Of a stretch of 64,000 nucleotides of DNA, positions 1-64,000 are shown piece by piece (position 1 is the first letter of the stretch; each line of letters begins with the position of its first letter). The notes below the pieces were generated by a model, which was not told the origin of the DNA, did not search any database, and saw only the letters and a program-made list of their open reading frames with translations. The DNA comes from Erysipelothrix urinaevulpis. GTDB taxonomy: Bacteria > Bacillota_I > Bacilli_A > Erysipelotrichales > Erysipelotrichaceae. The stretch lies in NCBI RefSeq assembly GCF_009828835.1, contig NZ_WTTB01000002.1:124001-188000 (forward strand). Direction: 5' to 3'. Both the position numbers and the translations under genes were made by a program.

Positions 1-9
1 TGTTATAAT
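1..9 (+). promoter_or_regulatory. extended -10 promoter of scpA
   Basis: A perfect extended -10, TGtTATAAT, lies at positions 1 to 9. A GGGAGA ribosome binding site follows at 18 to 23 and the scpA ATG is at 32. The -35 region would lie outside the window. Confidence 0.6.
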
Positions 10-31
10 TGTTAATTGGGAGATACAAAAA

Positions 32-754
32 ATGAAATTTCAAGTTAGTATTGAGGAGTTTAATGGTCCATTGGACTTAATGTTATACCTTATCAAGGAT
101 CAAAAACTTGATCTTTTTGACTTGAATATTGTTGAATTGGCCGATCAATACATTGCCTTTATTAATCAAGCCCAAGATCAAAAATTTGAGGTTGCCACTG
201 AATATCTAAGTGAGTTAGCTGGATTGATTGAATATAAATCAAAAAAATTACTTCCACGTGATAAAAGTGAATTTGATGCGAATGAGGTTGAAGATGAACA
301 AGATCTTGTTCAACGACTCATTGAATATCAACGTTATAAAGAAGTGAGTATTGATTTAGCCCATCGTTTTGAAGAACGAATGCAGAGTTTTTCAAAACCG
401 ATTGAAACATCGTTATTTAAAGAAATACAAAGTGATTTGAAGCAACACGTTGTCTTTGAACACAATCCCTACGATTTAATGAAAGCAATGGATAAAGTGC
501 TTAATCGCTATCGGTTAGCCAATCCGCAAGATGTTTCTTTTGAAAAAGTTGAATTATCAGTTGATGATATTATCGATGATTTACGAATAAGATTTACCCC
601 TGATTATACGGTTAGTTTAGACAATCTGTTACTCGACTCGAGAAGTCTTCACCATTTAATTATTACTTTTTTAGCAATCCTTGATTTGTTACGGATGAAT
701 GAGATTGCAATGAGTGTCCAAGGGGAGATTGTCTACTTGAAAGGGGTTTTTTAA
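32..754 (+). CDS. scpA: segregation and condensation protein A
   Basis: This encodes the kleisin subunit of the bacterial SMC condensin, which bridges the SMC heads with ScpB and compacts and segregates the chromosome. The 240-residue protein begins with the family pattern NGPLDLMLYLIKDQKLDLFD at residues 11 to 30, and its C-terminal winged-helix region has the usual short hydrophobic end. The ATG is placed 8 bases after GGGAGA. Its partner scpB starts 3 bases after its stop, as in most Firmicutes. The smc gene is not in this window. Confidence 0.95.
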   Translation: MKFQVSIEEFNGPLDLMLYLIKDQKLDLFDLNIVELADQYIAFINQAQDQKFEVATEYLSELAGLIEYKSKKLLPRDKSEFDANEVEDEQDLVQRLIEYQRYKEVSIDLAHRFEERMQSFSKPIETSLFKEIQSDLKQHVVFEHNPYDLMKAMDKVLNRYRLANPQDVSFEKVELSVDDIIDDLRIRFTPDYTVSLDNLLLDSRSLHHLIITFLAILDLLRMNEIAMSVQGEIVYLKGVF

Positions 755-757
755 CAG

Positions 758-1294
758 ATGAAAAGTATTGCTAAGCTTGAAGGCCTTTTGTTTGCTTTTG
801 GAGACGAAGGCTTGGATGCTGAACAAATTACAAAAGCGCTTGATTTGAATAATGAATCATTTGAACAGTTGATTTTGGATTATCAACAGCATTTAAAAGC
901 AGATGATCGTGGATTAAAACTTGTTGACTATGGTGAAGTTTATAAATTGGTTACGAAACATGAACTTCACGATTTAATTGCAGAGATGATTGAATTTAAT
1001 AAAACAAGAAACCTATCTCAAGCTGCTTTAGAGACGTTGGCGATTATTGCTTACAAACAACCGATCACACGCCTAGAAATTGAGGATATTAGAGGCGTTA
1101 ACTCTGATATGATGTGTCGACGATTAGAAGCGATGGACTTAATTAAAGAAACAGGACGTGCTGAAACAGTGGGTCGTCCTAAATTATACGAGGTGACACC
1201 TTCCTTTATGGATGTGTTTAAACTCACGACATTAAAAGAATTACCAGAAATTAAACTAGAAATGATGGATGAAAAACATGACCTATTCGAATAA
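758..1294 (+). CDS. scpB: segregation and condensation protein B
   Basis: ScpB is the winged-helix dimer that binds ScpA in the SMC complex. The 178-residue product has the conserved second winged-helix segment ALETLAIIAYKQPITRLEIE near residues 90 to 110, followed by the RGVNSD and GRAETVGRPKLYEVT stretches typical of the family. It follows scpA by 3 bases and overlaps the likely upstream start choices of rluB, so the three genes should be co-translated. No oddities were seen. Confidence 0.95.
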   Translation: MKSIAKLEGLLFAFGDEGLDAEQITKALDLNNESFEQLILDYQQHLKADDRGLKLVDYGEVYKLVTKHELHDLIAEMIEFNKTRNLSQAALETLAIIAYKQPITRLEIEDIRGVNSDMMCRRLEAMDLIKETGRAETVGRPKLYEVTPSFMDVFKLTTLKELPEIKLEMMDEKHDLFE

Positions 1295-1301
1295 AAATAA
1301 A

Positions 1302-2024
1302 ATGAGATTACAAAAATACATAGCACATGCAGGGTACTGCTCACGACGTAAAGCTGAAGAATTAATTGATCAAGGTAAAGTTAGTGTGAATGGCAACGTT
1401 ATTAAAGAACAAGGAGTTCAAGTGGGTTCACAGGATGAAGTGAGAATTCATGGACAATTAATAGAGTTAAAGACAGAATTTGTTTATTATTTGATCAACA
1501 AACCTAAAGGTGTTTTATCAACCGTAGAAGATGGCTTTGATCGACAAACTGTTGTTGATCATATCAAGACATCCGAACGAGTCTATCCAGTTGGTCGATT
1601 AGATAAAGAAACCACAGGAGCACTCATTGTAACCAATGATGGTGAATTTACACATACCATGACACACCCTTCCTTCGATTTAGAAAAACAATACCGAGTT
1701 AGTTTGGATGGGATTATTTCGTATGATGTCATCAATGAACTCAAAGAAGGAGTAACCATTGATGGCGTTGAATATCAAGGTGTTGATATAAAGAATGTTA
1801 AAAAAGATGAAACTAAAAAACGAACACAGTTAACCATTACGTTATATGAAGGTAAAAACAGACAAATACGAAAAATGTTTGAACATTATAAATTACCAGT
1901 TCTAAAATTACACCGTTTTGCTCTTGGGCCTTTGGTCATGGACGACTTAAAAATTGGTCAATACCGTGAGTTAAAACCGTTTGAAATTAAGAAGTTAACA
2001 TTGGCAGCTAAAGGGTTGTTATAA
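1302..2024 (+). CDS. rluB: 23S/16S rRNA pseudouridine synthase, RluB/RsuA family
   Basis: It should isomerise a uridine in ribosomal RNA, most likely in the large subunit by analogy with RluB following scpAB in Bacillus. An N-terminal S4 RNA-binding domain (MRLQKYIAHAG onward, about residues 1 to 50) is followed by the catalytic domain with the VGRLDKETTGAL motif, whose Asp is the nucleophile. The start is uncertain. ATG 1302 matches the family start but lacks a Shine-Dalgarno; in-frame ATGs at 1269 and 1278 add 8 to 11 residues inside scpB. Its stop shares one base with the rsmE start. Confidence 0.9.
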   Translation: MRLQKYIAHAGYCSRRKAEELIDQGKVSVNGNVIKEQGVQVGSQDEVRIHGQLIELKTEFVYYLINKPKGVLSTVEDGFDRQTVVDHIKTSERVYPVGRLDKETTGALIVTNDGEFTHTMTHPSFDLEKQYRVSLDGIISYDVINELKEGVTIDGVEYQGVDIKNVKKDETKKRTQLTITLYEGKNRQIRKMFEHYKLPVLKLHRFALGPLVMDDLKIGQYRELKPFEIKKLTLAAKGLL

Positions 2025-2725
2025 TGCAACAGTTTTTTATTGAGTCGCTGGATGATCCACGCTTGAGTAAAGAACAGATTCATCAGTGTCAAAAAGTTTT
2101 GAGAATGAAGCCAGGGGATCGTGTTCGCCTCGTTGATAAGCAAGAACAGGGTCAAGTTGTCGAGTTTAAAGATGATACATACCAAAATTTCGAAGTGATC
2201 GAAACCCTGCAATTTCCTAAGAAAAAAATAAACAAAGTATTAATTGCATCACTAATTCGCTCAGAACGGTTAGAATGGCTGATTCAAAAAGCCTGTGAGT
2301 TGGGTGTTGATGCCATTTATCTCTATAAGTCTGATCATGGTGTTGTGCGTGATTTTGGCCAACGAACAGATCGCAAATTACAACGATTTAATGAGATTGC
2401 GAAAGAAGCGTCTGAACAATCATATCGCGAAAAAGCAGTGCCAGTCATTGGAATTCTTGATAAAGATACGATTACACAAGCAATGCAAAAAGCGAATTTC
2501 ATCTTAGACATTGGAAAGCATCCGAATCTCTATGATGACTTAACAAAAGAGATGGAAAGCGTTAGTGTATTGATTGGTCCAGAGGGTGGTTTTTCAGATG
2601 ATGAAAGACATCATTTTTGTGCAATGGGCTTTGAAAGTAAAAGCTTGTTACCAACAATTTTGAGAGCAGAAACAGCTGGTTTGACAGCCGTTACGTACTT
2701 ATCGTTATTTGAGGTGATAGAATGA
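2024..2725 (+). CDS. rsmE: 16S rRNA (uracil1498-N3)-methyltransferase
   Basis: RsmE methylates N3 of U1498 in 16S rRNA using S-adenosylmethionine. The 233-residue protein has the N-terminal PUA-like part (HQCQKVLRMKPGDRVRLVD) and the C-terminal SPOUT knot with LIGPEGGFSDDE near residue 190 and the LRAETA loop near residue 213. It starts on the last base of the rluB stop (TAATG) and its stop overlaps the next start by 4 bases, so translation is coupled on both sides. Confidence 0.95.
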   Translation: MQQFFIESLDDPRLSKEQIHQCQKVLRMKPGDRVRLVDKQEQGQVVEFKDDTYQNFEVIETLQFPKKKINKVLIASLIRSERLEWLIQKACELGVDAIYLYKSDHGVVRDFGQRTDRKLQRFNEIAKEASEQSYREKAVPVIGILDKDTITQAMQKANFILDIGKHPNLYDDLTKEMESVSVLIGPEGGFSDDERHHFCAMGFESKSLLPTILRAETAGLTAVTYLSLFEVIE

Positions 2726-3456
2726 TTAAGTTGGAAAAGTATCATAAACAAAAATGGTCAAAGAAACAGATTAATGAGTTAATGGTCTTGAATAAACGTT
2801 TCAAACTACCGTATAAAAAAACTGAGGTTTTTGATCTTTTATGCTTACAAGTGTTTCAAACTTCCCTTTACAATAAAGAAAAGTTTGAAACAAGTTATGA
2901 TTTATTCAGGCGCGAACACTTAGATATGTGGGAGAACATGACCTTTAATGAACGGAATTTTTTCATTAGTCAAGACCTAAACAAAACAAAACAATCGTTG
3001 AAATCGTTTGAGTTTGAAGGGGCTAGGATTTATATTCCTTTTTTTAATCGTTTAATGAATGTCTTGTATGATCAAGAAACAGCGATTTTAGAGTTACCGC
3101 AATTTTTAAAACTGTATGAAAATTTTGAGTCTGAATTAGTACCGATCACCACTTATGGTACCTTGCCATTTAAAGCAAACATGAGTTTTGCGCATTTTGT
3201 CTATGAATCAAACGATCAGATTGTTCTGTTTGATTCAACCATTAAAACTTTTTTTAAACTTGATGCCAACCAATCAGTTGAATCGATTCCACTCTTTGTA
3301 AAAAGTCAGATTGATGCTGAAAAAATTGATGCGGTTGCGAAAGAGATTGCACAAAACAATCAAGGTGCAGTTTATCAAATCATGCATGATGAAGATTTAA
3401 TGGCACCACGACTCAAGAAAAAATACTTAAAAATGATGAAAAGAGGAAAGTTATGA
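2722..3456 (+). CDS. conserved-looking protein of unknown function
   Basis: I do not recognise this 244-residue protein. It has no signal peptide and no membrane segment. The N-terminus is strongly basic (residues 1 to 34, many Lys) and the C-terminus ends in a Lys/Arg/Met-rich helix, so a nucleic-acid or ribosome contact is possible but unproven. The middle is mixed alpha/beta with many aromatic residues. It overlaps rsmE and murE by 4 bases each, which places it firmly in this operon and argues that it is a real gene. Confidence 0.8.
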   Translation: MIKLEKYHKQKWSKKQINELMVLNKRFKLPYKKTEVFDLLCLQVFQTSLYNKEKFETSYDLFRREHLDMWENMTFNERNFFISQDLNKTKQSLKSFEFEGARIYIPFFNRLMNVLYDQETAILELPQFLKLYENFESELVPITTYGTLPFKANMSFAHFVYESNDQIVLFDSTIKTFFKLDANQSVESIPLFVKSQIDAEKIDAVAKEIAQNNQGAVYQIMHDEDLMAPRLKKKYLKMMKRGKL

Positions 3457-4892
3457 AATTAAACCAACTCATAGACAATGAAAGTTCACGTGATATTCAA
3501 TCTATTATGCTTGATTCTAGAGAAAAACAAGCCAATAGTATTTTCTTTTGTCTTGAAGGCTTAAGTCATGATGCCCATGGTTTTGTTCAACAAGCGATTG
3601 AAAATGGTGCGGTTGCGATTGTACACCGACATGATGATATTTATCGGGATGATGCTGTAGTCTATCATCAAGTAAACGATGTGATGAGTACCTTACATGA
3701 TGTCTCAAATCGTTTTTATGATTATCCTTCACAAAAATTAACGATGATTGGTATAACAGGGACTAATGGTAAAAGTACCGTTATGAAAACCGTTCGTAAT
3801 ATTTTATTGAGGTTTGGTGTCAATGCTGGTTATATTGGAACGATTTCGGTTGAATATGGGGATAAAGTTTTAGCGCCCAGTTTGACCACACCTGATATCG
3901 TGGAATTGAATGCTTATCTAAAAGATATGGTTGATAGTGGCGTGAGTGATGTGTGTTTAGAGGTATCCAGTCAAGGCTTAGCCTTGCGCCGTGTTGAAGG
4001 GATTGAATTTGATAGTGCAAGTTTTACAAACTTGAGTCATGATCATCTTGATTATCACAAAACAATGGAAGATTACTTTGCGGCAAAGGAAATTCTCTTT
4101 GATTCATTGAAAAAAGATGCACCCTTTTACATCAACCAAGACGATCCCTATGGAAAACGATTGTTAAATAAACATGCACAACGATCAGTGACCTATGGAC
4201 TGCAAGGAGATGCTGATTATCGTGCAAAAGATATCGAACTTTATTCCGATAAGACGGAATTTATCTTAGTTCATAAAGGAATTGAATATCCTGTGGTGAC
4301 TAATTTCGTTGCGATGTTCAATGTTTATAATTGTTTAAATGTGATTGCAATCCTTCATGGACAAGGGTATGCTCTTGAAAGCATTATTGCACAACTTGTT
4401 GACATTGAGCATGTTGATGGTCGTTTAACTCGAATTGAAGAAGGTCAAGACTTTGATGTCTATGTTGATTTTGGTCATGCACCTGATAGCATGGAAAAAG
4501 TCTACCAATTTGTTCGTTCGACACTTCCCAAAGAGGGGCGTTTGATCACAGTTTTTGGGGCAGCGGGTGCTCGTGACCATTTAAAAAGACCCATCATGGG
4601 AAAAGTGAGCAGTCAAAACTGTGATTGGGTTATTTTAACAGAACATGATAACCGTAACGAAAAAGTTATTGATATTACTCAAGATATTATTTCTGGTATG
4701 CCAGAAGATAATTATGAATTTGTACCCATTCGGATCGATGCCATTACAAAGGCATTGTCCATGGCCAAGTCAGGCGATGCGGTTGTATTAATTGGTAAAG
4801 GTGAAGAAAAGTTCATTTATCGTGAATTTGGAAAAGAAGAGTGGATGGGCGATGATGAAGCAGCACGTAAGGTGCTTAGGAGGATGAAATGA
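3453..4892 (+). CDS. murE: UDP-N-acetylmuramoyl-dipeptide ligase, MurE family
   Basis: This Mur ligase should add the third amino acid to UDP-MurNAc-dipeptide in the cytoplasm during peptidoglycan synthesis. The order is typical: N-terminal UDP-binding domain with DSR at residues 21 to 23, ATP loop [10 protein letters not shown] at about 100 to 109, [12 protein letters not shown], the YFAAKEILF lysine expected to be carbamylated, and a C-terminal domain. The substrate-selecting box is odd: the DNPR of DAP-type enzymes aligns with HDNR here. At 479 residues the length is normal. The stop overlaps deoC by 4 bases. Confidence 0.88.
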
Positions 4893-5551
4893 AAATTAAT
4901 AAATTAATTGATCATACATTACTAAAACAAGATGCACGTTTAGAGCAAATTCAAGAGCTTTGTAAGGAAGCAATTACTTATGACTTTATGTCGGTTTGCA
5001 TTAATCCAGGATTTGTTAAAGCGGCAGCAGATGCATTAAAAGGAAGTGGTGTCCTAGTTTGTACAGTGATTGGCTTTCCTTTGGGTGCTAACACTGAGAG
5101 TGTTAAAGTGTTTGAAGCACAACAAGCCATCGCTGATGGTGCGGATGAATTAGATATGGTTATCAATGTCAGTGATTTAAAAGATGGCCGTTATGAGACG
5201 ATTCTTCATGAGATTAAGGCATTGAAACAGGTTGCAGGTGAGAAAACTTTAAAGGTGATCATTGAAACGTGTTTATTAACAGATGATGAGATCGTGAAGG
5301 CTTGCGAACTTTCAAAAGAAGCAGGAGCCGATTTTGTTAAAACATCAACTGGTTTTTCTAGCGGTGGGGCAACACCAGAAGATGTCGCGCTAATGAGACA
5401 AACTGTCGGTTTAGATATGGGTGTAAAAGCTTCAGGTGGGGTTCGTTCACTTGCAGATTTACAAACGATGGTTGATCGTGGTGCGACACGCATTGGTGCA
5501 TCATCTGGCGTTGCAATCATGGAAGGATTAAGTTCTAAGGAAGATTATTAA
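4889..5551 (+). CDS. deoC: deoxyribose-phosphate aldolase
   Basis: DeoC splits 2-deoxyribose 5-phosphate into acetaldehyde and glyceraldehyde 3-phosphate in deoxynucleoside salvage. The TIM-barrel protein of 220 residues carries the Schiff-base lysine in [14 protein letters not shown] near residue 150, the [12 protein letters not shown] segment, and KASGGVRS near the C-terminus. AGGAGG lies 5 bases before the ATG and the start overlaps murE by 4 bases. deoB, the enzyme that supplies its substrate, is elsewhere in the window at 36.7 kb. No clear terminator was found after the gene. Confidence 0.95.
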
Positions 5552-5622
5552 TCTTGCGTAGGAAGCGTGTTTACGTTGAAATAGCATTGTGAAAAATAAT
5601 TGAAGAAATGTTAAATTTTTTC

Positions 5623-5650
5623 TTGCTATTTAGTCTTACTTTGGTATAAT
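5623..5650 (+). promoter_or_regulatory. promoter of rpsU
   Basis: TTGCTA at 5623-5628 is followed after 16 bases by TATAAT at 5645-5650, with TGG before it giving an extended -10. A second TATAAT sits directly after it at 5651. The spacing to GGAGGT and the rpsU ATG is suitable. Confidence 0.75.
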
Positions 5651-5681
5651 TATAATGCTTGCATCAGAAGGGAGGTTTGTC

Positions 5682-5867
5682 ATGTCGAAAGTCGTATTAA
5701 AAGATAACGAAGGTTTAGATGACGCACTACGTCGATTTAAACGCCAAGTATCGCGAAATGGTACCCTTGCTGAGGCTCGCAAAAGAGAGTATTATGTAAA
5801 ACCAGGCGTCCGTAAAAAATTAAAACAGGAAGCAGCGAGAAAAGCTCGTAATAAAAAACGTCGTTAA
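5682..5867 (+). CDS. rpsU: 30S ribosomal protein S21
   Basis: S21 is a small basic protein of the 30S subunit near the anti-Shine-Dalgarno region. The 61-residue sequence shows the family pattern: acidic N-terminus, [24 protein letters not shown], then a Lys/Arg-rich tail. I start it at ATG 5682, 5 bases after GGAGGT, giving [11 protein letters not shown]; an upstream in-frame ATG at 5655 overlaps the promoter and is unlikely. It is transcribed alone between its own promoter and a strong terminator. Confidence 0.95.
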
Positions 5868-5880
5868 TCGATTATAACCA

Positions 5881-5906
5881 ACAGAGAGAAATCTCTGTTT
5901 TTTTTT
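5881..5906 (+). terminator. intrinsic terminator of rpsU
   Basis: A 7-bp stem, ACAGAGA/TCTCTGT, with a GAAA loop is followed by a run of nine T. Confidence 0.9.
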
Positions 5907-5916
5907 ATCCAAAATC

Positions 5917-5944
5917 TTGCATGTTTAATAAATTACGTTATGAT
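5917..5944 (+). promoter_or_regulatory. promoter of phoH-phoP-phoR
   Basis: TTGCAT at 5917-5922 and TATGAT at 5939-5944 are separated by 16 bases, about 20 bases upstream of the phoH start. No other promoter was seen before phoP or phoR. Confidence 0.6.
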
Positions 5945-5968
5945 TATGAGTAGGTAGGAGGGATGAGT

Positions 5969-6949
5969 TTGGAAGAGATTATGATTCAACTCAATCAATT
6001 AGAAACAAACCTACAAGATTTAGTAGGTGTTAACAATGAAAATTTTTTATATTTAGAAGAAAAGTATGGCGTTGAAATTCGTTACCGAGATAATACCTTG
6101 CTGATTAAAGGTGAGCACAACGGTGAGAAAGTCAAATCAGTCATTGAATTAATGGACAAAAGTATGAAGCAATATGGTCGTTTATCAAAAAATGATTTGC
6201 CACATTTAGTTGCATCAGTCAACTCAAATCGAGAAGAACGCTATCTAGAAATGATGAGTGATGTTTTAACACGGACATTTTCAGGGAAACCGATTAAAGC
6301 AAGGACATTTGGACAGAAAATGTTGATTGATGAAATCAAAAATCATGATCTTTGTTTTGCAATCGGCCCTGCTGGAACAGGAAAAACATTTTTAGCGGTT
6401 GCATATGCTGTAGACCTCTTGAAAAAAAATGAAATTAGTAAAATTATTTTAACAAGACCTGCCGTTGAAGCGGGCGAGAATTTAGGTTTTTTACCCGGTG
6501 ATTTAAAAGAGAAGGTGGATCCATATTTAAGACCGTTATATGACGCATTGGATGACTTGTTGTCACAAGAAAGAACCGAACGATATATTGAAAAGGGAAT
6601 TATAGAAATTGCTCCTTTAGCCTATATGCGTGGTCGAACACTAGACAATGCCGTTGTAATTTTAGATGAAGCCCAAAATACCACTAAATCACAAATGATG
6701 ATGTTTTTATCACGCTTAGGTGAGAACTCTAAAATGATTGTGAATGGTGATATTCAACAGATTGACCTACCATATAATCAAGAATCAGGCCTAGTCATTG
6801 CAAAAAGATATTTGAAAGATATTAAAGAAATATCATTTGTACAATTATCAACATCAGATATTGTAAGACACCCATTGGTCAGTAAAATATTAAAAGGGTT
6901 TGAAAAAGGAGCGATCGAAGATGAGAAAAATTCTAATAATCGAAGATGA
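5969..6949 (+). CDS. phoH: PhoH family ATPase (PhoH/YbeZ)
   Basis: PhoH-like proteins are cytoplasmic P-loop ATPases linked to RNA metabolism and often found beside ybeY. Here the P-loop GPAGTGKT is near residue 133, the Walker B VVILDEAQN near 230, and the conserved GENLGFLPGDLKEK segment lies between. The start is ambiguous: GGAGGG (5957-5962) abuts ATG 5963 with no gap but is 6 bases from TTG 5969, which I choose; ATG 5981 is too far. The 3' end overlaps phoP by 29 bases. Confidence 0.9.
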   Translation: MEEIMIQLNQLETNLQDLVGVNNENFLYLEEKYGVEIRYRDNTLLIKGEHNGEKVKSVIELMDKSMKQYGRLSKNDLPHLVASVNSNREERYLEMMSDVLTRTFSGKPIKARTFGQKMLIDEIKNHDLCFAIGPAGTGKTFLAVAYAVDLLKKNEISKIILTRPAVEAGENLGFLPGDLKEKVDPYLRPLYDALDDLLSQERTERYIEKGIIEIAPLAYMRGRTLDNAVVILDEAQNTTKSQMMMFLSRLGENSKMIVNGDIQQIDLPYNQESGLVIAKRYLKDIKEISFVQLSTSDIVRHPLVSKILKGFEKGAIEDEKNSNNRR

Positions 6950-7589
6950 GGACGGTATTCGACGTTTACTTCGATATGATCTACGTCAACTAGGGTTTGA
7001 AGTCGATTCAGCAAAAGATGGTGCCGAAGCGATTGAGTACGTTAATGAAAACGACTATGATGTGATTGTTATTGATTGGATGTTACCAGTTTATGATGGT
7101 ATTACACTTGTTGAACGATTTAGAAATGATGGAAATATGGCGATCATTGTGATGTTAACAGCCAAAGATGAAGAAAGTGATATTTTAGAAGCGTTTGAAG
7201 CAGGTGTGGATGACTATCTGAGTAAACCCTTTTCTCCTAGAGAATTAACAGCAAGAATCAATGCTCACCTAAAACGTGTTGTGCCCAAAGAAAACAATGA
7301 CAAGGTTGTCGTTGGAAATGTTGTCTTGTTCCCTCAACAACATAAAGTAGAAGTCGATGAGCTTGAAGTTGAATTAACAAAAAAAGAGTATGATTTGCTT
7401 GTGTATTTTATGGATAATTTAAATCTTGTGTTATCAAGAGATCAAATTCTAACTGAAATTTGGAATTTTGATTATGACGGTGATACCCGTATTGTTGATG
7501 TGCATGTCTTCAAATTAAGACAAAAATTAAAGTACGCTGATATAAAAATAGACTCGTTAAGGGGGGTTGGCTATGTCGCAAAAGGATAA
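6921..7589 (+). CDS. phoP: phosphate-type response regulator, OmpR/PhoB family
   Basis: This 222-residue regulator has a receiver domain (acidic cluster at residues 8 to 11, phospho-acceptor Asp52 in IDWMLP, Lys in SKPFSPRE) and a C-terminal OmpR winged helix (TKKEYDLLVYF, RIVDVHVFKLRQKL, RGVGYVA). I start it at ATG 6921, 9 bases after AAGGAG, inside the end of phoH. It is followed by its kinase and by the pst operon, whose promoter carries PHO-type direct repeats, so PhoP is the expected activator there. Confidence 0.9.
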   Translation: MRKILIIEDEDGIRRLLRYDLRQLGFEVDSAKDGAEAIEYVNENDYDVIVIDWMLPVYDGITLVERFRNDGNMAIIVMLTAKDEESDILEAFEAGVDDYLSKPFSPRELTARINAHLKRVVPKENNDKVVVGNVVLFPQQHKVEVDELEVELTKKEYDLLVYFMDNLNLVLSRDQILTEIWNFDYDGDTRIVDVHVFKLRQKLKYADIKIDSLRGVGYVAKG

Positions 7590-8781
7590 TAAGGTTTTTT
7601 ATGTCGTTGCCATTATTATTGCAAGCTTAGGTATTTATTTCCAAAACGCCTACATGATTCTTGTGTTGCTTGTCTTTTCAATGGGGTCATGGTTTATGCG
7701 TGATTATAAAATAAAATTAGAATTAAAAGATGCGAAACAAGCCTTACACACCAAACGCAAGGAAGCTGACGGATTGGTAGAGGATGCCTCAAGCAAATTA
7801 ACGCAACTCATCGATGCGATCCCATCACCACTTGTGTATATTAATCAACGCGGTGATTTTGAGGTTATTAACGTTTATTTTAAACAAATGATTGAAGTCA
7901 TGCCTGATAATGTTTATGATGTTTCAATTGATTCGCCGCTACGTCAAATAATGTTGGATGCATTTTTAAATGAAAAACAATTTATTCGTCAATTTAGTTA
8001 TCATGGTCAAGATTTTCAAGTTCATTCAATTCCAATCATCAACGATAACCGTTATACAGGTTGCATGCTCATTTTCCAAGATGTGACACGAGTGACTGAA
8101 GGCGAAAAAATGCAAAAACGCTTTATTGCAGATGCAAGTCATGAACTTAGAACACCCATTGCTTCTATTAAAGGCATGGCCGAAATTCTCAACCGTCCAG
8201 GGTTTAATGATCCTGAAACATTGAAAGAATTCTTGGAGCAAATTGAAAAAGAAACCGGACGTCTTGATCTTATTGTCAAAGACCTCTTATTACAATCAAG
8301 ATTAAAAGCAAATAAAGTCTATCTTGAAAAATCAGTCTTTAATCTACGACAATTCTTTGACGGCCTAGTTTATGAACGTCGACAAGAACTTCATCAAGCT
8401 AATATTAAAGTGAAAATTAATTGTCCTTCTGATATCACCGTCTTTGCTGATCAGTTTAGGTTGAGTCAAGTGTATTTAAACCTCATTAACAATTCAATTA
8501 ATTATGCTAAAAACGGAACCATTGAAATTGATTGCAGTAAAAAACGTGATGAAGTCACGATTAGTTTTAGTGATGATGGCAAAGGAATTAAAAAGGAACT
8601 CTTACCTCATATTTTTGACAGGTTCTATCGAGGTGAAAGTGATCGTAATCGTGAACAAGGTGGCAGTGGATTAGGTTTAGCAATCTCCAAGTCAATTATT
8701 GAAGCGCACAACGGAAGCTTAGAAGTTGATAGTATTTATGGCAAAGGTACAACATTTATAACAAAGTTAACACAGATTTAA
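7573..8781 (+). CDS. phoR: phosphate-type sensor histidine kinase
   Basis: The partner kinase of PhoP, 402 residues. Two membrane helices (about residues 8-23 and 26-43) are joined by only a few residues, so there is essentially no extracellular sensor. They are followed by a short coiled coil, a PAS domain (about 72-172), a HisKA domain with His190 in SHELRTP, and an ATPase domain with NLINNSINYA, DDGKGI and GGSGLGLAI. ATG 7573 is 6 bases after a G-run Shine-Dalgarno and overlaps phoP by 17 bases. Lack of a sensor domain suggests it reads phosphate status through PstSCAB-PhoU. Confidence 0.9.
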   Translation: MSQKDNKVFYVVAIIIASLGIYFQNAYMILVLLVFSMGSWFMRDYKIKLELKDAKQALHTKRKEADGLVEDASSKLTQLIDAIPSPLVYINQRGDFEVINVYFKQMIEVMPDNVYDVSIDSPLRQIMLDAFLNEKQFIRQFSYHGQDFQVHSIPIINDNRYTGCMLIFQDVTRVTEGEKMQKRFIADASHELRTPIASIKGMAEILNRPGFNDPETLKEFLEQIEKETGRLDLIVKDLLLQSRLKANKVYLEKSVFNLRQFFDGLVYERRQELHQANIKVKINCPSDITVFADQFRLSQVYLNLINNSINYAKNGTIEIDCSKKRDEVTISFSDDGKGIKKELLPHIFDRFYRGESDRNREQGGSGLGLAISKSIIEAHNGSLEVDSIYGKGTTFITKLTQI

Positions 8782-8820
8782 CATTCTATTATTAGTTTCT
8801 TTATTTAAATCTCTTATGAT
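8767..8820 (+). promoter_or_regulatory. PHO box repeats and -10 of the pst operon
   Basis: Two exact TTAACA hexamers (8767-8772, 8778-8783) with 5-base spacing are followed in the same 11-base phase by TTATTA (8789-8794) and a weak TTTATT (8800-8805), then TATGAT at 8815-8820. This is the arrangement of PhoP-binding direct repeats upstream of Pho-regulon promoters. The second repeat overlaps the phoR stop codon. Confidence 0.75.
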
Positions 8821-8822
8821 AG

Positions 8823-8847
8823 CACTACAGAAGGTAAGTTCTGTGTG
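8823..8847 (+). promoter_or_regulatory. leader hairpin before pstS
   Basis: CAC-T-ACAGAA pairs with TTCTGT-GTG around a GGTAAG loop, just upstream of the GGAGGAG binding site of pstS. It may protect the mRNA end or modulate initiation. Confidence 0.45.
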
Positions 8848-8860
8848 GAGGAGAATTTAA

Positions 8861-9769
8861 ATGAAGAAACTTTTTTCAAGTTTATTAATCTTAGGTTTAC
8901 TTGTTGCTTGTTCACCAGCAGGTGGAAGTGGCGATGAAACAATTAAAGTTTATACCCGTGATGGCGCATCAGGGACACGTGAAGCATTTGAATCAATTAT
9001 TGGTTTAGAAAGTCTTACAGATGAAAGTGCTGAAACAAGTGGTAATGGCGATATGGCCAAACAAGTTGGTGCTAACAAAAATGCAATTGGTTATGTATCA
9101 TTAACAACTGATTTTGAAGCCAATAACTTAAAAGCACTTCAGTACGAAGGGGTTGAAGCAACGATTGATTCAGTCAATAAATCAGACTATCAACTTGCCC
9201 GTCCATTTTCATATGTAACACGTGCTCAAGGAGATTTTGGTAGTCAAGAAAAAGAAGACTTAGTGCTTGCGCTTATCGATTACATTGAAAACTCTAAAGA
9301 AGGACGTGAAGTAGTCTTAGCAGCTGGTGGAATTGTTGATGTTGATGCAGGAACACCTTGGGATGAATTAAAGAAAAACCATCCAATCGTTGATCAAGAT
9401 AATTCAGCAATTGTTATTAAAACTGGCGGATCAACCTCTGTTGAAAAAACACTCAATGAAGCTGTCGCATCATTTATTCCAATGGCAGGAAATTTCAAGT
9501 TTGAACCAAATCATACCGGTTCAGGTGATGGGTTTAAGCGAACTTTAGGTAGTGAAAAAGATGGTGCCAATACAATTGATATCGGATTTGCATCTCGAGA
9601 ATTTAAAGCGGAAGAAACCGTGGATGCTGGATTAAAAACTGGTGTATACAGTAAAGATGCGGTTGTCGTTGTTGCTCATAAAGACAATGAAGCAGTTACT
9701 AATTTAACAGCATCACAACTCGTTGATATCTTCGGTGGTAAATTAACCAAATGGTCTGATATTAAATAA
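8861..9769 (+). CDS. pstS: phosphate ABC transporter substrate-binding lipoprotein, permuted
   Basis: PstS binds phosphate outside the membrane and delivers it to PstCA. A lipoprotein signal ends in LVAC with Cys17. The fold halves appear in swapped order. Residues about 27-160 match the second half of classical PstS (RDGASGTREAF, AIGYVSL, ARPF), and residues about 185-302 match its first half (TGGSTSVEKTL, TGSGDGFKR, DIGFASRE, then QLVDIFGGKLTKWSDIK at the extreme C-terminus). I recall the same order in streptococcal PstS, so this looks like a lineage variant and not a broken gene. GGAGGAG precedes the ATG. Confidence 0.92.
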   Translation: MKKLFSSLLILGLLVACSPAGGSGDETIKVYTRDGASGTREAFESIIGLESLTDESAETSGNGDMAKQVGANKNAIGYVSLTTDFEANNLKALQYEGVEATIDSVNKSDYQLARPFSYVTRAQGDFGSQEKEDLVLALIDYIENSKEGREVVLAAGGIVDVDAGTPWDELKKNHPIVDQDNSAIVIKTGGSTSVEKTLNEAVASFIPMAGNFKFEPNHTGSGDGFKRTLGSEKDGANTIDIGFASREFKAEETVDAGLKTGVYSKDAVVVVAHKDNEAVTNLTASQLVDIFGGKLTKWSDIK

Positions 9770-9778
9770 TGATGATTG

Positions 9779-9800
9779 AAGCTTAGCTTTTGCTAAGCTT
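9779..9800 (+). promoter_or_regulatory. intercistronic hairpin between pstS and pstC
   Basis: A 9-bp perfect stem, AAGCTTAGC/GCTAAGCTT, with a TTTT loop lies between the pstS stop and the pstC binding site. The T tail is only two bases, so it is more likely a partial terminator or an mRNA-end stabiliser that keeps PstS in excess over the permeases. AAGCTT occurs a third time just before GGAGG. Confidence 0.7.
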
Positions 9801-9822
9801 TTAAAGCTTGGAGGAAATGATT

Positions 9823-10734
9823 ATGGATTATCAAAAAAGAAAAAAACTGAATGATAGTTTTTTTCATGTCTTATTTACATTGGCGGCAATCATTGCAGCG
9901 TCAATGATATTTTTTATCTTTGTGTTCATTATTAAAAGAGGGGTCTCAGTTTTCATGCCATCATACCCTGGTCGATTGAATTTAGGTGAGTTTTTAACCG
10001 GCTTAACATGGCGTGCTGACCAAGGGAAATACGGTGTATTTTTTATTGTTGTTAATACATTATTCACGGCATTCTTCGCAATTTTAATCTCGTTCCCTGT
10101 CTCAGTTCTTACCGCACTTTTTATTGTTAAAATTGCACCGAAACCAATTCGAAATGTTTTAACAACCGTTATAGAGTTACTGGCTGCAGTTCCTTCGGTT
10201 GTCTATGGTGTCTTTGCATCTGGAGTGATTGTTCAAGGTGTTGATAAATTAGCGGCAGCTTTTAATTATTCAACCTTTGGGGGACGCTCTGTGATGGCCG
10301 TAAGTATTTTGCTGGCAATTATGATCTTACCAACAATGACCTCATTGAGCATTGTTGCCATTAAATCAGTGAAACAAGATTTGGAACACGCTAGCTTAGC
10401 ACTCGGTGCTTCTCAAACACAAACAAATTTTAAAGTGGTTTTAACCGCTGCAAAGTCTGGAATTTTTGCAGGATTAATATTAGGTTTAGCCCGTGCATTT
10501 GGTGAGGCAACTGCGGTTTCAATGGTCGCTGGGAACCGACCAATCGGACCCTCTTTCCATCCCTTTGATATCACTCGAACCCTAACTTCAACCATGTTGT
10601 CGGGGCTCAATGAAACAAGTGGTGTTGATTATGATGTTCGATACTCAGTTGGGATTGTATTGATGATTACCATTTTGATTTCAAATCTAGCAATCCATTT
10701 TATTAAAAAGAAAGTGGGGAATGAAGGAAAATGA
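9823..10734 (+). CDS. pstC: phosphate ABC transporter permease PstC
   Basis: One of the two membrane permeases of the high-affinity phosphate importer. The 303-residue protein has about six hydrophobic segments, starting with a helix near residues 15-37, and the cytoplasmic coupling loop with EHASLALGASQTQT near residue 190. ATG 9823 is 8 bases after GGAGG; ATG 9817 is only 2 bases away and is less likely. Its stop overlaps pstA by 4 bases (ATGA). Confidence 0.93.
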   Translation: MDYQKRKKLNDSFFHVLFTLAAIIAASMIFFIFVFIIKRGVSVFMPSYPGRLNLGEFLTGLTWRADQGKYGVFFIVVNTLFTAFFAILISFPVSVLTALFIVKIAPKPIRNVLTTVIELLAAVPSVVYGVFASGVIVQGVDKLAAAFNYSTFGGRSVMAVSILLAIMILPTMTSLSIVAIKSVKQDLEHASLALGASQTQTNFKVVLTAAKSGIFAGLILGLARAFGEATAVSMVAGNRPIGPSFHPFDITRTLTSTMLSGLNETSGVDYDVRYSVGIVLMITILISNLAIHFIKKKVGNEGK

Positions 10735-11954
10735 CAAAGGAAAGAAAAATTAAAGACTTTATATATAATGCGATCACTTATATTGCCTCGTCATTTTCAA
10801 TATTGATTTTGATCGCAATCTTTTCATTTGTTGTGGTGAAAGGAAAAGACAGTTTGAGTTTTGATATGATTCGAAATGATTATTGGTCACAAAATTATTT
10901 AGTTAGTTTTGATTCCAAGAGTCCTCATGAATTCCCGGCACCAGACAATATGAGTGAAGGGCATGCTTATTCATCTCAATACGGAATTGAAGTTAAAGAC
11001 TTCATTAATCATGAAAAACAAAAACAGGTTGTTATTGTTAAGGTTGAAGAAGATTCTATTTTCAATCATTCAGTTAATGCCAGTGCGGGTCCTGATAAAG
11101 GAAAAACACAACGTGTTCAAGCAGGGGACCAAATCGAAAAAATGACGTTAGTGAATGACGATGGAAGCAAAAAAAATATCGGTATGATTTATAAATCGAA
11201 TGCTGAAGATGTCGTCAATGCACTTGAAGAAAGTCAATCGGTTGAAAGTCTCTATTATAAAACGCCAGGAGGTGGTATATGGGGGTCATTAGTCGCAACC
11301 CTAATGTTAATCGCCATTTCCTTGCTTATTGCCTTACCGTTAGGAATGTTTGCGGCAATTTATCTTAATGAAATTTCAAACAAAGGTAAAATTGCTCGAT
11401 TGATTGAATATTCCATTGACTTATTGGCAGGTGTTCCAAGTATTATTTTTGGTTTAATGGGTGTCATTGTTCTTTATCCCATTACATCATTATTTAAAAT
11501 TGAGGGATTAAGCATTTTGTTAGGAGCCTTAACAATGTCGGTTATTTTGTTACCGGTGATTATTCGTTCCATTCAAGAGTCTTTGAAAGTTGTACCAGAT
11601 GGTCTTCGCATGGCTTCTTTATCCTTAGGTGCAACAAAAACACAGACAATCTTTAAAATTATCTTACCTTCAGCACTTCCTGGCATTTTATCAGCAGTAC
11701 TTTTAGCAATATCACGTGTAATTGGTGAATCAGCTGCTTTAATTTATACAATGGGAACCTTTGTAAACGATGCTCCACAAATCGGACAAGGTGCAACAAG
11801 TTTAGCGGTTCATATTTGGTCAGTCATGAGTCAAGAACAACCAAATTTTGAATTGGCTTCAGCCATATCCATCATTATTTTAGCGATTGTCTTAGTGCTG
11901 AATTTAAGCGTTAAGTTTTTCTCGAATCGATTAGAAAGAAAGTTAGGTCATTAG
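10731..11954 (+). CDS. pstA: phosphate ABC transporter permease PstA with large outer loop
   Basis: The second permease of the Pst importer. At 407 residues it is over 100 longer than a usual PstA. After the first membrane helix (about residues 15-37) comes a hydrophilic outer region of about 140 residues before the transport core resumes at [13 protein letters not shown] (about 181). Within it, residues about 85-170 look PDZ-like: beta-rich [10 protein letters not shown], then QAGDQIEKM, then the helix [13 protein letters not shown]. The core is normal, with the coupling loop [14 protein letters not shown]. It overlaps pstC by 4 bases. Confidence 0.92.
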
Positions 11955-11956
11955 AA

Positions 11957-12709
11957 ATGAAAACATTTAAAATAGAAGATTTGAATTTATATTACGGTGA
12001 TAACCACGCATTAAAAGACATAAATTTAGAGATTAAACAGCAAAAAGTGACAGCGCTTATCGGTCCATCTGGTTGTGGGAAATCAACATTTTTACGATGC
12101 TTTAATCGAATGAACGATTTAGTAGCAAATTGTAAGATTGAAGGAACAATGACGTTTGAAGGCAGTGATATCTATGCGAAAGATACCGATGTTGTTGATT
12201 TGAGAACGAAAGTTGGAATGGTCTTTCAAAATCCCAACCCATTTCCAATGTCCATCTTTGACAATGTTGCTTATGGATTACGTGTGCAAGGGATTAAAGA
12301 TAAAAAGTTGATTGAAGAAACAGTTGTTGAATCGTTAAAATCAGCAGCATTGTATGAGGAAGTGGCGGATCGTTTACATACATCTGCACTACGCTTATCG
12401 GGTGGTCAGCAACAAAGACTGTGTATTGCACGTGCGATTGCCCTTAAACCTAAAGTGATTCTGATGGATGAGCCAACATCGGCCCTTGATCCAATTGCAA
12501 CAGCAAAGATCGAAGAGTTAATTTTGGAATTAAAGAAAGATTATACAATTATTATTGTCACTCACTCAATGCAACAAGCTGCACGTATTAGTGATATGAC
12601 AGCGTACTTTCTTTTAGGTGAATTAATTGAGTATTCTGAAACAAAGGTCTTATTCCACACACCTAAAGATAAACGTACTGAAGATTACATTACCGGACGA
12701 TTCGGATAG
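11957..12709 (+). CDS. pstB: phosphate ABC transporter ATP-binding protein
   Basis: PstB powers phosphate import by PstC-PstA at the inner face of the membrane. Its 250 residues hold Walker [10 protein letters not shown] (about 37-45), the Q-loop region [11 protein letters not shown], signature LSGGQQQR, Walker [14 protein letters not shown] and switch His in VTHSMQQA. The C-terminus DYITGRFG is that of the family. It begins 2 bases after the pstA stop. Confidence 0.97.
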
Positions 12710-12721
12710 GAGGATATCACA

Positions 12722-13357
12722 ATGATGAGAATAGAAAATAGAATGCAATCCTTTGACAAAGAATTACAAGATATGGGCCTTAGAACTCGACACGCCATGG
12801 CCAAAGCGATGGAAGCATTCATGAAAGATGACAAAGAATTAGCGTTAGCGGTTGTTGAAGGAGATGACTTCATTAACTATGCTGATGAAAGCATCAATGA
12901 TCAAGCGATTGAAATATTGACCTTAATGCAGCCCGTTGCAAAAGATTTACGGATGTTGATTGGCGGTATAAAAATTGCAAATGACTTAGAACGGATTGGT
13001 GACTATGCAAAAAATATCGGCCGTTTTGTTATTAAATCAAAAACTGTGGATCCGCGATTCAGAGAAGAAATTGTTAATTTAACCAATATATTTCTTAATA
13101 ATTTTGATGAAGTTTTGGATGTTATGGAGAAAAGAAATGTGAAAGAAGCCTATCGAGTCGCATCATTAGATGATGATCTGGATATGGAGTTTAAAGCATT
13201 TACACATTTATTAGCAGATAATGCAGAGAAAAATGATGGATTTCCTTTCGAATTAACGACAATTGCTCGAAATATTGAACGAGCAGGGGACCACTCAAAA
13301 AATATCTGTGAACAAATCATTTATATCGTAAAAGGACAACATATTGATTTTGGATAA
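12722..13357 (+). CDS. phoU: phosphate signalling protein PhoU
   Basis: PhoU is a cytoplasmic helical protein that links the Pst transporter to the PhoR kinase and represses the Pho response in high phosphate. The 211-residue product has the two three-helix repeats, each with the metal-binding E/D-rich motif: DLERIGDYAKNI near residue 85 and NIERAGDHSKNI near residue 190. AGGAGG is 8 bases before ATG 12722. A strong terminator begins immediately after its stop and closes the pst operon. Confidence 0.96.
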   Translation: MMRIENRMQSFDKELQDMGLRTRHAMAKAMEAFMKDDKELALAVVEGDDFINYADESINDQAIEILTLMQPVAKDLRMLIGGIKIANDLERIGDYAKNIGRFVIKSKTVDPRFREEIVNLTNIFLNNFDEVLDVMEKRNVKEAYRVASLDDDLDMEFKAFTHLLADNAEKNDGFPFELTTIARNIERAGDHSKNICEQIIYIVKGQHIDFG

Positions 13358-13379
13358 GAGCAAGACCTTGCTCTTTTTT
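13358..13379 (+). terminator. terminator of the pst-phoU operon
   Basis: GAGCAA/TTGCTC stem with a GACC loop, followed by six T. The stem begins on the first base after the phoU stop. Confidence 0.9.
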
Positions 13380-13384
13380 ATTCG

Positions 13385-13413
13385 TTCAAATATGGGAATT
13401 GATATGATATAAT
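13385..13413 (+). promoter_or_regulatory. promoter of the ybeY-era-glyQS-dnaG-sigA operon
   Basis: TTCAAA at 13385, 17-base spacer, and TATAAT at 13408-13413 preceded by TGA give an extended -10. No terminator was seen for the next 11 kb, so it may serve a very long operon. Confidence 0.7.
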
Positions 13414-13431
13414 GATATCGGATGTGATAAG

Positions 13432-13869
13432 ATGCAAATAAATTTTATAAACGAGATTGAGCCAGCGTTTGAAGCCTATGAAATAGATCTCAAAACTATT
13501 TTAGAAAAGACGCTAAGTCACCTCAATCAAAGTATGGAAGTTTCTGTCAATGTTGTCATGGTCGATGATGAAACAATGCAAAACTACAATCGCGATTATC
13601 GAGATATTGACAAAACAACAGATGTCCTAAGTTTTGTGGATGGTGAAACAATGGATGGCTTGACCCATCTTGGTGATTTGCTTATTTCAACAGGTGCTGT
13701 TGTTCGTCAAGCTGAAGAATATGGTCATTCAATTCGCCGAGAATTTTGTTTTTTAGTGACACATGGTTATCTTCATTTACTAGGGTATGACCATATGACA
13801 CCAGATGATGAAAAGGAAATGTTTGGACTTCAAAACGAAATCCTTTCTGGCATTGCTGAAAGACTATGA
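13432..13869 (+). CDS. ybeY: rRNA maturation endoribonuclease YbeY
   Basis: YbeY is a zinc-dependent RNase involved in 16S rRNA 3' end maturation and ribosome quality control. The 145-residue protein carries the metal motif HGYLHLLGYDH near residue 111 and DKTTDVLSF near residue 60. The Shine-Dalgarno is weak (GGATGTGAT). It overlaps dgkA by 4 bases. phoH, its usual neighbour, is separated here by the phosphate regulon genes. Confidence 0.95.
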   Translation: MQINFINEIEPAFEAYEIDLKTILEKTLSHLNQSMEVSVNVVMVDDETMQNYNRDYRDIDKTTDVLSFVDGETMDGLTHLGDLLISTGAVVRQAEEYGHSIRREFCFLVTHGYLHLLGYDHMTPDDEKEMFGLQNEILSGIAERL

Positions 13870-14216
13870 TAACGCAAATAATTCAAAAGTTTGCAAATGC
13901 TTTTGAAGGCTTAAAAACAGCGTTGAAAAACGACCCTAGTATCATTTTACAATTTATCATTGCATCAATTACAATGATATTTTTTGTTTTTATAAAGATA
14001 TCGTGGTTAGAATGGCTCTTTGTATTAACTGCAATTTTTATTGTATTGATTACTGAATTTATTAATTCAACCTTAGAAGATATGTGTGACTTGCTTGTTA
14101 ATCGTTATGATCTACAAGTCAAAGGGATTAAAGATATGGCGGCAGCTGCAGTACTGTTAGCAGCTGTTTATGCACTTATCGTTGCAGGAGTTATAATTTT
14201 AAGGAGACTACTATGA
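13866..14216 (+). CDS. dgkA: undecaprenol/diacylglycerol kinase, DgkA family
   Basis: A small integral membrane kinase. In Gram-positive bacteria this family phosphorylates undecaprenol to regenerate the wall-lipid carrier. Its 116 residues have three hydrophobic helices (about 30-50, 52-70 and 94-115) and the catalytic EFINSTLEDMCDLL motif. No Shine-Dalgarno is visible; the 4-base overlap with ybeY suggests reinitiation. The same overlap links it to cdd. Confidence 0.92.
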   Translation: MITQIIQKFANAFEGLKTALKNDPSIILQFIIASITMIFFVFIKISWLEWLFVLTAIFIVLITEFINSTLEDMCDLLVNRYDLQVKGIKDMAAAAVLLAAVYALIVAGVIILRRLL

Positions 14217-14614
14217 AAGAAAAACTATTAGAAAAAGCTTTTGAAGCGATGGGGAATGCCTATGCACCGTATTCAAATTATCATGTTGGATCAGCGTTTT
14301 TATTAAATGATGGAACAATCGTGATTGGTGCAAACATTGAAAATGCATCGTTTGGCGCGACAAACTGTGCCGAACGTTCTGCAGTTTACGCAGCCTACTC
14401 ACAAGGATATCGTCAAAACGATATTCAAGCCGTCGCAATCGTAACGGATGGAAAAATTTTAGCGGGACCTTGCGGAATATGTCGTCAAGTGTTGAGTGAG
14501 TTAATTCCAGGCGATTGCCCCATATATCTATCAAATAAAAAAGAAAGCAAAGATACAACAATTAATGAATTGATGCCATTTCAATTTGGAAAGAAGGACT
14601 TAGATGAGCTTTAA
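14213..14614 (+). CDS. cdd: cytidine deaminase
   Basis: Cdd deaminates cytidine and deoxycytidine to uridine forms in pyrimidine salvage. The 133-residue protein has the zinc site CAERSAVYAA (Cys and catalytic Glu) near residue 53 and PCGICRQ near residue 86. AAGGAG precedes the ATG. It overlaps dgkA by 4 bases and era by 11 bases, the same dgkA-cdd-era order as in Bacillus. Confidence 0.96.
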   Translation: MKEKLLEKAFEAMGNAYAPYSNYHVGSAFLLNDGTIVIGANIENASFGATNCAERSAVYAAYSQGYRQNDIQAVAIVTDGKILAGPCGICRQVLSELIPGDCPIYLSNKKESKDTTINELMPFQFGKKDLDEL

Positions 14615-15497
14615 ATCAGGATTTATATCAATTGTTGGCCGACCCAATGCTGGTAAGTCAACCCTTATTAACCAATTAGTAAAACAAAAAGTTGCGATTA
14701 TTAGTGACAAACCACAAACAACTCGTGATGCAATTATCGCGGTACGGACAACGCCAAATGATCAAATGATTTTTATTGATACACCAGGAATTCATAAACC
14801 TAAACATCGTTTAGGTGATCGAATGAATCAAACGTCTTTTTCTCACTTTAAAGGGGTCGATGTCATTTATTATGTCATGGATGGAAGTGAAGAGATTGGT
14901 AAAGGTGACGAATTTGTCATCAAACGTTTAGAAAGTACTAAGCTTCCCGTTTTTCTAATAATCAACAAAATCGATAAAATGAGTCAAGATGAGCTCTTGC
15001 TGAGAATTGAAACACTAAAAGATCGCGGGTTTAAAGAAATCATTCCAATTTCAGCAAGCGATCATAAAAACCTTGATACCTTGGTTGATGTGACGCTTCA
15101 ATATTTAGAAGAAGGACCGATGTATTATCCAGAAGATCAAGTCAGTGCTTATCCAGAGCAATTTATCATGGCAGAAATTATTCGAGAAAAAGTGATTCGA
15201 TTGACTGAAGAGGAAATTCCCCATTCAGTCGCTGTTGCCATTGAAAAAATAGTACGCAAAAAAAATACAACGGTGGTCTCAGCGGTCATTATGGTTGAAA
15301 GACCATCACAAAAAGGAATTATCATTGGTAAGCAAGGCCAAATGATTCGAAAAATTGGTCAATACGCTCGCGAGGAACTTGAGACGTTATTACAAATGCC
15401 AATATTCTTAGAGACCCATGTTAAAGTTGAAAAAGATTGGCGAAACAAAGCGAAGATGTTGAATCAACTTGGATACATCGAACCTGAAGATGAATAA
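14604..15497 (+). CDS. era: GTPase Era
   Basis: Era binds the 3' end of 16S rRNA and assists 30S assembly. The 297-residue protein shows G1 GRPNAGKST near residue 11, the switch region with TTRD, G3 DTPG, G4 NKID, and a C-terminal KH domain with the IIIGKQGQMIRKIGQYAR loop. The start lies within the end of cdd after GAAGGA. It overlaps recO by 8 bases. Confidence 0.97.
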   Translation: MSFKSGFISIVGRPNAGKSTLINQLVKQKVAIISDKPQTTRDAIIAVRTTPNDQMIFIDTPGIHKPKHRLGDRMNQTSFSHFKGVDVIYYVMDGSEEIGKGDEFVIKRLESTKLPVFLIINKIDKMSQDELLLRIETLKDRGFKEIIPISASDHKNLDTLVDVTLQYLEEGPMYYPEDQVSAYPEQFIMAEIIREKVIRLTEEEIPHSVAVAIEKIVRKKNTTVVSAVIMVERPSQKGIIIGKQGQMIRKIGQYAREELETLLQMPIFLETHVKVEKDWRNKAKMLNQLGYIEPEDE

Positions 15498-16176
15498 TGA
15501 GGTAACTGGTTATGTATTAAGTGTTCAAGAGTATAAAGAACATGATGCAATGATAAAGTTCTTGTCTTATGATTTAGGTCTCTTGAATCTTGTCTTGCCA
15601 GGTTATTACAAAGCAAATACGAAACAATCTCGATTAGGTTTGGAATTTTCAAATGTAACGTATACAATGAATTATCGAGAAAATCGCTTGAATCGAATTG
15701 TCGGCGGACAGTTAAACGAAGGTTTTTTTAAACAAAGAGATGATTATGATTGGTTGATTGAGGCTTCAATTCTAAGTGAGTTGGTGATTAAACTCTATCA
15801 CCAGGATAATGCTCATGGTATTTATGATTGGTATGAAGCCATAATCAATGAAAAATATAGAGCGAAAGAACTATGTAAAATGATATACTATTTTTCGAAG
15901 GTTCATGGAATAACACCGAATTTATCAGGGTGTAGCATTTGTGATTCAAAAGCAATCAATAGTTTTTCAATCAGAGATGCTGGTTTTCTATGTCAAATTC
16001 ATAGTCGAGTGAAAGACGACAAAGATGAATTAGCCTTTCTATATAGTTTAGCGCTTGATAAAGATGTAAAAATGTCACAAGAGGTCTATGAAAATGTGTT
16101 GAATCGTTTAATTCAGTACATTTCATACTATGCGGATCTAAATATCCATAGTTGGAAATTGAAAACTCGTGTATAA
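15490..16176 (+). CDS. recO: DNA repair protein RecO
   Basis: RecO works with RecR and RecF to load RecA on SSB-coated DNA. The 228-residue protein has an N-terminal OB-fold (GYVLSVQEYKEHDAMIKFLS) and a zinc-finger-like CSIC...GFLCQIH arrangement near residues 147-172. I start it at ATG 15490, inside the era end; an upstream in-frame TTG at 15469 would add seven residues and has no binding site. Its stop overlaps a possible -10 for glyQS. Confidence 0.93.
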   Translation: MNNEVTGYVLSVQEYKEHDAMIKFLSYDLGLLNLVLPGYYKANTKQSRLGLEFSNVTYTMNYRENRLNRIVGGQLNEGFFKQRDDYDWLIEASILSELVIKLYHQDNAHGIYDWYEAIINEKYRAKELCKMIYYFSKVHGITPNLSGCSICDSKAINSFSIRDAGFLCQIHSRVKDDKDELAFLYSLALDKDVKMSQEVYENVLNRLIQYISYYADLNIHSWKLKTRV

Positions 16177-16202
16177 TAGAAAGAGTTATGAAAGGTGATT
16201 GA

Positions 16203-17573
16203 ATGAAAAAGTTTGAATTTGAGACGATTGTAAGTCATGTTAGAGTAAGTGGTTTTGTTTATCAGGGATCTGAAATTTACGGAGGCCTTGCGAACACATG
16301 GGACTTTGGTCCTTTAGGGGTAGAATTAAAAGAAAATGTTAAACGATTATGGTGGGATGCATTTGTTTCACGCAACCCTTATAATGTTGGGATTCAATCA
16401 GCAATTTTAATGAATCCAAAGGTGTGGGAAGCAAGTGGGCACCTTGATACATTTAATGATCCATTGATGGATTGTCGTCAATGTAAAACTCGTCATCGCG
16501 CAGATAAATTAATTGAAGCGTTTGATGCAAGTGTTAATGCTGGTGCAATGTCAATTGAAGCAATGCAAGATTATATTAAAGAAAAAGAAATCAAGTGTCC
16601 AAATTGTGGGTCTGGTGATTTTACGGATATCCGTCAATTCAACTTAATGTTTAAAACATTTCAAGGTGTAATTGAAGATAAAGCTAATGCTGTTTACTTA
16701 AGACCAGAAACAGCACAAGGGATGTTTGTGAATTATCGTAATGTCCAACGCTCAATGCGTAAAAAATTACCATTTGGAATTGCACAAATTGGAAAATCAT
16801 TTAGAAATGAGATTACACCAGGTAATTTTATTTTTAGAACCCGTGAATTTGAACAAATGGAATTAGAGTTCTTTGTTAAGCCGGGTGAAGATTTAAAATG
16901 GTACAACTATTGGAAAGAATTTAGTATGGATTTCCTCTATGATTTAGGTTTATCGAAAGAAAATTTAATGTTTAGAGACCATGATGAGGAAGAGTTATCT
17001 CACTATTCTGTTGCGACTGCGGATATAGAATATCAATTCCCTTGGGGCTTTGATGAATTATGGGGAATTGCTGATCGAACTGATTTTGATCTAAAACAAC
17101 ATCAAGAGCATTCCAAAGTTAATATGGAGTATCACGATCCTGAAACAAATGAAAAATACATTCCGTATTGTGTTGAACCTTCTTTAGGTGTTGAACGTCT
17201 CATGCTCGCACTGATTTGTGAGGCATATGATGAAGAAGAATTAGAAAAAGGTAAACGAATTGTGATGCGATTCTCACCGAAAGTGGCTCCAATTAAGGTT
17301 GCTGTTTTACCACTTTCCAAAAAACTTGGCGATACAGCGCATGACATATTGGGCGAATTCATGAAAGAATTCACCAGTGATTATGATGAAACGGGTTCAA
17401 TAGGTAAACGTTACCGTCGTCAAGATGAAGTCGGAACACCATTTTGTGTTACAGTTGATTTTGATACACTAGAAGATCAACAAGTTACATTAAGATACCG
17501 TGATTCAATGGAACAAGTTCGTGTATCTGTAGAAGAAGCAAAAGAAATCATAAGAAAAGAAATTAATGGGTGA
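16203..17573 (+). CDS. glyS: glycine-tRNA ligase, single-chain class II
   Basis: This charges tRNA-Gly. It is the alpha2 homodimeric type (GlyQS, 456 residues), unlike the two-subunit enzyme of many bacteria. Class II motifs are visible: motif 2 [19 protein letters not shown] near residue 200 and motif 3 GVERLMLAL near residue 330. A CxxC pair (CRQC and CPNC) marks the zinc-like insert, and a C-terminal anticodon-binding domain follows. AAAGGTGATT precedes the ATG. The gap to recO is 26 bases, so no T-box leader can be present. Confidence 0.96.
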
Positions 17574-17577
17574 TTAG

Positions 17578-19320
17578 ATGAAAAGGATTCCTGAATCCTT
17601 AATTCAAGATATTAGAAATAAGACTGACATTGTTGATTTTATTTCTCGTTATCTTCCTTTAAATCGAAAGGGCAAAAATTATTGGGGTGTTTGCCCTTTT
17701 CATGATGACAATGACCCTTCAATGTCTGTCTCACAAGATAAGCAAATCTATAAGTGTTTTGTTTGTAACCATGGTGGCAATGTTTTTCAATTTGTTCAAG
17801 ACTATGAAAAAATTAATTTTATTGATGCTGTGATTAAAGTAGGGGAATCAATCAACCTTGATTTGTCGGAATATCAAGGAAGCACACCTGAAGTCGACCC
17901 TAAACTTGCACAATACTACACGATTATGGAAGAAGCACAAAGTTTTTTACAATATCAATTAAGAAGTGAGCAAGGCAAAGAAGCTCTTAATCTTCTTTAT
18001 GAGCGGGGTTATAATGATGACATTCTTGAACATTTTGGTGTTGGTGTCGCTTTAACATCGGTTTCATTAAGTAAGTTTTTACTTGCGAAATCATATACTA
18101 GCGATGATCTTGTTGATGTGAACTTAAGTCGATGGATGGATGAAGATTTAAGAGATGTATTTTTTGATCGTTTGATGTTTCCAATTCACAATAAGCATGG
18201 AAAAATTGTCGCTTATTCTGGACGAGCGATTGCTCGTGAATCAACGATAAAATACATTAATACAAGCAATACACCCATTTATGTCAAGGGTGAGGTTGTT
18301 TACAATAGTCACCGTGCTAAAAATCCTGCTCGCCATCAACAATCAATTATTGTTTGTGAAGGGGTAACGGATGTATTTGCTTTCACAATCGCTGGACATG
18401 ATAATGTTGTTTCGTTGCTTGGTGTCGCTGGCACAGACCAACAGATTCAAGAGGTCTCTCAACTGAATAAATCGGTTATTTTAGCCTTTGATGGTGATGG
18501 AGCGGGTCAAGCGGCGACATTTGCGATTGGTAAGAAATTCAAAAGAATGCACTGTGAAGTGCATATATGGTATAATGACAGTGGATTGGATCCTGATGAT
18601 TTACTTAGAGAACATGGTCAATCTGCGATAAGTGATGGTCTTGAAAATAAGATTGCTTGGCTAGATTATGTTATGTACTACGCCATTGGGACCTATGGTT
18701 TAAATTCTTTTGAAAATAAAAAGAAAGTCGCTGAATTTGTTTTAGAAGAATTAAAACATGAAGATCACTTAGCTCAAGATTATTATATGAATCTCATCGC
18801 AGATAAAACCAATTTAGATGTTAGCATTTTATCAGGTATGCTCCATAACAAGCAACAAAAACAAGAACGAAAAATTAGCGTTGTTCAAACGCATAAACAA
18901 CGTCGAATCAGTGCGACAATTCCTGAACAGACGTTGTTGAAACAGATGCTCGGATCTAAGGAAGCGGCCTATCGATATCGCGATGCCTTGGGTTTCTTTA
19001 TTGATGATTCAGCTCAAAATCTAGGGCTACTGATTCTTGATGCATATCGTATAGAAAGCCAAATTCAGGCTGCAGATTTATTATCCAAATCAATGGATGA
19101 AGAAGTTAGAGATCTACTCTTTCATATTGAAGCCAGTACAATACCGAGTGATTTTGATCAAAAAGTTTTTGATGAAAACATTAGAATAATAAAACGTAGG
19201 CTCGATAATATGGGAATGGATCAATTAAAACAAGATTCTATCAACCAGTTTGATATTGGTAATAAAGCTGAAATACTTGTAAAAGCAATCCTAAAGAAAA
19301 GAGAAGGAGAGAATAAATGA
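17578..19320 (+). CDS. dnaG: DNA primase
   Basis: DnaG lays RNA primers at the replication fork. The 580-residue protein has the CHC2 zinc finger at the N-terminus ([10 protein letters not shown] ... CFVCNHGG), a TOPRIM core with [20 protein letters not shown] and DPDDLL, and a helicase-binding C-terminal region. The EGYMDV and GTALT strings common in DnaG read EGVTDV and GVAGTD here, but the metal-binding acidic residues are kept. GGTGAT is 3 bases before the ATG, and the stop overlaps sigA by 4 bases. Confidence 0.95.
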
Positions 19321-20663
19321 CACGTAAAAAAGTCCTTACTTTGGATGAAGTAAAAGAAAATTTCTTAAAAGAATTTAATGATAAGCAGTATTTAACAAAT
19401 GAGGAGATTGAAAAAGGGATTAAACATCTTCGTTTATCCGATGATGACTCAGAAGCTTTATTTGAGTGGTTTAGCGATAATGACATTATTATAAGTGATG
19501 ATGGGGTGATTGATGAGGAACCTGTAGACGATGTCGAAGACGTCGGTGATGAATTCTTAGTTGAAGATGGAGAAATTCCATTTGATGATTCAGAGAACAA
19601 GGTTGATTTATCTTCTTATGAAAATGAATTAACAAGTGCTCATCTCGTTAGAATTAATGATCCTGTGAAAATGTATTTGAAAGAAATTGGTCGTGTTAAT
19701 CTACTAGATGCAAAAGATGAACCAGAAATTGCTCGTCGTTATCAAGAAGGGGAACAAGCTAAGGAATTAGTTTATAATCTCTATAAAGAACATGTCTTGG
19801 AAGATATGACCGAGGAAGAGTTCGCTGAACGAGAAATTGAAGATATATTTGGTGAATTAACAGATTTATTCCAAGATGATGAGAATAACTTTAATTATTT
19901 ACAAAACTGTATCACAACTTATTATGATGGTGCTGAAGCTCGTAGGATTTTGATTTCAGCAAACCTTCGATTAGTTGTATCCATTGCAAAAAAATATGTT
20001 GGTCGTGGGATGTTATTCTTGGATTTAATTCAAGAAGGAAATATGGGATTAGTAAAAGCTGTCGAGAAATTTGATTATACAAAAGGATTTAAATTTTCAA
20101 CCTATGCAACTTGGTGGATTCGTCAAGCAATTACACGCGCAATTGCTGACCAAGCCCGTACAATTCGTATTCCAGTGCACATGGTTGAGACGATTAATAA
20201 GTTAACCCGTATCCAACGTTCATTAGTTCAAACCTTAGGGCGTGAACCAACACCTGAAGAAATTGCAGCTGAAATGGAAAATATGACACCTGAAAAAGTA
20301 CTTGAAATTCAAAAAATCGCATTGGATCCAGTGTCATTAGAAACGCCGATTGGTGAAGAAGATGATTCACACCTTGGTGATTTCATTGAAGATAAAGAAG
20401 CTTTATCACCGAGTGATTTCGCAAATAATGAACTTTTAAAACAAGAAATCGATATGGTTCTTGAGGGTCTAACTGAACGCGAAGAAAAAGTCTTGCGTTT
20501 ACGTTTTGGACTTGAAGATGGCCGCACTAGAACGTTAGAAGAAGTTGGACGTGAGTTTGATGTTACGCGTGAGCGTATCCGTCAGATCGAAGCGAAAGCC
20601 CTTCGCAAATTAAAACATCCAACACGTTCAAAACGTTTACGTGATTTTATGGACAAACAATGA
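19317..20663 (+). CDS. sigA: primary sigma factor SigA (RpoD)
   Basis: The housekeeping sigma factor, 448 residues. A short acidic region 1.1-like N-terminus is followed by region 1.2 ([11 protein letters not shown], about 115-125). Regions 2 to 4 begin at [15 protein letters not shown] (about 215) and contain [41 protein letters not shown] and [17 protein letters not shown]. An acidic segment of about 55 residues (about 151-207) replaces the roughly 15-residue linker usual between 1.2 and 2.1 in Bacillus SigA. It overlaps dnaG by 4 bases in the classic macromolecular-synthesis order. Confidence 0.97.
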
Positions 20664-21319
20664 TAAAGATTTCAAATAGACTGCAAGCCATCGGAGCACT
20701 CGTACCCGATGGCTCTGTTTTGGTTGATATTGGGACTGATCATGGGTTGTTGATGCTGCATCTATTAGAAGAAGAAAAAATACAGTTTGCATATGGTTTG
20801 GATATTGCCAAAGAACCATTAGAATCTGCAGCACAAAATTTGAAGGCCTATCCAATGTACAGTGATAAAGTTCATTTAATCTTGAGTGATGGTTTAAAAT
20901 CGTTTGATAATGATGCTAATTGCTTTGTTATGGCAGGCATGGGTGGCGAAACGATTCGAGATATTATTCAGGCGTATGACTTCAAAGCGAATGATACTTT
21001 GATTATACAAGCCAATTCAAAATTATTTCTATTGAGAAAGTTTTTGAATCGTCATAATTTCGACATCATAGACGAAGTGTTTATCGAAGATAATGGTAAG
21101 TACTATACATTTATCAAAGCAATCAAAGATAATTGTGGCGGATTATCTGAGGAGAGTTTGGTATTAGGACCCGTTTTGACTGAAAAAAAAGAGCCGCTTT
21201 ATCTCGACTATCTTAATCAAAGGCAAAAACATCTCCAAACTATCACACAATTTAATAAAGAAGTCAAACACGAATATGATATAATAAAAAAGTACTTAAA
21301 GAGGTGTAATTATGAATGA
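20660..21319 (+). CDS. trmK: tRNA (adenine22-N1)-methyltransferase
   Basis: TrmK methylates A22 of tRNA using S-adenosylmethionine. The 219-residue protein starts with the family pattern [13 protein letters not shown], then the SAM-binding [12 protein letters not shown], and [11 protein letters not shown] near residue 95. It overlaps sigA by 4 bases and the helicase gene by 8 bases. Following sigA is its position in many Firmicutes. Confidence 0.93.
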
Positions 21320-22640
21320 ATTTAATCAACAATTTAGAAAAACAATGAATTTTGTTAAGTTAACAAAAGTTCAAGAAGAAGTTTTGGAGAAAGTAACACT
21401 GAAACGAGACATGGTGGTACGATCAGATACTGGAACAGGAAAGACCCATGCTTTCCTTTTTGCAATTGGAGAGCGTATTGACCTCGAATTGAAGCAAACT
21501 CAAGCTATCATTCTTGCGCCAACACGTGAGTTAGCAATGCAGATTTATGATTTTGCAAAAGATATGCAGAAAGTTGACGATGCGCTAACCATTGATCTAG
21601 CGATAGGTGGGATGGATAACAATCGTCTTCAAACAAAATTAGAAAAACAACCCCATATTATCATTAGTACGCCTGGTAAATTCTTAGATATATTATCAAT
21701 GAAACTGATCCGCTTGGATTATGTTCAATTGTTAATTTTAGATGAGATGGATATGATGCTCGATTATGGGTTCATTGAAGATGTTAATAGCATCGCAAAT
21801 CATTTTAAAAATGATACCAATCTGTACCTTTTTTCAGCAACTCTACCTCATGGTTTACGAAGTTTCATTAAACGTTATTTACGAAATCATCTTGAAATTA
21901 CGGTGGAAAAAGATGAAATGATGAAGCCTCAGATCGACCATATTTTAATTAATCATCGCCACCGTGACATTCACGAAGAATTGTTGAATTTGATAACAAG
22001 TATTAATCCATTATTAGGAATTATATTTGTTAATACCAAAGATCAAGCGCAAGAAATCGCTCGTTTCCTTCAAGAATACGGCATTAATTGTGTTGAAATT
22101 CATGGTGGACTTCAAGACCGTCGTCGTAAACAAGTGTTGCGTGAAATCAAGAACTCTAAAGTTGAATTCATTGTAGCATCTGATTTAGCGGCGAGAGGGA
22201 TCGATTTACCTGAAATTTCTCATGTCATAAACATAGGGTTGCCAAGTCATGATTTGTCGTTTTATACACACCGTTCAGGTCGTACAGGGCGTTCTGGAAG
22301 GCAAGGTTATGCGATAAGTCTAGTTTCTGACAAAGATGAGTCAGCAATTCGTCGTTTGATGAAGGAAGGGATTCACTTTGAATATAAACGCGTTACTGAG
22401 GATGGGCTTGTTGATGCACGACCATTTATCCACACAAGAACTCGTCAAAAATCCGTTGATCCTGAAGTTGTGAAAATTTTAAATAGAAAAAACAAAAAAG
22501 TAAAACCAGGCTATAAAAAGAAACGACAACAAGAAATTCAAAGAATTCAAAGTCAAAATCGACGCGCAAAAATTAGAGAAGATATCCGTAAACAGAAAAA
22601 AGAGAGAGCCAAACAAAAACAACGCGAATTTGATGTATAA
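21312..22640 (+). CDS. DEAD-box RNA helicase, CshB-like (DEMD motif)
   Basis: An ATP-dependent RNA helicase of 442 residues, resembling CshB by sequence and by position after trmK. Motifs in order: SDTGTGKT (about 38-45), APTRELAMQ, STPGK, motif II as DEMD (144-147) in place of DEAD, SATLPHG, ASDLAARGIDLP and HRSGRTGRSG. The tail from about residue 395 is very rich in Lys, Arg and Gln and should bind RNA. AGAGGTG precedes the ATG. Confidence 0.92.
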   Translation: MNEFNQQFRKTMNFVKLTKVQEEVLEKVTLKRDMVVRSDTGTGKTHAFLFAIGERIDLELKQTQAIILAPTRELAMQIYDFAKDMQKVDDALTIDLAIGGMDNNRLQTKLEKQPHIIISTPGKFLDILSMKLIRLDYVQLLILDEMDMMLDYGFIEDVNSIANHFKNDTNLYLFSATLPHGLRSFIKRYLRNHLEITVEKDEMMKPQIDHILINHRHRDIHEELLNLITSINPLLGIIFVNTKDQAQEIARFLQEYGINCVEIHGGLQDRRRKQVLREIKNSKVEFIVASDLAARGIDLPEISHVINIGLPSHDLSFYTHRSGRTGRSGRQGYAISLVSDKDESAIRRLMKEGIHFEYKRVTEDGLVDARPFIHTRTRQKSVDPEVVKILNRKNKKVKPGYKKKRQQEIQRIQSQNRRAKIREDIRKQKKERAKQKQREFDV

Positions 22641-22651
22641 GGAGTATGGGC

Positions 22652-24688
22652 ATGAAGAATTTATTCAAAAAAACTGATGTCACCAACTACGACGGAAGCA
22701 GTGAACATTTAAAAAAAGAACAGAGTCTTAAGAAAACAATTGATATTCGACTCAAGATTTTTATGATGGTTCTCGTTGGTTTGGCCAGTGTTCTGGTCTA
22801 TCGACTTTATCAAATTCAAATTGTCGATGCCGATCATTACATTGATTTGTTGGAAAAATCTCACATCCCAAGTATTGGTATGGCGACGATGCGAGGCGAG
22901 TTTTTTGACCGTAACGGTGAGGTCCTCGTTTCAAATAAACCTATTAATTCTATTACATACTATCCTCCTAGCGGTGTTGATGCTGAAGAACGTTGGAAAG
23001 TTGCTCAAAACATTGTTAAAAGTTTCAAAGTTGAGGACGATTTAACAGAAGGGGATTTAAAAAATCTTTGGCTTTATTTGAATGAAAACGGAAAATCATT
23101 AATTACGGATAAAGAAGTTGAAGAGTATAAAGATAACAAACTCTCAGAAAAAGACATTGATTATTTGAAACAATCACGAATAACCAAAGAAATGATGGAT
23201 TCTTTGTCAGAGAATGATCGAAAAACCTTTAAAATATTCTATGCAATGGGAACATCAACAGCATCTCAGTCAGCGATTGTTTTGGAAGAAGCAACAGAGA
23301 AAGATATTGCATATTTATCTGAAAACAAAGATTTATTTCCAGGCTTCTCTTTTATTACCAACTGGGAGCGCGAACACAATAAGAAAATCGGTCTTTCTTC
23401 ACTGATTGGAAACGTCAGTGATATTTCATCTGAAAAACTAGATTACTATTTAGCAGACGGATATCAACTAAACGATAAAGTTGGAAGTTATGGTTTGGAA
23501 TACCAATATGAAGACTTATTATCAGGTGTGAAGAGTCATTACTCAATCGACGGTAGTGATCGTCAATTAAATATGATCAAAGAAGGCCGTAAAGGGTATG
23601 ATTTAAACATGAGTCTTGATTTTAAGCTACAACAAGACATTGAAAAAGTACTCCAGGAAACAATGGAGTCGGTTAAAAACGACCCACGTAGAAAGCCGTT
23701 TAAAGAGATGCAGATGGTTGTAAGTGATCCAAGGACAGGAGATGTCTTAGGGTTAGCGGCAATGAAACGTGATGATAAAGGGAAATACTATAATGATCCC
23801 CAAACACTCATGCTTGATGGTTTTCCATTAGGATCTACCATCAAAGGCGCTACAGTTTATATGGGGCTTGATCAAGGGGTTATGAAACAAGGCGAAATCA
23901 TTAATGATACACCTATGTATATCGCCGGAACACCACCCCGACACTCTTTTATGAACTTAGGTCCTGTTGATGACATAAAATCATTACAATTATCAAGTAA
24001 TATTTATATGTTTGAGGTTGCAATGCGTCTAGGAGGCTATCGTTATGTCCCCAATGCGCCATTGAGAATTGAAAATCCTGATGATACTTATCAACTCATG
24101 AGAAATTACTATAGTCAATTTGGATTGGGTGTTAAAACACAAATTGACTATCCTAGAGAAGAACTTGCTTTTAAAGGTTCGACTGAACAAGCGGGATCAC
24201 TTTTAGATTTTTCAATTGGCCAATTTGATAACTACAATGCAATGCAATTAAACCAATATATCGCAACCCTTGCGAATGGTGGATATCGTTTAAAACCAAG
24301 GCTTGTTCGTGAAGCTGTATCACGCGATAACCAGTCGGTTGTTTATGAAAATCAAGTTGAGATTTTGAATACCTTAGAAAATGAAGAAGCGACACAAAGA
24401 GTACGAGAAGGAATGAGACGTTGTGTTATCACAGGAAACTGTGGACCTATTATGTCTGCATCTTATACCTCTGGTGCAAAAACAGGAACGGCACAAGATT
24501 ACCTTGCTGAGTATAATGGCGTTGTCCGTCATAATACATTTGTCGCTTTTGCACCATTTGATAATCCTGAGATTGCTGTAAGTTGTATTGCGCCCTATAC
24601 TTATCTTGAAAGTGGAGGTGGAGCACTGACGAACCTTTGCTCTGTAGCAACGAAGAAAGTTATGGATAACTATATGAATTCTAGATAA
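22652..24688 (+). CDS. class B penicillin-binding protein (PBP2 type)
   Basis: A peptidoglycan transpeptidase of 678 residues, anchored by one helix (about 30-52) with the rest outside the membrane. The dimerisation region has RGEFFDRNGEVL. All three active-site motifs are intact: S395-T-I-K, S448-S-N and K610-T-G. ATG 22652 is 7 bases after AAGGAG; the upstream ATG 22646 is too close. It resembles PBP2 of the elongation machinery, but PBP2 and PBP3 types are hard to separate by eye. An insert between residues about 110 and 215 is highly charged. Confidence 0.9.
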   Translation: MKNLFKKTDVTNYDGSSEHLKKEQSLKKTIDIRLKIFMMVLVGLASVLVYRLYQIQIVDADHYIDLLEKSHIPSIGMATMRGEFFDRNGEVLVSNKPINSITYYPPSGVDAEERWKVAQNIVKSFKVEDDLTEGDLKNLWLYLNENGKSLITDKEVEEYKDNKLSEKDIDYLKQSRITKEMMDSLSENDRKTFKIFYAMGTSTASQSAIVLEEATEKDIAYLSENKDLFPGFSFITNWEREHNKKIGLSSLIGNVSDISSEKLDYYLADGYQLNDKVGSYGLEYQYEDLLSGVKSHYSIDGSDRQLNMIKEGRKGYDLNMSLDFKLQQDIEKVLQETMESVKNDPRRKPFKEMQMVVSDPRTGDVLGLAAMKRDDKGKYYNDPQTLMLDGFPLGSTIKGATVYMGLDQGVMKQGEIINDTPMYIAGTPPRHSFMNLGPVDDIKSLQLSSNIYMFEVAMRLGGYRYVPNAPLRIENPDDTYQLMRNYYSQFGLGVKTQIDYPREELAFKGSTEQAGSLLDFSIGQFDNYNAMQLNQYIATLANGGYRLKPRLVREAVSRDNQSVVYENQVEILNTLENEEATQRVREGMRRCVITGNCGPIMSASYTSGAKTGTAQDYLAEYNGVVRHNTFVAFAPFDNPEIAVSCIAPYTYLESGGGALTNLCSVATKKVMDNYMNSR

Positions 24689-24692
24689 TCTG

Positions 24693-24701
24693 TGTTATAA
24701 T
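24693..24701 (+). promoter_or_regulatory. extended -10 promoter of rpmG
   Basis: TGtTATAAT at 24693-24701 lies just after the pbp gene, 40 bases before the rpmG ATG. The -35 region is poor, as expected for an extended -10 promoter. Confidence 0.65.
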
Positions 24702-24740
24702 GTTTAAGCAAATTAGAAAATGAACAAATGGAGGTAAGAC

Positions 24741-24890
24741 ATGAGAGCACAAGCTATTTTAAAATGTACAGAATGTGGAATGGAAAACTACCACACAAGT
24801 CGTAATAAATCAATTCATCAAGAACGTATGGAAGTTACAAAATACTGTCCAAAAGATCGTAAACATACGCTTCATAAAGAAAAAAAATAA
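24741..24890 (+). CDS. rpmG: 50S ribosomal protein L33
   Basis: A 49-residue ribosomal protein with GGAGGT upstream of the ATG. The sequence MRAQAILKCTECGMENY and later YCPKDRKHTLHKEKK matches L33. Zinc-ribbon cysteines are partly present: a CTEC pair at the front but only one Cys (YCPK) in the rear knuckle, so it is intermediate between zinc-binding and zinc-free forms. It is transcribed alone between its promoter and a terminator that overlaps its stop. Confidence 0.93.
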   Translation: MRAQAILKCTECGMENYHTSRNKSIHQERMEVTKYCPKDRKHTLHKEKK

Positions 24891-24907
24891 GCCCATGGCT
24901 TATTTTT
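24886..24907 (+). terminator. terminator of rpmG
   Basis: An 8-bp perfect stem, AATAAGCC/GGCTTATT, with a CAT loop and a short T tail; its left arm contains the rpmG stop codon. Confidence 0.85.
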
Positions 24908-24919
24908 AATATCTAAACT

Positions 24920-25552
24920 ATGAAAATAGAAACCTTAAGTATGGGCTATGCGGGCAGTAATACTTATTTGCTTAGTATTCAAGAGAAGATGATTGTCATT
25001 GATCCTTGCCTTGATCCTGGCAATAATAGTGATACTTTACTCAAAGCGATTGGGAATAAAAACGTTTTAGCCGTATTACTAACCCATGCACATTTTGATC
25101 ACATTTCGGCAGTAGATGTGATTTGTGAAACATATAATTGTGATGTTTATTTAAACGAACATGAACACGATTTTCTTGCAAACCCTGAACTAAATCTTTC
25201 AACCATGACGCCTGATCGTGTTGCATTAGAAACGAAGGCTAAGAAAATGGTAGTTGGAAACCATTCAATTGGACCATTTAACTTTGAAGCAATGATGACA
25301 ACTGGTCATACAGCCCATTCAATGTCTTACAGATTTGATAAAAAGATTTTTGATGGTGACTTTATTTTTGCAGGTTCAATTGGCCGATGTGATTTACCAA
25401 GTGGGGACATGAACACAATGATTGCTTCCGTTAAAAAATTCGATGAAAAATATAAAGATAAATCGATTATTTTATATCCTGGACATGGACCCAAGACAGA
25501 GTATGGTTTTGAGCGTTTAAATAATCCTTATGTCAAACAATTTATCAAGTAA
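24920..25552 (+). CDS. metallo-beta-lactamase-fold hydrolase (glyoxalase II-like)
   Basis: A cytoplasmic metallohydrolase of 210 residues, probably a thiolester hydrolase like YqgX of Bacillus, which also lies near comG. All metal ligands are present: THAHFDH near residue 56, TGHTAHS, DGDFIFAG and YPGHGP. There is no Shine-Dalgarno; the start lies 12 bases after the rpmG terminator and 8 bases after a TAATAT hexamer (24907-24912), so a leaderless mRNA is possible. The substrate is not evident. Confidence 0.88.
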   Translation: MKIETLSMGYAGSNTYLLSIQEKMIVIDPCLDPGNNSDTLLKAIGNKNVLAVLLTHAHFDHISAVDVICETYNCDVYLNEHEHDFLANPELNLSTMTPDRVALETKAKKMVVGNHSIGPFNFEAMMTTGHTAHSMSYRFDKKIFDGDFIFAGSIGRCDLPSGDMNTMIASVKKFDEKYKDKSIILYPGHGPKTEYGFERLNNPYVKQFIK

Positions 25553-25578
25553 AGATCACCGTGTGTGGTCTTTTTTTT
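25553..25578 (+). terminator. terminator after the metallo-hydrolase gene
   Basis: AGATCAC/GTGGTCT stem (one G-T pair) with a CGTGT loop and eight T, starting directly after the stop codon. Confidence 0.85.
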
Positions 25579-25611
25579 AGGAATTTAGAAGAAGTGACCA
25601 TACTTTAAATC

Positions 25612-26496
25612 ATGAAACATACACATATTCAATTTAATGAATTACTAAATCATATGATTAAGCAAAAAATTAGTGATTGTCATTTTAATTTTTCTAAATC
25701 AAAGCAAACCGTAACACTTCGTCGACACAAGAAACGTATAGAAGGGGATACAAATGAGTGGGGTTTGAAAGTATTTGACTTTTTAAAATTCAAAAGTAAG
25801 CTTGATTTAAACATTAATGAAAAACCACAAACAGGCGTCTTTGAATACTATCATGACAATCATGTATATTTTTGTCGTTTTGCATTGCTAGAAAGCTATT
25901 ATCGAAAATCAGCTGTACTAAGGATTTTGAATCTAAAACACTTCGATTCTTTTGAGAGTTTAACAAAAGGGCAGTTAACGATGCAAACACTTCAGAAAAT
26001 TCAACACGGTATTATTTTATTTTGTGGTATTACTGGCAGTGGTAAATCGACAACTCAATTCTATTTTTTAAAATCCCTAAAAGAGAAACAGTGTTATATC
26101 ATTGAAAACCCAATTGAAATAGTCGATGAACAACTTACTCAAATTGACCTACAAACACAAAGTTTGAGTATTGACGAAATTGTCAGCCAATTACTAAGGC
26201 ATGATCCTGATGTGATTAGTTTGGGTGAAGTTCGTTCAAGTCATGAATTAGGTTCACTCATCCGAGCTGGATTATCAGGTCACATGGTAACAACGACACT
26301 TCATAGCGGATCAATTGAGCAGACAATTGCGCGTTTACTCGATTTAGGAGCAAAGCCCTATGAAATAGAACATGTACTCCAAGCCATTGTATTTCAAACA
26401 CTTACAATAAATCAAAAAGGGGAGGTTATTGTTGACTTTAAAGTCTATCGTCAAAAAGAAATTAAACAAAAACTACAATCAAAAGGTTTTATCTAG
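25612..26496 (+). CDS. comGA: competence pilus assembly ATPase ComGA
   Basis: The cytoplasmic secretion/assembly ATPase of the transformation pilus. Its 294 residues are shorter than usual because the N-terminal domain is reduced. Walker A is GITGSGKST near residue 142, the acidic box includes DVISLGEVRSS near residue 202, and the histidine box is SGHMVTTTLHSGS. The usual GEIRDxETA reads GEVRSSHEL. It begins 33 bases after a terminator and has no Shine-Dalgarno or recognisable promoter. Its last 65 bases also encode the start of comGB. Confidence 0.9.
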   Translation: MKHTHIQFNELLNHMIKQKISDCHFNFSKSKQTVTLRRHKKRIEGDTNEWGLKVFDFLKFKSKLDLNINEKPQTGVFEYYHDNHVYFCRFALLESYYRKSAVLRILNLKHFDSFESLTKGQLTMQTLQKIQHGIILFCGITGSGKSTTQFYFLKSLKEKQCYIIENPIEIVDEQLTQIDLQTQSLSIDEIVSQLLRHDPDVISLGEVRSSHELGSLIRAGLSGHMVTTTLHSGSIEQTIARLLDLGAKPYEIEHVLQAIVFQTLTINQKGEVIVDFKVYRQKEIKQKLQSKGFI

Positions 26497-27373
26497 AGTT
26501 TGCCTTTATGTTAATACCGGCTATCCTTTTAGACATATTTGCAATCGATTGAAATTAAATGTTGAGAATTTAACAGATTATCTCTTGAGCATCAATCAAC
26601 AAAGTGAAGATTTACTCAAGGTTCTTGATGCTTTAACGCTTTTACACTTTTATCAGTGGAAGCAATCATTTCATGAAAAGCTTCAAAAAGAATATTTACT
26701 TAAGGGGCTTTATCCCAGTCTTTTGCTGTTTGCATATTTGCTTTTAATTTTAGTTTATAAGCTAAGTTTTTTTCCAAAAGTCCTCGATATATTAGGACAA
26801 GACATTAATGGTTCTTTCATGGTCACAAGACTCAACTGTCGAGCGAACCTTCACATACTTAATTTAGTGTTCATCACGGTGATATTAGGCTGTCTTATTT
26901 ATATTTCAAAGGCAAAGGATTTAAGGGTTATGCTCTACATACGCTTTCATAAGACTAAGCTATATCAATCGGTTAAGAGCTATTGGTCATTTACCTTCAC
27001 GCTCTATTATTTAAGTCTTTATCGCAGCGGTTTAGACAGTACAACCATATATCAAGTCTTATCAATGATGGCAATTCCGCTTCCTGCACAGTGGTTAAAT
27101 TCACAGTTAGAACATTCTTATTTGAAAGGAAAACCATGGGATATTGAGTATCTTGATGATTTTCTTCGTTATACCATTGAACAATCAAATACTAAAAAAG
27201 AACTCATACAAAATTTAGAAAAATACTTAGATACAACCATCGTTGTTTTAAATAAAAAATTCAGCCGATGCATTCTATTCTTGAAAGGAGTTATAATATT
27301 TTGGATTATCGCACTCATAAGCATATATTATCAAAGCATTTATTTACCCCTGCAAATATTACAGACTTTGTAG
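26432..27373 (+). CDS. comGB: competence pilus membrane platform protein ComGB
   Basis: The inner-membrane platform protein of the competence pilus (PilC/GspF family), about 313 residues. Three hydrophobic helices are visible (about residues 91-115, 145-165 and 287-310), with two cytoplasmic helical domains between. The start is TTG 26432, 6 bases after a perfect AAGGGGAGG located inside comGA; TTG 26429 is the alternative. The overlap with comGA is therefore about 65 bases, far longer than elsewhere in this window. Similarity to known ComGB is weak, so the name rests partly on position. Confidence 0.8.
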   Translation: MTLKSIVKKKLNKNYNQKVLSRVCLYVNTGYPFRHICNRLKLNVENLTDYLLSINQQSEDLLKVLDALTLLHFYQWKQSFHEKLQKEYLLKGLYPSLLLFAYLLLILVYKLSFFPKVLDILGQDINGSFMVTRLNCRANLHILNLVFITVILGCLIYISKAKDLRVMLYIRFHKTKLYQSVKSYWSFTFTLYYLSLYRSGLDSTTIYQVLSMMAIPLPAQWLNSQLEHSYLKGKPWDIEYLDDFLRYTIEQSNTKKELIQNLEKYLDTTIVVLNKKFSRCILFLKGVIIFWIIALISIYYQSIYLPLQILQTL

Positions 27374-27657
27374 GTGAAGCTTTTACCATGATGGAAATGA
27401 TTTTAGTCATGTCTGTTATCGTTGTTTTATTTCTTTTAACTATCCCAAACATCCAATCAACCATGACCGTTGTGAATGATAAAGGATGCAACGCACAAAA
27501 AAAGGTTGTTGATGCAGCGATTTTACAATACAAATTGAAATACGATGAGATTCCAAGTTCAGTTCAACAATTAATTGAAGCAGGATTTATACGAGAACGA
27601 CAAGCAAAATGTCACGATGGAAAAGGGATCAGTGTTGTGAATGGTCAAGCACAATGA
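27301..27657 (+). CDS. comGC: major competence pseudopilin ComGC
   Basis: The main subunit of the competence pilus, 118 residues with TTG 27301 as start, 10 bases after AAAGGAG. The prepilin motif AFTMMEM (E at +5) is followed by a hydrophobic helix and the IPN turn. The residue before the cleavage site is Ala, where Gly is usual, and the leader is long (about 27 residues). The two cysteines of ComGC (DKGC and QAKC) are kept. The leader region overlaps the end of comGB by 73 bases. A reading from ATG 27268 is possible but has no binding site. Confidence 0.85.
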   Translation: MDYRTHKHILSKHLFTPANITDFVGEAFTMMEMILVMSVIVVLFLLTIPNIQSTMTVVNDKGCNAQKKVVDAAILQYKLKYDEIPSSVQQLIEAGFIRERQAKCHDGKGISVVNGQAQ

Positions 27658-27925
27658 TGGCTATACTCTTTTAGAGATGATAATAGTGTTAAGCATTGTG
27701 TCTATATTGAGCACGGTGATGCTAATTTACCCAATCGATTTAAACCCATTCCATGAATCTCAGATTTTATATCAACAATCACTTGCCATGCGCCATCAAA
27801 TAACGAAAAGAATTAACGAACGCATATCCTTTAATCATAACGGTAACATAAACCACGCGTGTACCCAGGATTTCAATCATAAAACATTAAAATTTCAATT
27901 AGGGTTTGGACGTTTTTATGAATAA
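27641..27925 (+). CDS. comGD: minor pseudopilin ComGD-like
   Basis: A 94-residue minor pseudopilin with a seven-residue leader and the prepilin site G/YTLLEM at residues 7-13, followed by a hydrophobic helix ending in MLIYP. The C-terminal domain is short and unremarkable. It overlaps comGC by 17 bases and the next small ORF by 8 bases. The ComGD name comes from gene order and the N-terminal motif. Confidence 0.75.
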   Translation: MVKHNDGYTLLEMIIVLSIVSILSTVMLIYPIDLNPFHESQILYQQSLAMRHQITKRINERISFNHNGNINHACTQDFNHKTLKFQLGFGRFYE

Positions 27926-28016
27926 AGGTTATGGACTTATTGGAGTTTTGATTTCATTGTTGATTCTATTTATCTGTGTTGAACTTATCCATGGATTGGC
28001 CTTATTATCAAAATGA
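27918..28016 (+). CDS. 32-residue pseudopilin-like peptide in the ComGE position
   Basis: A very short ORF starting at ATG 27918 and ending at 28016. It reads MNKGYGLIGVLISLLILF and continues to ELIHGLALLSK. The prepilin-like KG/YGLIG is followed by a hydrophobic helix and nothing else; Gly replaces the Glu normally at +5. It overlaps comGD by 8 bases and comGF by 4 bases, exactly where comGE belongs. It may be a minimal pseudopilin or a remnant kept for translational coupling. Confidence 0.6.
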   Translation: MNKGYGLIGVLISLLILFICVELIHGLALLSK

Positions 28017-28396
28017 AAAAATCAGGATTCACTTTAATCGAAGTTCTTTTAACGTGTTTATTGTTGCCGCTTATATTTGTGTTGATAAGTGCGATTCTGG
28101 GTTTTATGGTTAACTACCAATTTCCTAAATTATCTCAAAACGACCTTTTTAAAGTACAGTTGTACCAATTGTTATCACGCGCAAAGATTACCGACTGTTC
28201 AGAACGTCTACTTTATACATACGATAAGAAAGAGTATGAAATCAAAGAAGATCGAGATCGAATCATTAAGACTCCTGGCTATGAAATATTAATGTTTGAT
28301 GTTAATGATGTTTATTTTGAAGATGGCAATGGTTATTGTTCAATTTTTTATCATTACAACGGTATTGAAGAGGTGGTTGATATTGAAACAGAATAA
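28013..28396 (+). CDS. comGF: minor pseudopilin ComGF-like
   Basis: A 127-residue minor pseudopilin with a five-residue leader and a textbook prepilin site G/FTLIEV, then a hydrophobic helix and a C-terminal domain rich in Tyr and Asp. It starts with a 4-base overlap (ATGA) on the preceding small ORF. It belongs to the pilus-tip or initiation complex by analogy. Assignment to ComGF is by order. Confidence 0.75.
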   Translation: MKKSGFTLIEVLLTCLLLPLIFVLISAILGFMVNYQFPKLSQNDLFKVQLYQLLSRAKITDCSERLLYTYDKKEYEIKEDRDRIIKTPGYEILMFDVNDVYFEDGNGYCSIFYHYNGIEEVVDIETE

Positions 28397-28700
28397 TGGT
28401 TCTATAACACTTTTTTCCCTTAGTTTTTTAATTTTCTTTTTTCTTTGGTTTACTTTCGTACTAGAAACGCATCACAATATCTACAAGACTCACCAGAACA
28501 TTGAAAAGATACACCATCGTCTTGAAACTGAAAATGCAATCTTTAATATGGTGAGAAGTGGTATAAAAAAAGGATTGTATTACAAACGTGCCCATTTCGA
28601 GGTTCATGAAAACCATTTAAAAATTATTCATGAAGGCAATTCACTTAGTATCCGTGAATATGATATAATAGAAGACGGAAGTTTTAAAATGGAGGAATGA
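28383..28700 (+). CDS. ComGG-like protein, end of comG operon
   Basis: A 105-residue protein that I start at TTG 28383, 8 bases after AGAGGT, giving M-KQNNGSITLF and a hydrophobic helix (about residues 8-27), then a His- and Lys-rich soluble domain. Like ComGG it lacks a canonical prepilin site but occupies the last pseudopilin position. It overlaps comGF by 14 bases. An upstream reading in the same frame from 28296 is only the comGF coding region out of frame. Confidence 0.65.
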   Translation: MKQNNGSITLFSLSFLIFFFLWFTFVLETHHNIYKTHQNIEKIHHRLETENAIFNMVRSGIKKGLYYKRAHFEVHENHLKIIHEGNSLSIREYDIIEDGSFKMEE

Positions 28701-28702
28701 TT

Positions 28703-29269
28703 ATGATTCAATCAAATGATTTACGTTCGGGTATGTCGATTTTGCACGAAGGTAACTTATATCAAGTGCTCGATACATCCCAAAATAAAACTGCGCAACG
28801 CCAAATGATTATCAAAGCTAAGGTAAAAAACATGCGCACAGGTAGTGTCGTTGAATTAACATTTATTGGTGGCGATAAATTACAACCAGCTCATATTGAT
28901 AAACGAGACATGCAGTTCTTGTACGATGCAGGAGAAGCAATTGTATTCATGGATGAAGAAAGCTATGAACAAATTGAAATTCCAAAAAGTCAATTAGAGT
29001 GGGAATTAAACTTTATGAAAGAAAACAGTATTGTTACCGTTGTTTTCTATGAATCAGAAGTTTTAGGGGTAAATTTACCAGAGAAAATTTCACTCGAAGT
29101 TACTGAAGCTGAACCTGCTGTTAAAGGTGATACAGCTACAAATGCTCAGAAAAACGCTAAATTAGAAACTGGTTTTGACATTCGTGTGCCTTTGTTTATT
29201 GAGCAAGGACAAATTGTTATTGTCAATACAACAGATGGTAAATATGCAGGACGTGAACAAAAACGCTAA
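28703..29269 (+). CDS. efp: elongation factor P
   Basis: EF-P relieves ribosome stalling at proline runs. The three-domain protein of 188 residues starts at ATG 28703, 7 bases after GGAGG (ATG 28697 is too close). Domain I holds the loop SQNKTAQRQ. Aligned through the following KNMRTG, position 32 is Gln, where Bacillus has the modified Lys32, other groups have Arg32, and E. coli has Lys34. The C-terminal GFDIRVPLFIEQGQ and VNTTDGKYAGR are normal. It follows comG directly and ends in a terminator. Confidence 0.95.
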   Translation: MIQSNDLRSGMSILHEGNLYQVLDTSQNKTAQRQMIIKAKVKNMRTGSVVELTFIGGDKLQPAHIDKRDMQFLYDAGEAIVFMDEESYEQIEIPKSQLEWELNFMKENSIVTVVFYESEVLGVNLPEKISLEVTEAEPAVKGDTATNAQKNAKLETGFDIRVPLFIEQGQIVIVNTTDGKYAGREQKR

Positions 29270-29285
29270 TCTTAGCGTTTTTTTT
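29261..29285 (+). terminator. terminator of comG-efp
   Basis: AAACGCTA/TAGCGTTT stem with an ATCT loop and a T run to 29285; the stop codon of efp is part of the hairpin. Confidence 0.9.
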
Positions 29286-29296
29286 ATGTATATCGC

Positions 29297-29324
29297 TTAA
29301 CTTATAATTCATATCATGTATAAT
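29297..29324 (+). promoter_or_regulatory. promoter of the FMN riboswitch-ribU transcript
   Basis: TTAACT at 29297-29302 and TATAAT at 29319-29324 with a 16-base spacer lie 11 bases before the RFN element. Confidence 0.65.
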
Positions 29325-29334
29325 TAATACGTAA

Positions 29335-29443
29335 TACTTCAGGGCAGGGTGAGATTCCCGACCGGCGGTACACTCCGCAACCCACAATGTGGTGGAACTG
29401 GTTAGATTCCAGTAGCGACAGTAAAGTCTGGATGGAAGAAGTA
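29335..29443 (+). promoter_or_regulatory. FMN riboswitch (RFN element)
   Basis: The conserved FMN aptamer is plain: AGGGCAGGGTGAGATTCCCG, ACCGGCGGTA, GCGACAGTAAAGTCTGGATG and GAAGAAG. The closing helix P1 pairs TACTTC (29335-29340) with GAAGTA (29438-29443). A seven-T run follows almost at once (29445-29451), and CCTTGATG further on can pair imperfectly with CATTCAAAGG, covering part of the ribU binding site. FMN should reduce ribU expression by termination, by blocked initiation, or both. Confidence 0.95.
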
Positions 29444-29496
29444 ATTTTTTTCATGTGCCTTGATGTTGATATTATTATCATTCAAAGGAGGACACA

Positions 29497-30018
29497 ATGA
29501 AAAATAATACACGTCAAATGGTTCAAATCGCTTTACTGAGTGCAATTTCAATTATCTTTTTTGCTTTTGCATTTAGAGTTTTACCAGGAATTCCTTTAAA
29601 AGTTGATTTAAGTGATTATCCTGTATTAATTGCAGCATACACAATGGGGCCGATTCCAGGTCTGATGGTTGCGCTGATCAAGAATATTATGCATGTTTTG
29701 TTTCTATCAAGTGATGGTACCTTTGTTGGAGAAATGGTGAATTTTGTTTTTGCAGTTTTATTAATGTATCCCGTTTCTAAAATCAAGACCCATGATTCTA
29801 AAAAGAATTTTATTATTTTATTTACAGGGTTACTGATTGCGTTGATAGGTATCCATTTATTTAATTATTATGTTTCATTCCCAATGTACGGAATGGCAAA
29901 TGAAGAGAGTTTAAAAATGTTGTTAACTGTATTTTTACCCTTTAATATTGTTAAAGGAAGTATTCTATATTTAGTCTTCATTCTATCTCGACCTTATTTA
30001 GATAGAATTCATCAATAG
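29497..30018 (+). CDS. ribU: riboflavin ECF transporter S component RibU
   Basis: RibU is the membrane substrate-binding subunit of an energy-coupling-factor importer for riboflavin. The 173-residue protein has about five to six hydrophobic helices and family features near the N-terminus (LPGIPLKVDLSDYPVLIAAY) and GPIPGLMVALIKN. The FMN riboswitch directly upstream fixes the substrate. AAAGGAGG precedes the ATG. The EcfA/EcfT subunits are not in the window. Confidence 0.93.
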   Translation: MKNNTRQMVQIALLSAISIIFFAFAFRVLPGIPLKVDLSDYPVLIAAYTMGPIPGLMVALIKNIMHVLFLSSDGTFVGEMVNFVFAVLLMYPVSKIKTHDSKKNFIILFTGLLIALIGIHLFNYYVSFPMYGMANEESLKMLLTVFLPFNIVKGSILYLVFILSRPYLDRIHQ

Positions 30019-30023
30019 CCTTA

Positions 30024-30032
30024 TGGTATAAT
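30024..30032 (+). promoter_or_regulatory. extended -10 promoter before the 325-residue gene and cmk-der
   Basis: TGgTATAAT at 30024-30032, six bases after the ribU stop. The -35 is poor. It probably drives the following gene and cmk-der-gpsA. Confidence 0.6.
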
Positions 30033-30056
30033 AGATAATAAGGGGTGAATATACAT

Positions 30057-31034
30057 ATGAAATCTCGTGTAAAAAAATATTCCAATTTGCATCAAGAAAT
30101 AGCTTCTGATGCTGAAAGCAGTGTAGAAAACTCAGATTTATCTCATTTCGCAAACCGTTTAAACGATATTGACGATCAATTTGAGCGTGTTCAAACATCA
30201 ACACAAACAATGAGTGATATCCCTAGTCGTGCTAGAAAAAATGTAGAGCAAGACTTTGAAAAAGAACAAAAAGCTGATGAACTTGTTGATACGTTTGAAA
30301 ATCATTATTTAAAAGACTTTTTAGCTGAAGTTAAAGAATACAACGTTAAGAAAGGCTATCGTGATGTCAGTGACACACAAGCGAATATCTTGAGTGATTT
30401 ACAAGAACAACTCGATCGTCCTTATAAAAAACGTAACTTGCAAGAAGAAAAACAAGTTTATCAAGAGCGCCCTCAAAAATTAAATCAGGAAGTTTATGAT
30501 GGTGAAGAATTAGGACAACTTGCACGTGAGTTGATGAACGACCATACCAAAGAAGAAAAGGTTTTGGCATCTCAAATTGAAGATGAGCCCGTGGAAAAAC
30601 CATTGGATGACTTTCAAGATGATACGCTCGTCTTTGGTCAACAAGTTTTACAAGATGAGCCTCAAGAATCTTTAGATGATGAAACTATTGCCATGGCTGT
30701 TTTAGGGATGGCTAATCAAGATGAACGTGACCAAGCGTTAAGTGAGGAAGCAACTGATGAAACGGTTGAAGAAAATCTTGATGAGGTGCATGTTGAGGAG
30801 AGTGACGTTGATCTAAAGGAACAAAATTATCCTAAAATTGATCATCAAAACTTTTTAGAACAAACTCAAACACTTCAACACAAAGTCATTGATTTAGAAA
30901 AAGATTTAGATAAAATGAGTAATACAACGGCTCGTACAAATCAGTTGTTACATGTGGTATTATCGTTATTGTTGTTTGCAATCATTGTTGTTGCATTATT
31001 GCTTGTTGCACAACTACCACAGTTTAGAAGGTGA
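30057..31034 (+). CDS. acidic C-terminally anchored membrane protein, function unknown
   Basis: I do not recognise this 325-residue protein. It has no signal peptide; a single hydrophobic helix near the C-terminus (about 299-320) is followed by LPQFRR, so most of it should face the cytoplasm. The body is very acidic and predicted helical, with a likely coiled coil (about 270-297, LEQTQTLQHKVIDLEKDLDK) before the membrane. ATG 30057 is chosen over GTG 30045, which abuts AGGGG. It lies 4 bases before cmk and shares its promoter. Confidence 0.8.
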   Translation: MKSRVKKYSNLHQEIASDAESSVENSDLSHFANRLNDIDDQFERVQTSTQTMSDIPSRARKNVEQDFEKEQKADELVDTFENHYLKDFLAEVKEYNVKKGYRDVSDTQANILSDLQEQLDRPYKKRNLQEEKQVYQERPQKLNQEVYDGEELGQLARELMNDHTKEEKVLASQIEDEPVEKPLDDFQDDTLVFGQQVLQDEPQESLDDETIAMAVLGMANQDERDQALSEEATDETVEENLDEVHVEESDVDLKEQNYPKIDHQNFLEQTQTLQHKVIDLEKDLDKMSNTTARTNQLLHVVLSLLLFAIIVVALLLVAQLPQFRR

Positions 31035-31038
31035 AATT

Positions 31039-31698
31039 ATGTTTAATATTGCAATAGATGGTCCCAGTGCTTCTGGGAAAAGTAGTATTGCTAAGGGATT
31101 AGCAAAGCGTTTAAATCTAATTCATATTGATACAGGAGCAATGTATAGAACCATTGCTTTTGCATGTTTGCGGGAGGGTGTTTCATTAGATAATGAACAT
31201 TATTGTACTAAGGTTGCTGAATCGAGTGCGATCTCCTTTGATGTGAATGGAAATGTATTTTTAAATGGTGAAGATGTTTCTGAAAAAATACGTCATGATA
31301 AAATATCTCAAGCAGCATCGATTGTTTCCCAACATTCAGATGTTCGAGAAATACTTGTTAAAAAACAACAGGAAATGGCCAATGAAAAAGGCTTCGTAAT
31401 GGACGGTAGAGACATTACTTCTGTTGTACTACCTGATGCGGAACTAAAAATTTATCAAACTGCGGATGTGACAGTTCGTGCTGAACGTCGTTATAAGCAG
31501 TTTCTTGAACAAGGTTTAAGTGTTGAGTTTGATGATATTTTAGAAGATTTAATAGCTCGAGATTATCGTGACATGAATCGCGATAATTCGCCATTAATTA
31601 AAGTTGATGATGCATTTGAAATTGATACTACATTCTTAAGTGTTAATGAAGTAATTGATTTAGTCATTAATCAGTTGGAAAGTAGGAATATAAAATGA
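31039..31698 (+). CDS. cmk: cytidylate kinase
   Basis: Cmk phosphorylates CMP and dCMP, an essential nucleotide salvage and supply step. The 219-residue protein has the P-loop GPSASGKSS near residue 8, DTGAMYR near residue 35, MDGRDI and the RxxRD-like lid RDYRDMNRDNSP. ATG 31039 follows GAAGGTG by 6 bases; the longer reading frame upstream is the end of the previous gene in another frame. It overlaps der by 4 bases. The rpsA gene often between cmk and der is absent. Confidence 0.95.
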   Translation: MFNIAIDGPSASGKSSIAKGLAKRLNLIHIDTGAMYRTIAFACLREGVSLDNEHYCTKVAESSAISFDVNGNVFLNGEDVSEKIRHDKISQAASIVSQHSDVREILVKKQQEMANEKGFVMDGRDITSVVLPDAELKIYQTADVTVRAERRYKQFLEQGLSVEFDDILEDLIARDYRDMNRDNSPLIKVDDAFEIDTTFLSVNEVIDLVINQLESRNIK

Positions 31699-33005
31699 TC
31701 GATGGAATTGTAGCAATTGTAGGAAGACCCAACGTTGGAAAATCTTCCTTATTTAATCGTATAATCGGTGAACGAAAGTCAATCGTTCATGATGAACCTG
31801 GTGTTACTCGTGATAGAATTTACGGAAAAGCATCGTGGTTGACCAAAAACTTGCGTTTAATAGACACGGGTGGATTACAAATGGAAGGACAAGCGTTTGA
31901 CGAAGAAATTCAAATGCAAGTTGAACTTGCGCTTGATGAAGCAGATGTTATCTTATTTGTAGTAAGTGCTCTTGAAGGTATGACACGTGATGATGAACAT
32001 ATTGCACGTCTATTACGTCAAAGTAATAAAAAAATATTATTAGTGGCGAATAAGGTCGATGATCAACACTTGGTTAATAATATTTATGAATTTTACTCTT
32101 TAGGTTATGGTGAACCGTTTCCAGTGAGTACAGCGCATGGTATTGGTACTGGTGATGTTTTGGATTGGATAATTCAAAACTTACCTGAACAAGGCCCTAA
32201 AGAATATGATTCTGCACTAACATTTGCAGTTATCGGAATGCCAAACGTTGGTAAATCATCCCTTGTTAATAGTGTATTAAATCAAGAAAGAGTTATTGTT
32301 TCTGATGTAGAAGGGACAACTCGTGATGCAATTGATACGCCGTTTCGATTTGAAAAGCAAGACTATGTCATCGTCGATACTGCCGGTATTCGAAAACGCG
32401 GAAAAGTTTATGAGGACGTCGAAAAGTACTCTGTCTTGCGCGCATTGGGTGCGATTGACCGTGCGGATGTTGTTTTATTTGTACTTGATGGGGAGAAGGG
32501 GATCATTGCTCAAGATAAAAATGTCGCTGGTTTAGCTCATGATGCAGGCAAACCTATTATAATTATTTATAATAAGTGGGATGTTGTTGATAAAGAAGAG
32601 CATCGACAAGAGGAAGTTGAGAAAATGATTCGTAATGAATTTCAGTATCTTTCCTATGCACCAATTTTGTTTGTTTCAGCAAAAACACGTCGTCGAGTTC
32701 ATACAATTTTGCCCCTAGTTGAAGAAGTGCATTTTAACAGTATCCGTCGAATCAGTACATCTGTTATTAATGAGGTTATTCATGATGCGACCTTAAGAAC
32801 ACCGCCGCCTTCACACAATGGCAAACGTTTAAAAATATTTTATGCATCACAAGTTGCTGTTGCACCACCAACATTTGTTATTTTTGTTAATGATCCTGAT
32901 TTATGTCATTTTTCATATAAGAGGTACTTGGAAAATCAATTACGTGAAGCGTTTGAATTTACAGGTACACCAATTCGAATTCTGTTAAGAAAGAGAGGCG
33001 CTTAG
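31695..33005 (+). CDS. der: ribosome-assembly GTPase Der (EngA)
   Basis: Der is an essential GTPase with two tandem G domains that matures the 50S subunit. The first G1 is GRPNVGKSS (about residue 9), the second GMPNVGKSS (about 183). DTGG, NKVD, DTAG and NKWD are all present, and a C-terminal KH-like domain follows. Length 436 is standard. The gene overlaps cmk by 4 bases and its stop is directly followed by the gpsA ATG. Confidence 0.97.
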   Translation: MIDGIVAIVGRPNVGKSSLFNRIIGERKSIVHDEPGVTRDRIYGKASWLTKNLRLIDTGGLQMEGQAFDEEIQMQVELALDEADVILFVVSALEGMTRDDEHIARLLRQSNKKILLVANKVDDQHLVNNIYEFYSLGYGEPFPVSTAHGIGTGDVLDWIIQNLPEQGPKEYDSALTFAVIGMPNVGKSSLVNSVLNQERVIVSDVEGTTRDAIDTPFRFEKQDYVIVDTAGIRKRGKVYEDVEKYSVLRALGAIDRADVVLFVLDGEKGIIAQDKNVAGLAHDAGKPIIIIYNKWDVVDKEEHRQEEVEKMIRNEFQYLSYAPILFVSAKTRRRVHTILPLVEEVHFNSIRRISTSVINEVIHDATLRTPPPSHNGKRLKIFYASQVAVAPPTFVIFVNDPDLCHFSYKRYLENQLREAFEFTGTPIRILLRKRGA

Positions 33006-34010
33006 ATGAGTGAGAAAATTGCAATTATTGGTTCAGGAAGCTGGGGAACTGCCTTAGCACAGGTTCTGGCCGATAACAATCATGATGTTTTGGTTTGGGG
33101 AAGAAATATGAGTGAAGTCGTTGATATCAGAGATTATCATAAAAACACACTGTATTTTAATGATTTGATATTAAACGAAAATATTAAAGCGTCCATTAAT
33201 ATTGAATCAATTAAAGGCTATGATTACATTTTACTGGCCGTACCAACTGCTGCAGTTGAATCAATCTGTGAAGAATTAAATTATGTACTGGATGCTCCGG
33301 TGACCATCATTAATGTTGCGAAAGGGTTTCATCCAACAACTCATCAATTATTATCTGATGTCATTAAAACAACCGTTGAAGCTAAGTATTTGAAAGCTGT
33401 GGTTAGTCTTATTGGCCCATCTCATGCTGAAAATGTTGTTTTAAGGCAACATACTGCTGTGAACTCCGTTTCAGACAACGAACAAGCTGCAAAAGATGTT
33501 CAATTTATGTTTTCAAATGATTACTTTAGAGTTTATCGTACGACGGATGTCATTGGTGCCCAAATTGGTGTAGCCATCAAGAATATCATTGCTGTTGCTT
33601 CAGGAATAGCGGAAGGCTTAAACCTAGGTGACAATGCCCGCGCCGCTTTAATAACGCGTGGTCTGGCTGAAATGAGTCGATTTGGCGTTTCGCATGGTGG
33701 ATTACCAGAAACCTTTATTGGCTTATGCGGAGTTGGTGATTTAGTCGTAACCGCTTCTAGTTTTCACTCTCGAAATTTCCAAGCAGGATTGCAAATTGGT
33801 GAGGAAGATTCAGCGAAACGATTCTTAGAAACGAACACAAAAACTGTTGAAGGTATTCATGCTGCAAAAGTTGTTCATGAGTTGTCAATTGAAGAAAACA
33901 TTTCAATGCCAATTACAGAACAAGTCTATAAAATAGTTTATGAAAATAAAAAACCGTCATTAGCAATCGAAGAATTAATGATGAGAGATTTAAAGCAAGA
34001 GTCCATTTAA
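33006..34010 (+). CDS. gpsA: glycerol-3-phosphate dehydrogenase [NAD(P)+]
   Basis: GpsA makes sn-glycerol 3-phosphate for phospholipids. The 334-residue enzyme has the N-terminal dinucleotide loop GSGSWGTALA (residues 9-18), then LIGPSHAE, the catalytic-lysine segment GVAIKNIIAVASGIAEGL, and GLCGVGDLV. It begins on the base after the der stop, after AGAGGCG. Der-gpsA-hup is the order found in Bacillus. Confidence 0.96.
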   Translation: MSEKIAIIGSGSWGTALAQVLADNNHDVLVWGRNMSEVVDIRDYHKNTLYFNDLILNENIKASINIESIKGYDYILLAVPTAAVESICEELNYVLDAPVTIINVAKGFHPTTHQLLSDVIKTTVEAKYLKAVVSLIGPSHAENVVLRQHTAVNSVSDNEQAAKDVQFMFSNDYFRVYRTTDVIGAQIGVAIKNIIAVASGIAEGLNLGDNARAALITRGLAEMSRFGVSHGGLPETFIGLCGVGDLVVTASSFHSRNFQAGLQIGEEDSAKRFLETNTKTVEGIHAAKVVHELSIEENISMPITEQVYKIVYENKKPSLAIEELMMRDLKQESI

Positions 34011-34011
34011 C

Positions 34012-34040
34012 TTGTAATATAGTGAGTTTAATGGTATTAT
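34012..34040 (+). promoter_or_regulatory. promoter of hup
   Basis: TTGTAA at 34012-34017, 17-base spacer, TGgTATTAT with the hexamer at 34035-34040. It gives a monocistronic hup transcript with the terminator at 34356. Confidence 0.75.
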
Positions 34041-34063
34041 TTTAATAGAATGGAGGTTTCAAT

Positions 34064-34348
34064 ATGAGTGAAACATACAACAAAAAGTTACTTGGTGAAA
34101 TGATCGCTGAGGAAATGGATGTAAGTAAAAAACAAGCGAATGAATTTATCGAAACATTCTTAACACAAGTTAAAGGTATCTTAGAAGATAAAGGTACAGT
34201 TGATTTAGCAGGATTTGGTAAATTTGAAGTTCGCTACCGCGCTGCACGTGATGGATTCAACCCACAAACAAAGGAAAAAATCCGTATCGCTGCATCTCAT
34301 AACGTTGGCTTCCGACCAGCTAAAGCTTTAAAAGACGCAGTTAAGTAA
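34064..34348 (+). CDS. hup: histone-like DNA-binding protein HU
   Basis: HU bends and compacts DNA as a dimer. The 94-residue protein has the helical N-terminal half and the DNA-binding arm signature GFGKFEVRYRAARDGFNPQT near residues 48-67, with the tip proline. GGAGGT precedes the ATG. It has its own strong promoter and terminator, consistent with high expression. Confidence 0.97.
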   Translation: MSETYNKKLLGEMIAEEMDVSKKQANEFIETFLTQVKGILEDKGTVDLAGFGKFEVRYRAARDGFNPQTKEKIRIAASHNVGFRPAKALKDAVK

Positions 34349-34355
34349 AACAACC

Positions 34356-34378
34356 AAAGGAGCGGATGCTCCTTTTTT
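34356..34378 (+). terminator. terminator of hup
   Basis: AAAGGAGC/GCTCCTTT stem with a GGAT loop, ending in six T. Confidence 0.9.
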
Positions 34379-34397
34379 ATTATTGGAGGGATTTTAA

Positions 34398-35099
34398 ATG
34401 AGATCATATCTATATTTCACCTATGCTGGATATGGATTTATAATTATTGCTGGACTCGCATCGATGTTTTCACAAATGTTTGTTAGATCATCGTATAGTA
34501 AATATAGCAAGATTTCCACGATTTCAGGGAAAACTGGCGCTGATGTTGCAAGACAAATACTCAACAATAAAGGAATTAATGATGTTGAGGTCATTCAATC
34601 ACGTGGGGGAACGTTAAGTGATCACTACGACCCAACGAAAAAGGTTGTCGCTTTGTCACCTAAGGTTTATGCAGACGATTCTATCGCATCCGTTTCAGTT
34701 GCAGCCCATGAAGTGGGACATGCAATTCAACATGCAGAATCATATGGCTTTATTGCCTTAAGGAATAAGGTACTCCCACTTGCGATTATTTCTAGTAAAT
34801 TTAGTTTTATACCGTTGTTCTTTGGCTTTATGGCTGACAATCAACAGATGTTCAACATTGGAATTCTCTTATTGTCAATCATCGCGATTTTCCAGTTAGT
34901 AACCTTACCTGTTGAATTTGATGCTTCAAATCGAGCCATTAAAATTCTAAGACAAGAACAAATTTTAACAAGCAGTGAACTTGCAGGTTCAAAAAAGATG
35001 CTTACAGCTGCTGCTTTAACCTATGTTGCTGCTTTATTTGGCACAATCATGTCGATTTTACGATATGTCGCAATTTTTAATAATAGAAATCGTGATTAA
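34398..35099 (+). CDS. membrane zinc metallopeptidase, YugP family
   Basis: A membrane protein of 233 residues in the neutral zinc metallopeptidase family represented by YugP. An N-terminal helix (about 7-27) is followed by a soluble stretch with SDHYDPTKKVVALS, the zinc site AAHEVGHAIQH near residue 112, and two or three further hydrophobic helices (about 130-150, 155-175 and 205-225). The EFDAS segment near 180 may supply a third ligand. GGAGG is upstream. Its substrates are not known to me. Confidence 0.88.
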   Translation: MRSYLYFTYAGYGFIIIAGLASMFSQMFVRSSYSKYSKISTISGKTGADVARQILNNKGINDVEVIQSRGGTLSDHYDPTKKVVALSPKVYADDSIASVSVAAHEVGHAIQHAESYGFIALRNKVLPLAIISSKFSFIPLFFGFMADNQQMFNIGILLLSIIAIFQLVTLPVEFDASNRAIKILRQEQILTSSELAGSKKMLTAAALTYVAALFGTIMSILRYVAIFNNRNRD

Positions 35100-35122
35100 A
35101 AGAAGCTGTGCTTCTTTTTTTT
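35100..35122 (+). terminator. terminator of the zinc peptidase gene
   Basis: AAGAAGC/GCTTCTT stem, TGT loop, T run of eight, immediately after the stop codon. Confidence 0.88.
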
Positions 35123-35166
35123 AGGAATAAACGAATCATTTCACTAATTTAAAACGGGTGATGATT

Positions 35167-35784
35167 TTGAAAAAAACAATGATACTAATATCTATGTCAA
35201 CTATCTTCTTTTTTTTACAGTTAAATACGATCCAAGCTAAGTCCGTATTAACCAATGATCGTTCTTTATTTACATACGAAATTAACAATCTCCAGTTTAG
35301 TCATGACAAATTAAACATAACAGGGTGGGGGTTGTTACAAAACACAGCACATTTCAATGGACAATCCGATCACCAATATTCCTTAACACTTGATTCAGGT
35401 GATCACCAAGTCAAAATCAACTTAAAAAAGAAAAGGAAAAATCTGAATCGTTTAATTCATTACCGTGGTTACAAGCGATGTTTGGATCATAGTAGCAACC
35501 GTAAATCATGCAATTACGATTTCACTCATGTTGGTTTTGAAGGGGTAATTCCTCTAAATTCTCTAAAAACGAATAGACATTATAAAGTTTTCTTAACTTT
35601 ATCAAGTAAAAAAATGAAAACAAACTATCAAACATCAATATTTTATCCAAATGATCGACAAGTGACTAAGTCAGTGTACGACAAGACGTACACCTTAAAA
35701 GAACTATCGAAAACAAAAACAGTGATTGTTGTAACACATGATACTGATAACTTAGAGCGATTTGATAAGGTCGTGCAGCTATAA
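35167..35784 (+). CDS. secreted protein of unknown function
   Basis: A 205-residue exported protein that I do not recognise. With TTG 35167 as start, 4 bases after GGTGAT, it begins with KKTMILISM and a hydrophobic stretch ending in IQA/KS, a good signal peptide; ATG 35161 and GTG 35158 are alternatives. The mature part is basic and beta-rich, with an LNITGWGLLQNTAHF stretch and two cysteines (KRCLDH and RKSCNY) that could form a disulfide. No wall-sorting motif is present. It stands alone between two terminators. Confidence 0.75.
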   Translation: MKKTMILISMSTIFFFLQLNTIQAKSVLTNDRSLFTYEINNLQFSHDKLNITGWGLLQNTAHFNGQSDHQYSLTLDSGDHQVKINLKKKRKNLNRLIHYRGYKRCLDHSSNRKSCNYDFTHVGFEGVIPLNSLKTNRHYKVFLTLSSKKMKTNYQTSIFYPNDRQVTKSVYDKTYTLKELSKTKTVIVVTHDTDNLERFDKVVQL

Positions 35785-35820
35785 ACGTCTGAATACAAAA
35801 TCAAGACGTTTATTTTGTTT
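35783..35820 (+). terminator. probable terminator of the secreted-protein gene
   Basis: AAACGTCT/AGACGTTT, 8 bp with a 13-base loop, followed by ATTTTGTTT. The left arm includes the stop codon. Confidence 0.7.
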
Positions 35821-35863
35821 GTCTCACTTACTTCGCATAATGTATATTATGTAATTTATAGAA

Positions 35864-35894
35864 TTGAGATTATTATGGTGTTTTTTGATATAAT
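35864..35894 (+). promoter_or_regulatory. promoter of the acetyltransferase gene
   Basis: TGaTATAAT (hexamer 35889-35894), with TTGAGA at 35864-35869 at a long 19-base spacing; the extended -10 is the stronger element. Confidence 0.6.
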
Positions 35895-35911
35895 TGTCTT
35901 GGAGGTTAATT

Positions 35912-36520
35912 ATGACTGAAAAAGAACGTATGTTGGCGGGTTTACTTTATAAAGCGAATGATTTGGAATTAGAGGCTGATGCCTATCGTTGTCGCTTATT
36001 TAATGAAAAATATAATAACACAAGCATTAAAGATATTGATAAAAGATCTAAAATATTGGGCGACTGGCTTGGTGAAGTTGGTGAAGATGTGGTTCTTGTC
36101 CCCCCTGTTTATTTTGACTATGGTTCGAATACCACAATCGGTAATCATTTCTTTTCTAATACTGATTTAATTATTCTCGATGTGGCCAAGGTACAGATTG
36201 GGACTGGTGTTATGTTTGGTCCACGGGTTTCACTCTATACTGCAGGTCACCCAATTGATGCATTGGTTCGTGCTGAACAATTGGAGTTTGGCTTACCCAT
36301 TGTAATTGAAGATGATGTTTGGCTTGGAGGTAATGTTGTCGTTAATCCTGGAGTAACGATTGGAGCTCGTTCTGTCATTGCCTCTGGTTCGATTGTGACT
36401 AAGGACATTCCAGCTGATGTTGTTGCAGGTGGTAATCCTTGCAAAATAATTCGTGAAATAACAAGTGTTGATAAAGACTATTGGAACAAAGAAAGAGAAA
36501 AATATCTAAAATTAGAATGA
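35912..36520 (+). CDS. sugar O-acetyltransferase, maltose/galactoside acetyltransferase family
   Basis: A cytoplasmic left-handed beta-helix acetyltransferase (Maa/LacA/NodL group) of 202 residues. The N-terminal helix has MTEKERMLAGLLYKANDLEL, typical of maltose acetyltransferases. Hexapeptide repeats run from about residue 70 to 185, with the catalytic His in TAGHPID near 112 and GGNVVVNPGVTIGA. GGAGGT precedes ATG 35912. The natural acceptor sugar cannot be told from sequence. Confidence 0.9.
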   Translation: MTEKERMLAGLLYKANDLELEADAYRCRLFNEKYNNTSIKDIDKRSKILGDWLGEVGEDVVLVPPVYFDYGSNTTIGNHFFSNTDLIILDVAKVQIGTGVMFGPRVSLYTAGHPIDALVRAEQLEFGLPIVIEDDVWLGGNVVVNPGVTIGARSVIASGSIVTKDIPADVVAGGNPCKIIREITSVDKDYWNKEREKYLKLE

Positions 36521-36527
36521 GTGAAGC

Positions 36528-36573
36528 AAATGCACCCCTAGTTGGAACAGTCAATTAGTAGAGTGCATTTTTA
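36528..36573 (+). terminator. terminator of the acetyltransferase gene
   Basis: An outer 8-bp stem, AAATGCAC/GTGCATTT, encloses a second 7-bp stem, CTAGTTG/CAATTAG, and is followed by TTTTT. The arms start TGCACCCCTAGTTGGA and TGCACTC (inverted), reminiscent of insertion-sequence ends. Confidence 0.75.
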
Positions 36574-36585
36574 AATAATTTAAAT

Positions 36586-36624
36586 TAAAAGGATTGATCT
36601 CTGTACATAACAGAAATCAATCCT
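36586..36624 (-). terminator. terminator of the recN-xerD-deoB operon (minus strand)
   Basis: AGGATTGAT and ATCAATCCT pair, then one mismatch and a 5-bp TCTGT/ACAGA extension with an ACATA loop. On the minus strand it is followed by TTTTAATTT. It lies 60 bases after the deoB stop. Confidence 0.75.
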
Positions 36625-36683
36625 ATTTATAGTAAAAACTAATAGTTTCAAGAGAACCCATTATTGTGATCCCTTCAAAGTAC

Positions 36684-37874
36684 TTATTTTAGATATTCCA
36701 GAACTGAGTGGCCATTTTCAGTCATTTCAACAGCAAATATATCGGTAATAGTAGCACCTAAATCTGCAAACGTATCAGATTTAGGTAGGTTTTGAACAGC
36801 AGTAAATTGCGGTGAGTAATATAAGACAGGTACTTCCTCACGTGTGTGATCTGTACCGGTGTGTGTTGGATCATTACCATGATCTGCTGTAATAATTAAA
36901 AGATCCCTTTCGCCAATGTATGGAATTAATTGCCCTAATTGACCATCAAATTCTTCTAACGCTTTCGCATACCCTTGAGGATTTCTGCGATGCCCATATA
37001 AAGCATCAAAATCAACTAGATTTACGAACATAAATCCATTGAATTTGTGATCCTTAACGATACGAATAGTTTCTTCCATTCCATGATGGTTACTTGTGGT
37101 TCGGTACGCCTCTGTTATTCCTTCGCCATCAAATATATCAACTATTTTTCCAACGCTGATAACGTCCAATCCTTTTTCTTTTAATGAGTCAAGTGCAGTT
37201 TTTCCAAATGGTTTCAATGCATAATCATGACGATTTGAGGTTCTTTCAAACTGTCCTTTTCCAGGTCCAATAAATGGTCGAGCAATAACTCTACCAACCT
37301 TCCACTCATCTTTCATCGTAAGTTCTCTAGCAATTTCACAGACTCTGTAAAGTTCATCAAGACCAAAAACTTCTTCATGAGCTGCAATTTGTAAAACTGA
37401 ATCAGCGGATGTATAGACAATCATATCTTTTGTTTTCATATGTTCTTCGCCTAATTCATCAAGTATTTCAGTTCCACTTGCGGATTTATTTCCTATAATG
37501 CCATAACCAGTTCGTTTCGATAATTCATCAAGTAATTCTTTGGGGAATCCCGTTTCAGTAAACGTAATAAATGGCTTTTGGATATTAAGTCCCATCATTT
37601 CCCAATGTCCTGTCATCGTGTCTTTACCATTGGATGCTTCAACCATCTTCCCACGATATGCACGAGGATAAGCAATGGCTGAAACCCCTTCTATGTCATG
37701 AATATTACCAAGACCTAACATTTCAAGGTTGGGTAGGTCTAAGCCCCCCACCGCCTGAGCAATATGACCTAATGTATCAGTTCCTTCATCACCGAATTTT
37801 TCAGCATCATGAGCAGCACCTGCACCAACTGAATCCATTACAATTGTTATTACACGATCGAATCTATTATTCAT
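36684..37874 (-). CDS. deoB: phosphopentomutase
   Basis: DeoB interconverts ribose or deoxyribose 1-phosphate and 5-phosphate, feeding deoC. The 396-residue enzyme of the alkaline phosphatase superfamily has [15 protein letters not shown] near the N-terminus, the catalytic Thr in [11 protein letters not shown], and [19 protein letters not shown] near residue 330 for metal binding. It overlaps xerD by 8 bases; xerD-deoB adjacency is also seen in Bacillus. Confidence 0.96.
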
Positions 37875-38784
37875 TGTCTTCTAATCCTCCATCATTGTTT
37901 GTTAAATCTAAATCACTAAAAAATTGATCATATTCATTTCTCATTGTTTTAGTGTCTACATGTGTGTAAATTTGTGTTGTGGCAATATCTGAGTGTCCAA
38001 GTAATTCTTGGATATAGCGAAGATCTACCCCCTCTTCAAGAAAACTTGTTGCAAATCGATGACGTAGACTATGAGCCGAGATATTTTCTTTAATACCTTG
38101 TATTTGACACCTATATTTTATCATAGTGTGGACATATTGTCGTGAAATTGATTTACATTTAGCGTTAATAAAAATATAATCGCTATGGCAAACATCCCAT
38201 CTTGGACGAATTACCCTTAGATAATGTTCTAAATCTTTTTTTGATTGGTGTGAAATTGGGACCATCCGTTCTTTTCCGCCTTTCCCAAGAATTCGGATCC
38301 ATTGCTCGTCCAGGTAGACTTGTGTAAATGTCAAAGAGCACAACTCAGAGACCCTTAAACCTGAATGGTAGAGTAGGCTAAGTATTGCTTGATCCAAATA
38401 ATCTTTATCTTTTTCTAAAGGAAATTTAAACAACGATTGAATGGCAGTTTGCGAAACAATTTTTGGGAGTGTTGAACCCTTCCTTTTAGCATTTAAATAC
38501 TGACTTGGGTCGAGTTTAGTATGACCCATTTGAAGCAAATAGCCATGAAATTGACGGATACTAACAGCTTTATGCTGAATACTTGATAAAGCATAGTCAT
38601 CACTTAAACTTTTTAAAAAATTATTGATATCATTCAAATTGACGTCTTTAAAATCATTGATTCCACATCTTTGAAGGTATGAACTATATTGCTTAAGATC
38701 GTTATGATATGAATCAACAGTTTTATGGGATTTTGGTTCGACATAACGTATATAGTGTATGTAATCGTCCAGTTTATGATTCAT
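37867..38784 (-). CDS. xerD: tyrosine recombinase XerD
   Basis: XerD resolves chromosome dimers with XerC at dif. The 305-residue protein has the SAM-like N-terminal domain and all catalytic residues: Arg in [12 protein letters not shown], Lys in [35 protein letters not shown] with the nucleophile Tyr near 277. It overlaps dinB by 11 bases. Following recN-dinB and preceding deoB it is the chromosomal Xer type, not a mobile-element integrase. Confidence 0.93.
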
Positions 38785-39937
38785 TTTTTAATAAATCTCC
38801 TGCAGATTTAAATGCCTTTAGATTTAATTCTTTATTTAATCGTTCAATTATGAGCGGAACATCAGGGTTTTCTACATCATTAAAAAGATTCAACTGTTCA
38901 AAGCTTTCATCTTTATTCACGAGATTTGCAACTGTAATCGATAAAAATGTGACCCCTGCCCCATCTGTGAATTCATCAAGCATGAGCATAGTTTTTTCAA
39001 AAATTTCATCCGCATCCTCTAAAATTTCTTGATAAGTTTGTGAACGGGCTGCGGTCGTATAATCATCCAAACGAATTGAGAATTGCAAAGTCCGCCCTGC
39101 TAATCCTGACTTTTTTAGTCGTCTTGACAACTCAACAACTTCAATCATTAAGGCATCTCGTATATCATCTTCACTATGCAAAGCAGTGGAATAGGTTTTA
39201 GATTGTCCCATTGATTTTGCAGTTGTAATGAGCTCAATAGGAGATTGATCATGCCCGTTTGCCTTTTGAATAAAAGTATAAGCTGAGTTGCCTAAAACTG
39301 GCTTTAAGCTGTCTAAACTACTTGTTGCAAGATCTCTAATCGTATGAATATTAATCTTTTTTAGTCGTGGTACAGTCTTTTTACCAATGCCATGCATGTC
39401 TTCGATTGGGAGTGGCCACAGTTTTTCTTCAACTTCTCTAATTCTAAGAACTGTAATTCCCATCGGTTTTTTCATATCGGATGCCATTTTAGCTAAAAAT
39501 TTGTTAGGGGCAACGCCAATAGAAATTGGAAGTTGTAGTTCTTGCATAACTCGTTGTTGAATTTCAACAGCAAGGTCCAAGGGTTTGTCATAGTTTTTGA
39601 TTATTTCGCCAACTTCGACATAACATTCATCGATACTTGCCGGTTGCATGTAAGGAGAATATGAACGAATAATGGCCATAAATTCTGCTGAAAGCTCTTG
39701 ATAAAGATTAAAATCAATATCAACAACACTTAGATTGGGACATAATTGTTTTGCTTGGACCAGTGGCATTGCACTGTGAACTCCATAAGCCCTTGCTTCA
39801 TAGGACGCTGTTGTAACCACTGATGAGCGGTTATTAGAACAAACAACTATCGGCTTATCTTTTAATTCAGGGTTTTCTGTTTGATGTGCAGATGCAAAAA
39901 ATGCATTAATATCGATATGAAATATGACTTGTGCCAT
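38774..39937 (-). CDS. dinB: DNA polymerase IV (Y family)
   Basis: A translesion polymerase of 387 residues. Catalytic acidic residues are in HIDINAFFAS (residues 7-16) and SIDECYVEV near 105; the helix-hairpin-helix PIEDMHGIGKKT is near residue 185, and the little-finger domain follows. The C-terminal QLNLF stretch is a likely beta-clamp binding motif. Its ATG shares one base with the recN stop (TAATG). Confidence 0.94.
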   Translation of the reverse strand: MAQVIFHIDINAFFASAHQTENPELKDKPIVVCSNNRSSVVTTASYEARAYGVHSAMPLVQAKQLCPNLSVVDIDFNLYQELSAEFMAIIRSYSPYMQPASIDECYVEVGEIIKNYDKPLDLAVEIQQRVMQELQLPISIGVAPNKFLAKMASDMKKPMGITVLRIREVEEKLWPLPIEDMHGIGKKTVPRLKKINIHTIRDLATSSLDSLKPVLGNSAYTFIQKANGHDQSPIELITTAKSMGQSKTYSTALHSEDDIRDALMIEVVELSRRLKKSGLAGRTLQFSIRLDDYTTAARSQTYQEILEDADEIFEKTMLMLDEFTDGAGVTFLSITVANLVNKDESFEQLNLFNDVENPDVPLIIERLNKELNLKAFKSAGDLLKNES

Positions 39938-41565
39938 TAATTATTCTGACCTTCTTCTAATAATAATTGTGCTGCAGCGATACTGGATGGATTTGTATTA
40001 CCAGCCATCATCATTGCTAATTCCGCAATTCTTTGTTTTTTTGTTAGCTGAGTTAAAGCGCTTGTACTTTGCTTATCATCATCACTTTTTGTAATGAGGT
40101 AATGAACATCCGCATACGCTGCTACTGAGCTTAAGTGGGTTATAGTAAGAACTTGAGCATTGTTTGATAATTGCTTCATTTTATGTGCAATGGCTAAACC
40201 AGCTTTTCCACTCACACCTGTATCAATTTCGTCAAACACTATTGTAGTAATGCCAAATATATCAGAGAAGATAACTTTCAATCCTAACATAAGGCGTGAT
40301 AATTCCCCACCACTTGCTACTTTAGCTAAGGGTTGTAATTCGCTTCCTTTATTCATAGCTACTTCAAAATAAACAGAGTCCTGCCCAAAAACATCGAGCT
40401 CTTTCTGACGTATATTTACTTTAAATATTGCATTTTCAAGCAATAAATCGTTCAGTTGTTCGAGAATTTTCCGTTCCAAGCGCGCTTTATTCTTATTTCT
40501 TTTCTGAGATAAATTTCGTGCTTTCTCTAGTGTTTTAATCTCTTGTTGTTCGATTTTCTTATCAAGTATTTGGTTTAAATAGTCGAAATCTTCTGATTGA
40601 TTAATCACCGTTTGAAATGATTCAATTTTATCAATTAAGTTTTCTAAACTACCATATTTCCGGATTAACTTACTGTATTCAAACATACGTTTGTTCAGTT
40701 GATCAAATTCAAATTCATCAAACACCATTGAATCGGATACTTTGTTGTACTCAAGATTAAAATCATCAAGACGATAATAAAGGTCTTTAAATTCTTGATT
40801 ATACTCACTCAACCTTGAGGTTTCAAATGCTTCAAGAACAGGATATAAACTTTCCATCGCTTGAGAAAGACCTTTTTTAATTTGTGCATCATTTTGAGAG
40901 TGTTTTTCAAAGTTTTTCATAATGTTAAGTGAGTTTTCAAGTTCTTCATAATCTTTAAGGCTTGGATTAAGAGTTTCTATTTCTTTTAATTGAAACTTAG
41001 CAAACTCAATCGCTTCCGGACCGTTATTACTTTCTAATAATTCTTTTTTCTCTTTGATTAAGTCTTGCAATTTTTTGTATTCATTTTGATATTCACTTAG
41101 CTCTTGCTGATTTTTTGAAAAAAGATCCAATAACCGCAAGTGATTGTTCTGTTTAAGTAGATATTGAGTTTCGTGTTGTGAATGGATGTCAATCATCAAT
41201 GAAGAAATTTCTTTTAAAACGGATAAGTTTACAAGTCGGCCATTAATTCTGGCTGTACTTCTTCCATCCTGTGTCATTTCTCGACTTAAAATCAATGAAT
41301 CAGCTTCATATAGGTCATAATCATGTAATTTATTAACAACCTCATGTGTTGAAGGGAGTCTAAAAACAGCTTCAACACGCGTCGTTTCAGAATGTGGACC
41401 CACAACACTTGCACTACTTCTTTGTCCAGTTACAAAATTTAATGCATCCACAAGCAAGGATTTCCCAGCTCCTGTTTCACCTGTAAACACGTTAAAATTA
41501 TTGGATAAAGTAATTTCATTTTCTTTAATTAGAACATAGTTTTGAACTTTGAGGTGATCGAGCAT
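39937..41565 (-). CDS. recN: DNA repair protein RecN
   Basis: RecN is an SMC-like ATPase acting early in double-strand break repair. The 542-residue protein has Walker A GETGAGKSLLVDALN near residue 30, two long coiled-coil arms (about 150-370), the ABC signature SGGELSRLMLGLK and Walker B VFDEIDTGVSG. It starts 4 bases after the dxs-like stop. The argR and tlyA genes that usually precede recN in Firmicutes are absent. Confidence 0.95.
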   Translation of the reverse strand: MLDHLKVQNYVLIKENEITLSNNFNVFTGETGAGKSLLVDALNFVTGQRSSASVVGPHSETTRVEAVFRLPSTHEVVNKLHDYDLYEADSLILSREMTQDGRSTARINGRLVNLSVLKEISSLMIDIHSQHETQYLLKQNNHLRLLDLFSKNQQELSEYQNEYKKLQDLIKEKKELLESNNGPEAIEFAKFQLKEIETLNPSLKDYEELENSLNIMKNFEKHSQNDAQIKKGLSQAMESLYPVLEAFETSRLSEYNQEFKDLYYRLDDFNLEYNKVSDSMVFDEFEFDQLNKRMFEYSKLIRKYGSLENLIDKIESFQTVINQSEDFDYLNQILDKKIEQQEIKTLEKARNLSQKRNKNKARLERKILEQLNDLLLENAIFKVNIRQKELDVFGQDSVYFEVAMNKGSELQPLAKVASGGELSRLMLGLKVIFSDIFGITTIVFDEIDTGVSGKAGLAIAHKMKQLSNNAQVLTITHLSSVAAYADVHYLITKSDDDKQSTSALTQLTKKQRIAELAMMMAGNTNPSSIAAAQLLLEEGQNN

Positions 41566-41569
41566 TGGT

Positions 41570-43273
41570 TTATTTCCTTTCTATAATTGTGATTGCATCT
41601 TCGATGTGAAGATGATTTTTTGTTTTGATATCTTTACTACTGCCTTCAAATGTAAGTCCTGATAAATTCATTTCAATCAATGGGAAATTACTTTGAATGC
41701 TTAGGAGATATTGTCTGATAGTATAAGAGAGCAAATCAAACTCCCCTTCAATGTTATAAACTAGAGTTGGCACATCTGCATCGATGATTTTTTGTAATAA
41801 TTCTTCATCAACTTGATTAAGTATTTGCGCATCAATCAAAGCAATATTCAAATTATTTGTTGTGATTTTCTTTTTAAATGAGTGGATAGCAGGTCCAAAA
41901 CTGATAATAATGCCTTCTGTTTTTTCGTTGATTTCTAGTGTTTCTTTCCATATATGTGGTTCATCTTTAGCATCTTCATGATTATCAATGGTTTGTGCAA
42001 TCCTTAAAACTGTAAATCCATCTTGATTAAAATGGTGGTCTATAATTGTTTTCATTGCCCCTATCGTTGAAGGCATGAAGATGGGTGTATCTGAAAGTTG
42101 TAGGTATGAAGCCAAGTCATAAACTGCTGAATGCAATAAACGATCATGACGTGCAAGTCCTGCTTCATATACAACAAGAAGCACTTTATAGTTTTCACGA
42201 TCAAAGTGATGACGTAATCGATCCATAACTTGGGAAACCCTAAAGGCAGAAATTAAAAGCACAACCTTTTTCCCTTCTTTCGCAAAGCCATATGCCATGT
42301 CAACCAGTGCTGATGTTGATGAATTAACAGCAAAGTATTGTCGTGGTCTGAATTGAGAATAATGGATTAGATGCTCTGAAACGCTTAACCCATCAGACAA
42401 TATAAACAAGTCATCTTCTTTGTGGTTAGTGACAAAATATTCATCCAATGCTTCGATATATGTTTTGTAATAGGCTGGAATTGTTTGGTCGAGTTTGTAA
42501 TTAGGGAACTCTAATTTACGTCGTTTTTTATTTCTTAGTCGCGTTTGAGTATGAATCACATACGGACCAATAAATTTTTCCGACAACTTTAAGACTCGGA
42601 CACACTCGTTCATGTTTTGACCATCAATTGGACCATGATAATTAATGTTAAACTGTGTAAAAATAGATGGTTCTAAAACAGTTTCTTTCACCTGATCACG
42701 GATCCATGTTAATGAGTCCAAGAGTGGTTTTGAAACAGGATTGTTTAAAACAGATTTCATATCACTCTTAAGAGATGTGTATGCTTTTGATATTCGTACT
42801 GACTTAATAATCGCGTCAATTGAACTATAGTGCCGTAATAAGGAATGTTGTTCATCCATCATAATGATAACCAAACTTGGGTTTTCTTTTGCAATCTCAA
42901 CAAGCGATTCGTAGGTCGAACCCTTGCTAAGAGCGTGGTCATTAATAATAACAAATGTTTTACCCTCTGTATAAACTAAGGACTGAGCAAGCGCTTCTCC
43001 TAAAGCCCATCCGGCTTCACTTGGCCCGGTATAATGAATCTGTTTCCCCAAAAGAATTTGATGGACAAGACTTTGTTCCTCTTGATCAAAAATCACTCGG
43101 TTTGAATCCATATCAAAAAGGTGATGAAGAGCTACTGTCATTTCTAAAACATTGATGTTTTGCATCACAGTTTCCACATCATAAGGACTTTCTTTTGCTA
43201 GATAAAGTGCAATATCGTCTGAGAGTTTTTCTAACTCTTCCAACGTCATTGATTGAATGTTTTGAATATCCAC
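41570..43273 (-). CDS. DXS-like protein with degenerate active site
   Basis: The 567-residue product is derived from 1-deoxy-D-xylulose-5-phosphate synthase: YHGPIDGQNM, AYGFAKEGKKV and overall order match, and it follows ispA. Key residues are gone. The GDG thiamine-diphosphate motif reads NDH (IINDHALSKG), its paired Asn is Met, the His of DVGHQAYPHK is Glu (DQEEQSLVHQ), the GHSSTS segment is deleted, and the catalytic Glu of AEQHA is Thr. The frame is intact, with a GTG start after AAGGAG. It should not make DXP; a structural or regulatory role is possible. Confidence 0.85.
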   Translation of the reverse strand: MDIQNIQSMTLEELEKLSDDIALYLAKESPYDVETVMQNINVLEMTVALHHLFDMDSNRVIFDQEEQSLVHQILLGKQIHYTGPSEAGWALGEALAQSLVYTEGKTFVIINDHALSKGSTYESLVEIAKENPSLVIIMMDEQHSLLRHYSSIDAIIKSVRISKAYTSLKSDMKSVLNNPVSKPLLDSLTWIRDQVKETVLEPSIFTQFNINYHGPIDGQNMNECVRVLKLSEKFIGPYVIHTQTRLRNKKRRKLEFPNYKLDQTIPAYYKTYIEALDEYFVTNHKEDDLFILSDGLSVSEHLIHYSQFRPRQYFAVNSSTSALVDMAYGFAKEGKKVVLLISAFRVSQVMDRLRHHFDRENYKVLLVVYEAGLARHDRLLHSAVYDLASYLQLSDTPIFMPSTIGAMKTIIDHHFNQDGFTVLRIAQTIDNHEDAKDEPHIWKETLEINEKTEGIIISFGPAIHSFKKKITTNNLNIALIDAQILNQVDEELLQKIIDADVPTLVYNIEGEFDLLSYTIRQYLLSIQSNFPLIEMNLSGLTFEGSSKDIKTKNHLHIEDAITIIERK

Positions 43274-43297
43274 ACTTAACGCTCCTTTTTATTAGTT

Positions 43298-44134
43298 TTA
43301 ATAATTTCTTTTTACAATCTCATCAATTAAATTTTTAACTGTATTGCCGGTTCCGCCCAACAACTCTAAATCATCATAAAATGATTGAACAAGTTTTTCT
43401 TTATAATTAATGGCTTCGTCCAAACCCAATAAAGTTACGACTGTGACTTTTTCTTCTAAAACGTCACTTTTAACATCTTTGCCAATTTCTTCAAAACTTT
43501 TCGTATATTCTAATAAGTCATCTTGAACCTGGAATAGTACTCCAAGCTTATGACCTAAAGTAGACGCTAACTCTTGTTTATCTTTCTTTCCTGCAATGAC
43601 AACAGCCATTTCAAAGGCAGCTGCGAAAAGTTTCCCTGTTTTATGTTCGTAAGAAACGATTAGATCATCCAGAGTTTTCATTTGATTATCAATATCGAGT
43701 TCCTGTCCGAGAATCATTCCGTAAATACCTGCATTTCGAGATAGGATTTCAATACACGTTAACACAATCCCATCTGACAAGGATGACTGTAAACAATTTT
43801 GAAAGGAATAGGTGAGCAGAGCATCACCAGCTAAAATTGCCATCCCTTCGCCATAAACTTTATGATTTGTTAAGCGATGACGACGGTAATCATCGTCATC
43901 CATTGCCGGTAAATCATCATGAACAAGAGAATATGTGTGAATCATTTCCAATGATGATGCAAAAGGAAGTCCTTTTGTGACATCCACTTCAAAGTCTTTC
44001 AGAAGACTAAGGAGCAATTGTGACCGTAAGCGTTTTCCATCACCTAAAAGTGAATAAGCCATTGCCTCCTTGACAATTGAATTCGGAATGAGATCCATAG
44101 TTTCTTGTAAATTATTATTGATTAAGTCTTTCAT
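43298..44134 (-). CDS. ispA: polyprenyl (farnesyl/geranyl) diphosphate synthase
   Basis: IspA condenses isopentenyl diphosphate units into short polyprenyl diphosphates for undecaprenyl lipid and quinone precursors. The 278-residue enzyme keeps the first Asp-rich motif DDLPAMDDDDYRR near residue 75 and NHKVYGEGMAILAGDALL. The second motif is DDLLE, with Glu for the last Asp, and the following SDVLEEKVT differs from the usual SD-x-KNKST. It overlaps xseB by 4 bases. Probably active, with small changes in the second motif. Confidence 0.92.
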   Translation of the reverse strand: MKDLINNNLQETMDLIPNSIVKEAMAYSLLGDGKRLRSQLLLSLLKDFEVDVTKGLPFASSLEMIHTYSLVHDDLPAMDDDDYRRHRLTNHKVYGEGMAILAGDALLTYSFQNCLQSSLSDGIVLTCIEILSRNAGIYGMILGQELDIDNQMKTLDDLIVSYEHKTGKLFAAAFEMAVVIAGKKDKQELASTLGHKLGVLFQVQDDLLEYTKSFEEIGKDVKSDVLEEKVTVVTLLGLDEAINYKEKLVQSFYDDLELLGGTGNTVKNLIDEIVKRNY

Positions 44135-44337
44135 TCATTGCCTCCTTGATGTTTTTTCACGAGTTGGTTAACCTTTGTTTCATAATCATTTAATTTTTTT
44201 TGACACTGAGCCGACAGTTCGAGCCCTTCCTCAAAAAGTTTAAGTGCTGTATCCATTTCAATAGTATCATTTGCTAATTCTTCAGAAATTACATTTAAGC
44301 GTTGCATTGCTTTATCAAAGTTAAATTCATTCATCAT
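44131..44337 (-). CDS. xseB: exodeoxyribonuclease VII small subunit
   Basis: XseB is the small coiled-coil subunit that packs around XseA. The 68-residue protein has FDKAMQRLNVISEELANDTI and LEEGLELSAQCQKKL-like family features (here LFEEGLELSAQCQKKLNDYE). I start it at ATG 44337, 7 bases after GAAGGG; TTG 44343 is the alternative. It is separated from xseA by a terminator and a promoter, so the two subunits are in different transcription units. Confidence 0.92.
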   Translation of the reverse strand: MMNEFNFDKAMQRLNVISEELANDTIEMDTALKLFEEGLELSAQCQKKLNDYETKVNQLVKKHQGGNE

Positions 44338-44369
44338 ATTCAATCCCTTCTTAGCGTTTATTCACTTAT

Positions 44370-44378
44370 ATTATAGCA
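44370..44378 (-). promoter_or_regulatory. extended -10 promoter of the xseB-ispA-dxs-recN-dinB-xerD-deoB operon
   Basis: On the minus strand TGcTATAAT occupies 44378 to 44370, 33 bases before the xseB ATG. No good -35 is visible. The other 130 bases up to the terminator at 44540 are very AT-rich without further signals. Confidence 0.6.
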
Positions 44379-44510
44379 TTTAATACTCATTATAATAAGT
44401 GTTCTAACCCATAAATCTTGATATGTTATGTTTTATACAAAAAACTTTAAAATATCAATTAACACAACGATATTCTAAATAATTAAATAACATATTAACA
44501 GCATCATAGT

Positions 44511-44540
44511 AAAAAACACTCGATGCAAAAGAGTGTTTTT
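44511..44540 (-). terminator. terminator of asp23-nusB-xseA (may act both ways)
   Basis: A 10-bp stem, AAAAACACTC/GAGTGTTTTT, with a 9-base loop; on the minus strand it lies 35 bases after the xseA stop and ends in a T run. Confidence 0.88.
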
Positions 44541-44574
44541 AATTATAATCAAAATTTTCTGATATTCTTCATTT

Positions 44575-46041
44575 TTAAGATTTGTTTTTGCTAACAGATT
44601 GAACTTTAGCACGCAAATGACCATCTGTTAATTTTACGACAATTTCATCGTTCTCGTCAACATCATCAACCGTTGTAATCACTTTATTTTCAATTGATGC
44701 AATGGAATATCCTTTTGCCATGATTGTGAGTGGCGATAAATGATGAAGTGTTTCGAGTTGGTTTTTAAAATAGAGCTGTTTAACCCGAAGGTTTTCATGC
44801 ATTCGTTGTTGAATAACATCAACATGACTTTTTAGCGTTAATGATAGCATTTTACTTCGGTTCATGATTGCTTGCTCATCGAATGTGAAGCCCTTGAGCT
44901 GTAATTGTTTATGTTTAAGAACTTGATTAATTAGAGCTGTTTGGTTGGTTGTTTGCCTATCTAATTGATAAACAGATTGATTTTGTAAGTGTTCCATTGA
45001 ATTAACAAGAGACTGACTTATTTGTCCAATCTTTGTGTTGACGCGTTGAAATCGACTCATTACTTGTGTGAATTCTACATTAACATGGTCTAAGCCTTGT
45101 TGTTTTAATCCAAAAAAATGCTCAGAATTGTTCAAATAAGAATGTTTCATTATTTCTGTGTATGTATTTTTATAACTTAATTCTTTCCGTTTAATTTGCA
45201 CATAAAAGAAATTCATTCGATCTTTAATGGTTTTGCGAACCACATGTTGGTCAGGACATGCAGCGACAACGGCTGCGGTTGGTGTTGCTGCACGATAATC
45301 TGCGGCAAGTTCTGAAAGTGTTGTATCACTTTCATGGCCAATCGCACAGATAACAGGTTTCTTTGATTGAATGATCGCAACGACAACGGCTTCCTCATTA
45401 AAAGCCCACAAATCTTCGATTGAACCACCACCACGCGATAAAATGATTGTATCAACAGCTTCATCGTCATTCGCTTGTTGAATCGCTTGAATTAAACTAG
45501 GCGCAGCGTACTCGCCTTGAACATAGGCAAATAAATCCAATTGGGTCGCTTGTGGCCATCTATTTTGCAAGGTTTTTGTAATGTCTGCATGAGCTGCAGA
45601 ATTTTGACCTGTAATGACCGCTATTTTCTCTGGATATTCTGGGATTGCTTTTTTTAATTCCGGATTAAAATAACCTAATTCATAGCATTTTTTCTTGAGT
45701 TCTTCATACCGAAGGTGAAGGTCTCCTAAACCATCTAACATCATCGTTTTAGCATAAAATTGCACTTTACCACTGGCTAAATAGACATCACAAAAACCAG
45801 TGACTAATACTTTATCACCGTCTTTTGGTTTAAATTTTATTTTGGAGGAATACGAAGCAAACATGACACAATCAATCCGTGACTTGTCGTCTTTCATCGT
45901 AAAATAAAAATGCCCACTACGATGCGAGTTAAAATTAGATAGCTCTCCCATTAGCGCGACATTTTTTAGTGATTCACTATGGTTAACGGTTTGCTTCAAT
46001 TGATGAACTAATTGGGAAACTGTTACATGGTCTTGAATCAT
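44575..46041 (-). CDS. xseA: exodeoxyribonuclease VII large subunit
   Basis: XseA is the catalytic subunit of exonuclease VII, which degrades single-stranded DNA. The 488-residue protein has an N-terminal OB fold (ALMGELSNFNSHRSGHFYF), the catalytic domain with ITGQNSAAHADI, SRGGGSIEDLWAFNEE and AIGHESDTTL, then a long helical region. It overlaps nusB by 4 bases. Confidence 0.96.
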   Translation of the reverse strand: MIQDHVTVSQLVHQLKQTVNHSESLKNVALMGELSNFNSHRSGHFYFTMKDDKSRIDCVMFASYSSKIKFKPKDGDKVLVTGFCDVYLASGKVQFYAKTMMLDGLGDLHLRYEELKKKCYELGYFNPELKKAIPEYPEKIAVITGQNSAAHADITKTLQNRWPQATQLDLFAYVQGEYAAPSLIQAIQQANDDEAVDTIILSRGGGSIEDLWAFNEEAVVVAIIQSKKPVICAIGHESDTTLSELAADYRAATPTAAVVAACPDQHVVRKTIKDRMNFFYVQIKRKELSYKNTYTEIMKHSYLNNSEHFFGLKQQGLDHVNVEFTQVMSRFQRVNTKIGQISQSLVNSMEHLQNQSVYQLDRQTTNQTALINQVLKHKQLQLKGFTFDEQAIMNRSKMLSLTLKSHVDVIQQRMHENLRVKQLYFKNQLETLHHLSPLTIMAKGYSIASIENKVITTVDDVDENDEIVVKLTDGHLRAKVQSVSKNKS

Positions 46042-46439
46042 AGTGCATCCAAGACTCCATTTATTAAACGATACGAATCATCATCTGCATAAATTTTTGA
46101 AATTCGAACTGCCTCATTAACAATGATTGCTTTATCTTGTAAACCAATCTCTAATTCCGAGCAAGCAAGAATAAGAATTGCTTGTTCCATATAACCTAAA
46201 CGATCAAATCGCCAATGATTCAAAAACTGATTAAGAGCAAGGCCATACGTTTCTTTACGAAGTGCTGCACGTTTGATAACCGCCAACATTTCGTCATCTA
46301 TGGTTAAAGGTTCAATAAAATCGCCGACAGTACTAACGAATTCCAAATCATCCACTATTTCTTCAATCTTCTTTTCTTCTCGTATTAAATGAATATACAA
46401 GATTTTCAATGCATTTTCTCTTATAATTAATCGCGACAT
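46038..46439 (-). CDS. nusB: transcription antitermination factor NusB
   Basis: NusB joins NusE/S10 in the antitermination complex on rRNA operons. The 133-residue helical protein begins MSRLIIRENALKILYIHLIR and has LACSELEIGLQDKAIIVNEAVRISK-like family sequence near residues 80-105 (AILILACSELEIG, NEAVRISKIYADDDSYRLING). ATG 46439 is 5 bases after GGAGG; a GTG 12 bases upstream overlaps the binding site. Confidence 0.94.
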   Translation of the reverse strand: MSRLIIRENALKILYIHLIREEKKIEEIVDDLEFVSTVGDFIEPLTIDDEMLAVIKRAALRKETYGLALNQFLNHWRFDRLGYMEQAILILACSELEIGLQDKAIIVNEAVRISKIYADDDSYRLINGVLDAL

Positions 46440-46481
46440 ATAAACCTCCACACTAAAAGAAGCAGTGAATCTGCTTCTAAA

Positions 46482-46802
46482 CTAATTAAATTTAAAACCA
46501 ACGACAGCAATGTTAACTTCTGCGTTTTTCTTATCAATCATTAACTCTAAGCTCGTCTGTAAACGATCTTGTAATTGATGACAGACTTTTTCTACATCTT
46601 GTCCATACTGCACTCTTACTTCTAAAAATACAGATAGAACATTTTTATTTTCCTCAATACGTACTGCTTTTTTATGAGCTAGAAAAATATTTTTATCTTC
46701 GTGAACTGTAATTGAAACAATGTGATCAACTACAGAACGTGCAACAGCAATTTGGCCAAGACCTAAGTCTTTGTCTTGAATTAAAACATATTCATTTGTC
46801 AT
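46482..46802 (-). CDS. Asp23/Gls24 family envelope stress protein
   Basis: A 106-residue Asp23-family protein (PF03780 type), like YqhY that precedes nusB in Bacillus. It has the LGQIAVARSVVDHIVSITV segment and the alternating beta/alpha pattern ending in VNIAVVGFKF. ATG 46802 has GGTGAT 3 bases upstream. The family is found at the membrane and is linked to envelope stress and, for YqhY, acetyl-CoA carboxylase control. A second family member lies at the end of the window. Confidence 0.85.
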   Translation of the reverse strand: MTNEYVLIQDKDLGLGQIAVARSVVDHIVSITVHEDKNIFLAHKKAVRIEENKNVLSVFLEVRVQYGQDVEKVCHQLQDRLQTSLELMIDKKNAEVNIAVVGFKFN

Positions 46803-46821
46803 ATTATCACCTACTAATGTC

Positions 46822-46830
46822 ATTATATCA
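46822..46830 (-). promoter_or_regulatory. extended -10 promoter of asp23-nusB-xseA
   Basis: TGaTATAAT on the minus strand from 46830 to 46822, 20 bases upstream of the ATG. No convincing -35. The rest of the gap to 46980 has only a weak AAGTATT/AATACTT inverted repeat (46953-46982) near the rsmF-like stop. Confidence 0.65.
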
Positions 46831-46980
46831 AATTCAATCTAAAAACAAAAGAATAAGTCATCAATTCCTAAGAAATCGTCTTAGTAACTTAAATCCTATT
46901 GACTTTACCTTTGTTATTCTCTAGAAAATTCATATTTTCATCCACATACCTGAAGTATTTGTATATATCAAAAACAATAC

Positions 46981-48276
46981 TTATAACGAATAATTCAAAA
47001 ATCTATTTCTTAATTGCTTGGGGTAACGATTGTTGATGTGTTTACCATTTCCTTTACCTAACCCAAGTACTAGACCCTTATAGCTCATAACACAGTATCC
47101 TTTAAGTTCACTCGCCACTGTTTGGCCATTAAGATAATGGTAAGCTTGTGAATGGGTGCAGTTATGAATTGGAAAGTTTGTTTGGAAATAAAGTGATTGA
47201 CTAACGTTATGATGGAAGTCGAATCTATTTTTTTTAATGCTTGCTATTTCGGTTCCGTCTTGAGTTATGGCTAAAGGCTCATCCAGGAACCCTCTTGTTT
47301 TCAAGCCATAAAGTTTTTGATTACGTTCTTCAAAACATGCTTCAAATTCGATGGCTTCAATGAGCCTTTTTTCTTCTTTTCCCGGTTTGAAATGTAATTC
47401 TTGAGATGATTCATTCTTATAAATTTTTATTTTTGCCATGAACTGCCCTTCTCCATGCTGTGATGGAAAAAAACGGGCCGCTTGATGAAATCCATTCAAG
47501 CCTGGTTCCTTAAAAGGATGTTCAATTGGTTCTAGTTTACATTCAGGGTGAAGTGTCAGAAATTGCTTGAGGACATCTTCATTTTCAATGGCGTTAAGTG
47601 TACAAGTTGAATAAACGATCGTTGCTTGGTTTTTAGCGAGTTGGTATGCTGATTCAAGTAATTCCTGTTGCAGGTTGGCAAAAGCTTGAACACGCTTTTC
47701 ATCATAGCTAAATGTATAGTCTTTTTTGCGACGAATCAAGCCTTCACCGCTACAAGGTGCATCAAGAAGTATTTTATCAAAGCAATTGTTAAGTTTTAAA
47801 CTTAATGAGCGTCCATCTTCTTGAGTCACAACATAATTTTCAACTCCCCATCGCCCTAAATTTGTCTGGAGTTTTTTATTTCGCTTCGAATCTATTTCAT
47901 TAGCAATAAGAAACCCATTAGGAATTGATGATAAGATTTGTGAACTTTTACCACCAGGCGCAGCACACATGTCTAAAACGACATCATTAGGTTTTAAATC
48001 AAGATATTCGACAGGAAGGCTTGACGAAGGGTCTTGAATATAATATGCACCCGCATGATGGTAAGGATGGTGTACCATTGGTTTGTATTCTTTGGGAATG
48101 AATACATTTTCATTTAAAAGGGACAATTCCCCTTCGATATCGTCTATTTGGATGACCTTATAAGGATTTAAACGTACTCCATAAATTGCAGGTCTTTCTA
48201 AATCAAATTTGAGTTGGTCAAGGCGATCTTTAGAAAATGTTTGTTCAATCATATCAAAGAGTGAATCCTCAATCAC
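46981..48276 (-). CDS. 16S rRNA (cytosine-C5)-methyltransferase, RsmF/YebU family
   Basis: A Nop2/Sun-family RNA m5C methyltransferase of 431 residues. The SAM-binding core has VVLDMCAAPGGKSSQI near residue 105, the motif IV cysteine in LLDAPCSGEGLI and the catalytic cysteine in YSTCTLNAIENE. A C-terminal PUA-like RNA-binding part follows (LKGYCVMSYKGLVLGLGKGNG). It starts with GTG 48276, overlapping ribF by 4 bases. The exact target cytosine is not determined here. Confidence 0.92.
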   Translation of the reverse strand: MIEDSLFDMIEQTFSKDRLDQLKFDLERPAIYGVRLNPYKVIQIDDIEGELSLLNENVFIPKEYKPMVHHPYHHAGAYYIQDPSSSLPVEYLDLKPNDVVLDMCAAPGGKSSQILSSIPNGFLIANEIDSKRNKKLQTNLGRWGVENYVVTQEDGRSLSLKLNNCFDKILLDAPCSGEGLIRRKKDYTFSYDEKRVQAFANLQQELLESAYQLAKNQATIVYSTCTLNAIENEDVLKQFLTLHPECKLEPIEHPFKEPGLNGFHQAARFFPSQHGEGQFMAKIKIYKNESSQELHFKPGKEEKRLIEAIEFEACFEERNQKLYGLKTRGFLDEPLAITQDGTEIASIKKNRFDFHHNVSQSLYFQTNFPIHNCTHSQAYHYLNGQTVASELKGYCVMSYKGLVLGLGKGNGKHINNRYPKQLRNRFLNYSL

Positions 48277-49199
48277 TTAAGGACCTCTAAAGCAATTTTA
48301 ACATCTTCTTCCATTTGTTTGATCAACGCTTCAACTGAAGGAAATTCAATTTCATCACGGATTCGATAGACAAAACTCTGTTTCAATAACTCACCGTAAA
48401 TAATATCGTTATAATCAAGAATATGAGTTTCGATGGATAATTCTTTTGAATGATTAAAGGTAGGATTATGACCGATATTTAAAACCGATTTATGTTTTTC
48501 ACCTTTTACTTCGACATACCCGGCATAGACACCCTTTGGTGGAAGAACATATTCATCAACAACATCAAGATTGGCTGTTGGAAATCCAATACGAGTTCCT
48601 TCACGATTCCCCTGTTTTACATACCCTGAAAGAGTATATGCACGTCCTAACATTTCATTGGCACGATCAAAATCACCCTTTAAAATAGCTTGACTAATAA
48701 GGGTCGTTCCTATTTTTTTATCATCTTGTTCTTTAAAAGTCAAAACATGAGTATGAAAGAAAATCGCAGCATGTTCTTGAAGATAGGCTACATTCCCTGC
48801 ACCTTTAAACCCAAATTTAAAGTCTTCGCCGACAATTAAATCAGAAACACGGAGCGGAATGAGAATTTGCTCAATGAAAACTTGTGGTTCAAGTTTAGAG
48901 ACTTCTTTATTAAACTGTACAATAATTAACTCATCGATACCCAAACTTGCAATGAGACGCATTTTTTCTTTAATTGGCGTGATATGATTAACTTTGTTTT
49001 TATTGTGAATGACTGTCCAAGGATCAGGATCAAAGGTAATGAGTGCAGATTTTAAGCCTTTTTCTTTTGCTACAGCAATTGTTTTATTGATGAGTTTTTG
49101 ATGACCAAGATGAACTCCGTCAAAATACCCGATGCATGCAGCGATATCGTAATCTGATTGAAATAATTCTCGATGATCTTTTATAATTCTTTGTTGCAT
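48273..49199 (-). CDS. ribF: bifunctional riboflavin kinase/FAD synthetase
   Basis: RibF converts riboflavin to FMN and FAD. The 308-residue protein has the N-terminal adenylyltransferase with IGYFDGVHLGHQKLI near residue 24 and the C-terminal kinase with GTRIGFPTANLD near residue 195. I start it at ATG 49199, one base from the truB stop; the longer upstream reading is truB coding sequence in another frame. With RibU it forms the flavin uptake and trapping route. Confidence 0.95.
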   Translation of the reverse strand: MQQRIIKDHRELFQSDYDIAACIGYFDGVHLGHQKLINKTIAVAKEKGLKSALITFDPDPWTVIHNKNKVNHITPIKEKMRLIASLGIDELIIVQFNKEVSKLEPQVFIEQILIPLRVSDLIVGEDFKFGFKGAGNVAYLQEHAAIFFHTHVLTFKEQDDKKIGTTLISQAILKGDFDRANEMLGRAYTLSGYVKQGNREGTRIGFPTANLDVVDEYVLPPKGVYAGYVEVKGEKHKSVLNIGHNPTFNHSKELSIETHILDYNDIIYGELLKQSFVYRIRDEIEFPSVEALIKQMEEDVKIALEVLK

Positions 49200-49200
49200 T

Positions 49201-50037
49201 TTACCATAACCCCCTAATTGATTTAAATGTATTGTCTTTGACTCGTTGATATACTGCATAAAAATCTCCACCATCAACCACAACTTGATCATGCTGAGTC
49301 ATCAACTCAATGGTTTGACCATACATAATCTGCTTTTGAAATTGTTGGGCTTCAATAAGCGGTATGTTCAAGTGTTCTCTTACTGGCAATAATTCAGTTT
49401 CTAAACTTAAATCTTCTAACTTGATGGTATCCTCAAGTGTAAACGAACCAATTTGCTCACGCACTAAATACGTCATTGTCCCTAGATTATTTAAACCTTT
49501 TGCTATATCCTCACACAGCGTACGAATGTAGGTGCCGTTTGAGACATGAGCACGAATCTCAATTTCATTTTCGCTCATTGAAATTAAGTCAATCCGATAA
49601 ATTTCTACATCTGTGTATTGAGTTTCGACAGGCTCACCATCTAGGACATATTGGTAAAGTCTTTTCCCGTTAACACGTTTTGCCGATACCATGGGGACCC
49701 GTTGTTTCTGTGGTCCTGTTAATGATTGGATAACCTCTTCAACCTGAGAGGATGTTATGGGCTGAATCATTTGTTCTTCCAAGACATCTCCCCATATATC
49801 GCCGGTATGTGTTTTGAGTCCTAGTTTTAATTTAGCGTGATAAACTTTGTCATAAACATCAAGATATGACAATGATTTGGTCGCTTTATTGATAGCACAA
49901 ACAAGCACACCTTCTGCATTGGGATCAAGTGTTCCACTATGACCGACTTTTTTTGTGTGAAATACCCGTTTCACCTGACGAACGACATCAAACGATGTCA
50001 TATTAGCTTCTTTATATATACAAATTAATCCGTTCAT
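49201..50037 (-). CDS. truB: tRNA pseudouridine55 synthase
   Basis: TruB makes pseudouridine 55 in the T-loop of tRNA. The 278-residue enzyme has KVGHSGTLDPNAEGVL with the catalytic Asp near residue 38, KRVNGKRLYQY, and VSNGTYIRTLCEDIA. The C-terminal domain is short. A good promoter lies just upstream, so truB, ribF and the methyltransferase form their own operon, separated from rbfA by a terminator. Confidence 0.96.
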   Translation of the reverse strand: MNGLICIYKEANMTSFDVVRQVKRVFHTKKVGHSGTLDPNAEGVLVCAINKATKSLSYLDVYDKVYHAKLKLGLKTHTGDIWGDVLEEQMIQPITSSQVEEVIQSLTGPQKQRVPMVSAKRVNGKRLYQYVLDGEPVETQYTDVEIYRIDLISMSENEIEIRAHVSNGTYIRTLCEDIAKGLNNLGTMTYLVREQIGSFTLEDTIKLEDLSLETELLPVREHLNIPLIEAQQFQKQIMYGQTIELMTQHDQVVVDGGDFYAVYQRVKDNTFKSIRGLW

Positions 50038-50057
50038 GAGTACCTCATTTCTGTTTA

Positions 50058-50085
50058 ATTATAAACCTTTCATAATATATTTCAA
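50058..50085 (-). promoter_or_regulatory. promoter of truB-ribF-rsmF-like operon
   Basis: On the minus strand TTGAAA (50085-50080), a 16-base spacer and TATAAT (50063-50058) precede the truB ATG at 50037. Confidence 0.72.
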
Positions 50086-50096
50086 TGACTTAGCAC

Positions 50097-50122
50097 AAAA
50101 AAGGAATCAGTTCGCTGATTCC
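50097..50122 (-). terminator. terminator of the rimP-nusA-infB-rbfA operon
   Basis: A perfect 8-bp stem, GGAATCAG/CTGATTCC, with a CGAA loop on the minus strand (TTCG on plus) and six T. It follows the rbfA stop by 11 bases. Confidence 0.92.
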
Positions 50123-50133
50123 CTCTTTTACGA

Positions 50134-50475
50134 TTAATCTTTTTTACTTATTTGATCAAGTAATTGATCAATTTTTGCACCATGTTGAATTGAATCGTCG
50201 TACTTGAAGATTAATTCAGGTGTACGACGTGTTGTAAGAACTTTCGCAATTTCTGAACGAAGTAAGCCTTTTGCTTTATCTAAAGCTGCGAGGCCCTTTT
50301 CTTTATTTTCTTCTTTGAGAAAACTTACATAGATGGTTGCATACGATAAATCATTGGTGAGTTCAACATCCGTTATACTGACAAATTCTAATGATGGATC
50401 ATTTAATCTGTTTTGAATAATCGGTGCTAATTCACGCTTAATCAATGACTCAATTCTGTCTTTTTTTACTGACAT
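50134..50475 (-). CDS. rbfA: ribosome-binding factor A
   Basis: RbfA binds immature 30S subunits and helps 16S rRNA processing, especially at low temperature. The 113-residue KH-like protein has RIESLIKRELAPIIQNRLNDP and LRSEIAKVLTTRRTPELIFKYDDSI. The start follows infB by 7 bases. It is the last gene before the terminator. Confidence 0.95.
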   Translation of the reverse strand: MSVKKDRIESLIKRELAPIIQNRLNDPSLEFVSITDVELTNDLSYATIYVSFLKEENKEKGLAALDKAKGLLRSEIAKVLTTRRTPELIFKYDDSIQHGAKIDQLLDQISKKD

Positions 50476-50482
50476 ATTATCA

Positions 50483-52327
50483 CTACTCCCTATCGATTTC
50501 TATTTCTCCATGTGATTCAATAATATCGCCTTCTTTAAGGTCGTTAAAGTTGTCGATGGTAATTCCACACTCAAATCCTGTTGCCACTTCTTTTGCATCG
50601 TTTTGGAATCGTTTCAATGACCCCATGGTTCCTTCATAAACAACAGCACCATCACGCAACAATCGAACGGATGAGCCACTTACCATTTTACCACCAGTGA
50701 CCATACATCCAGCAATTGTACCAATTTTCGATACTTTATAAAGTTCACGAACTTCTGCTTGTCCAAAGACTATGTCTTCATATTCTGGAGCAAGCATTCC
50801 CTTCATGGCGAGTTCCATCGCTTCAATCGCTTTATAAATAACATTATAAAGTCTGATTTCAATCCCTTGTTCTTCCGCAGTTTTACGAATTGCCATGGTT
50901 GGACGGATATTAAAACCAATAATTAATGCATTCGATGCTGCAGCCAACATGATGTCATTTTCAGTGATTCCACCAACAGTGGCACGAATAACATTAATTC
51001 TAACATCACCATCTCCAACATCAAGTCGCTCTAAGGATGATTTAACAGCTTCTGCTGATCCTTGAACATCCGCTTTTAAGATAACATTAATATCTTGAAT
51101 TGTTCCATCAGCAATTTGTTGTGATAAATCATCTAAACTGAGGGCTGATGTTTGATTACGTTCTGCTTCAACACGAGCAATATTACGTTTATCCGCAATA
51201 GCACGAGCATCTTTTTCTTCTTCAAATACTTTGAATAAATCGCCAGCAATTGGAACTTCACTAAGTCCAATTATTTCAACTGGCATTGATGGCAAGGCTT
51301 CATTAAGTTCGGTTCCACGATGGTCAACCATCTTACGAACACGACCAAAGCTTGTTCCAACGACGATTGGATCTCCTTGTTTTAATGTTCCTTTTTGAAC
51401 AAGAAGTGTCGCTACAGGACCGCGACCTTTATCTAATTTAGCTTCAATCACAGTTCCAACAGCTGTTCTATCTGGATTGGCTTTAAGTTCTTCTAGTTCA
51501 GCAGCCACAAGAACAGTTTCAAGTAAATCATTAATTCCTTCTCCGGTACGGGCAGAAATTTCAGCAAAAACAGTGTCACCACCCCATGCTTCAGGAATAA
51601 TGTTCAATTCGGAAAACTCTGAATAGATACGATCAATGTTTTTATCTGGTTTGTCAATCTTGTTAATAGCAACAATCAATGGTACTTTTGCTGCTTTCGC
51701 ATGGTCAATCGCTTCGCGTGTTTGTGGCATCACACCATCATCCGCTGCAACCACAACAATAACTAAGTCTGTTACTTGAGCACCACGTGCACGCATTGCT
51801 GTAAAAGCTTCGTGACCTGGTGTATCTAAAAAGGTGATTTTTTGACCTTTATAGTTAATTTGATAAGCACCAATATGTTGGGTAATTCCCCCAAATTCAT
51901 CACTGACGACATCTGTTTTACGGATTGTGTCAAGTGTTGTTGTTTTACCATGGTCGACATGACCCATAATGGTTACAATCGCCGGACGTTGTTTTAATGA
52001 TTCAGCATCATCAACAATATCGTCTTCTAGTGTAAACTCTTCTTTTTCTTCAACTTTTGTTGGTGTTATGTCATACTCCATACAAATTAATTCAACCGTC
52101 TCATCGTCAAGGGATGTATTAATGGTAACCATTGTCCCCATCATAAAGAGAAGTTTAATAATATCTGCAGGCGATTGATTAATTTTATCGGCTAAATCTT
52201 TAACAGTAATTCCTTCAGTATAGTCGATCGCCTCTACTTTTTCGACTTTTTTAGTGTTAACGGAATTATTTTGTTTGTTTGCGTTGTTATTACGCTTGTT
52301 GTTTCTTCTTCTATTTTTATTACTCAC
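50483..52327 (-). CDS. infB: translation initiation factor IF-2
   Basis: IF-2 brings initiator tRNA to the ribosome. The 614-residue form is short because the N-terminal domain is only about 80 residues, beginning with a basic Asn-rich stretch. GTPase motifs are GHVDHGKTT (about 126-134), DTPGHEAF and NKIDKPD. Domains II to IV follow, ending in [15 protein letters not shown]. The start is GTG 52327, 8 bases after GAGGTGA. Confidence 0.97.
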
Positions 52328-52340
52328 TTATTGCGTCACC

Positions 52341-52643
52341 TCATTTTTCTATATAAGTACTCAGTTTTTTGGCAAGACCCTCATCAATCACCCCTACAGC
52401 AGCACGGTTCATCAAGGAAGTAGCCTCCTCAATTTCCTGACTGCTTAGAAGTTCAATGACAGGAACCTTATAAGTCTTTGCTTTGTCTTTTAATTGTTTT
52501 TGTGTTCGCAAGGATGCATCATTTGCAAGAACAATTAATTTTACTTGATGTGGTAAAGATTTCATTAACTCATCACCACTCACTAACAACCTAGCTCGTT
52601 GACATAAGCCCAATGTTTGTTGAAACCTTTGTTTAGTCAACAT
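52341..52643 (-). CDS. L7Ae-family ribosomal/RNA-binding protein YlxQ
   Basis: A 100-residue L7Ae/L30e-fold protein in the usual YlxQ position between ylxR and infB. Family features are LGLCQRARLLVSGDELMKSL and LIVLANDASLRTQKQL. It should bind RNA kink-turns or similar structures; its cellular role is not settled. It overlaps ylxR by 11 bases and infB follows after 13 bases. Confidence 0.9.
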   Translation of the reverse strand: MLTKQRFQQTLGLCQRARLLVSGDELMKSLPHQVKLIVLANDASLRTQKQLKDKAKTYKVPVIELLSSQEIEEATSLMNRAAVGVIDEGLAKKLSTYIEK

Positions 52644-52887
52644 GTTTCAACAACTCCTCATAAATTTCGTTTGGAACCTTGCTTTTTAAACTTTTATTTA
52701 AAAGCCCTTTACTTTGAGCACTTAAAATTGCTTCTTTATTTTTCTGTATATATGCGCCTCGTCCATTTTTTCGACCCGTTAAATCAAGTTCTACTTCACC
52801 ATCAGGTGTCAAAACAACTCGGATTAATTCATTTTTTGGAAATTGTTCACGACTTACGATACATTTTCTCATGGGTGTCTTTTTCAT
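52633..52887 (-). CDS. YlxR family RNA-binding protein
   Basis: An 84-residue YlxR (DUF448) protein, start MKKTPMRKCIVSREQFPKNE, with the GRKNGRGAYI loop near residue 42. The family binds RNA and, in some bacteria, has been linked to RNase P. It lies between nusA (8-base gap) and ylxQ (11-base overlap), the standard order. Confidence 0.93.
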   Translation of the reverse strand: MKKTPMRKCIVSREQFPKNELIRVVLTPDGEVELDLTGRKNGRGAYIQKNKEAILSAQSKGLLNKSLKSKVPNEIYEELLKHVD

Positions 52888-52895
52888 TTTACACC

Positions 52896-54524
52896 TTATT
52901 CTTCGTCATAGAATTCGTCGAATAAGTCGAAGTCAATCTCTTCTTCATACCATGAAGATTCCTCTTCTTCTTGACGTTTTCTAATTTCTTCTAATTCATC
53001 GTCACTATACTCTGGAACAATTTCATATTCTTTTTCTTTTAATAATTCTGATGTGCTAACTGGCTCATCAAAGCGACGTTTTTTACGTCCACGCCCACCA
53101 CGTTGATCTTCATCTTGTTTCGATGCATCCGCCAATTTCTCAAATTTGGAAACATAATCTGTTCTTGGTCTAAATACATCTTCACGTTCGATGACAATTC
53201 CTTCATCTTCAAGTTCAACAGCAGGTGCAAATTCTACTTCTTCTTTTTCTTCTATTGCTTCTTCAACAACTTTTTCTTCAACAATGTCTTCTTCAATGTC
53301 TTCAACTTCAGGAGCAATCACTTCTTCAAACTCAACAATTTCTTCTGGTCTTTCATCATTGAGAACGATTTCAGTTTCTTCGATAGTTTCAACACTAGCG
53401 TCAACAACAGGTTCAACTTCAACAACGACTTCTTCGACTTTTTCTAAGCTTTCGAGGTACTCTGTCATTTTGCTCATGTAATCAATGTTTTCACCGTCAA
53501 GATCTGACGCTGACTTAATATCGATTCTTTGTTTTGTTAAACGAACCGCTAAGCGGGCATTTTTTCCTCGTTTACCAATTGCCAGTGATAATTGATCATC
53601 TGCAACAACAACAATTAAGCCTTTGTTATCTTCATTTGGGTAAACTGCTAATACTTCAGCTGGAGCCAAAGCATTACGAACTAATTCAACCATGTTTTCT
53701 GACCATTCGAAAATATCAATTTTTTCACCGTTTAATTCTTCAATAACTTCTTGGACACGGCTTCCACGTGGCCCAATACATGCACCAATCGCATCAATGT
53801 CTGGGTCATGTGAATAAACGGCCATCTTTGTCCGGTCACCTGCTTCACGAGCAATTGCTTTAATTTCAACTTGACCATCAAATATCTCAGGAACTTCAGT
53901 TTCAAATAATCGACGAACTAACATAGAATCGGCACGTGAAACCAAGATTTGTGCTCCCTTAGTGTCACGATTAACATCCGTAATAACAACTTTGAGTGTT
54001 TGACCTTCACGGTAGTTTTCTCCTTCAATTTGTGCTGAACGTGGCATAACAGCCAAATACTTCCCTAAATTAACAACAACAAATTTTTCTTCGACAGATT
54101 CAACCATCGCCATAATCATCTCGCCAAGTTGATCAATGTATTCATCATAAATCGCTTGTTTTTCAGCTTCACGTAATTTTTGTTTGATAACGTTTTTAGC
54201 CAAAGTCACCGCAGCACGACCTAAGTCAGCAATCGGTTCTTCAACACGATAGTATTCACCAATTGGTAATTTTTCTTCAATTTCATCAACGCCAACTTCA
54301 AGTTCATCGTCTTCCACTGTTTCAACAACTAGAAATTTATGGAATAAACGCATTTCTTCTGAATCTTCGTCAATGACAATCTCTACCAATGCATCTGGAA
54401 CGCCAATTTCACGACGATACGCTTTAACCAGTGATTCCTCTAACGCCTCAGCGATAACATCTCGTTCAATATTACGATGTTCTTCAAGTTCTTGAATTGC
54501 TGTGACAATATCTCTAAAATTCAT
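52896..54524 (-). CDS. nusA: transcription factor NusA with long acidic C-terminal tail
   Basis: NusA modulates pausing, termination and antitermination. Residues 1 to about 350 are the usual N-terminal RNAP-binding domain, S1 domain (VEEKFVVVNLGKYLAVMPRS), KH1 (GACIGPRGSRVQEV) and KH2 (LAIGKRGKNARLA). An extra tail of about 190 residues follows: a Glu/Val/Ile-rich acidic segment (about 355-455), a basic patch GRGRKKRR near 490, then an acidic end. Bacillus NusA stops near residue 371. The open reading frame is continuous with no frameshift. Confidence 0.95.
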   Translation of the reverse strand: MNFRDIVTAIQELEEHRNIERDVIAEALEESLVKAYRREIGVPDALVEIVIDEDSEEMRLFHKFLVVETVEDDELEVGVDEIEEKLPIGEYYRVEEPIADLGRAAVTLAKNVIKQKLREAEKQAIYDEYIDQLGEMIMAMVESVEEKFVVVNLGKYLAVMPRSAQIEGENYREGQTLKVVITDVNRDTKGAQILVSRADSMLVRRLFETEVPEIFDGQVEIKAIAREAGDRTKMAVYSHDPDIDAIGACIGPRGSRVQEVIEELNGEKIDIFEWSENMVELVRNALAPAEVLAVYPNEDNKGLIVVVADDQLSLAIGKRGKNARLAVRLTKQRIDIKSASDLDGENIDYMSKMTEYLESLEKVEEVVVEVEPVVDASVETIEETEIVLNDERPEEIVEFEEVIAPEVEDIEEDIVEEKVVEEAIEEKEEVEFAPAVELEDEGIVIEREDVFRPRTDYVSKFEKLADASKQDEDQRGGRGRKKRRFDEPVSTSELLKEKEYEIVPEYSDDELEEIRKRQEEEESSWYEEEIDFDLFDEFYDEE

Positions 54525-54584
54525 TTCTTTTTCTCCCTACCCAATCCTTTTTAGGATTCAATTCATACTTTGTGACTTTCATAA

Positions 54585-55016
54585 TCAAACCTTCACCGCT
54601 AAACGGCACATTGAAATGTTATTGAGTGGAATATCCGCTTCCTTGAAACGGTGCATCACTTGATACGATAGTCGCATCATCTCATCATCCACATGAACAA
54701 CAGTTCCTTCAACATAGTCGGCACCTTGAAACGGATTTTTAAATTTAACAAGAACATATTGTTCTGTTAAAGTATGAAAATCATCAGCTTCGATTTCTCG
54801 TTCCGCTCCAGCAGAACTTACATCAAGGCTAATTTCAAAATCAATCGCTTCACCAAAGGCACGACTTGCATCAACACAGGTATCCAAACTAATCGCTTGA
54901 AAATCTTGATGTGCAATTCTCAAAGCCATTAAGTCATTGTTTACAAATTCAACATCAACTATTTCTAAGCCCATTTGGTGAGCGACATCAACCAATACTT
55001 CTAAATATTTTTCCAT
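54585..55016 (-). CDS. rimP: ribosome maturation factor RimP
   Basis: RimP is needed for 30S maturation. The 143-residue protein has the N-terminal alpha/beta domain (GLEIVDVEFVNNDLMALRI), the ISLDVSSAGAERE segment (where DVSSPG is usual), and a C-terminal SH3-like domain. AAGGAG is 5 bases before the ATG and can pair with an upstream hairpin arm. It is the first gene of the nusA-infB operon. Confidence 0.94.
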   Translation of the reverse strand: MEKYLEVLVDVAHQMGLEIVDVEFVNNDLMALRIAHQDFQAISLDTCVDASRAFGEAIDFEISLDVSSAGAEREIEADDFHTLTEQYVLVKFKNPFQGADYVEGTVVHVDDEMMRLSYQVMHRFKEADIPLNNISMCRLAVKV

Positions 55017-55021
55017 AATCG

Positions 55022-55061
55022 CTCCTTACACAATATATAAGGAGTGGTCAGACCACTCCTT
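55022..55061 (-). promoter_or_regulatory. leader hairpin with alternative pairing to the rimP binding site
   Basis: On the minus strand AAGGAGTGG (plus 55053-55061) pairs with CCACTCCTT (plus 55039-55047), 9 bp with a 5-base loop. The 3' arm CTCCTTA (55044-55038) can instead pair with TAAGGAG (55028-55022), the rimP Shine-Dalgarno, 7 bp with a 9-base loop. The two structures exclude each other. Confidence 0.55.
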
Positions 55062-55077
55062 TGTTTCCTATGCTTTA

Positions 55078-55106
55078 ATTATACACCAATTTTTTACAAA
55101 AGCCAA
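55078..55106 (-). promoter_or_regulatory. promoter of rimP-nusA-ylxR-ylxQ-infB-rbfA
   Basis: On the minus strand TTGGCT (55106-55101), a 17-base spacer and TATAAT (55083-55078), directly after the polC stop. No separate terminator of polC was seen apart from the leader hairpin. Confidence 0.7.
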
Positions 55107-55110
55107 ATAA

Positions 55111-58100
55111 TTAGAACAGACTCATTTGGTTACTATCTTGAAGGTGTTTGGTAACATTTAACTCGTCTAATTTTTTGATGAGGGTCGAACTGACTCCAGC
55201 TCTTCGCATCATGTCTTCTTTTGAAATAAACATTTCTTCATCACGTGCCTTAACAATGTTTTGAGCCACTGAATTACCTAAGCCATCAACCACATTAAAG
55301 GGTGGTAAAATCGCTTCGTCATCCTGTGGATCTAAGATAAATTGTGTTGCGTGTGAATTTTCTAAAGACAAAGGATTAATTTTAAAGCCACGATGATTCA
55401 TTTCCAATGTGACTTCAAGTGTATCAATGAGGTTTTTCTCTTTAATCGACACATCACGCATTGTTTCAAATTGGCGTAATCGTTGATTAATAGAATTTAA
55501 ACGATGAGCAATTGTTTCGGTCGCTGCAGTCATTGTTTCAAGCTCATAAGCATTCACCCGTAATGTAAAGTAAACAGCGTAATAAGCTAAAGGATAGTAC
55601 ACTTTAAACCAAGCAACTCGAATCGCCATCATAACATACGCAGCAGCATGTGCTTTGGGGAACATATACTTAATCTTTATACAGGAATCGATGTACCATT
55701 CCGGCACATCATTGTCTCTCATAACTTTAATCCACTCATCACGAAGACCTCGCCCTTTTCGAACAGATTCCATGATATCAAATGATGTTTTATGGGGCAG
55801 ACCATGTTGCATGAGGTAAACCATGATGTCATCTCGACACGCAATAACATCGCCTAACTCCAAGCCATCCTTAATGAGGGTTTCGGCATTATTGGCCCAA
55901 ACATCCGTTCCGTGTGACAGCCCTGATATCCGAACAAGATCAGAAAATTTATTCGGTAAAGTCGCTTCGAGCATTCGGCGCACAAAAGGTGTTCCAAACT
56001 CTGGCAGACCTAGCCCACCTGTTTTTTCAAAATATTTTCTTTCATCAACACCCAACGCTTCTGTTGAACTAAATAAAGAGATTGTTTTTGGATCGTTCAT
56101 TGGGACTGTGTGGATATCAACCCCTGTCATCTCTTCAAGAAGTTTCATCGCAGTAGGATCAACATGACCTAAAATATCCAACTTTAAAACATTATCATCG
56201 ATATCGTGAAATTCGTAGTGAGTTGTGTACCATGATGAATTGGGATTGTTGGCTGGGTATTGAATCGGCGTAAAATCATGAACATCCATATCGGAAGGAA
56301 TAACAATAATCCCTCCTGGATGTTGCCCGGTTGTTCGCTTTACCCCTTCCGCACCTGAGGCAAGGAATTCTTTCCAAGATTTATTTTCCGATTCAATTTT
56401 CATACTTTCTTGATACCCAAGCACATATCCATAAGCAGTTTTTTCCGCAACCGTTGAAATCGTTCCGGCTCTAAACACATAATCCTCACCAAAAATTTCT
56501 TTCGTGTATGCATGAGCATGTTCTTGGTAATCACCTGAAAAGTTTAAATCAATATCAGGAACTTTATCCCCTTCAAACCCTAAGAAAGTTTCGAAAGGAA
56601 TATCTTGTCCTTCACGAAGCATGTTAACATGACAAGATGGACAATCTTTTGCTGGTAAGTCATAGCCACTGGAGTATTCTCCCTCAGTAAAAAATTCTGT
56701 GTGATGACATTGTTCACAAATATAATGAGGAATTAACGGATTGACTTCCGTGATTTCAGAAAGGGTCGCAACAAATGAGGAACCAACTGATCCCCTTGAA
56801 CCCACTAAGTATCCATCTTCGAGCGATCGTTTAACAAGCAAATGCGAAATATAGTAGATAACACCATAACCATGACCAATAATTGACTTAAGTTCACGAA
56901 CAATTCGTTCTTCGACAATTTCCGGTAAAGGATTACCGTATATTTTTTCAGCATTTCGATAAACAATTTCTTTTAACAAGGTATCTGAATTATCAAGACT
57001 TGGTGTGTATAATCCTTTTGGAACAGGTGCAACCTCTTCAATTTGTGCAAAAAGTTCTTTTGGATTAGTGATGACATATCGGTATGCTTGTTCTTCGCCT
57101 AGGTATGCCATATCGTTCAACATCTCATCTGTTGAACGAAGGTGTTGATTGGGTGCTTGGAATCGTAAACGTCTCTCTTCGTTGAATATAAACAATGGAT
57201 GACGCGTTCCGCCAATACCTTGAGAATGAATATAAACATCACGAAGCATTTTTTGATTGGGATGATTATAATGAACATCTGAAGCACCAATCACAGGAAT
57301 ACCAAGTTCATTTGCTGTTGAAATTATTCTCTGAATGATTTCAATGAGACGTGCTTCGCTTGCAACCGCATTTCTTTCCAATAGATGACTATAAAGATTG
57401 AGTGGCATCACCTCGACGTAGTCATAAAAACTCATTGCAGTTTTTAATGCAGCTTGTCCTTTATTTGAAGCAAGTTCGAAAATTTCTGAGTTTGTACAGC
57501 CAGCACCAATTAATAGATTTTCTCGTCGTGCATCGAGTTCGGATCGAATAATTCGTGGTTCTGCCAAAAATTCTTCGCCGCCTTTTGAGGATTTACCCGA
57601 TGATGCAAGATATTTTGTATGGGAGATTGAAACGAGTTCATAAAGACTTTTTAGACCGTCTTGATTTTTCGCAATAACATTCACATGTTGAGCGCGTAAC
57701 TTCGCAAACGCTTGGGAATCACTGAGTTTCTGTAAGTCAGTAATACAGTCAAGTTCTTTTAGTGATTGATGACGCAACATTTCTAAAAAAACCAAACTTA
57801 AAACTTCAGCATCATAATCTGCACGGTGAGCAACTCCTTCATCATAGCCAATCTTTAAAAGACGAGCAATGCTACCCAAACGATAGGAGCGTCGATCAGA
57901 ATAAAGAACTCTTGCAAAGTCTAGTGTATCAATCACCGGATTTGTTAAGGGACTTCGGTTGAGTTTATTCATCGTTTCTTGAAGGAAATCAAGGTCAAAG
58001 CCCGCATTATGTGCAACCAAGGTATCATCTTGAATAAACTCAAGAATATCATCAATTGCTTTGTCTATCGGGGCAGCATGGCTCAAATCCGCATTTGAAA

Positions 58101-59415
58101 TCCCTGTTAATTCTTGAATAAAAGGCTTAACAGTTTCTTCAGGTTTAACAAACATTTGCATTTTGTCGATAACCTTACCATTCACAATCCGTACAGCACC
58201 AAATTCAATGATTTCATCATAATAAGCTGAAAGACCAGTGGTTTCAAGGTCAAAAACAATGTAGTTACCTGTGTGTAATGATCGTTTTTGTGCCTGGCGC
58301 ACAATTTGTAAGTCTTCGTCAACTAAATTCATCTCCAAGCCATACCCCAACTTAAATTCGTGGTCGGGGTGTTGTTTTCGAAGGCCTTGAAGATGACGGT
58401 ATGCTTTAGGGAATGATTGAACTCCACCATGATCTGTTATGACAAATCCTGGCATTTTCCATTCAAACGCTTGATCGAGGTATTCAGTAACATCACTGAC
58501 ACCATCCATATCCGATTTATTGGTATGCAGATGAAATTCTACCCGTTTTTCTTCTGCACGATCAAACCGGTCAAAAAGCCCTTCAACTAGATCGTATTGA
58601 TGGATTTGAAAAACAAAATCTTTGTCAAACCGTGCTTCATAGATATAATGACCATACACTTTGACCGTTTTCCCTTTTTTCAAAATTTCGTCTTCCTTTT
58701 CGACAAACTCCATGGCCATCAACGCAGATTTACCATTATGAATGCCATATTTAACCAAAAAGTTCCCTGTTCGTGTCTCGCGGACATCAACTTTGAATAT
58801 TTCACCGACGATTGCTACAAACTGTGCTTCAGTTTGTAAATGATCGAGTGCAACATCTTGATATTGTTCTTTTTTGGAACGACGTCGTGGGGTTCTATCA
58901 ACTGTTTGTGTTTTCGTTAATGCTTGAGGTTTATACTCTTTTTTTACTTTAACCGTAAGATTCTCTTTTTTGTGCTCTTCCAAAACAGCGAGGAGTTCTA
59001 AATTAATTCCGCAGCCCTGCATCGCCTTCTTTAAAAAAGGAAGTTCTTCTTCAACTTGATCTTTATGGTGCTTGTTCAAACACATCAACTTAATATCGCC
59101 GTTGACTTGTAACGTAACATCACGCATCGCATTCAATGTCTCCCTGTTGACACAGTAATCTAAGTACATGCTCAAATTTGTAAAATCAAGCGTGCATGTT
59201 TCTGCTGATACTAAAAGTCTAACTTCCGTGTGTGTGTAAGCTTCAATTGCTTTCATTAACATTTCGTAATTTTTATAAAATATTGCATCATGTGTAAATA
59301 ATGAGACCATTAATTGAGCCTTATCCTGGTCATAAATTGCCGATAGTAAACGGACATTTTCTAATTCTTTTTGTTGGTCTATCGGAACCTTTAATTTCTC
59401 TAATAAATCTTTCAA
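55111..59415 (-). CDS. polC: DNA polymerase III alpha subunit, PolC type
   Basis: The replicative polymerase of low-GC Gram-positive bacteria, 1434 residues. Order: N-terminal and OB domains (to about 290), PHP domain (FHLHTNKSDMDG, ITDHGG), inserted 3'-5' exonuclease (VFDLETTGLSAYYDEIIEFG, HNAGFDLDFLQ), zinc-binding CEQC...CPSC, then palm and fingers with PDIDLNFSGDYQ and the C-terminal domain with an NQMSLF clamp-binding end. The start is TTG 59415, 7 bases after GGAGG; no nearer ATG fits. Confidence 0.97.
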   Translation of the reverse strand: MKDLLEKLKVPIDQQKELENVRLLSAIYDQDKAQLMVSLFTHDAIFYKNYEMLMKAIEAYTHTEVRLLVSAETCTLDFTNLSMYLDYCVNRETLNAMRDVTLQVNGDIKLMCLNKHHKDQVEEELPFLKKAMQGCGINLELLAVLEEHKKENLTVKVKKEYKPQALTKTQTVDRTPRRRSKKEQYQDVALDHLQTEAQFVAIVGEIFKVDVRETRTGNFLVKYGIHNGKSALMAMEFVEKEDEILKKGKTVKVYGHYIYEARFDKDFVFQIHQYDLVEGLFDRFDRAEEKRVEFHLHTNKSDMDGVSDVTEYLDQAFEWKMPGFVITDHGGVQSFPKAYRHLQGLRKQHPDHEFKLGYGLEMNLVDEDLQIVRQAQKRSLHTGNYIVFDLETTGLSAYYDEIIEFGAVRIVNGKVIDKMQMFVKPEETVKPFIQELTGISNADLSHAAPIDKAIDDILEFIQDDTLVAHNAGFDLDFLQETMNKLNRSPLTNPVIDTLDFARVLYSDRRSYRLGSIARLLKIGYDEGVAHRADYDAEVLSLVFLEMLRHQSLKELDCITDLQKLSDSQAFAKLRAQHVNVIAKNQDGLKSLYELVSISHTKYLASSGKSSKGGEEFLAEPRIIRSELDARRENLLIGAGCTNSEIFELASNKGQAALKTAMSFYDYVEVMPLNLYSHLLERNAVASEARLIEIIQRIISTANELGIPVIGASDVHYNHPNQKMLRDVYIHSQGIGGTRHPLFIFNEERRLRFQAPNQHLRSTDEMLNDMAYLGEEQAYRYVITNPKELFAQIEEVAPVPKGLYTPSLDNSDTLLKEIVYRNAEKIYGNPLPEIVEERIVRELKSIIGHGYGVIYYISHLLVKRSLEDGYLVGSRGSVGSSFVATLSEITEVNPLIPHYICEQCHHTEFFTEGEYSSGYDLPAKDCPSCHVNMLREGQDIPFETFLGFEGDKVPDIDLNFSGDYQEHAHAYTKEIFGEDYVFRAGTISTVAEKTAYGYVLGYQESMKIESENKSWKEFLASGAEGVKRTTGQHPGGIIVIPSDMDVHDFTPIQYPANNPNSSWYTTHYEFHDIDDNVLKLDILGHVDPTAMKLLEEMTGVDIHTVPMNDPKTISLFSSTEALGVDERKYFEKTGGLGLPEFGTPFVRRMLEATLPNKFSDLVRISGLSHGTDVWANNAETLIKDGLELGDVIACRDDIMVYLMQHGLPHKTSFDIMESVRKGRGLRDEWIKVMRDNDVPEWYIDSCIKIKYMFPKAHAAAYVMMAIRVAWFKVYYPLAYYAVYFTLRVNAYELETMTAATETIAHRLNSINQRLRQFETMRDVSIKEKNLIDTLEVTLEMNHRGFKINPLSLENSHATQFILDPQDDEAILPPFNVVDGLGNSVAQNIVKARDEEMFISKEDMMRRAGVSSTLIKKLDELNVTKHLQDSNQMSLF

Positions 59416-59438
59416 TGTTTAGCCTCCCCAGTGTACAA

Positions 59439-60119
59439 TTATTTAACTAATTTTTTAAATGCATCTTGTGCTGCTTTTTGTTCAGCACGTTTTTTTGACG
59501 TTCCGCTTCCTTGACCAAAAACTAAGCCATCGACTTTCACAAGCACCTCAAAAACTGGTGCGTTGGATGGACCTGTTACATTTTTAACTTCATACGAAAC
59601 AGAACGGCGTGAATCGGATTGAATGTATTCCTGTAACTTTGTTTTATAGTCGGTAATACTTAACGCTTCCAAATTCGCCATTTCTTCTTCTAAGACGATA
59701 TCCAGAATTTTCTCAACAGACTCTAAACCTGTATCAAGATAGACAGCTCCAATAAAACTTTCAAATAGGTCAGCAATAATTGATGCACGCTTACGCCCAC
59801 CATTTTTTTCCTCACCCATCCCCAATAATAAGAACTCATTTAAACCAAGTTGCAAACTATAATTCATAAGGGCTTCCTCACAAACAAGTTTAGCTCGATA
59901 TAGCGTCATTTCACCCTCGTTTAAATGGTCTTCGTGGGAGTACAAACGTTTTGACACTAAAATTTGCAAGACGGCATCTCCCATAAACTCTAACCGTTCA
60001 TTGTCTTCCAATTGTTCTTTTGACTCATTCACATATGAAGCATGAACAAATGCCTGACGTATCAATGTTTTGTCCTTATAAGGAACTTTAATTCTATCCA
60101 ATAACTTAAAAACACTCAT
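59439..60119 (-). CDS. rnc: ribonuclease III
   Basis: RNase III cuts double-stranded RNA, including rRNA precursors. The 226-residue protein has the signature ERLEFMGDAVLQ near residue 44, the second acidic site DLFESFIGAVYLD near 118, and a C-terminal dsRNA-binding domain ending GSGTSKKRAEQKAAQDAF. It sits between recG and polC; the fatty acid and smc/ftsY genes that flank it in Bacillus are missing. Confidence 0.96.
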   Translation of the reverse strand: MSVFKLLDRIKVPYKDKTLIRQAFVHASYVNESKEQLEDNERLEFMGDAVLQILVSKRLYSHEDHLNEGEMTLYRAKLVCEEALMNYSLQLGLNEFLLLGMGEEKNGGRKRASIIADLFESFIGAVYLDTGLESVEKILDIVLEEEMANLEALSITDYKTKLQEYIQSDSRRSVSYEVKNVTGPSNAPVFEVLVKVDGLVFGQGSGTSKKRAEQKAAQDAFKKLVK

Positions 60120-60125
60120 CGTTAA

Positions 60126-62060
60126 TCATTCCTTCTTTCTATTTTCAACAAGACGCTTTATGTGTTGATTCAGCGTTGGATATAACGTTAATGACGCCAT
60201 CAGTGAAATAGCATCTTGTTTCGCTAACTCTAGTAATTCTACATCATCAAAAACATTTGCGAGATGAAAGCTTGGTAAGCCTGATTGCCTTGACCCTAAT
60301 AAATCACCCATACCCCGTTGTTTTAAGTCGAATTCACTTAACTTAAACCCATCATTGTATTGGACTAATGCATCTAAGCGCTCCACACTTTCTTCTGTTT
60401 TATGAGAACTCAAAACATAACAAACACCTTTTTTCTCACCACGTCCAACTCGACCACGCATTTGATGTAAGGTCGCTAAACCAAATTGCTCTGCATTATA
60501 TATAATCATGTGTGTTGCATTATGGACATCAATTCCAACTTCAATCAACGACGTACTAATGAGCATGTCAATATGACCTTCTGTAAATTCTTCTAAAATC
60601 ATCGCCTTCTCTTCAGCACTTAATTTTCCATGAAGCATCACAACGCTATATTTGTTAAATTCATTCTTTAAATGTGAATGGATCTCTTCAACATTCTTAA
60701 TGCCTGATCGTTCACCCTCATTGATTGCCGGACAAACGACATACACCTGTTCATTTCGCTTCAACGCTTCTTCAATATTAGGTTGAATTAAACGAATTGA
60801 ATTTTCCTTAACATAAATCGTATCAACATTGGTTTCGTTACTGTGTGTTAATGTCGATACCTCTAAGTTCATAAATAAACTGTGAGCAAGTGTTTGTGGA
60901 ATCGGTGTCGCAGATAACATTAAAACCTCAACATCTTTTCCTTTTTTTATTAATTTTTCACGTTGTTCAACTCCAAAGCGATGCTGTTCATCGATAATAA
61001 CCAAACCCAATTTTTTGAAATTTGTTTGCTTTTGAAATAGCGTATGAGTCCCCAATATGAATTGAGCTTCGCCACACTCAACCTTATCAAAATCTTCAGC
61101 TTGACTATTTTGATTTAATACAGTCATTGCTACGTTTGAGAACATACGTTTAAAACTCTTGGCGTGTTGATACAATAATAACTCTGTGGGTACCATCATA
61201 GCAACTTGATACCCTTGTTCGATCATACTTAAAGCTGCCAAGAAAGCAACGACAGTTTTACCACTCCCCACATCCCCTTGCAACAATCGATGCATACTTT
61301 TCGAATCATTCATATCTTCAAGAATGCTTTCATATGCACGCTGTTGATCATCTCGAAGTGCAAATGGAAGTGTTTCTACTTTCTCACTCAACAAAACATT
61401 GCGGGACACCCCTTGAAGATTCAAATGTTGAGCATAATGATTACTTAAATGATACATCAGGAACTCTTCATACTTAATTGAACGAAGAGCTTGATTCAAT
61501 GAGTCCAAATCCAAAGGATTATGAATGACTTGCATTGCTTCTTGCCGCGAAACAAGATCACGAGATTGTTGAAGATTTTCAGGAATCACATCGTTCAATT
61601 GAACATTTTTCAATATTTTTTTCATCAATTGACGAATGCTATATTGACTAATTTTCGCTTTACTTGGATAAACAGGTTTAATGACAAGTTCAGATAAATC
61701 ATCGGGTTTAGAAATTGTTTGTGCCAAAACTTTATTTTGGTCTTGAACAACCCCAGCAACTGTTATCCCATGGTCATAGTGACTTGTTTTCAAAAAAGCT
61801 CGATTAAAGATTGAAACTTGAACCTCGGTGTCATCAAACATGACTGTAAAATTTGTAACCGATCTATTTTTAGCAAAACGAACATGACGAAAAGGAGACA
61901 ATAAATCTCCTGAAAATATAATGTGATCACCTTTTTGCCATTGTTCTACTGCTTTATGTTCATTGATTTCATAACGGCTTGGGAAATGAAATAAAAATTG
62001 TGCTGGTGAACGATAGCCTAAATCTAAAATGATCTTACTTTGGTTTGGTGTAATATCCAT
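60126..62060 (-). CDS. recG: ATP-dependent DNA helicase RecG
   Basis: RecG remodels stalled forks and Holliday junctions. The protein (644 residues from ATG 62060) has the wedge/OB domain, Walker A LLQGDVGSGKT near residue 265, DEQH, SATPIPQTL and MRGRVGRGEKKG. The start is uncertain: ATG 62060 has no Shine-Dalgarno and lies three bases after the terminator T tail. TTG 62093 would add eleven residues encoded by that terminator and abuts AGGAG. It ends 6 bases before rnc. Confidence 0.94.
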   Translation of the reverse strand: MDITPNQSKIILDLGYRSPAQFLFHFPSRYEINEHKAVEQWQKGDHIIFSGDLLSPFRHVRFAKNRSVTNFTVMFDDTEVQVSIFNRAFLKTSHYDHGITVAGVVQDQNKVLAQTISKPDDLSELVIKPVYPSKAKISQYSIRQLMKKILKNVQLNDVIPENLQQSRDLVSRQEAMQVIHNPLDLDSLNQALRSIKYEEFLMYHLSNHYAQHLNLQGVSRNVLLSEKVETLPFALRDDQQRAYESILEDMNDSKSMHRLLQGDVGSGKTVVAFLAALSMIEQGYQVAMMVPTELLLYQHAKSFKRMFSNVAMTVLNQNSQAEDFDKVECGEAQFILGTHTLFQKQTNFKKLGLVIIDEQHRFGVEQREKLIKKGKDVEVLMLSATPIPQTLAHSLFMNLEVSTLTHSNETNVDTIYVKENSIRLIQPNIEEALKRNEQVYVVCPAINEGERSGIKNVEEIHSHLKNEFNKYSVVMLHGKLSAEEKAMILEEFTEGHIDMLISTSLIEVGIDVHNATHMIIYNAEQFGLATLHQMRGRVGRGEKKGVCYVLSSHKTEESVERLDALVQYNDGFKLSEFDLKQRGMGDLLGSRQSGLPSFHLANVFDDVELLELAKQDAISLMASLTLYPTLNQHIKRLVENRKKE

Positions 62061-62062
62061 AG

Positions 62063-62087
62063 AAAATAAAAGGGCACACGCCCTTTT
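62063..62087 (-). terminator. terminator of asp23-fakA, at the recG start
   Basis: On the minus strand AAAAGGGC, GTGT loop, GCCCTTTT, then ATTTT. The 5' arm overlaps the fakA stop codon, and the tail ends two to three bases before the recG ATG. Confidence 0.85.
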
Positions 62088-63702
62088 ATTCAACTCCTAT
62101 AATGAATGCATAAACAGGTTGTCCACCTTGAACAGATTCAACCTCAACGTCAAATTTCTCTTCAATATAATCAATGAGATCTGTAATTTCTTCATCACTC
62201 ACGCCTTCGCCAGCAATTAAGGTTACAAGTTCATCATCTACATCGATTAGTTTATCGCATAATAATTTAGTCGTTTCTAATTTATCAGGATTGGTAACAA
62301 CGATATCTTTTTCAAGAATCCCCATAAAATGGTCTTTCTTAATTTCCATTGATTCAAACATTGTATCTTTGATTGCATAGGTAATTTGACCTGTTTTTGT
62401 ACTGTCAATTGCCTCTTGCATCTCTACAATATTTTCATCCAATTCAGCTTCTGGATTAAACATAACACAAGCTGCTAATCCTTGAGGAATTGTGCGTGTT
62501 TCGAATACATGAATATCTTTATCTTCTAAAATGTCTTTCGCTTGTTTTGCTGCCATGAAGATATTTGAGTTATTTGGTAAAATAAAGATATGATCGGCAT
62601 CAATTTTCTCAATCTTGGCAATGAAGTCTTCAGTTGAAGGATTCATTGTTTGACCACCACTTATAATGTGTTTAGCACGCAACTCTTCAAATAAACCAAC
62701 AATCCCATCACCTGCTGCAACAGAAACAATTGCATATTTTTCATGAGTAGAAATTGTAAGTTCTTCATGATCAGTCAATGCATTGTGTTGTTCTGTCATG
62801 TTTTCAATTTTTAATTTAACAAATTCACCATATTTTTGTCCTAAATTTAATGCATTACCAGGTGTTAATGTATGAACGTGAACTTTGACTAAATCATCAT
62901 CTGTAACCACAACTAAAGAATTCCCTAAATCTTCTAAATCTTTACGGAATTTCGCTTCGTTATATTTGTGGCGTGAATCATCTTCTAAACGAAGAATAAA
63001 TTCAGTACAGTATCCAAATTCTTCATGGTCAATAAATTCAGCGGCTTGTTCTGCTTGTTCATCAGCATCCAAGCGTTCAATTGTTTCACCCTTGAGTGTT
63101 GCTAAAAAGCCTTCAAGAACAGTTACGTATCCTTTACCACCACTATCAACAACGCCAACTTCTTTCAAGACTGGTAGAAGTTCTGGTGTATTGTCTAAGG
63201 ATACATTGGCACGCTCTACTAAGAACGTGAAGTATTCTTCAAGACTAATTGTAGGGTTTTTCAAAGCATAATCGTAAGCTTCTTGTGAACTTTCACGAAG
63301 CACTGTTAAAATCGTCCCTTCAACTGGACGCATAACTGCCTTATACGCTGATTCTTTCCCTTGTTGAAAGGCAGAAGCAACTTGTAATACATCTGCTTCT
63401 TTTAAACCTTCAACACCACTTGCAAACCCTCTAAAGATTTGTGAAAGAATAACACCTGAGTTTCCACGAGCACCCATGAGCAAGCCACGAGATAAAGCCT
63501 TTGAAACTTCTCCTAAATTCGATGATACTGCTTTTTTAGCATCATTGAGTCCATTTGTAAATGTTAAATTCATGTTTGTCCCAGTATCCCCATCAGGTAC
63601 TGGGAAAACATTCAATGCATTAATCAATTGATGTTGGTTCGTAAGATTATTTGCACCATTTTCTAACATTTCTAAAAATAAATCTGCTGTTAGTGTTTTC
63701 AT
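62086..63702 (-). CDS. fakA: fatty acid kinase catalytic subunit FakA (YloV, DAK domain)
   Basis: FakA phosphorylates fatty acids bound by DegV-type FakB proteins so that host or medium fatty acids enter phospholipids. The 538-residue protein has the N-terminal DAK kinase domain with FPVPDGDTGTNMNLT near residue 32 and LLMGARGNSGVILSQ near 75, a middle domain, and a C-terminal EDD-like domain. It starts on the last base of the preceding asp23 stop (TAATG). FakB is not in the window. Confidence 0.93.
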   Translation of the reverse strand: MKTLTADLFLEMLENGANNLTNQHQLINALNVFPVPDGDTGTNMNLTFTNGLNDAKKAVSSNLGEVSKALSRGLLMGARGNSGVILSQIFRGFASGVEGLKEADVLQVASAFQQGKESAYKAVMRPVEGTILTVLRESSQEAYDYALKNPTISLEEYFTFLVERANVSLDNTPELLPVLKEVGVVDSGGKGYVTVLEGFLATLKGETIERLDADEQAEQAAEFIDHEEFGYCTEFILRLEDDSRHKYNEAKFRKDLEDLGNSLVVVTDDDLVKVHVHTLTPGNALNLGQKYGEFVKLKIENMTEQHNALTDHEELTISTHEKYAIVSVAAGDGIVGLFEELRAKHIISGGQTMNPSTEDFIAKIEKIDADHIFILPNNSNIFMAAKQAKDILEDKDIHVFETRTIPQGLAACVMFNPEAELDENIVEMQEAIDSTKTGQITYAIKDTMFESMEIKKDHFMGILEKDIVVTNPDKLETTKLLCDKLIDVDDELVTLIAGEGVSDEEITDLIDYIEEKFDVEVESVQGGQPVYAFIIGVE

Positions 63703-64000
63703 TATTTATCAACCTTTATCCCTTGAACGTAAACATTAATCGCTTCAAACTTTTGTCCTAGCGTCTTCTCCAACATATATTGAGTTTTCTTTTGCACCTC
63801 TAAAACAACTTCTGAAATTTTTACGTTATAACTTACAATAATATAGACATCGAGTTCAAACCCATTGTCAATTCTTCGTACAATTACCCCTTTTGAGTAA
63901 TTTTCACCTTTCAACAATTCAGCCAGCCCATCTTTAAAGACTTGCTGCGAGGCCATCCCAACGACACCATAACATTCTGTTACAACACCGCCAGCTAGCA
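63702..64000 (-). CDS. Asp23/YloU family protein, 5' end outside the window
   Basis: An Asp23-family protein like YloU, which precedes yloV/fakA in Bacillus. The reading frame continues past an internal ATG at 63956 to the window edge, translating as LAGGVVTECYGVVGMASQQ; the GVVGM segment matches the conserved GVAGM turn of this family, so the true start is beyond 64000. The visible C-terminal part has VIVRRIDNGFELDVYIIVSY and ends in YVQGIKVDK. Function in the family is poorly defined. Confidence 0.88.
   Translation of the reverse strand, partial: LAGGVVTECYGVVGMASQQVFKDGLAELLKGENYSKGVIVRRIDNGFELDVYIIVSYNVKISEVVLEVQKKTQYMLEKTLGQKFEAINVYVQGIKVDK

Follow-up and report, generated by a model that had tools for sequence, protein, structure and literature searches.

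Can a gene that descends from dxs be kept intact in its old operon once the active site is gone, and if so, what is it kept for? The question is raised by an open frame in the window, by which we mean the whole stretch of Erysipelothrix urinaevulpis DNA analysed here (64,000 nt of contig NZ_WTTB01000002.1, from a 1.91 Mb genome in 24 contigs that is 92.8% complete). The frame lies at 41570-43273 on the minus strand and runs for 567 codons from a GTG start with no internal stops, and a ribosome-binding-site-like GGAG is found 8 nt upstream of the GTG (43282..43285), bearing out the sequence-only reading of this locus, which had described an open frame with a good ribosome binding site. It sits 24 nt from the upstream gene ispA, a prenyl diphosphate synthase gene (43298..44134), and 4 nt from the downstream gene recN (39937..41565), with a small xseB-like ORF (44131..44343) that shares 4 nt with the start of ispA, and xseA beyond it (44575..46041), all on the minus strand. 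These neighbours are named presumptively, by operon order and general knowledge of the families rather than by family search. We refer to the position between ispA and recN as the slot.

Descent from DXS, as the first reading had claimed, was confirmed by a best PDB match to E. coli DXS 2o1s (E 2.6e-27), a match to Pfam DXP_synthase_N (2.6e-37) and a match to the NCBIfam dxs model TIGR00204. On TIGR00204, whose cut-off is 465.95, it scored 153 bits, placing the protein below the curated equivalog threshold. To see what had become of the active site we used 13 positions (E. coli numbering H49, H80, H122, D152, N181, H299, E370, Y392, R398, R420, D427, H431 and R478), a list of our own compilation. 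PMC12633525 and PMC11019550 back the active-site role of H431, D427, H49, H299, R420 and R478. The window protein keeps three of the 13 (D152 as D112, D427 as D377 and H431 as H381), its 12 genus-mates keep one or two, and intact DXS rows (n = 38) keep 11-13. At the remaining positions H49 has become T35, H80 E66, H122 E86, N181 E141, E370 T320, Y392 S342, R398 Q348, R420 E370 and R478 Q427, H299 is deleted, and G151-D152-G153 reads N111-D112-H113. The first reading had correctly seen the His of DVGHQ change to Glu and the catalytic Glu of AEQHA to Thr. Its change of GDG to NDH stands for both glycines, with the correction that the Asp is retained (in 12 of 13 Erysipelothrix rows, this one included), and its exchange of the Mg-ligand Asn for Met does not stand: the Met aligns with N179, and N181, which we take to be the Mg ligand in E. 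coli DXS, aligns with Glu (11 of 13 rows). The original GHSSTS stretch is indeed gone, but it is replaced rather than simply deleted; a gap of 19 columns directly before its position (alignment A1) is largely common to two genus-mates, G151 and G152, and the residues missing in this gap are present in the other ten. A misaligned active site was considered and rejected, as no shift was seen against PDB sequences or, in MAFFT alignments, against E. coli DXS. The slot protein is a DXS descendant that, by these alignments, is apparently dead as a catalyst.

An orthologue was found in all 13 Erysipelothrix genomes searched, always in the ispA-X-recN slot and always as an open frame (560-592 aa), so that no frame disruption was seen in relatives. 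The named species with relatives of the slot protein include E. tonsillarum, E. anatis, E. aquatica and E. inopinata among others (8 loci). The order xseA-ispA-X-recN is kept across the genus wherever the contig extends far enough, and the gene lies 9-24 nt from ispA in 12 of 13 genomes (137 nt in G151). TIGR00204 matched all 13 slot proteins, and in whole-genome searches 0 of 13 genomes had a dxs above the cut-off, 0 of 13 had dxr and 0 of 13 had ispH. Mevalonate-diphosphate decarboxylase was found in 13 of 13 and HMG-CoA reductase in 12 of 13; the one genome with no HMG-CoA reductase match, G152 (97% complete), does have the decarboxylase. The search covered these five genes of the two pathways; DXP also feeds thiamine and pyridoxal synthesis. 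Since the mevalonate genes are present and the tested MEP genes are absent, Erysipelothrix appears to make its isoprenoids via mevalonate. A second intact dxs in the host genome was rejected: apart from the slot protein, TIGR00204 picks up three ORFs or ORF pairs (C20, C11 and C22), all below the cut-off and matching mainly the C-terminal half of the profile, and by length and position they are presumably of the transketolase or pyruvate-dehydrogenase type. In G151 the best dxs-model match, outscoring the slot protein, is a split transketolase-like pair of 278 + 309 aa (L119 2377-4143) that adjoins transporter-like ORFs.

Selection on the gene was estimated as Nei-Gojobori dN/dS with our own script in eight pairs of genus members. 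The five closest pairs gave 0.053, 0.057, 0.059, 0.078 and 0.042 for the slot protein, compared with 0.036, 0.074, 0.073, 0.096 and 0.037 for IspA, 0.106, 0.089, 0.088, 0.124 and 0.093 for RecN, 0.074, 0.111, 0.104, 0.186 and 0.091 for XseA, and 0.047, 0.053, 0.051, 0.062 and 0.012 for DinB, these pairs being non-independent members of two species clusters that do not include the window species, with dS above 1 in three. The slot protein lies below RecN and XseA in 5/5 of these pairs, below IspA in 3/5 and above DinB in 5/5. The three farther pairs gave 0.152, 0.238 and 0.318 at a dS of ~1.8-2.0, where the method is unreliable; the nearest compared pair of the window protein, with G129, has 40% identity (27% beyond residue 262) and its 0.318 comes at saturated dS. 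Judged by the close pairs of genus-mates, the gene is under purifying selection and not decaying in the genus. Together with the pathway genes and the open frames, the values of 0.04-0.08 support the maintained pseudoenzyme proposed at the outset: homology to an enzyme with lost catalytic motifs is combined with purifying selection, seen in close genus-mate pairs and with the window species having no close pair.

The constraint is unevenly spread. We divided the protein on the alignment, with borders of our own setting, into domain I (residues 1-262, 42488..43273), domain II (residues 263-430, 41984..42487), which aligns with the part of DXS holding E370, Y392, R398, R420, D427, H431 and R478, and domain III (residues 431-567 and the stop codon, 41570..41983), all on the minus strand. 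In DXS the diphosphate/metal side of the cofactor site lies in domain I, as does much of the dimer contact, and domain II forms half of the ThDP pocket. Across 11 species (leaving out G151 and G152, the most distant), invariant residues number 87/262 in domain I, 5/168 in II and 7/137 in III, compared with 64/285, 45/195 and 3/140 in 37 intact DXS rows (second copies included) under a 95% rule, the invariance rules differing between the two sets. In the five close pairs, dN/dS is 0.013, 0.026, 0.028, 0.045 and 0.020 for residues 1-262 and 0.084, 0.089, 0.096, 0.097 and 0.059 beyond. The first half is better conserved in 7/7 intact pairs too, by 0.01-0.18 identity, as against 0.20-0.26 in four Erysipelothrix pairs. 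From the invariant counts, constraint is shifted away from domain II, with E370 and the substrate contacts of DXS, and concentrated in domain I.

The fold was modelled with AlphaFold2. An alignment of the 13 genus sequences gave pLDDT 74, pTM 0.53 and a TM of 0.46-0.48 to E. coli DXS; one of 49 sequences that added other degenerate and intact DXS, the latter favouring a DXS fold in the model, gave pLDDT 82.4, pTM 0.75, and a TM of 0.72-0.75 with rmsd 3.9-4.0 against the four E. coli 2o1s chains. Among the 50 PDB matches listed for this model 49 are DXS and the last is a DXS-like enzyme. A DXS fold is predicted, less clearly so with the genus sequences alone. Our main reading, to which we give a probability of roughly 0.7, is that the slot protein is a maintained pseudoenzyme that lost catalysis after the mevalonate take-over, keeps a DXS-like fold and works by non-catalytic binding through domain I. 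In this sequence of events the mevalonate pathway would have taken over first and the active site would have been lost afterwards. The protein would still fold like DXS and form a dimer in solution, and would act as a binding partner, its constrained domain I now holding a new fixed motif at the former metal loop and a short basic stretch at the former catalytic lid. As a first guess it may act in the isoprenoid branch as a non-catalytic partner or regulator, close to the regulator or scaffold role that had been suggested earlier. Its operon neighbour IspA is the first candidate partner, but since the ispA neighbourhood is ancestral in the family (see the survey below), adjacency says little and we think this pairing rather doubtful.

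The two new elements of domain I allow a more specific possibility. Residues 139-165 (42779..42859, minus strand) form a conserved motif, in the window MDEQHSLLRHYSS...RISKAY, that replaces DXS NDNEMSISEN and has a DEQxSLLRH core in 11 of 13 genus sequences; within it, residues 144-163 are modelled with pLDDT <50 in the 49-sequence model. At residues 243-257 (42503..42547, minus strand; window QTRLRNKKRRKLEFP) the spoon/fork lid with the catalytic H299 has given way to a short basic stretch whose pattern is QTR-[LI]-[KR]-x4-R-[KN]-L-[ED]-FP in 11 of 13 Erysipelothrix sequences; the role of this lid in DXS is described in PMC12633525. It is possible that an anion/metal site has been kept or rebuilt here that binds isopentenyl or dimethylallyl diphosphate and signals to IspA or to enzymes of the mevalonate pathway. 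IDP and DMADP act on DXS as inhibitors that compete with ThDP (PMC4993486), and the retained GDG Asp, the Glu at N181 and the basic stretch would suit such a sensor. However, most ThDP-site residues are changed, including both GDG glycines in the window protein, and the DEQ.SLLRH motif is found in 0 of 11 degenerate rows from outside Erysipelothrix, leaving this version unlikely.

A different enzyme is less probable still. Of the columns conserved both in intact DXS and in the 11 Erysipelothrix species (90% rule), 42 hold the same residue and 18 a different one, several of the latter at or adjoining active-site motifs, as might be expected if the active site had been rebuilt for another ThDP-dependent or other reaction. 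The catalytic Glu is dispensable in some ThDP enzymes, such as glyoxylate carboligase. Against this, ten of the listed positions (H49, H80, H122, N181, H299, E370, Y392, R398, R420 and R478) are changed or deleted and domain II is almost unconstrained; because the lid and the GHSST stretch are gone together with the catalytic Glu and the majority of the substrate residues, we regard a changed reaction as improbable and return to the non-catalytic pseudoenzyme.

How the slot fares beyond the genus was surveyed in 145 genomes of the window's GTDB family, 133 of them with an IspA match (the 12 others were left out). A slot was called intact when the contig with IspA also had an over-cut-off DXS no more than 4 kb away from it. 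Such a DXS was found near IspA in 91 genomes, elsewhere in 12 and nowhere in 30. The 133 slots comprise 91 with intact dxs, 20 with a degenerate open frame, 17 deletions and five at contig ends or split (G008, G027, G105, G116 and G119). Five of the degenerate frames are from Erysipelothrix (G000, G082, G108, G129 and G143) and 15 from outside it, eight of these with no intact dxs elsewhere (G009, G032, G103, G047, G049, G115, G127 and G144) and seven with one (G045, G071, G084, G098, G109, G114 and G130). The deletions, with no DXS-like ORF of at least 50 aa (G013, G023, G025, G026, G036, G041, G061, G073, G079, G096, G100, G121, G122, G123, G135, G138 and G140), show that loss of the gene is possible in the family. 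A TlyA-type ORF with S4 and FtsJ domains was present in 5/5 scanned non-Erysipelothrix slots with an extra ORF (L015, L081, L085, L086 and L100) and in none of the Erysipelothrix slots.

Among the 20 genomes with a degenerate slot, eight have dxr, seven have HMG-CoA reductase and five have neither (G032, G103, G049, G127 and G144). These five may be isoprenoid scavengers or incomplete assemblies, and several of the assemblies are incomplete. In g46, g24 and G114 the second, intact dxs falls with E. coli DXS in the tree, apart from the slot dxs, and in four g46 genomes (G045, G084, G109 and G130; L052, L055, L059 and L061) it adjoins dxr, which looks like a foreign MEP copy or cluster taking over catalysis. 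A separate set, some of them draft genomes, has dxr with the slot dxs gone and no over-cut-off dxs in the genome (G026, G073, G123 and G140 of g27, G121 of g24 and G096 of g20); in G026, G073 and G123 the dxs model matches at best C-terminal-half ORFs of 312-313 aa. Degeneration is uneven: G109 keeps 7/13 positions, H49 and E370 among them, and E370 also survives in G103 and G032, so some copies may not be fully dead.

The survey also bears on whether the frame is simply a decaying remnant that has not yet been broken. Outside Erysipelothrix the slot dN/dS of g46 and g33 (0.28-0.29) exceeds that of IspA (0.16-0.21), hinting at weaker selection, but in g24 it is 0.17 against 0.18, with dS saturated throughout. 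In g3 the slot copy of G115 is shortened to 435 aa (L093 3809-5116) and another genome, G135, has none, possibly a case of decay in progress. Single lineages such as G115 and G047 may be decaying. For the gene in Erysipelothrix it is very improbable, given the low dN/dS of the close pairs, the orthologue in every genome of the genus and a neutral simulation of the ORF (substitutions only) in which 12/2000 frames survived at 0.05 substitutions per site and 0/2000 at each level of 0.1 or more. Least probable of all is a role in cis, in which ispA and recN are linked through translation of the coding region while the protein itself contributes little: the 0-16 nt between the slot gene and recN in 13/13 genus genomes would fit, but purifying selection is focused on the amino acids of one domain and ispA and recN persist without the gene in the 17 deleted slots.

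With the maintained pseudoenzyme as the preferred reading, we asked what the degenerate copies still share and how often they arose. In 11 degenerate lineages, grouped by us, the ancestral residue is kept at a mean of 0.155 over 12 active-site columns against 0.465 over the 122 other conserved columns (134 in all), and 5/100000 permutation draws were as low, a test that is partly circular in that rows were called degenerate by sub-cut-off score and after viewing the active-site residues, and in which rows such as G047 and G115 are poorly aligned. Retention reaches at least 90% in nine columns (Y250, F243, E162, G422, H279, G256, G252, P253 and L88), eight in domain I and G422 in domain II. If E162 is on the dimer-contact helix, as in transketolase, the dimer may be retained. 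Intact and degenerate states are mixed within single genera: g33 (G076 intact, G103 and G032 degenerate), g10 (G064 intact, G009 degenerate) and g2 (G058 and G134 intact, G114 degenerate). On a DXS tree of 66 rows, where long branches attract each other, the degenerate label needs three changes, and the AU test does not reject one clade (p-AU 0.241). Removing 20 of 28 degenerate rows, a post hoc step made after the first tree, gave a borderline p-AU of 0.049 and a single clade in 0/200 bootstrap trees. An IspA+RecN tree was built from 70 slots, of which 27 are degenerate, 17 are deleted and 26 were taken from the 91 intact ones; on it the label needs nine changes, eight of them forced by starred branches ('quick' method). 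One origin of all degenerate copies is disfavoured by these nine changes, although the DXS tree permits one clade, and the better reading is that they likely arose several times, which falls short of proof.

Loss of the catalytic residues of DXS with retained selection in an old operon points to a second, non-catalytic job. Extending this to the whole family is more tentative, and we would sooner bet against it than for it: DXS of this family would long have had a further, non-catalytic function that goes with the ispA-recN slot. Where a foreign dxs elsewhere in the genome or the mevalonate pathway assumes catalysis, the slot copy would be released from that task and would, more than once, have turned into a protein with a purely non-catalytic role, which in Erysipelothrix would be binding through domain I across the genus. 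With intact, degenerate and missing copies in one slot, a role of DXS beyond DXP synthesis can be asked about directly. DXS is a drug target (PMC11019550) and the control point of the MEP pathway (PMC13001223). It is important to note for annotation that the clear DXS homology of such proteins can lead to the MEP entry step being wrongly assigned to their genomes. Pseudoenzymes in general are already known (review PMC10211241). A DXS pseudoenzyme, its recurrence in one slot, or DXS in Erysipelothrix was found in none of the matches listed, which consisted of titles and abstract starts with few subscription papers, and absence from print is not implied.

Compared with functional DXS, the slot protein shares ancestry, domain order, predicted fold and the place after ispA, and differs in its score (153 bits against 465.95), in that ten of the 13 active-site positions are altered or missing, and in the absence of dxr and ispH matches from its genome. 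It resembles the DXS-like subfamily PRK12315 (NF008968) in being a shorter DXS-like protein (profile length 582), but at 96.7 bits against a cut-off of 510 it is not a member. Human TKTL1 is likewise a ThDP-enzyme relative missing active-site residues. A TKT delta-38 model had no activity according to PMC3485151, and the status of TKTL1 is disputed, as the title of PMC6334435 calls it a bona fide transketolase. Unlike the slot protein, TKTL1 belongs to another branch of the superfamily and is not a bacterial operon protein. Similar in circumstance is the partial MEP pathway of Listeria, where MEP genes are also retained in a mevalonate-using genus and where, in PMC13001223, a stress-signalling role is proposed for MEcDP. 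Listeria, however, retains a run of MEP steps leading to MEcDP, whereas Erysipelothrix retains a single gene without its catalytic residues.
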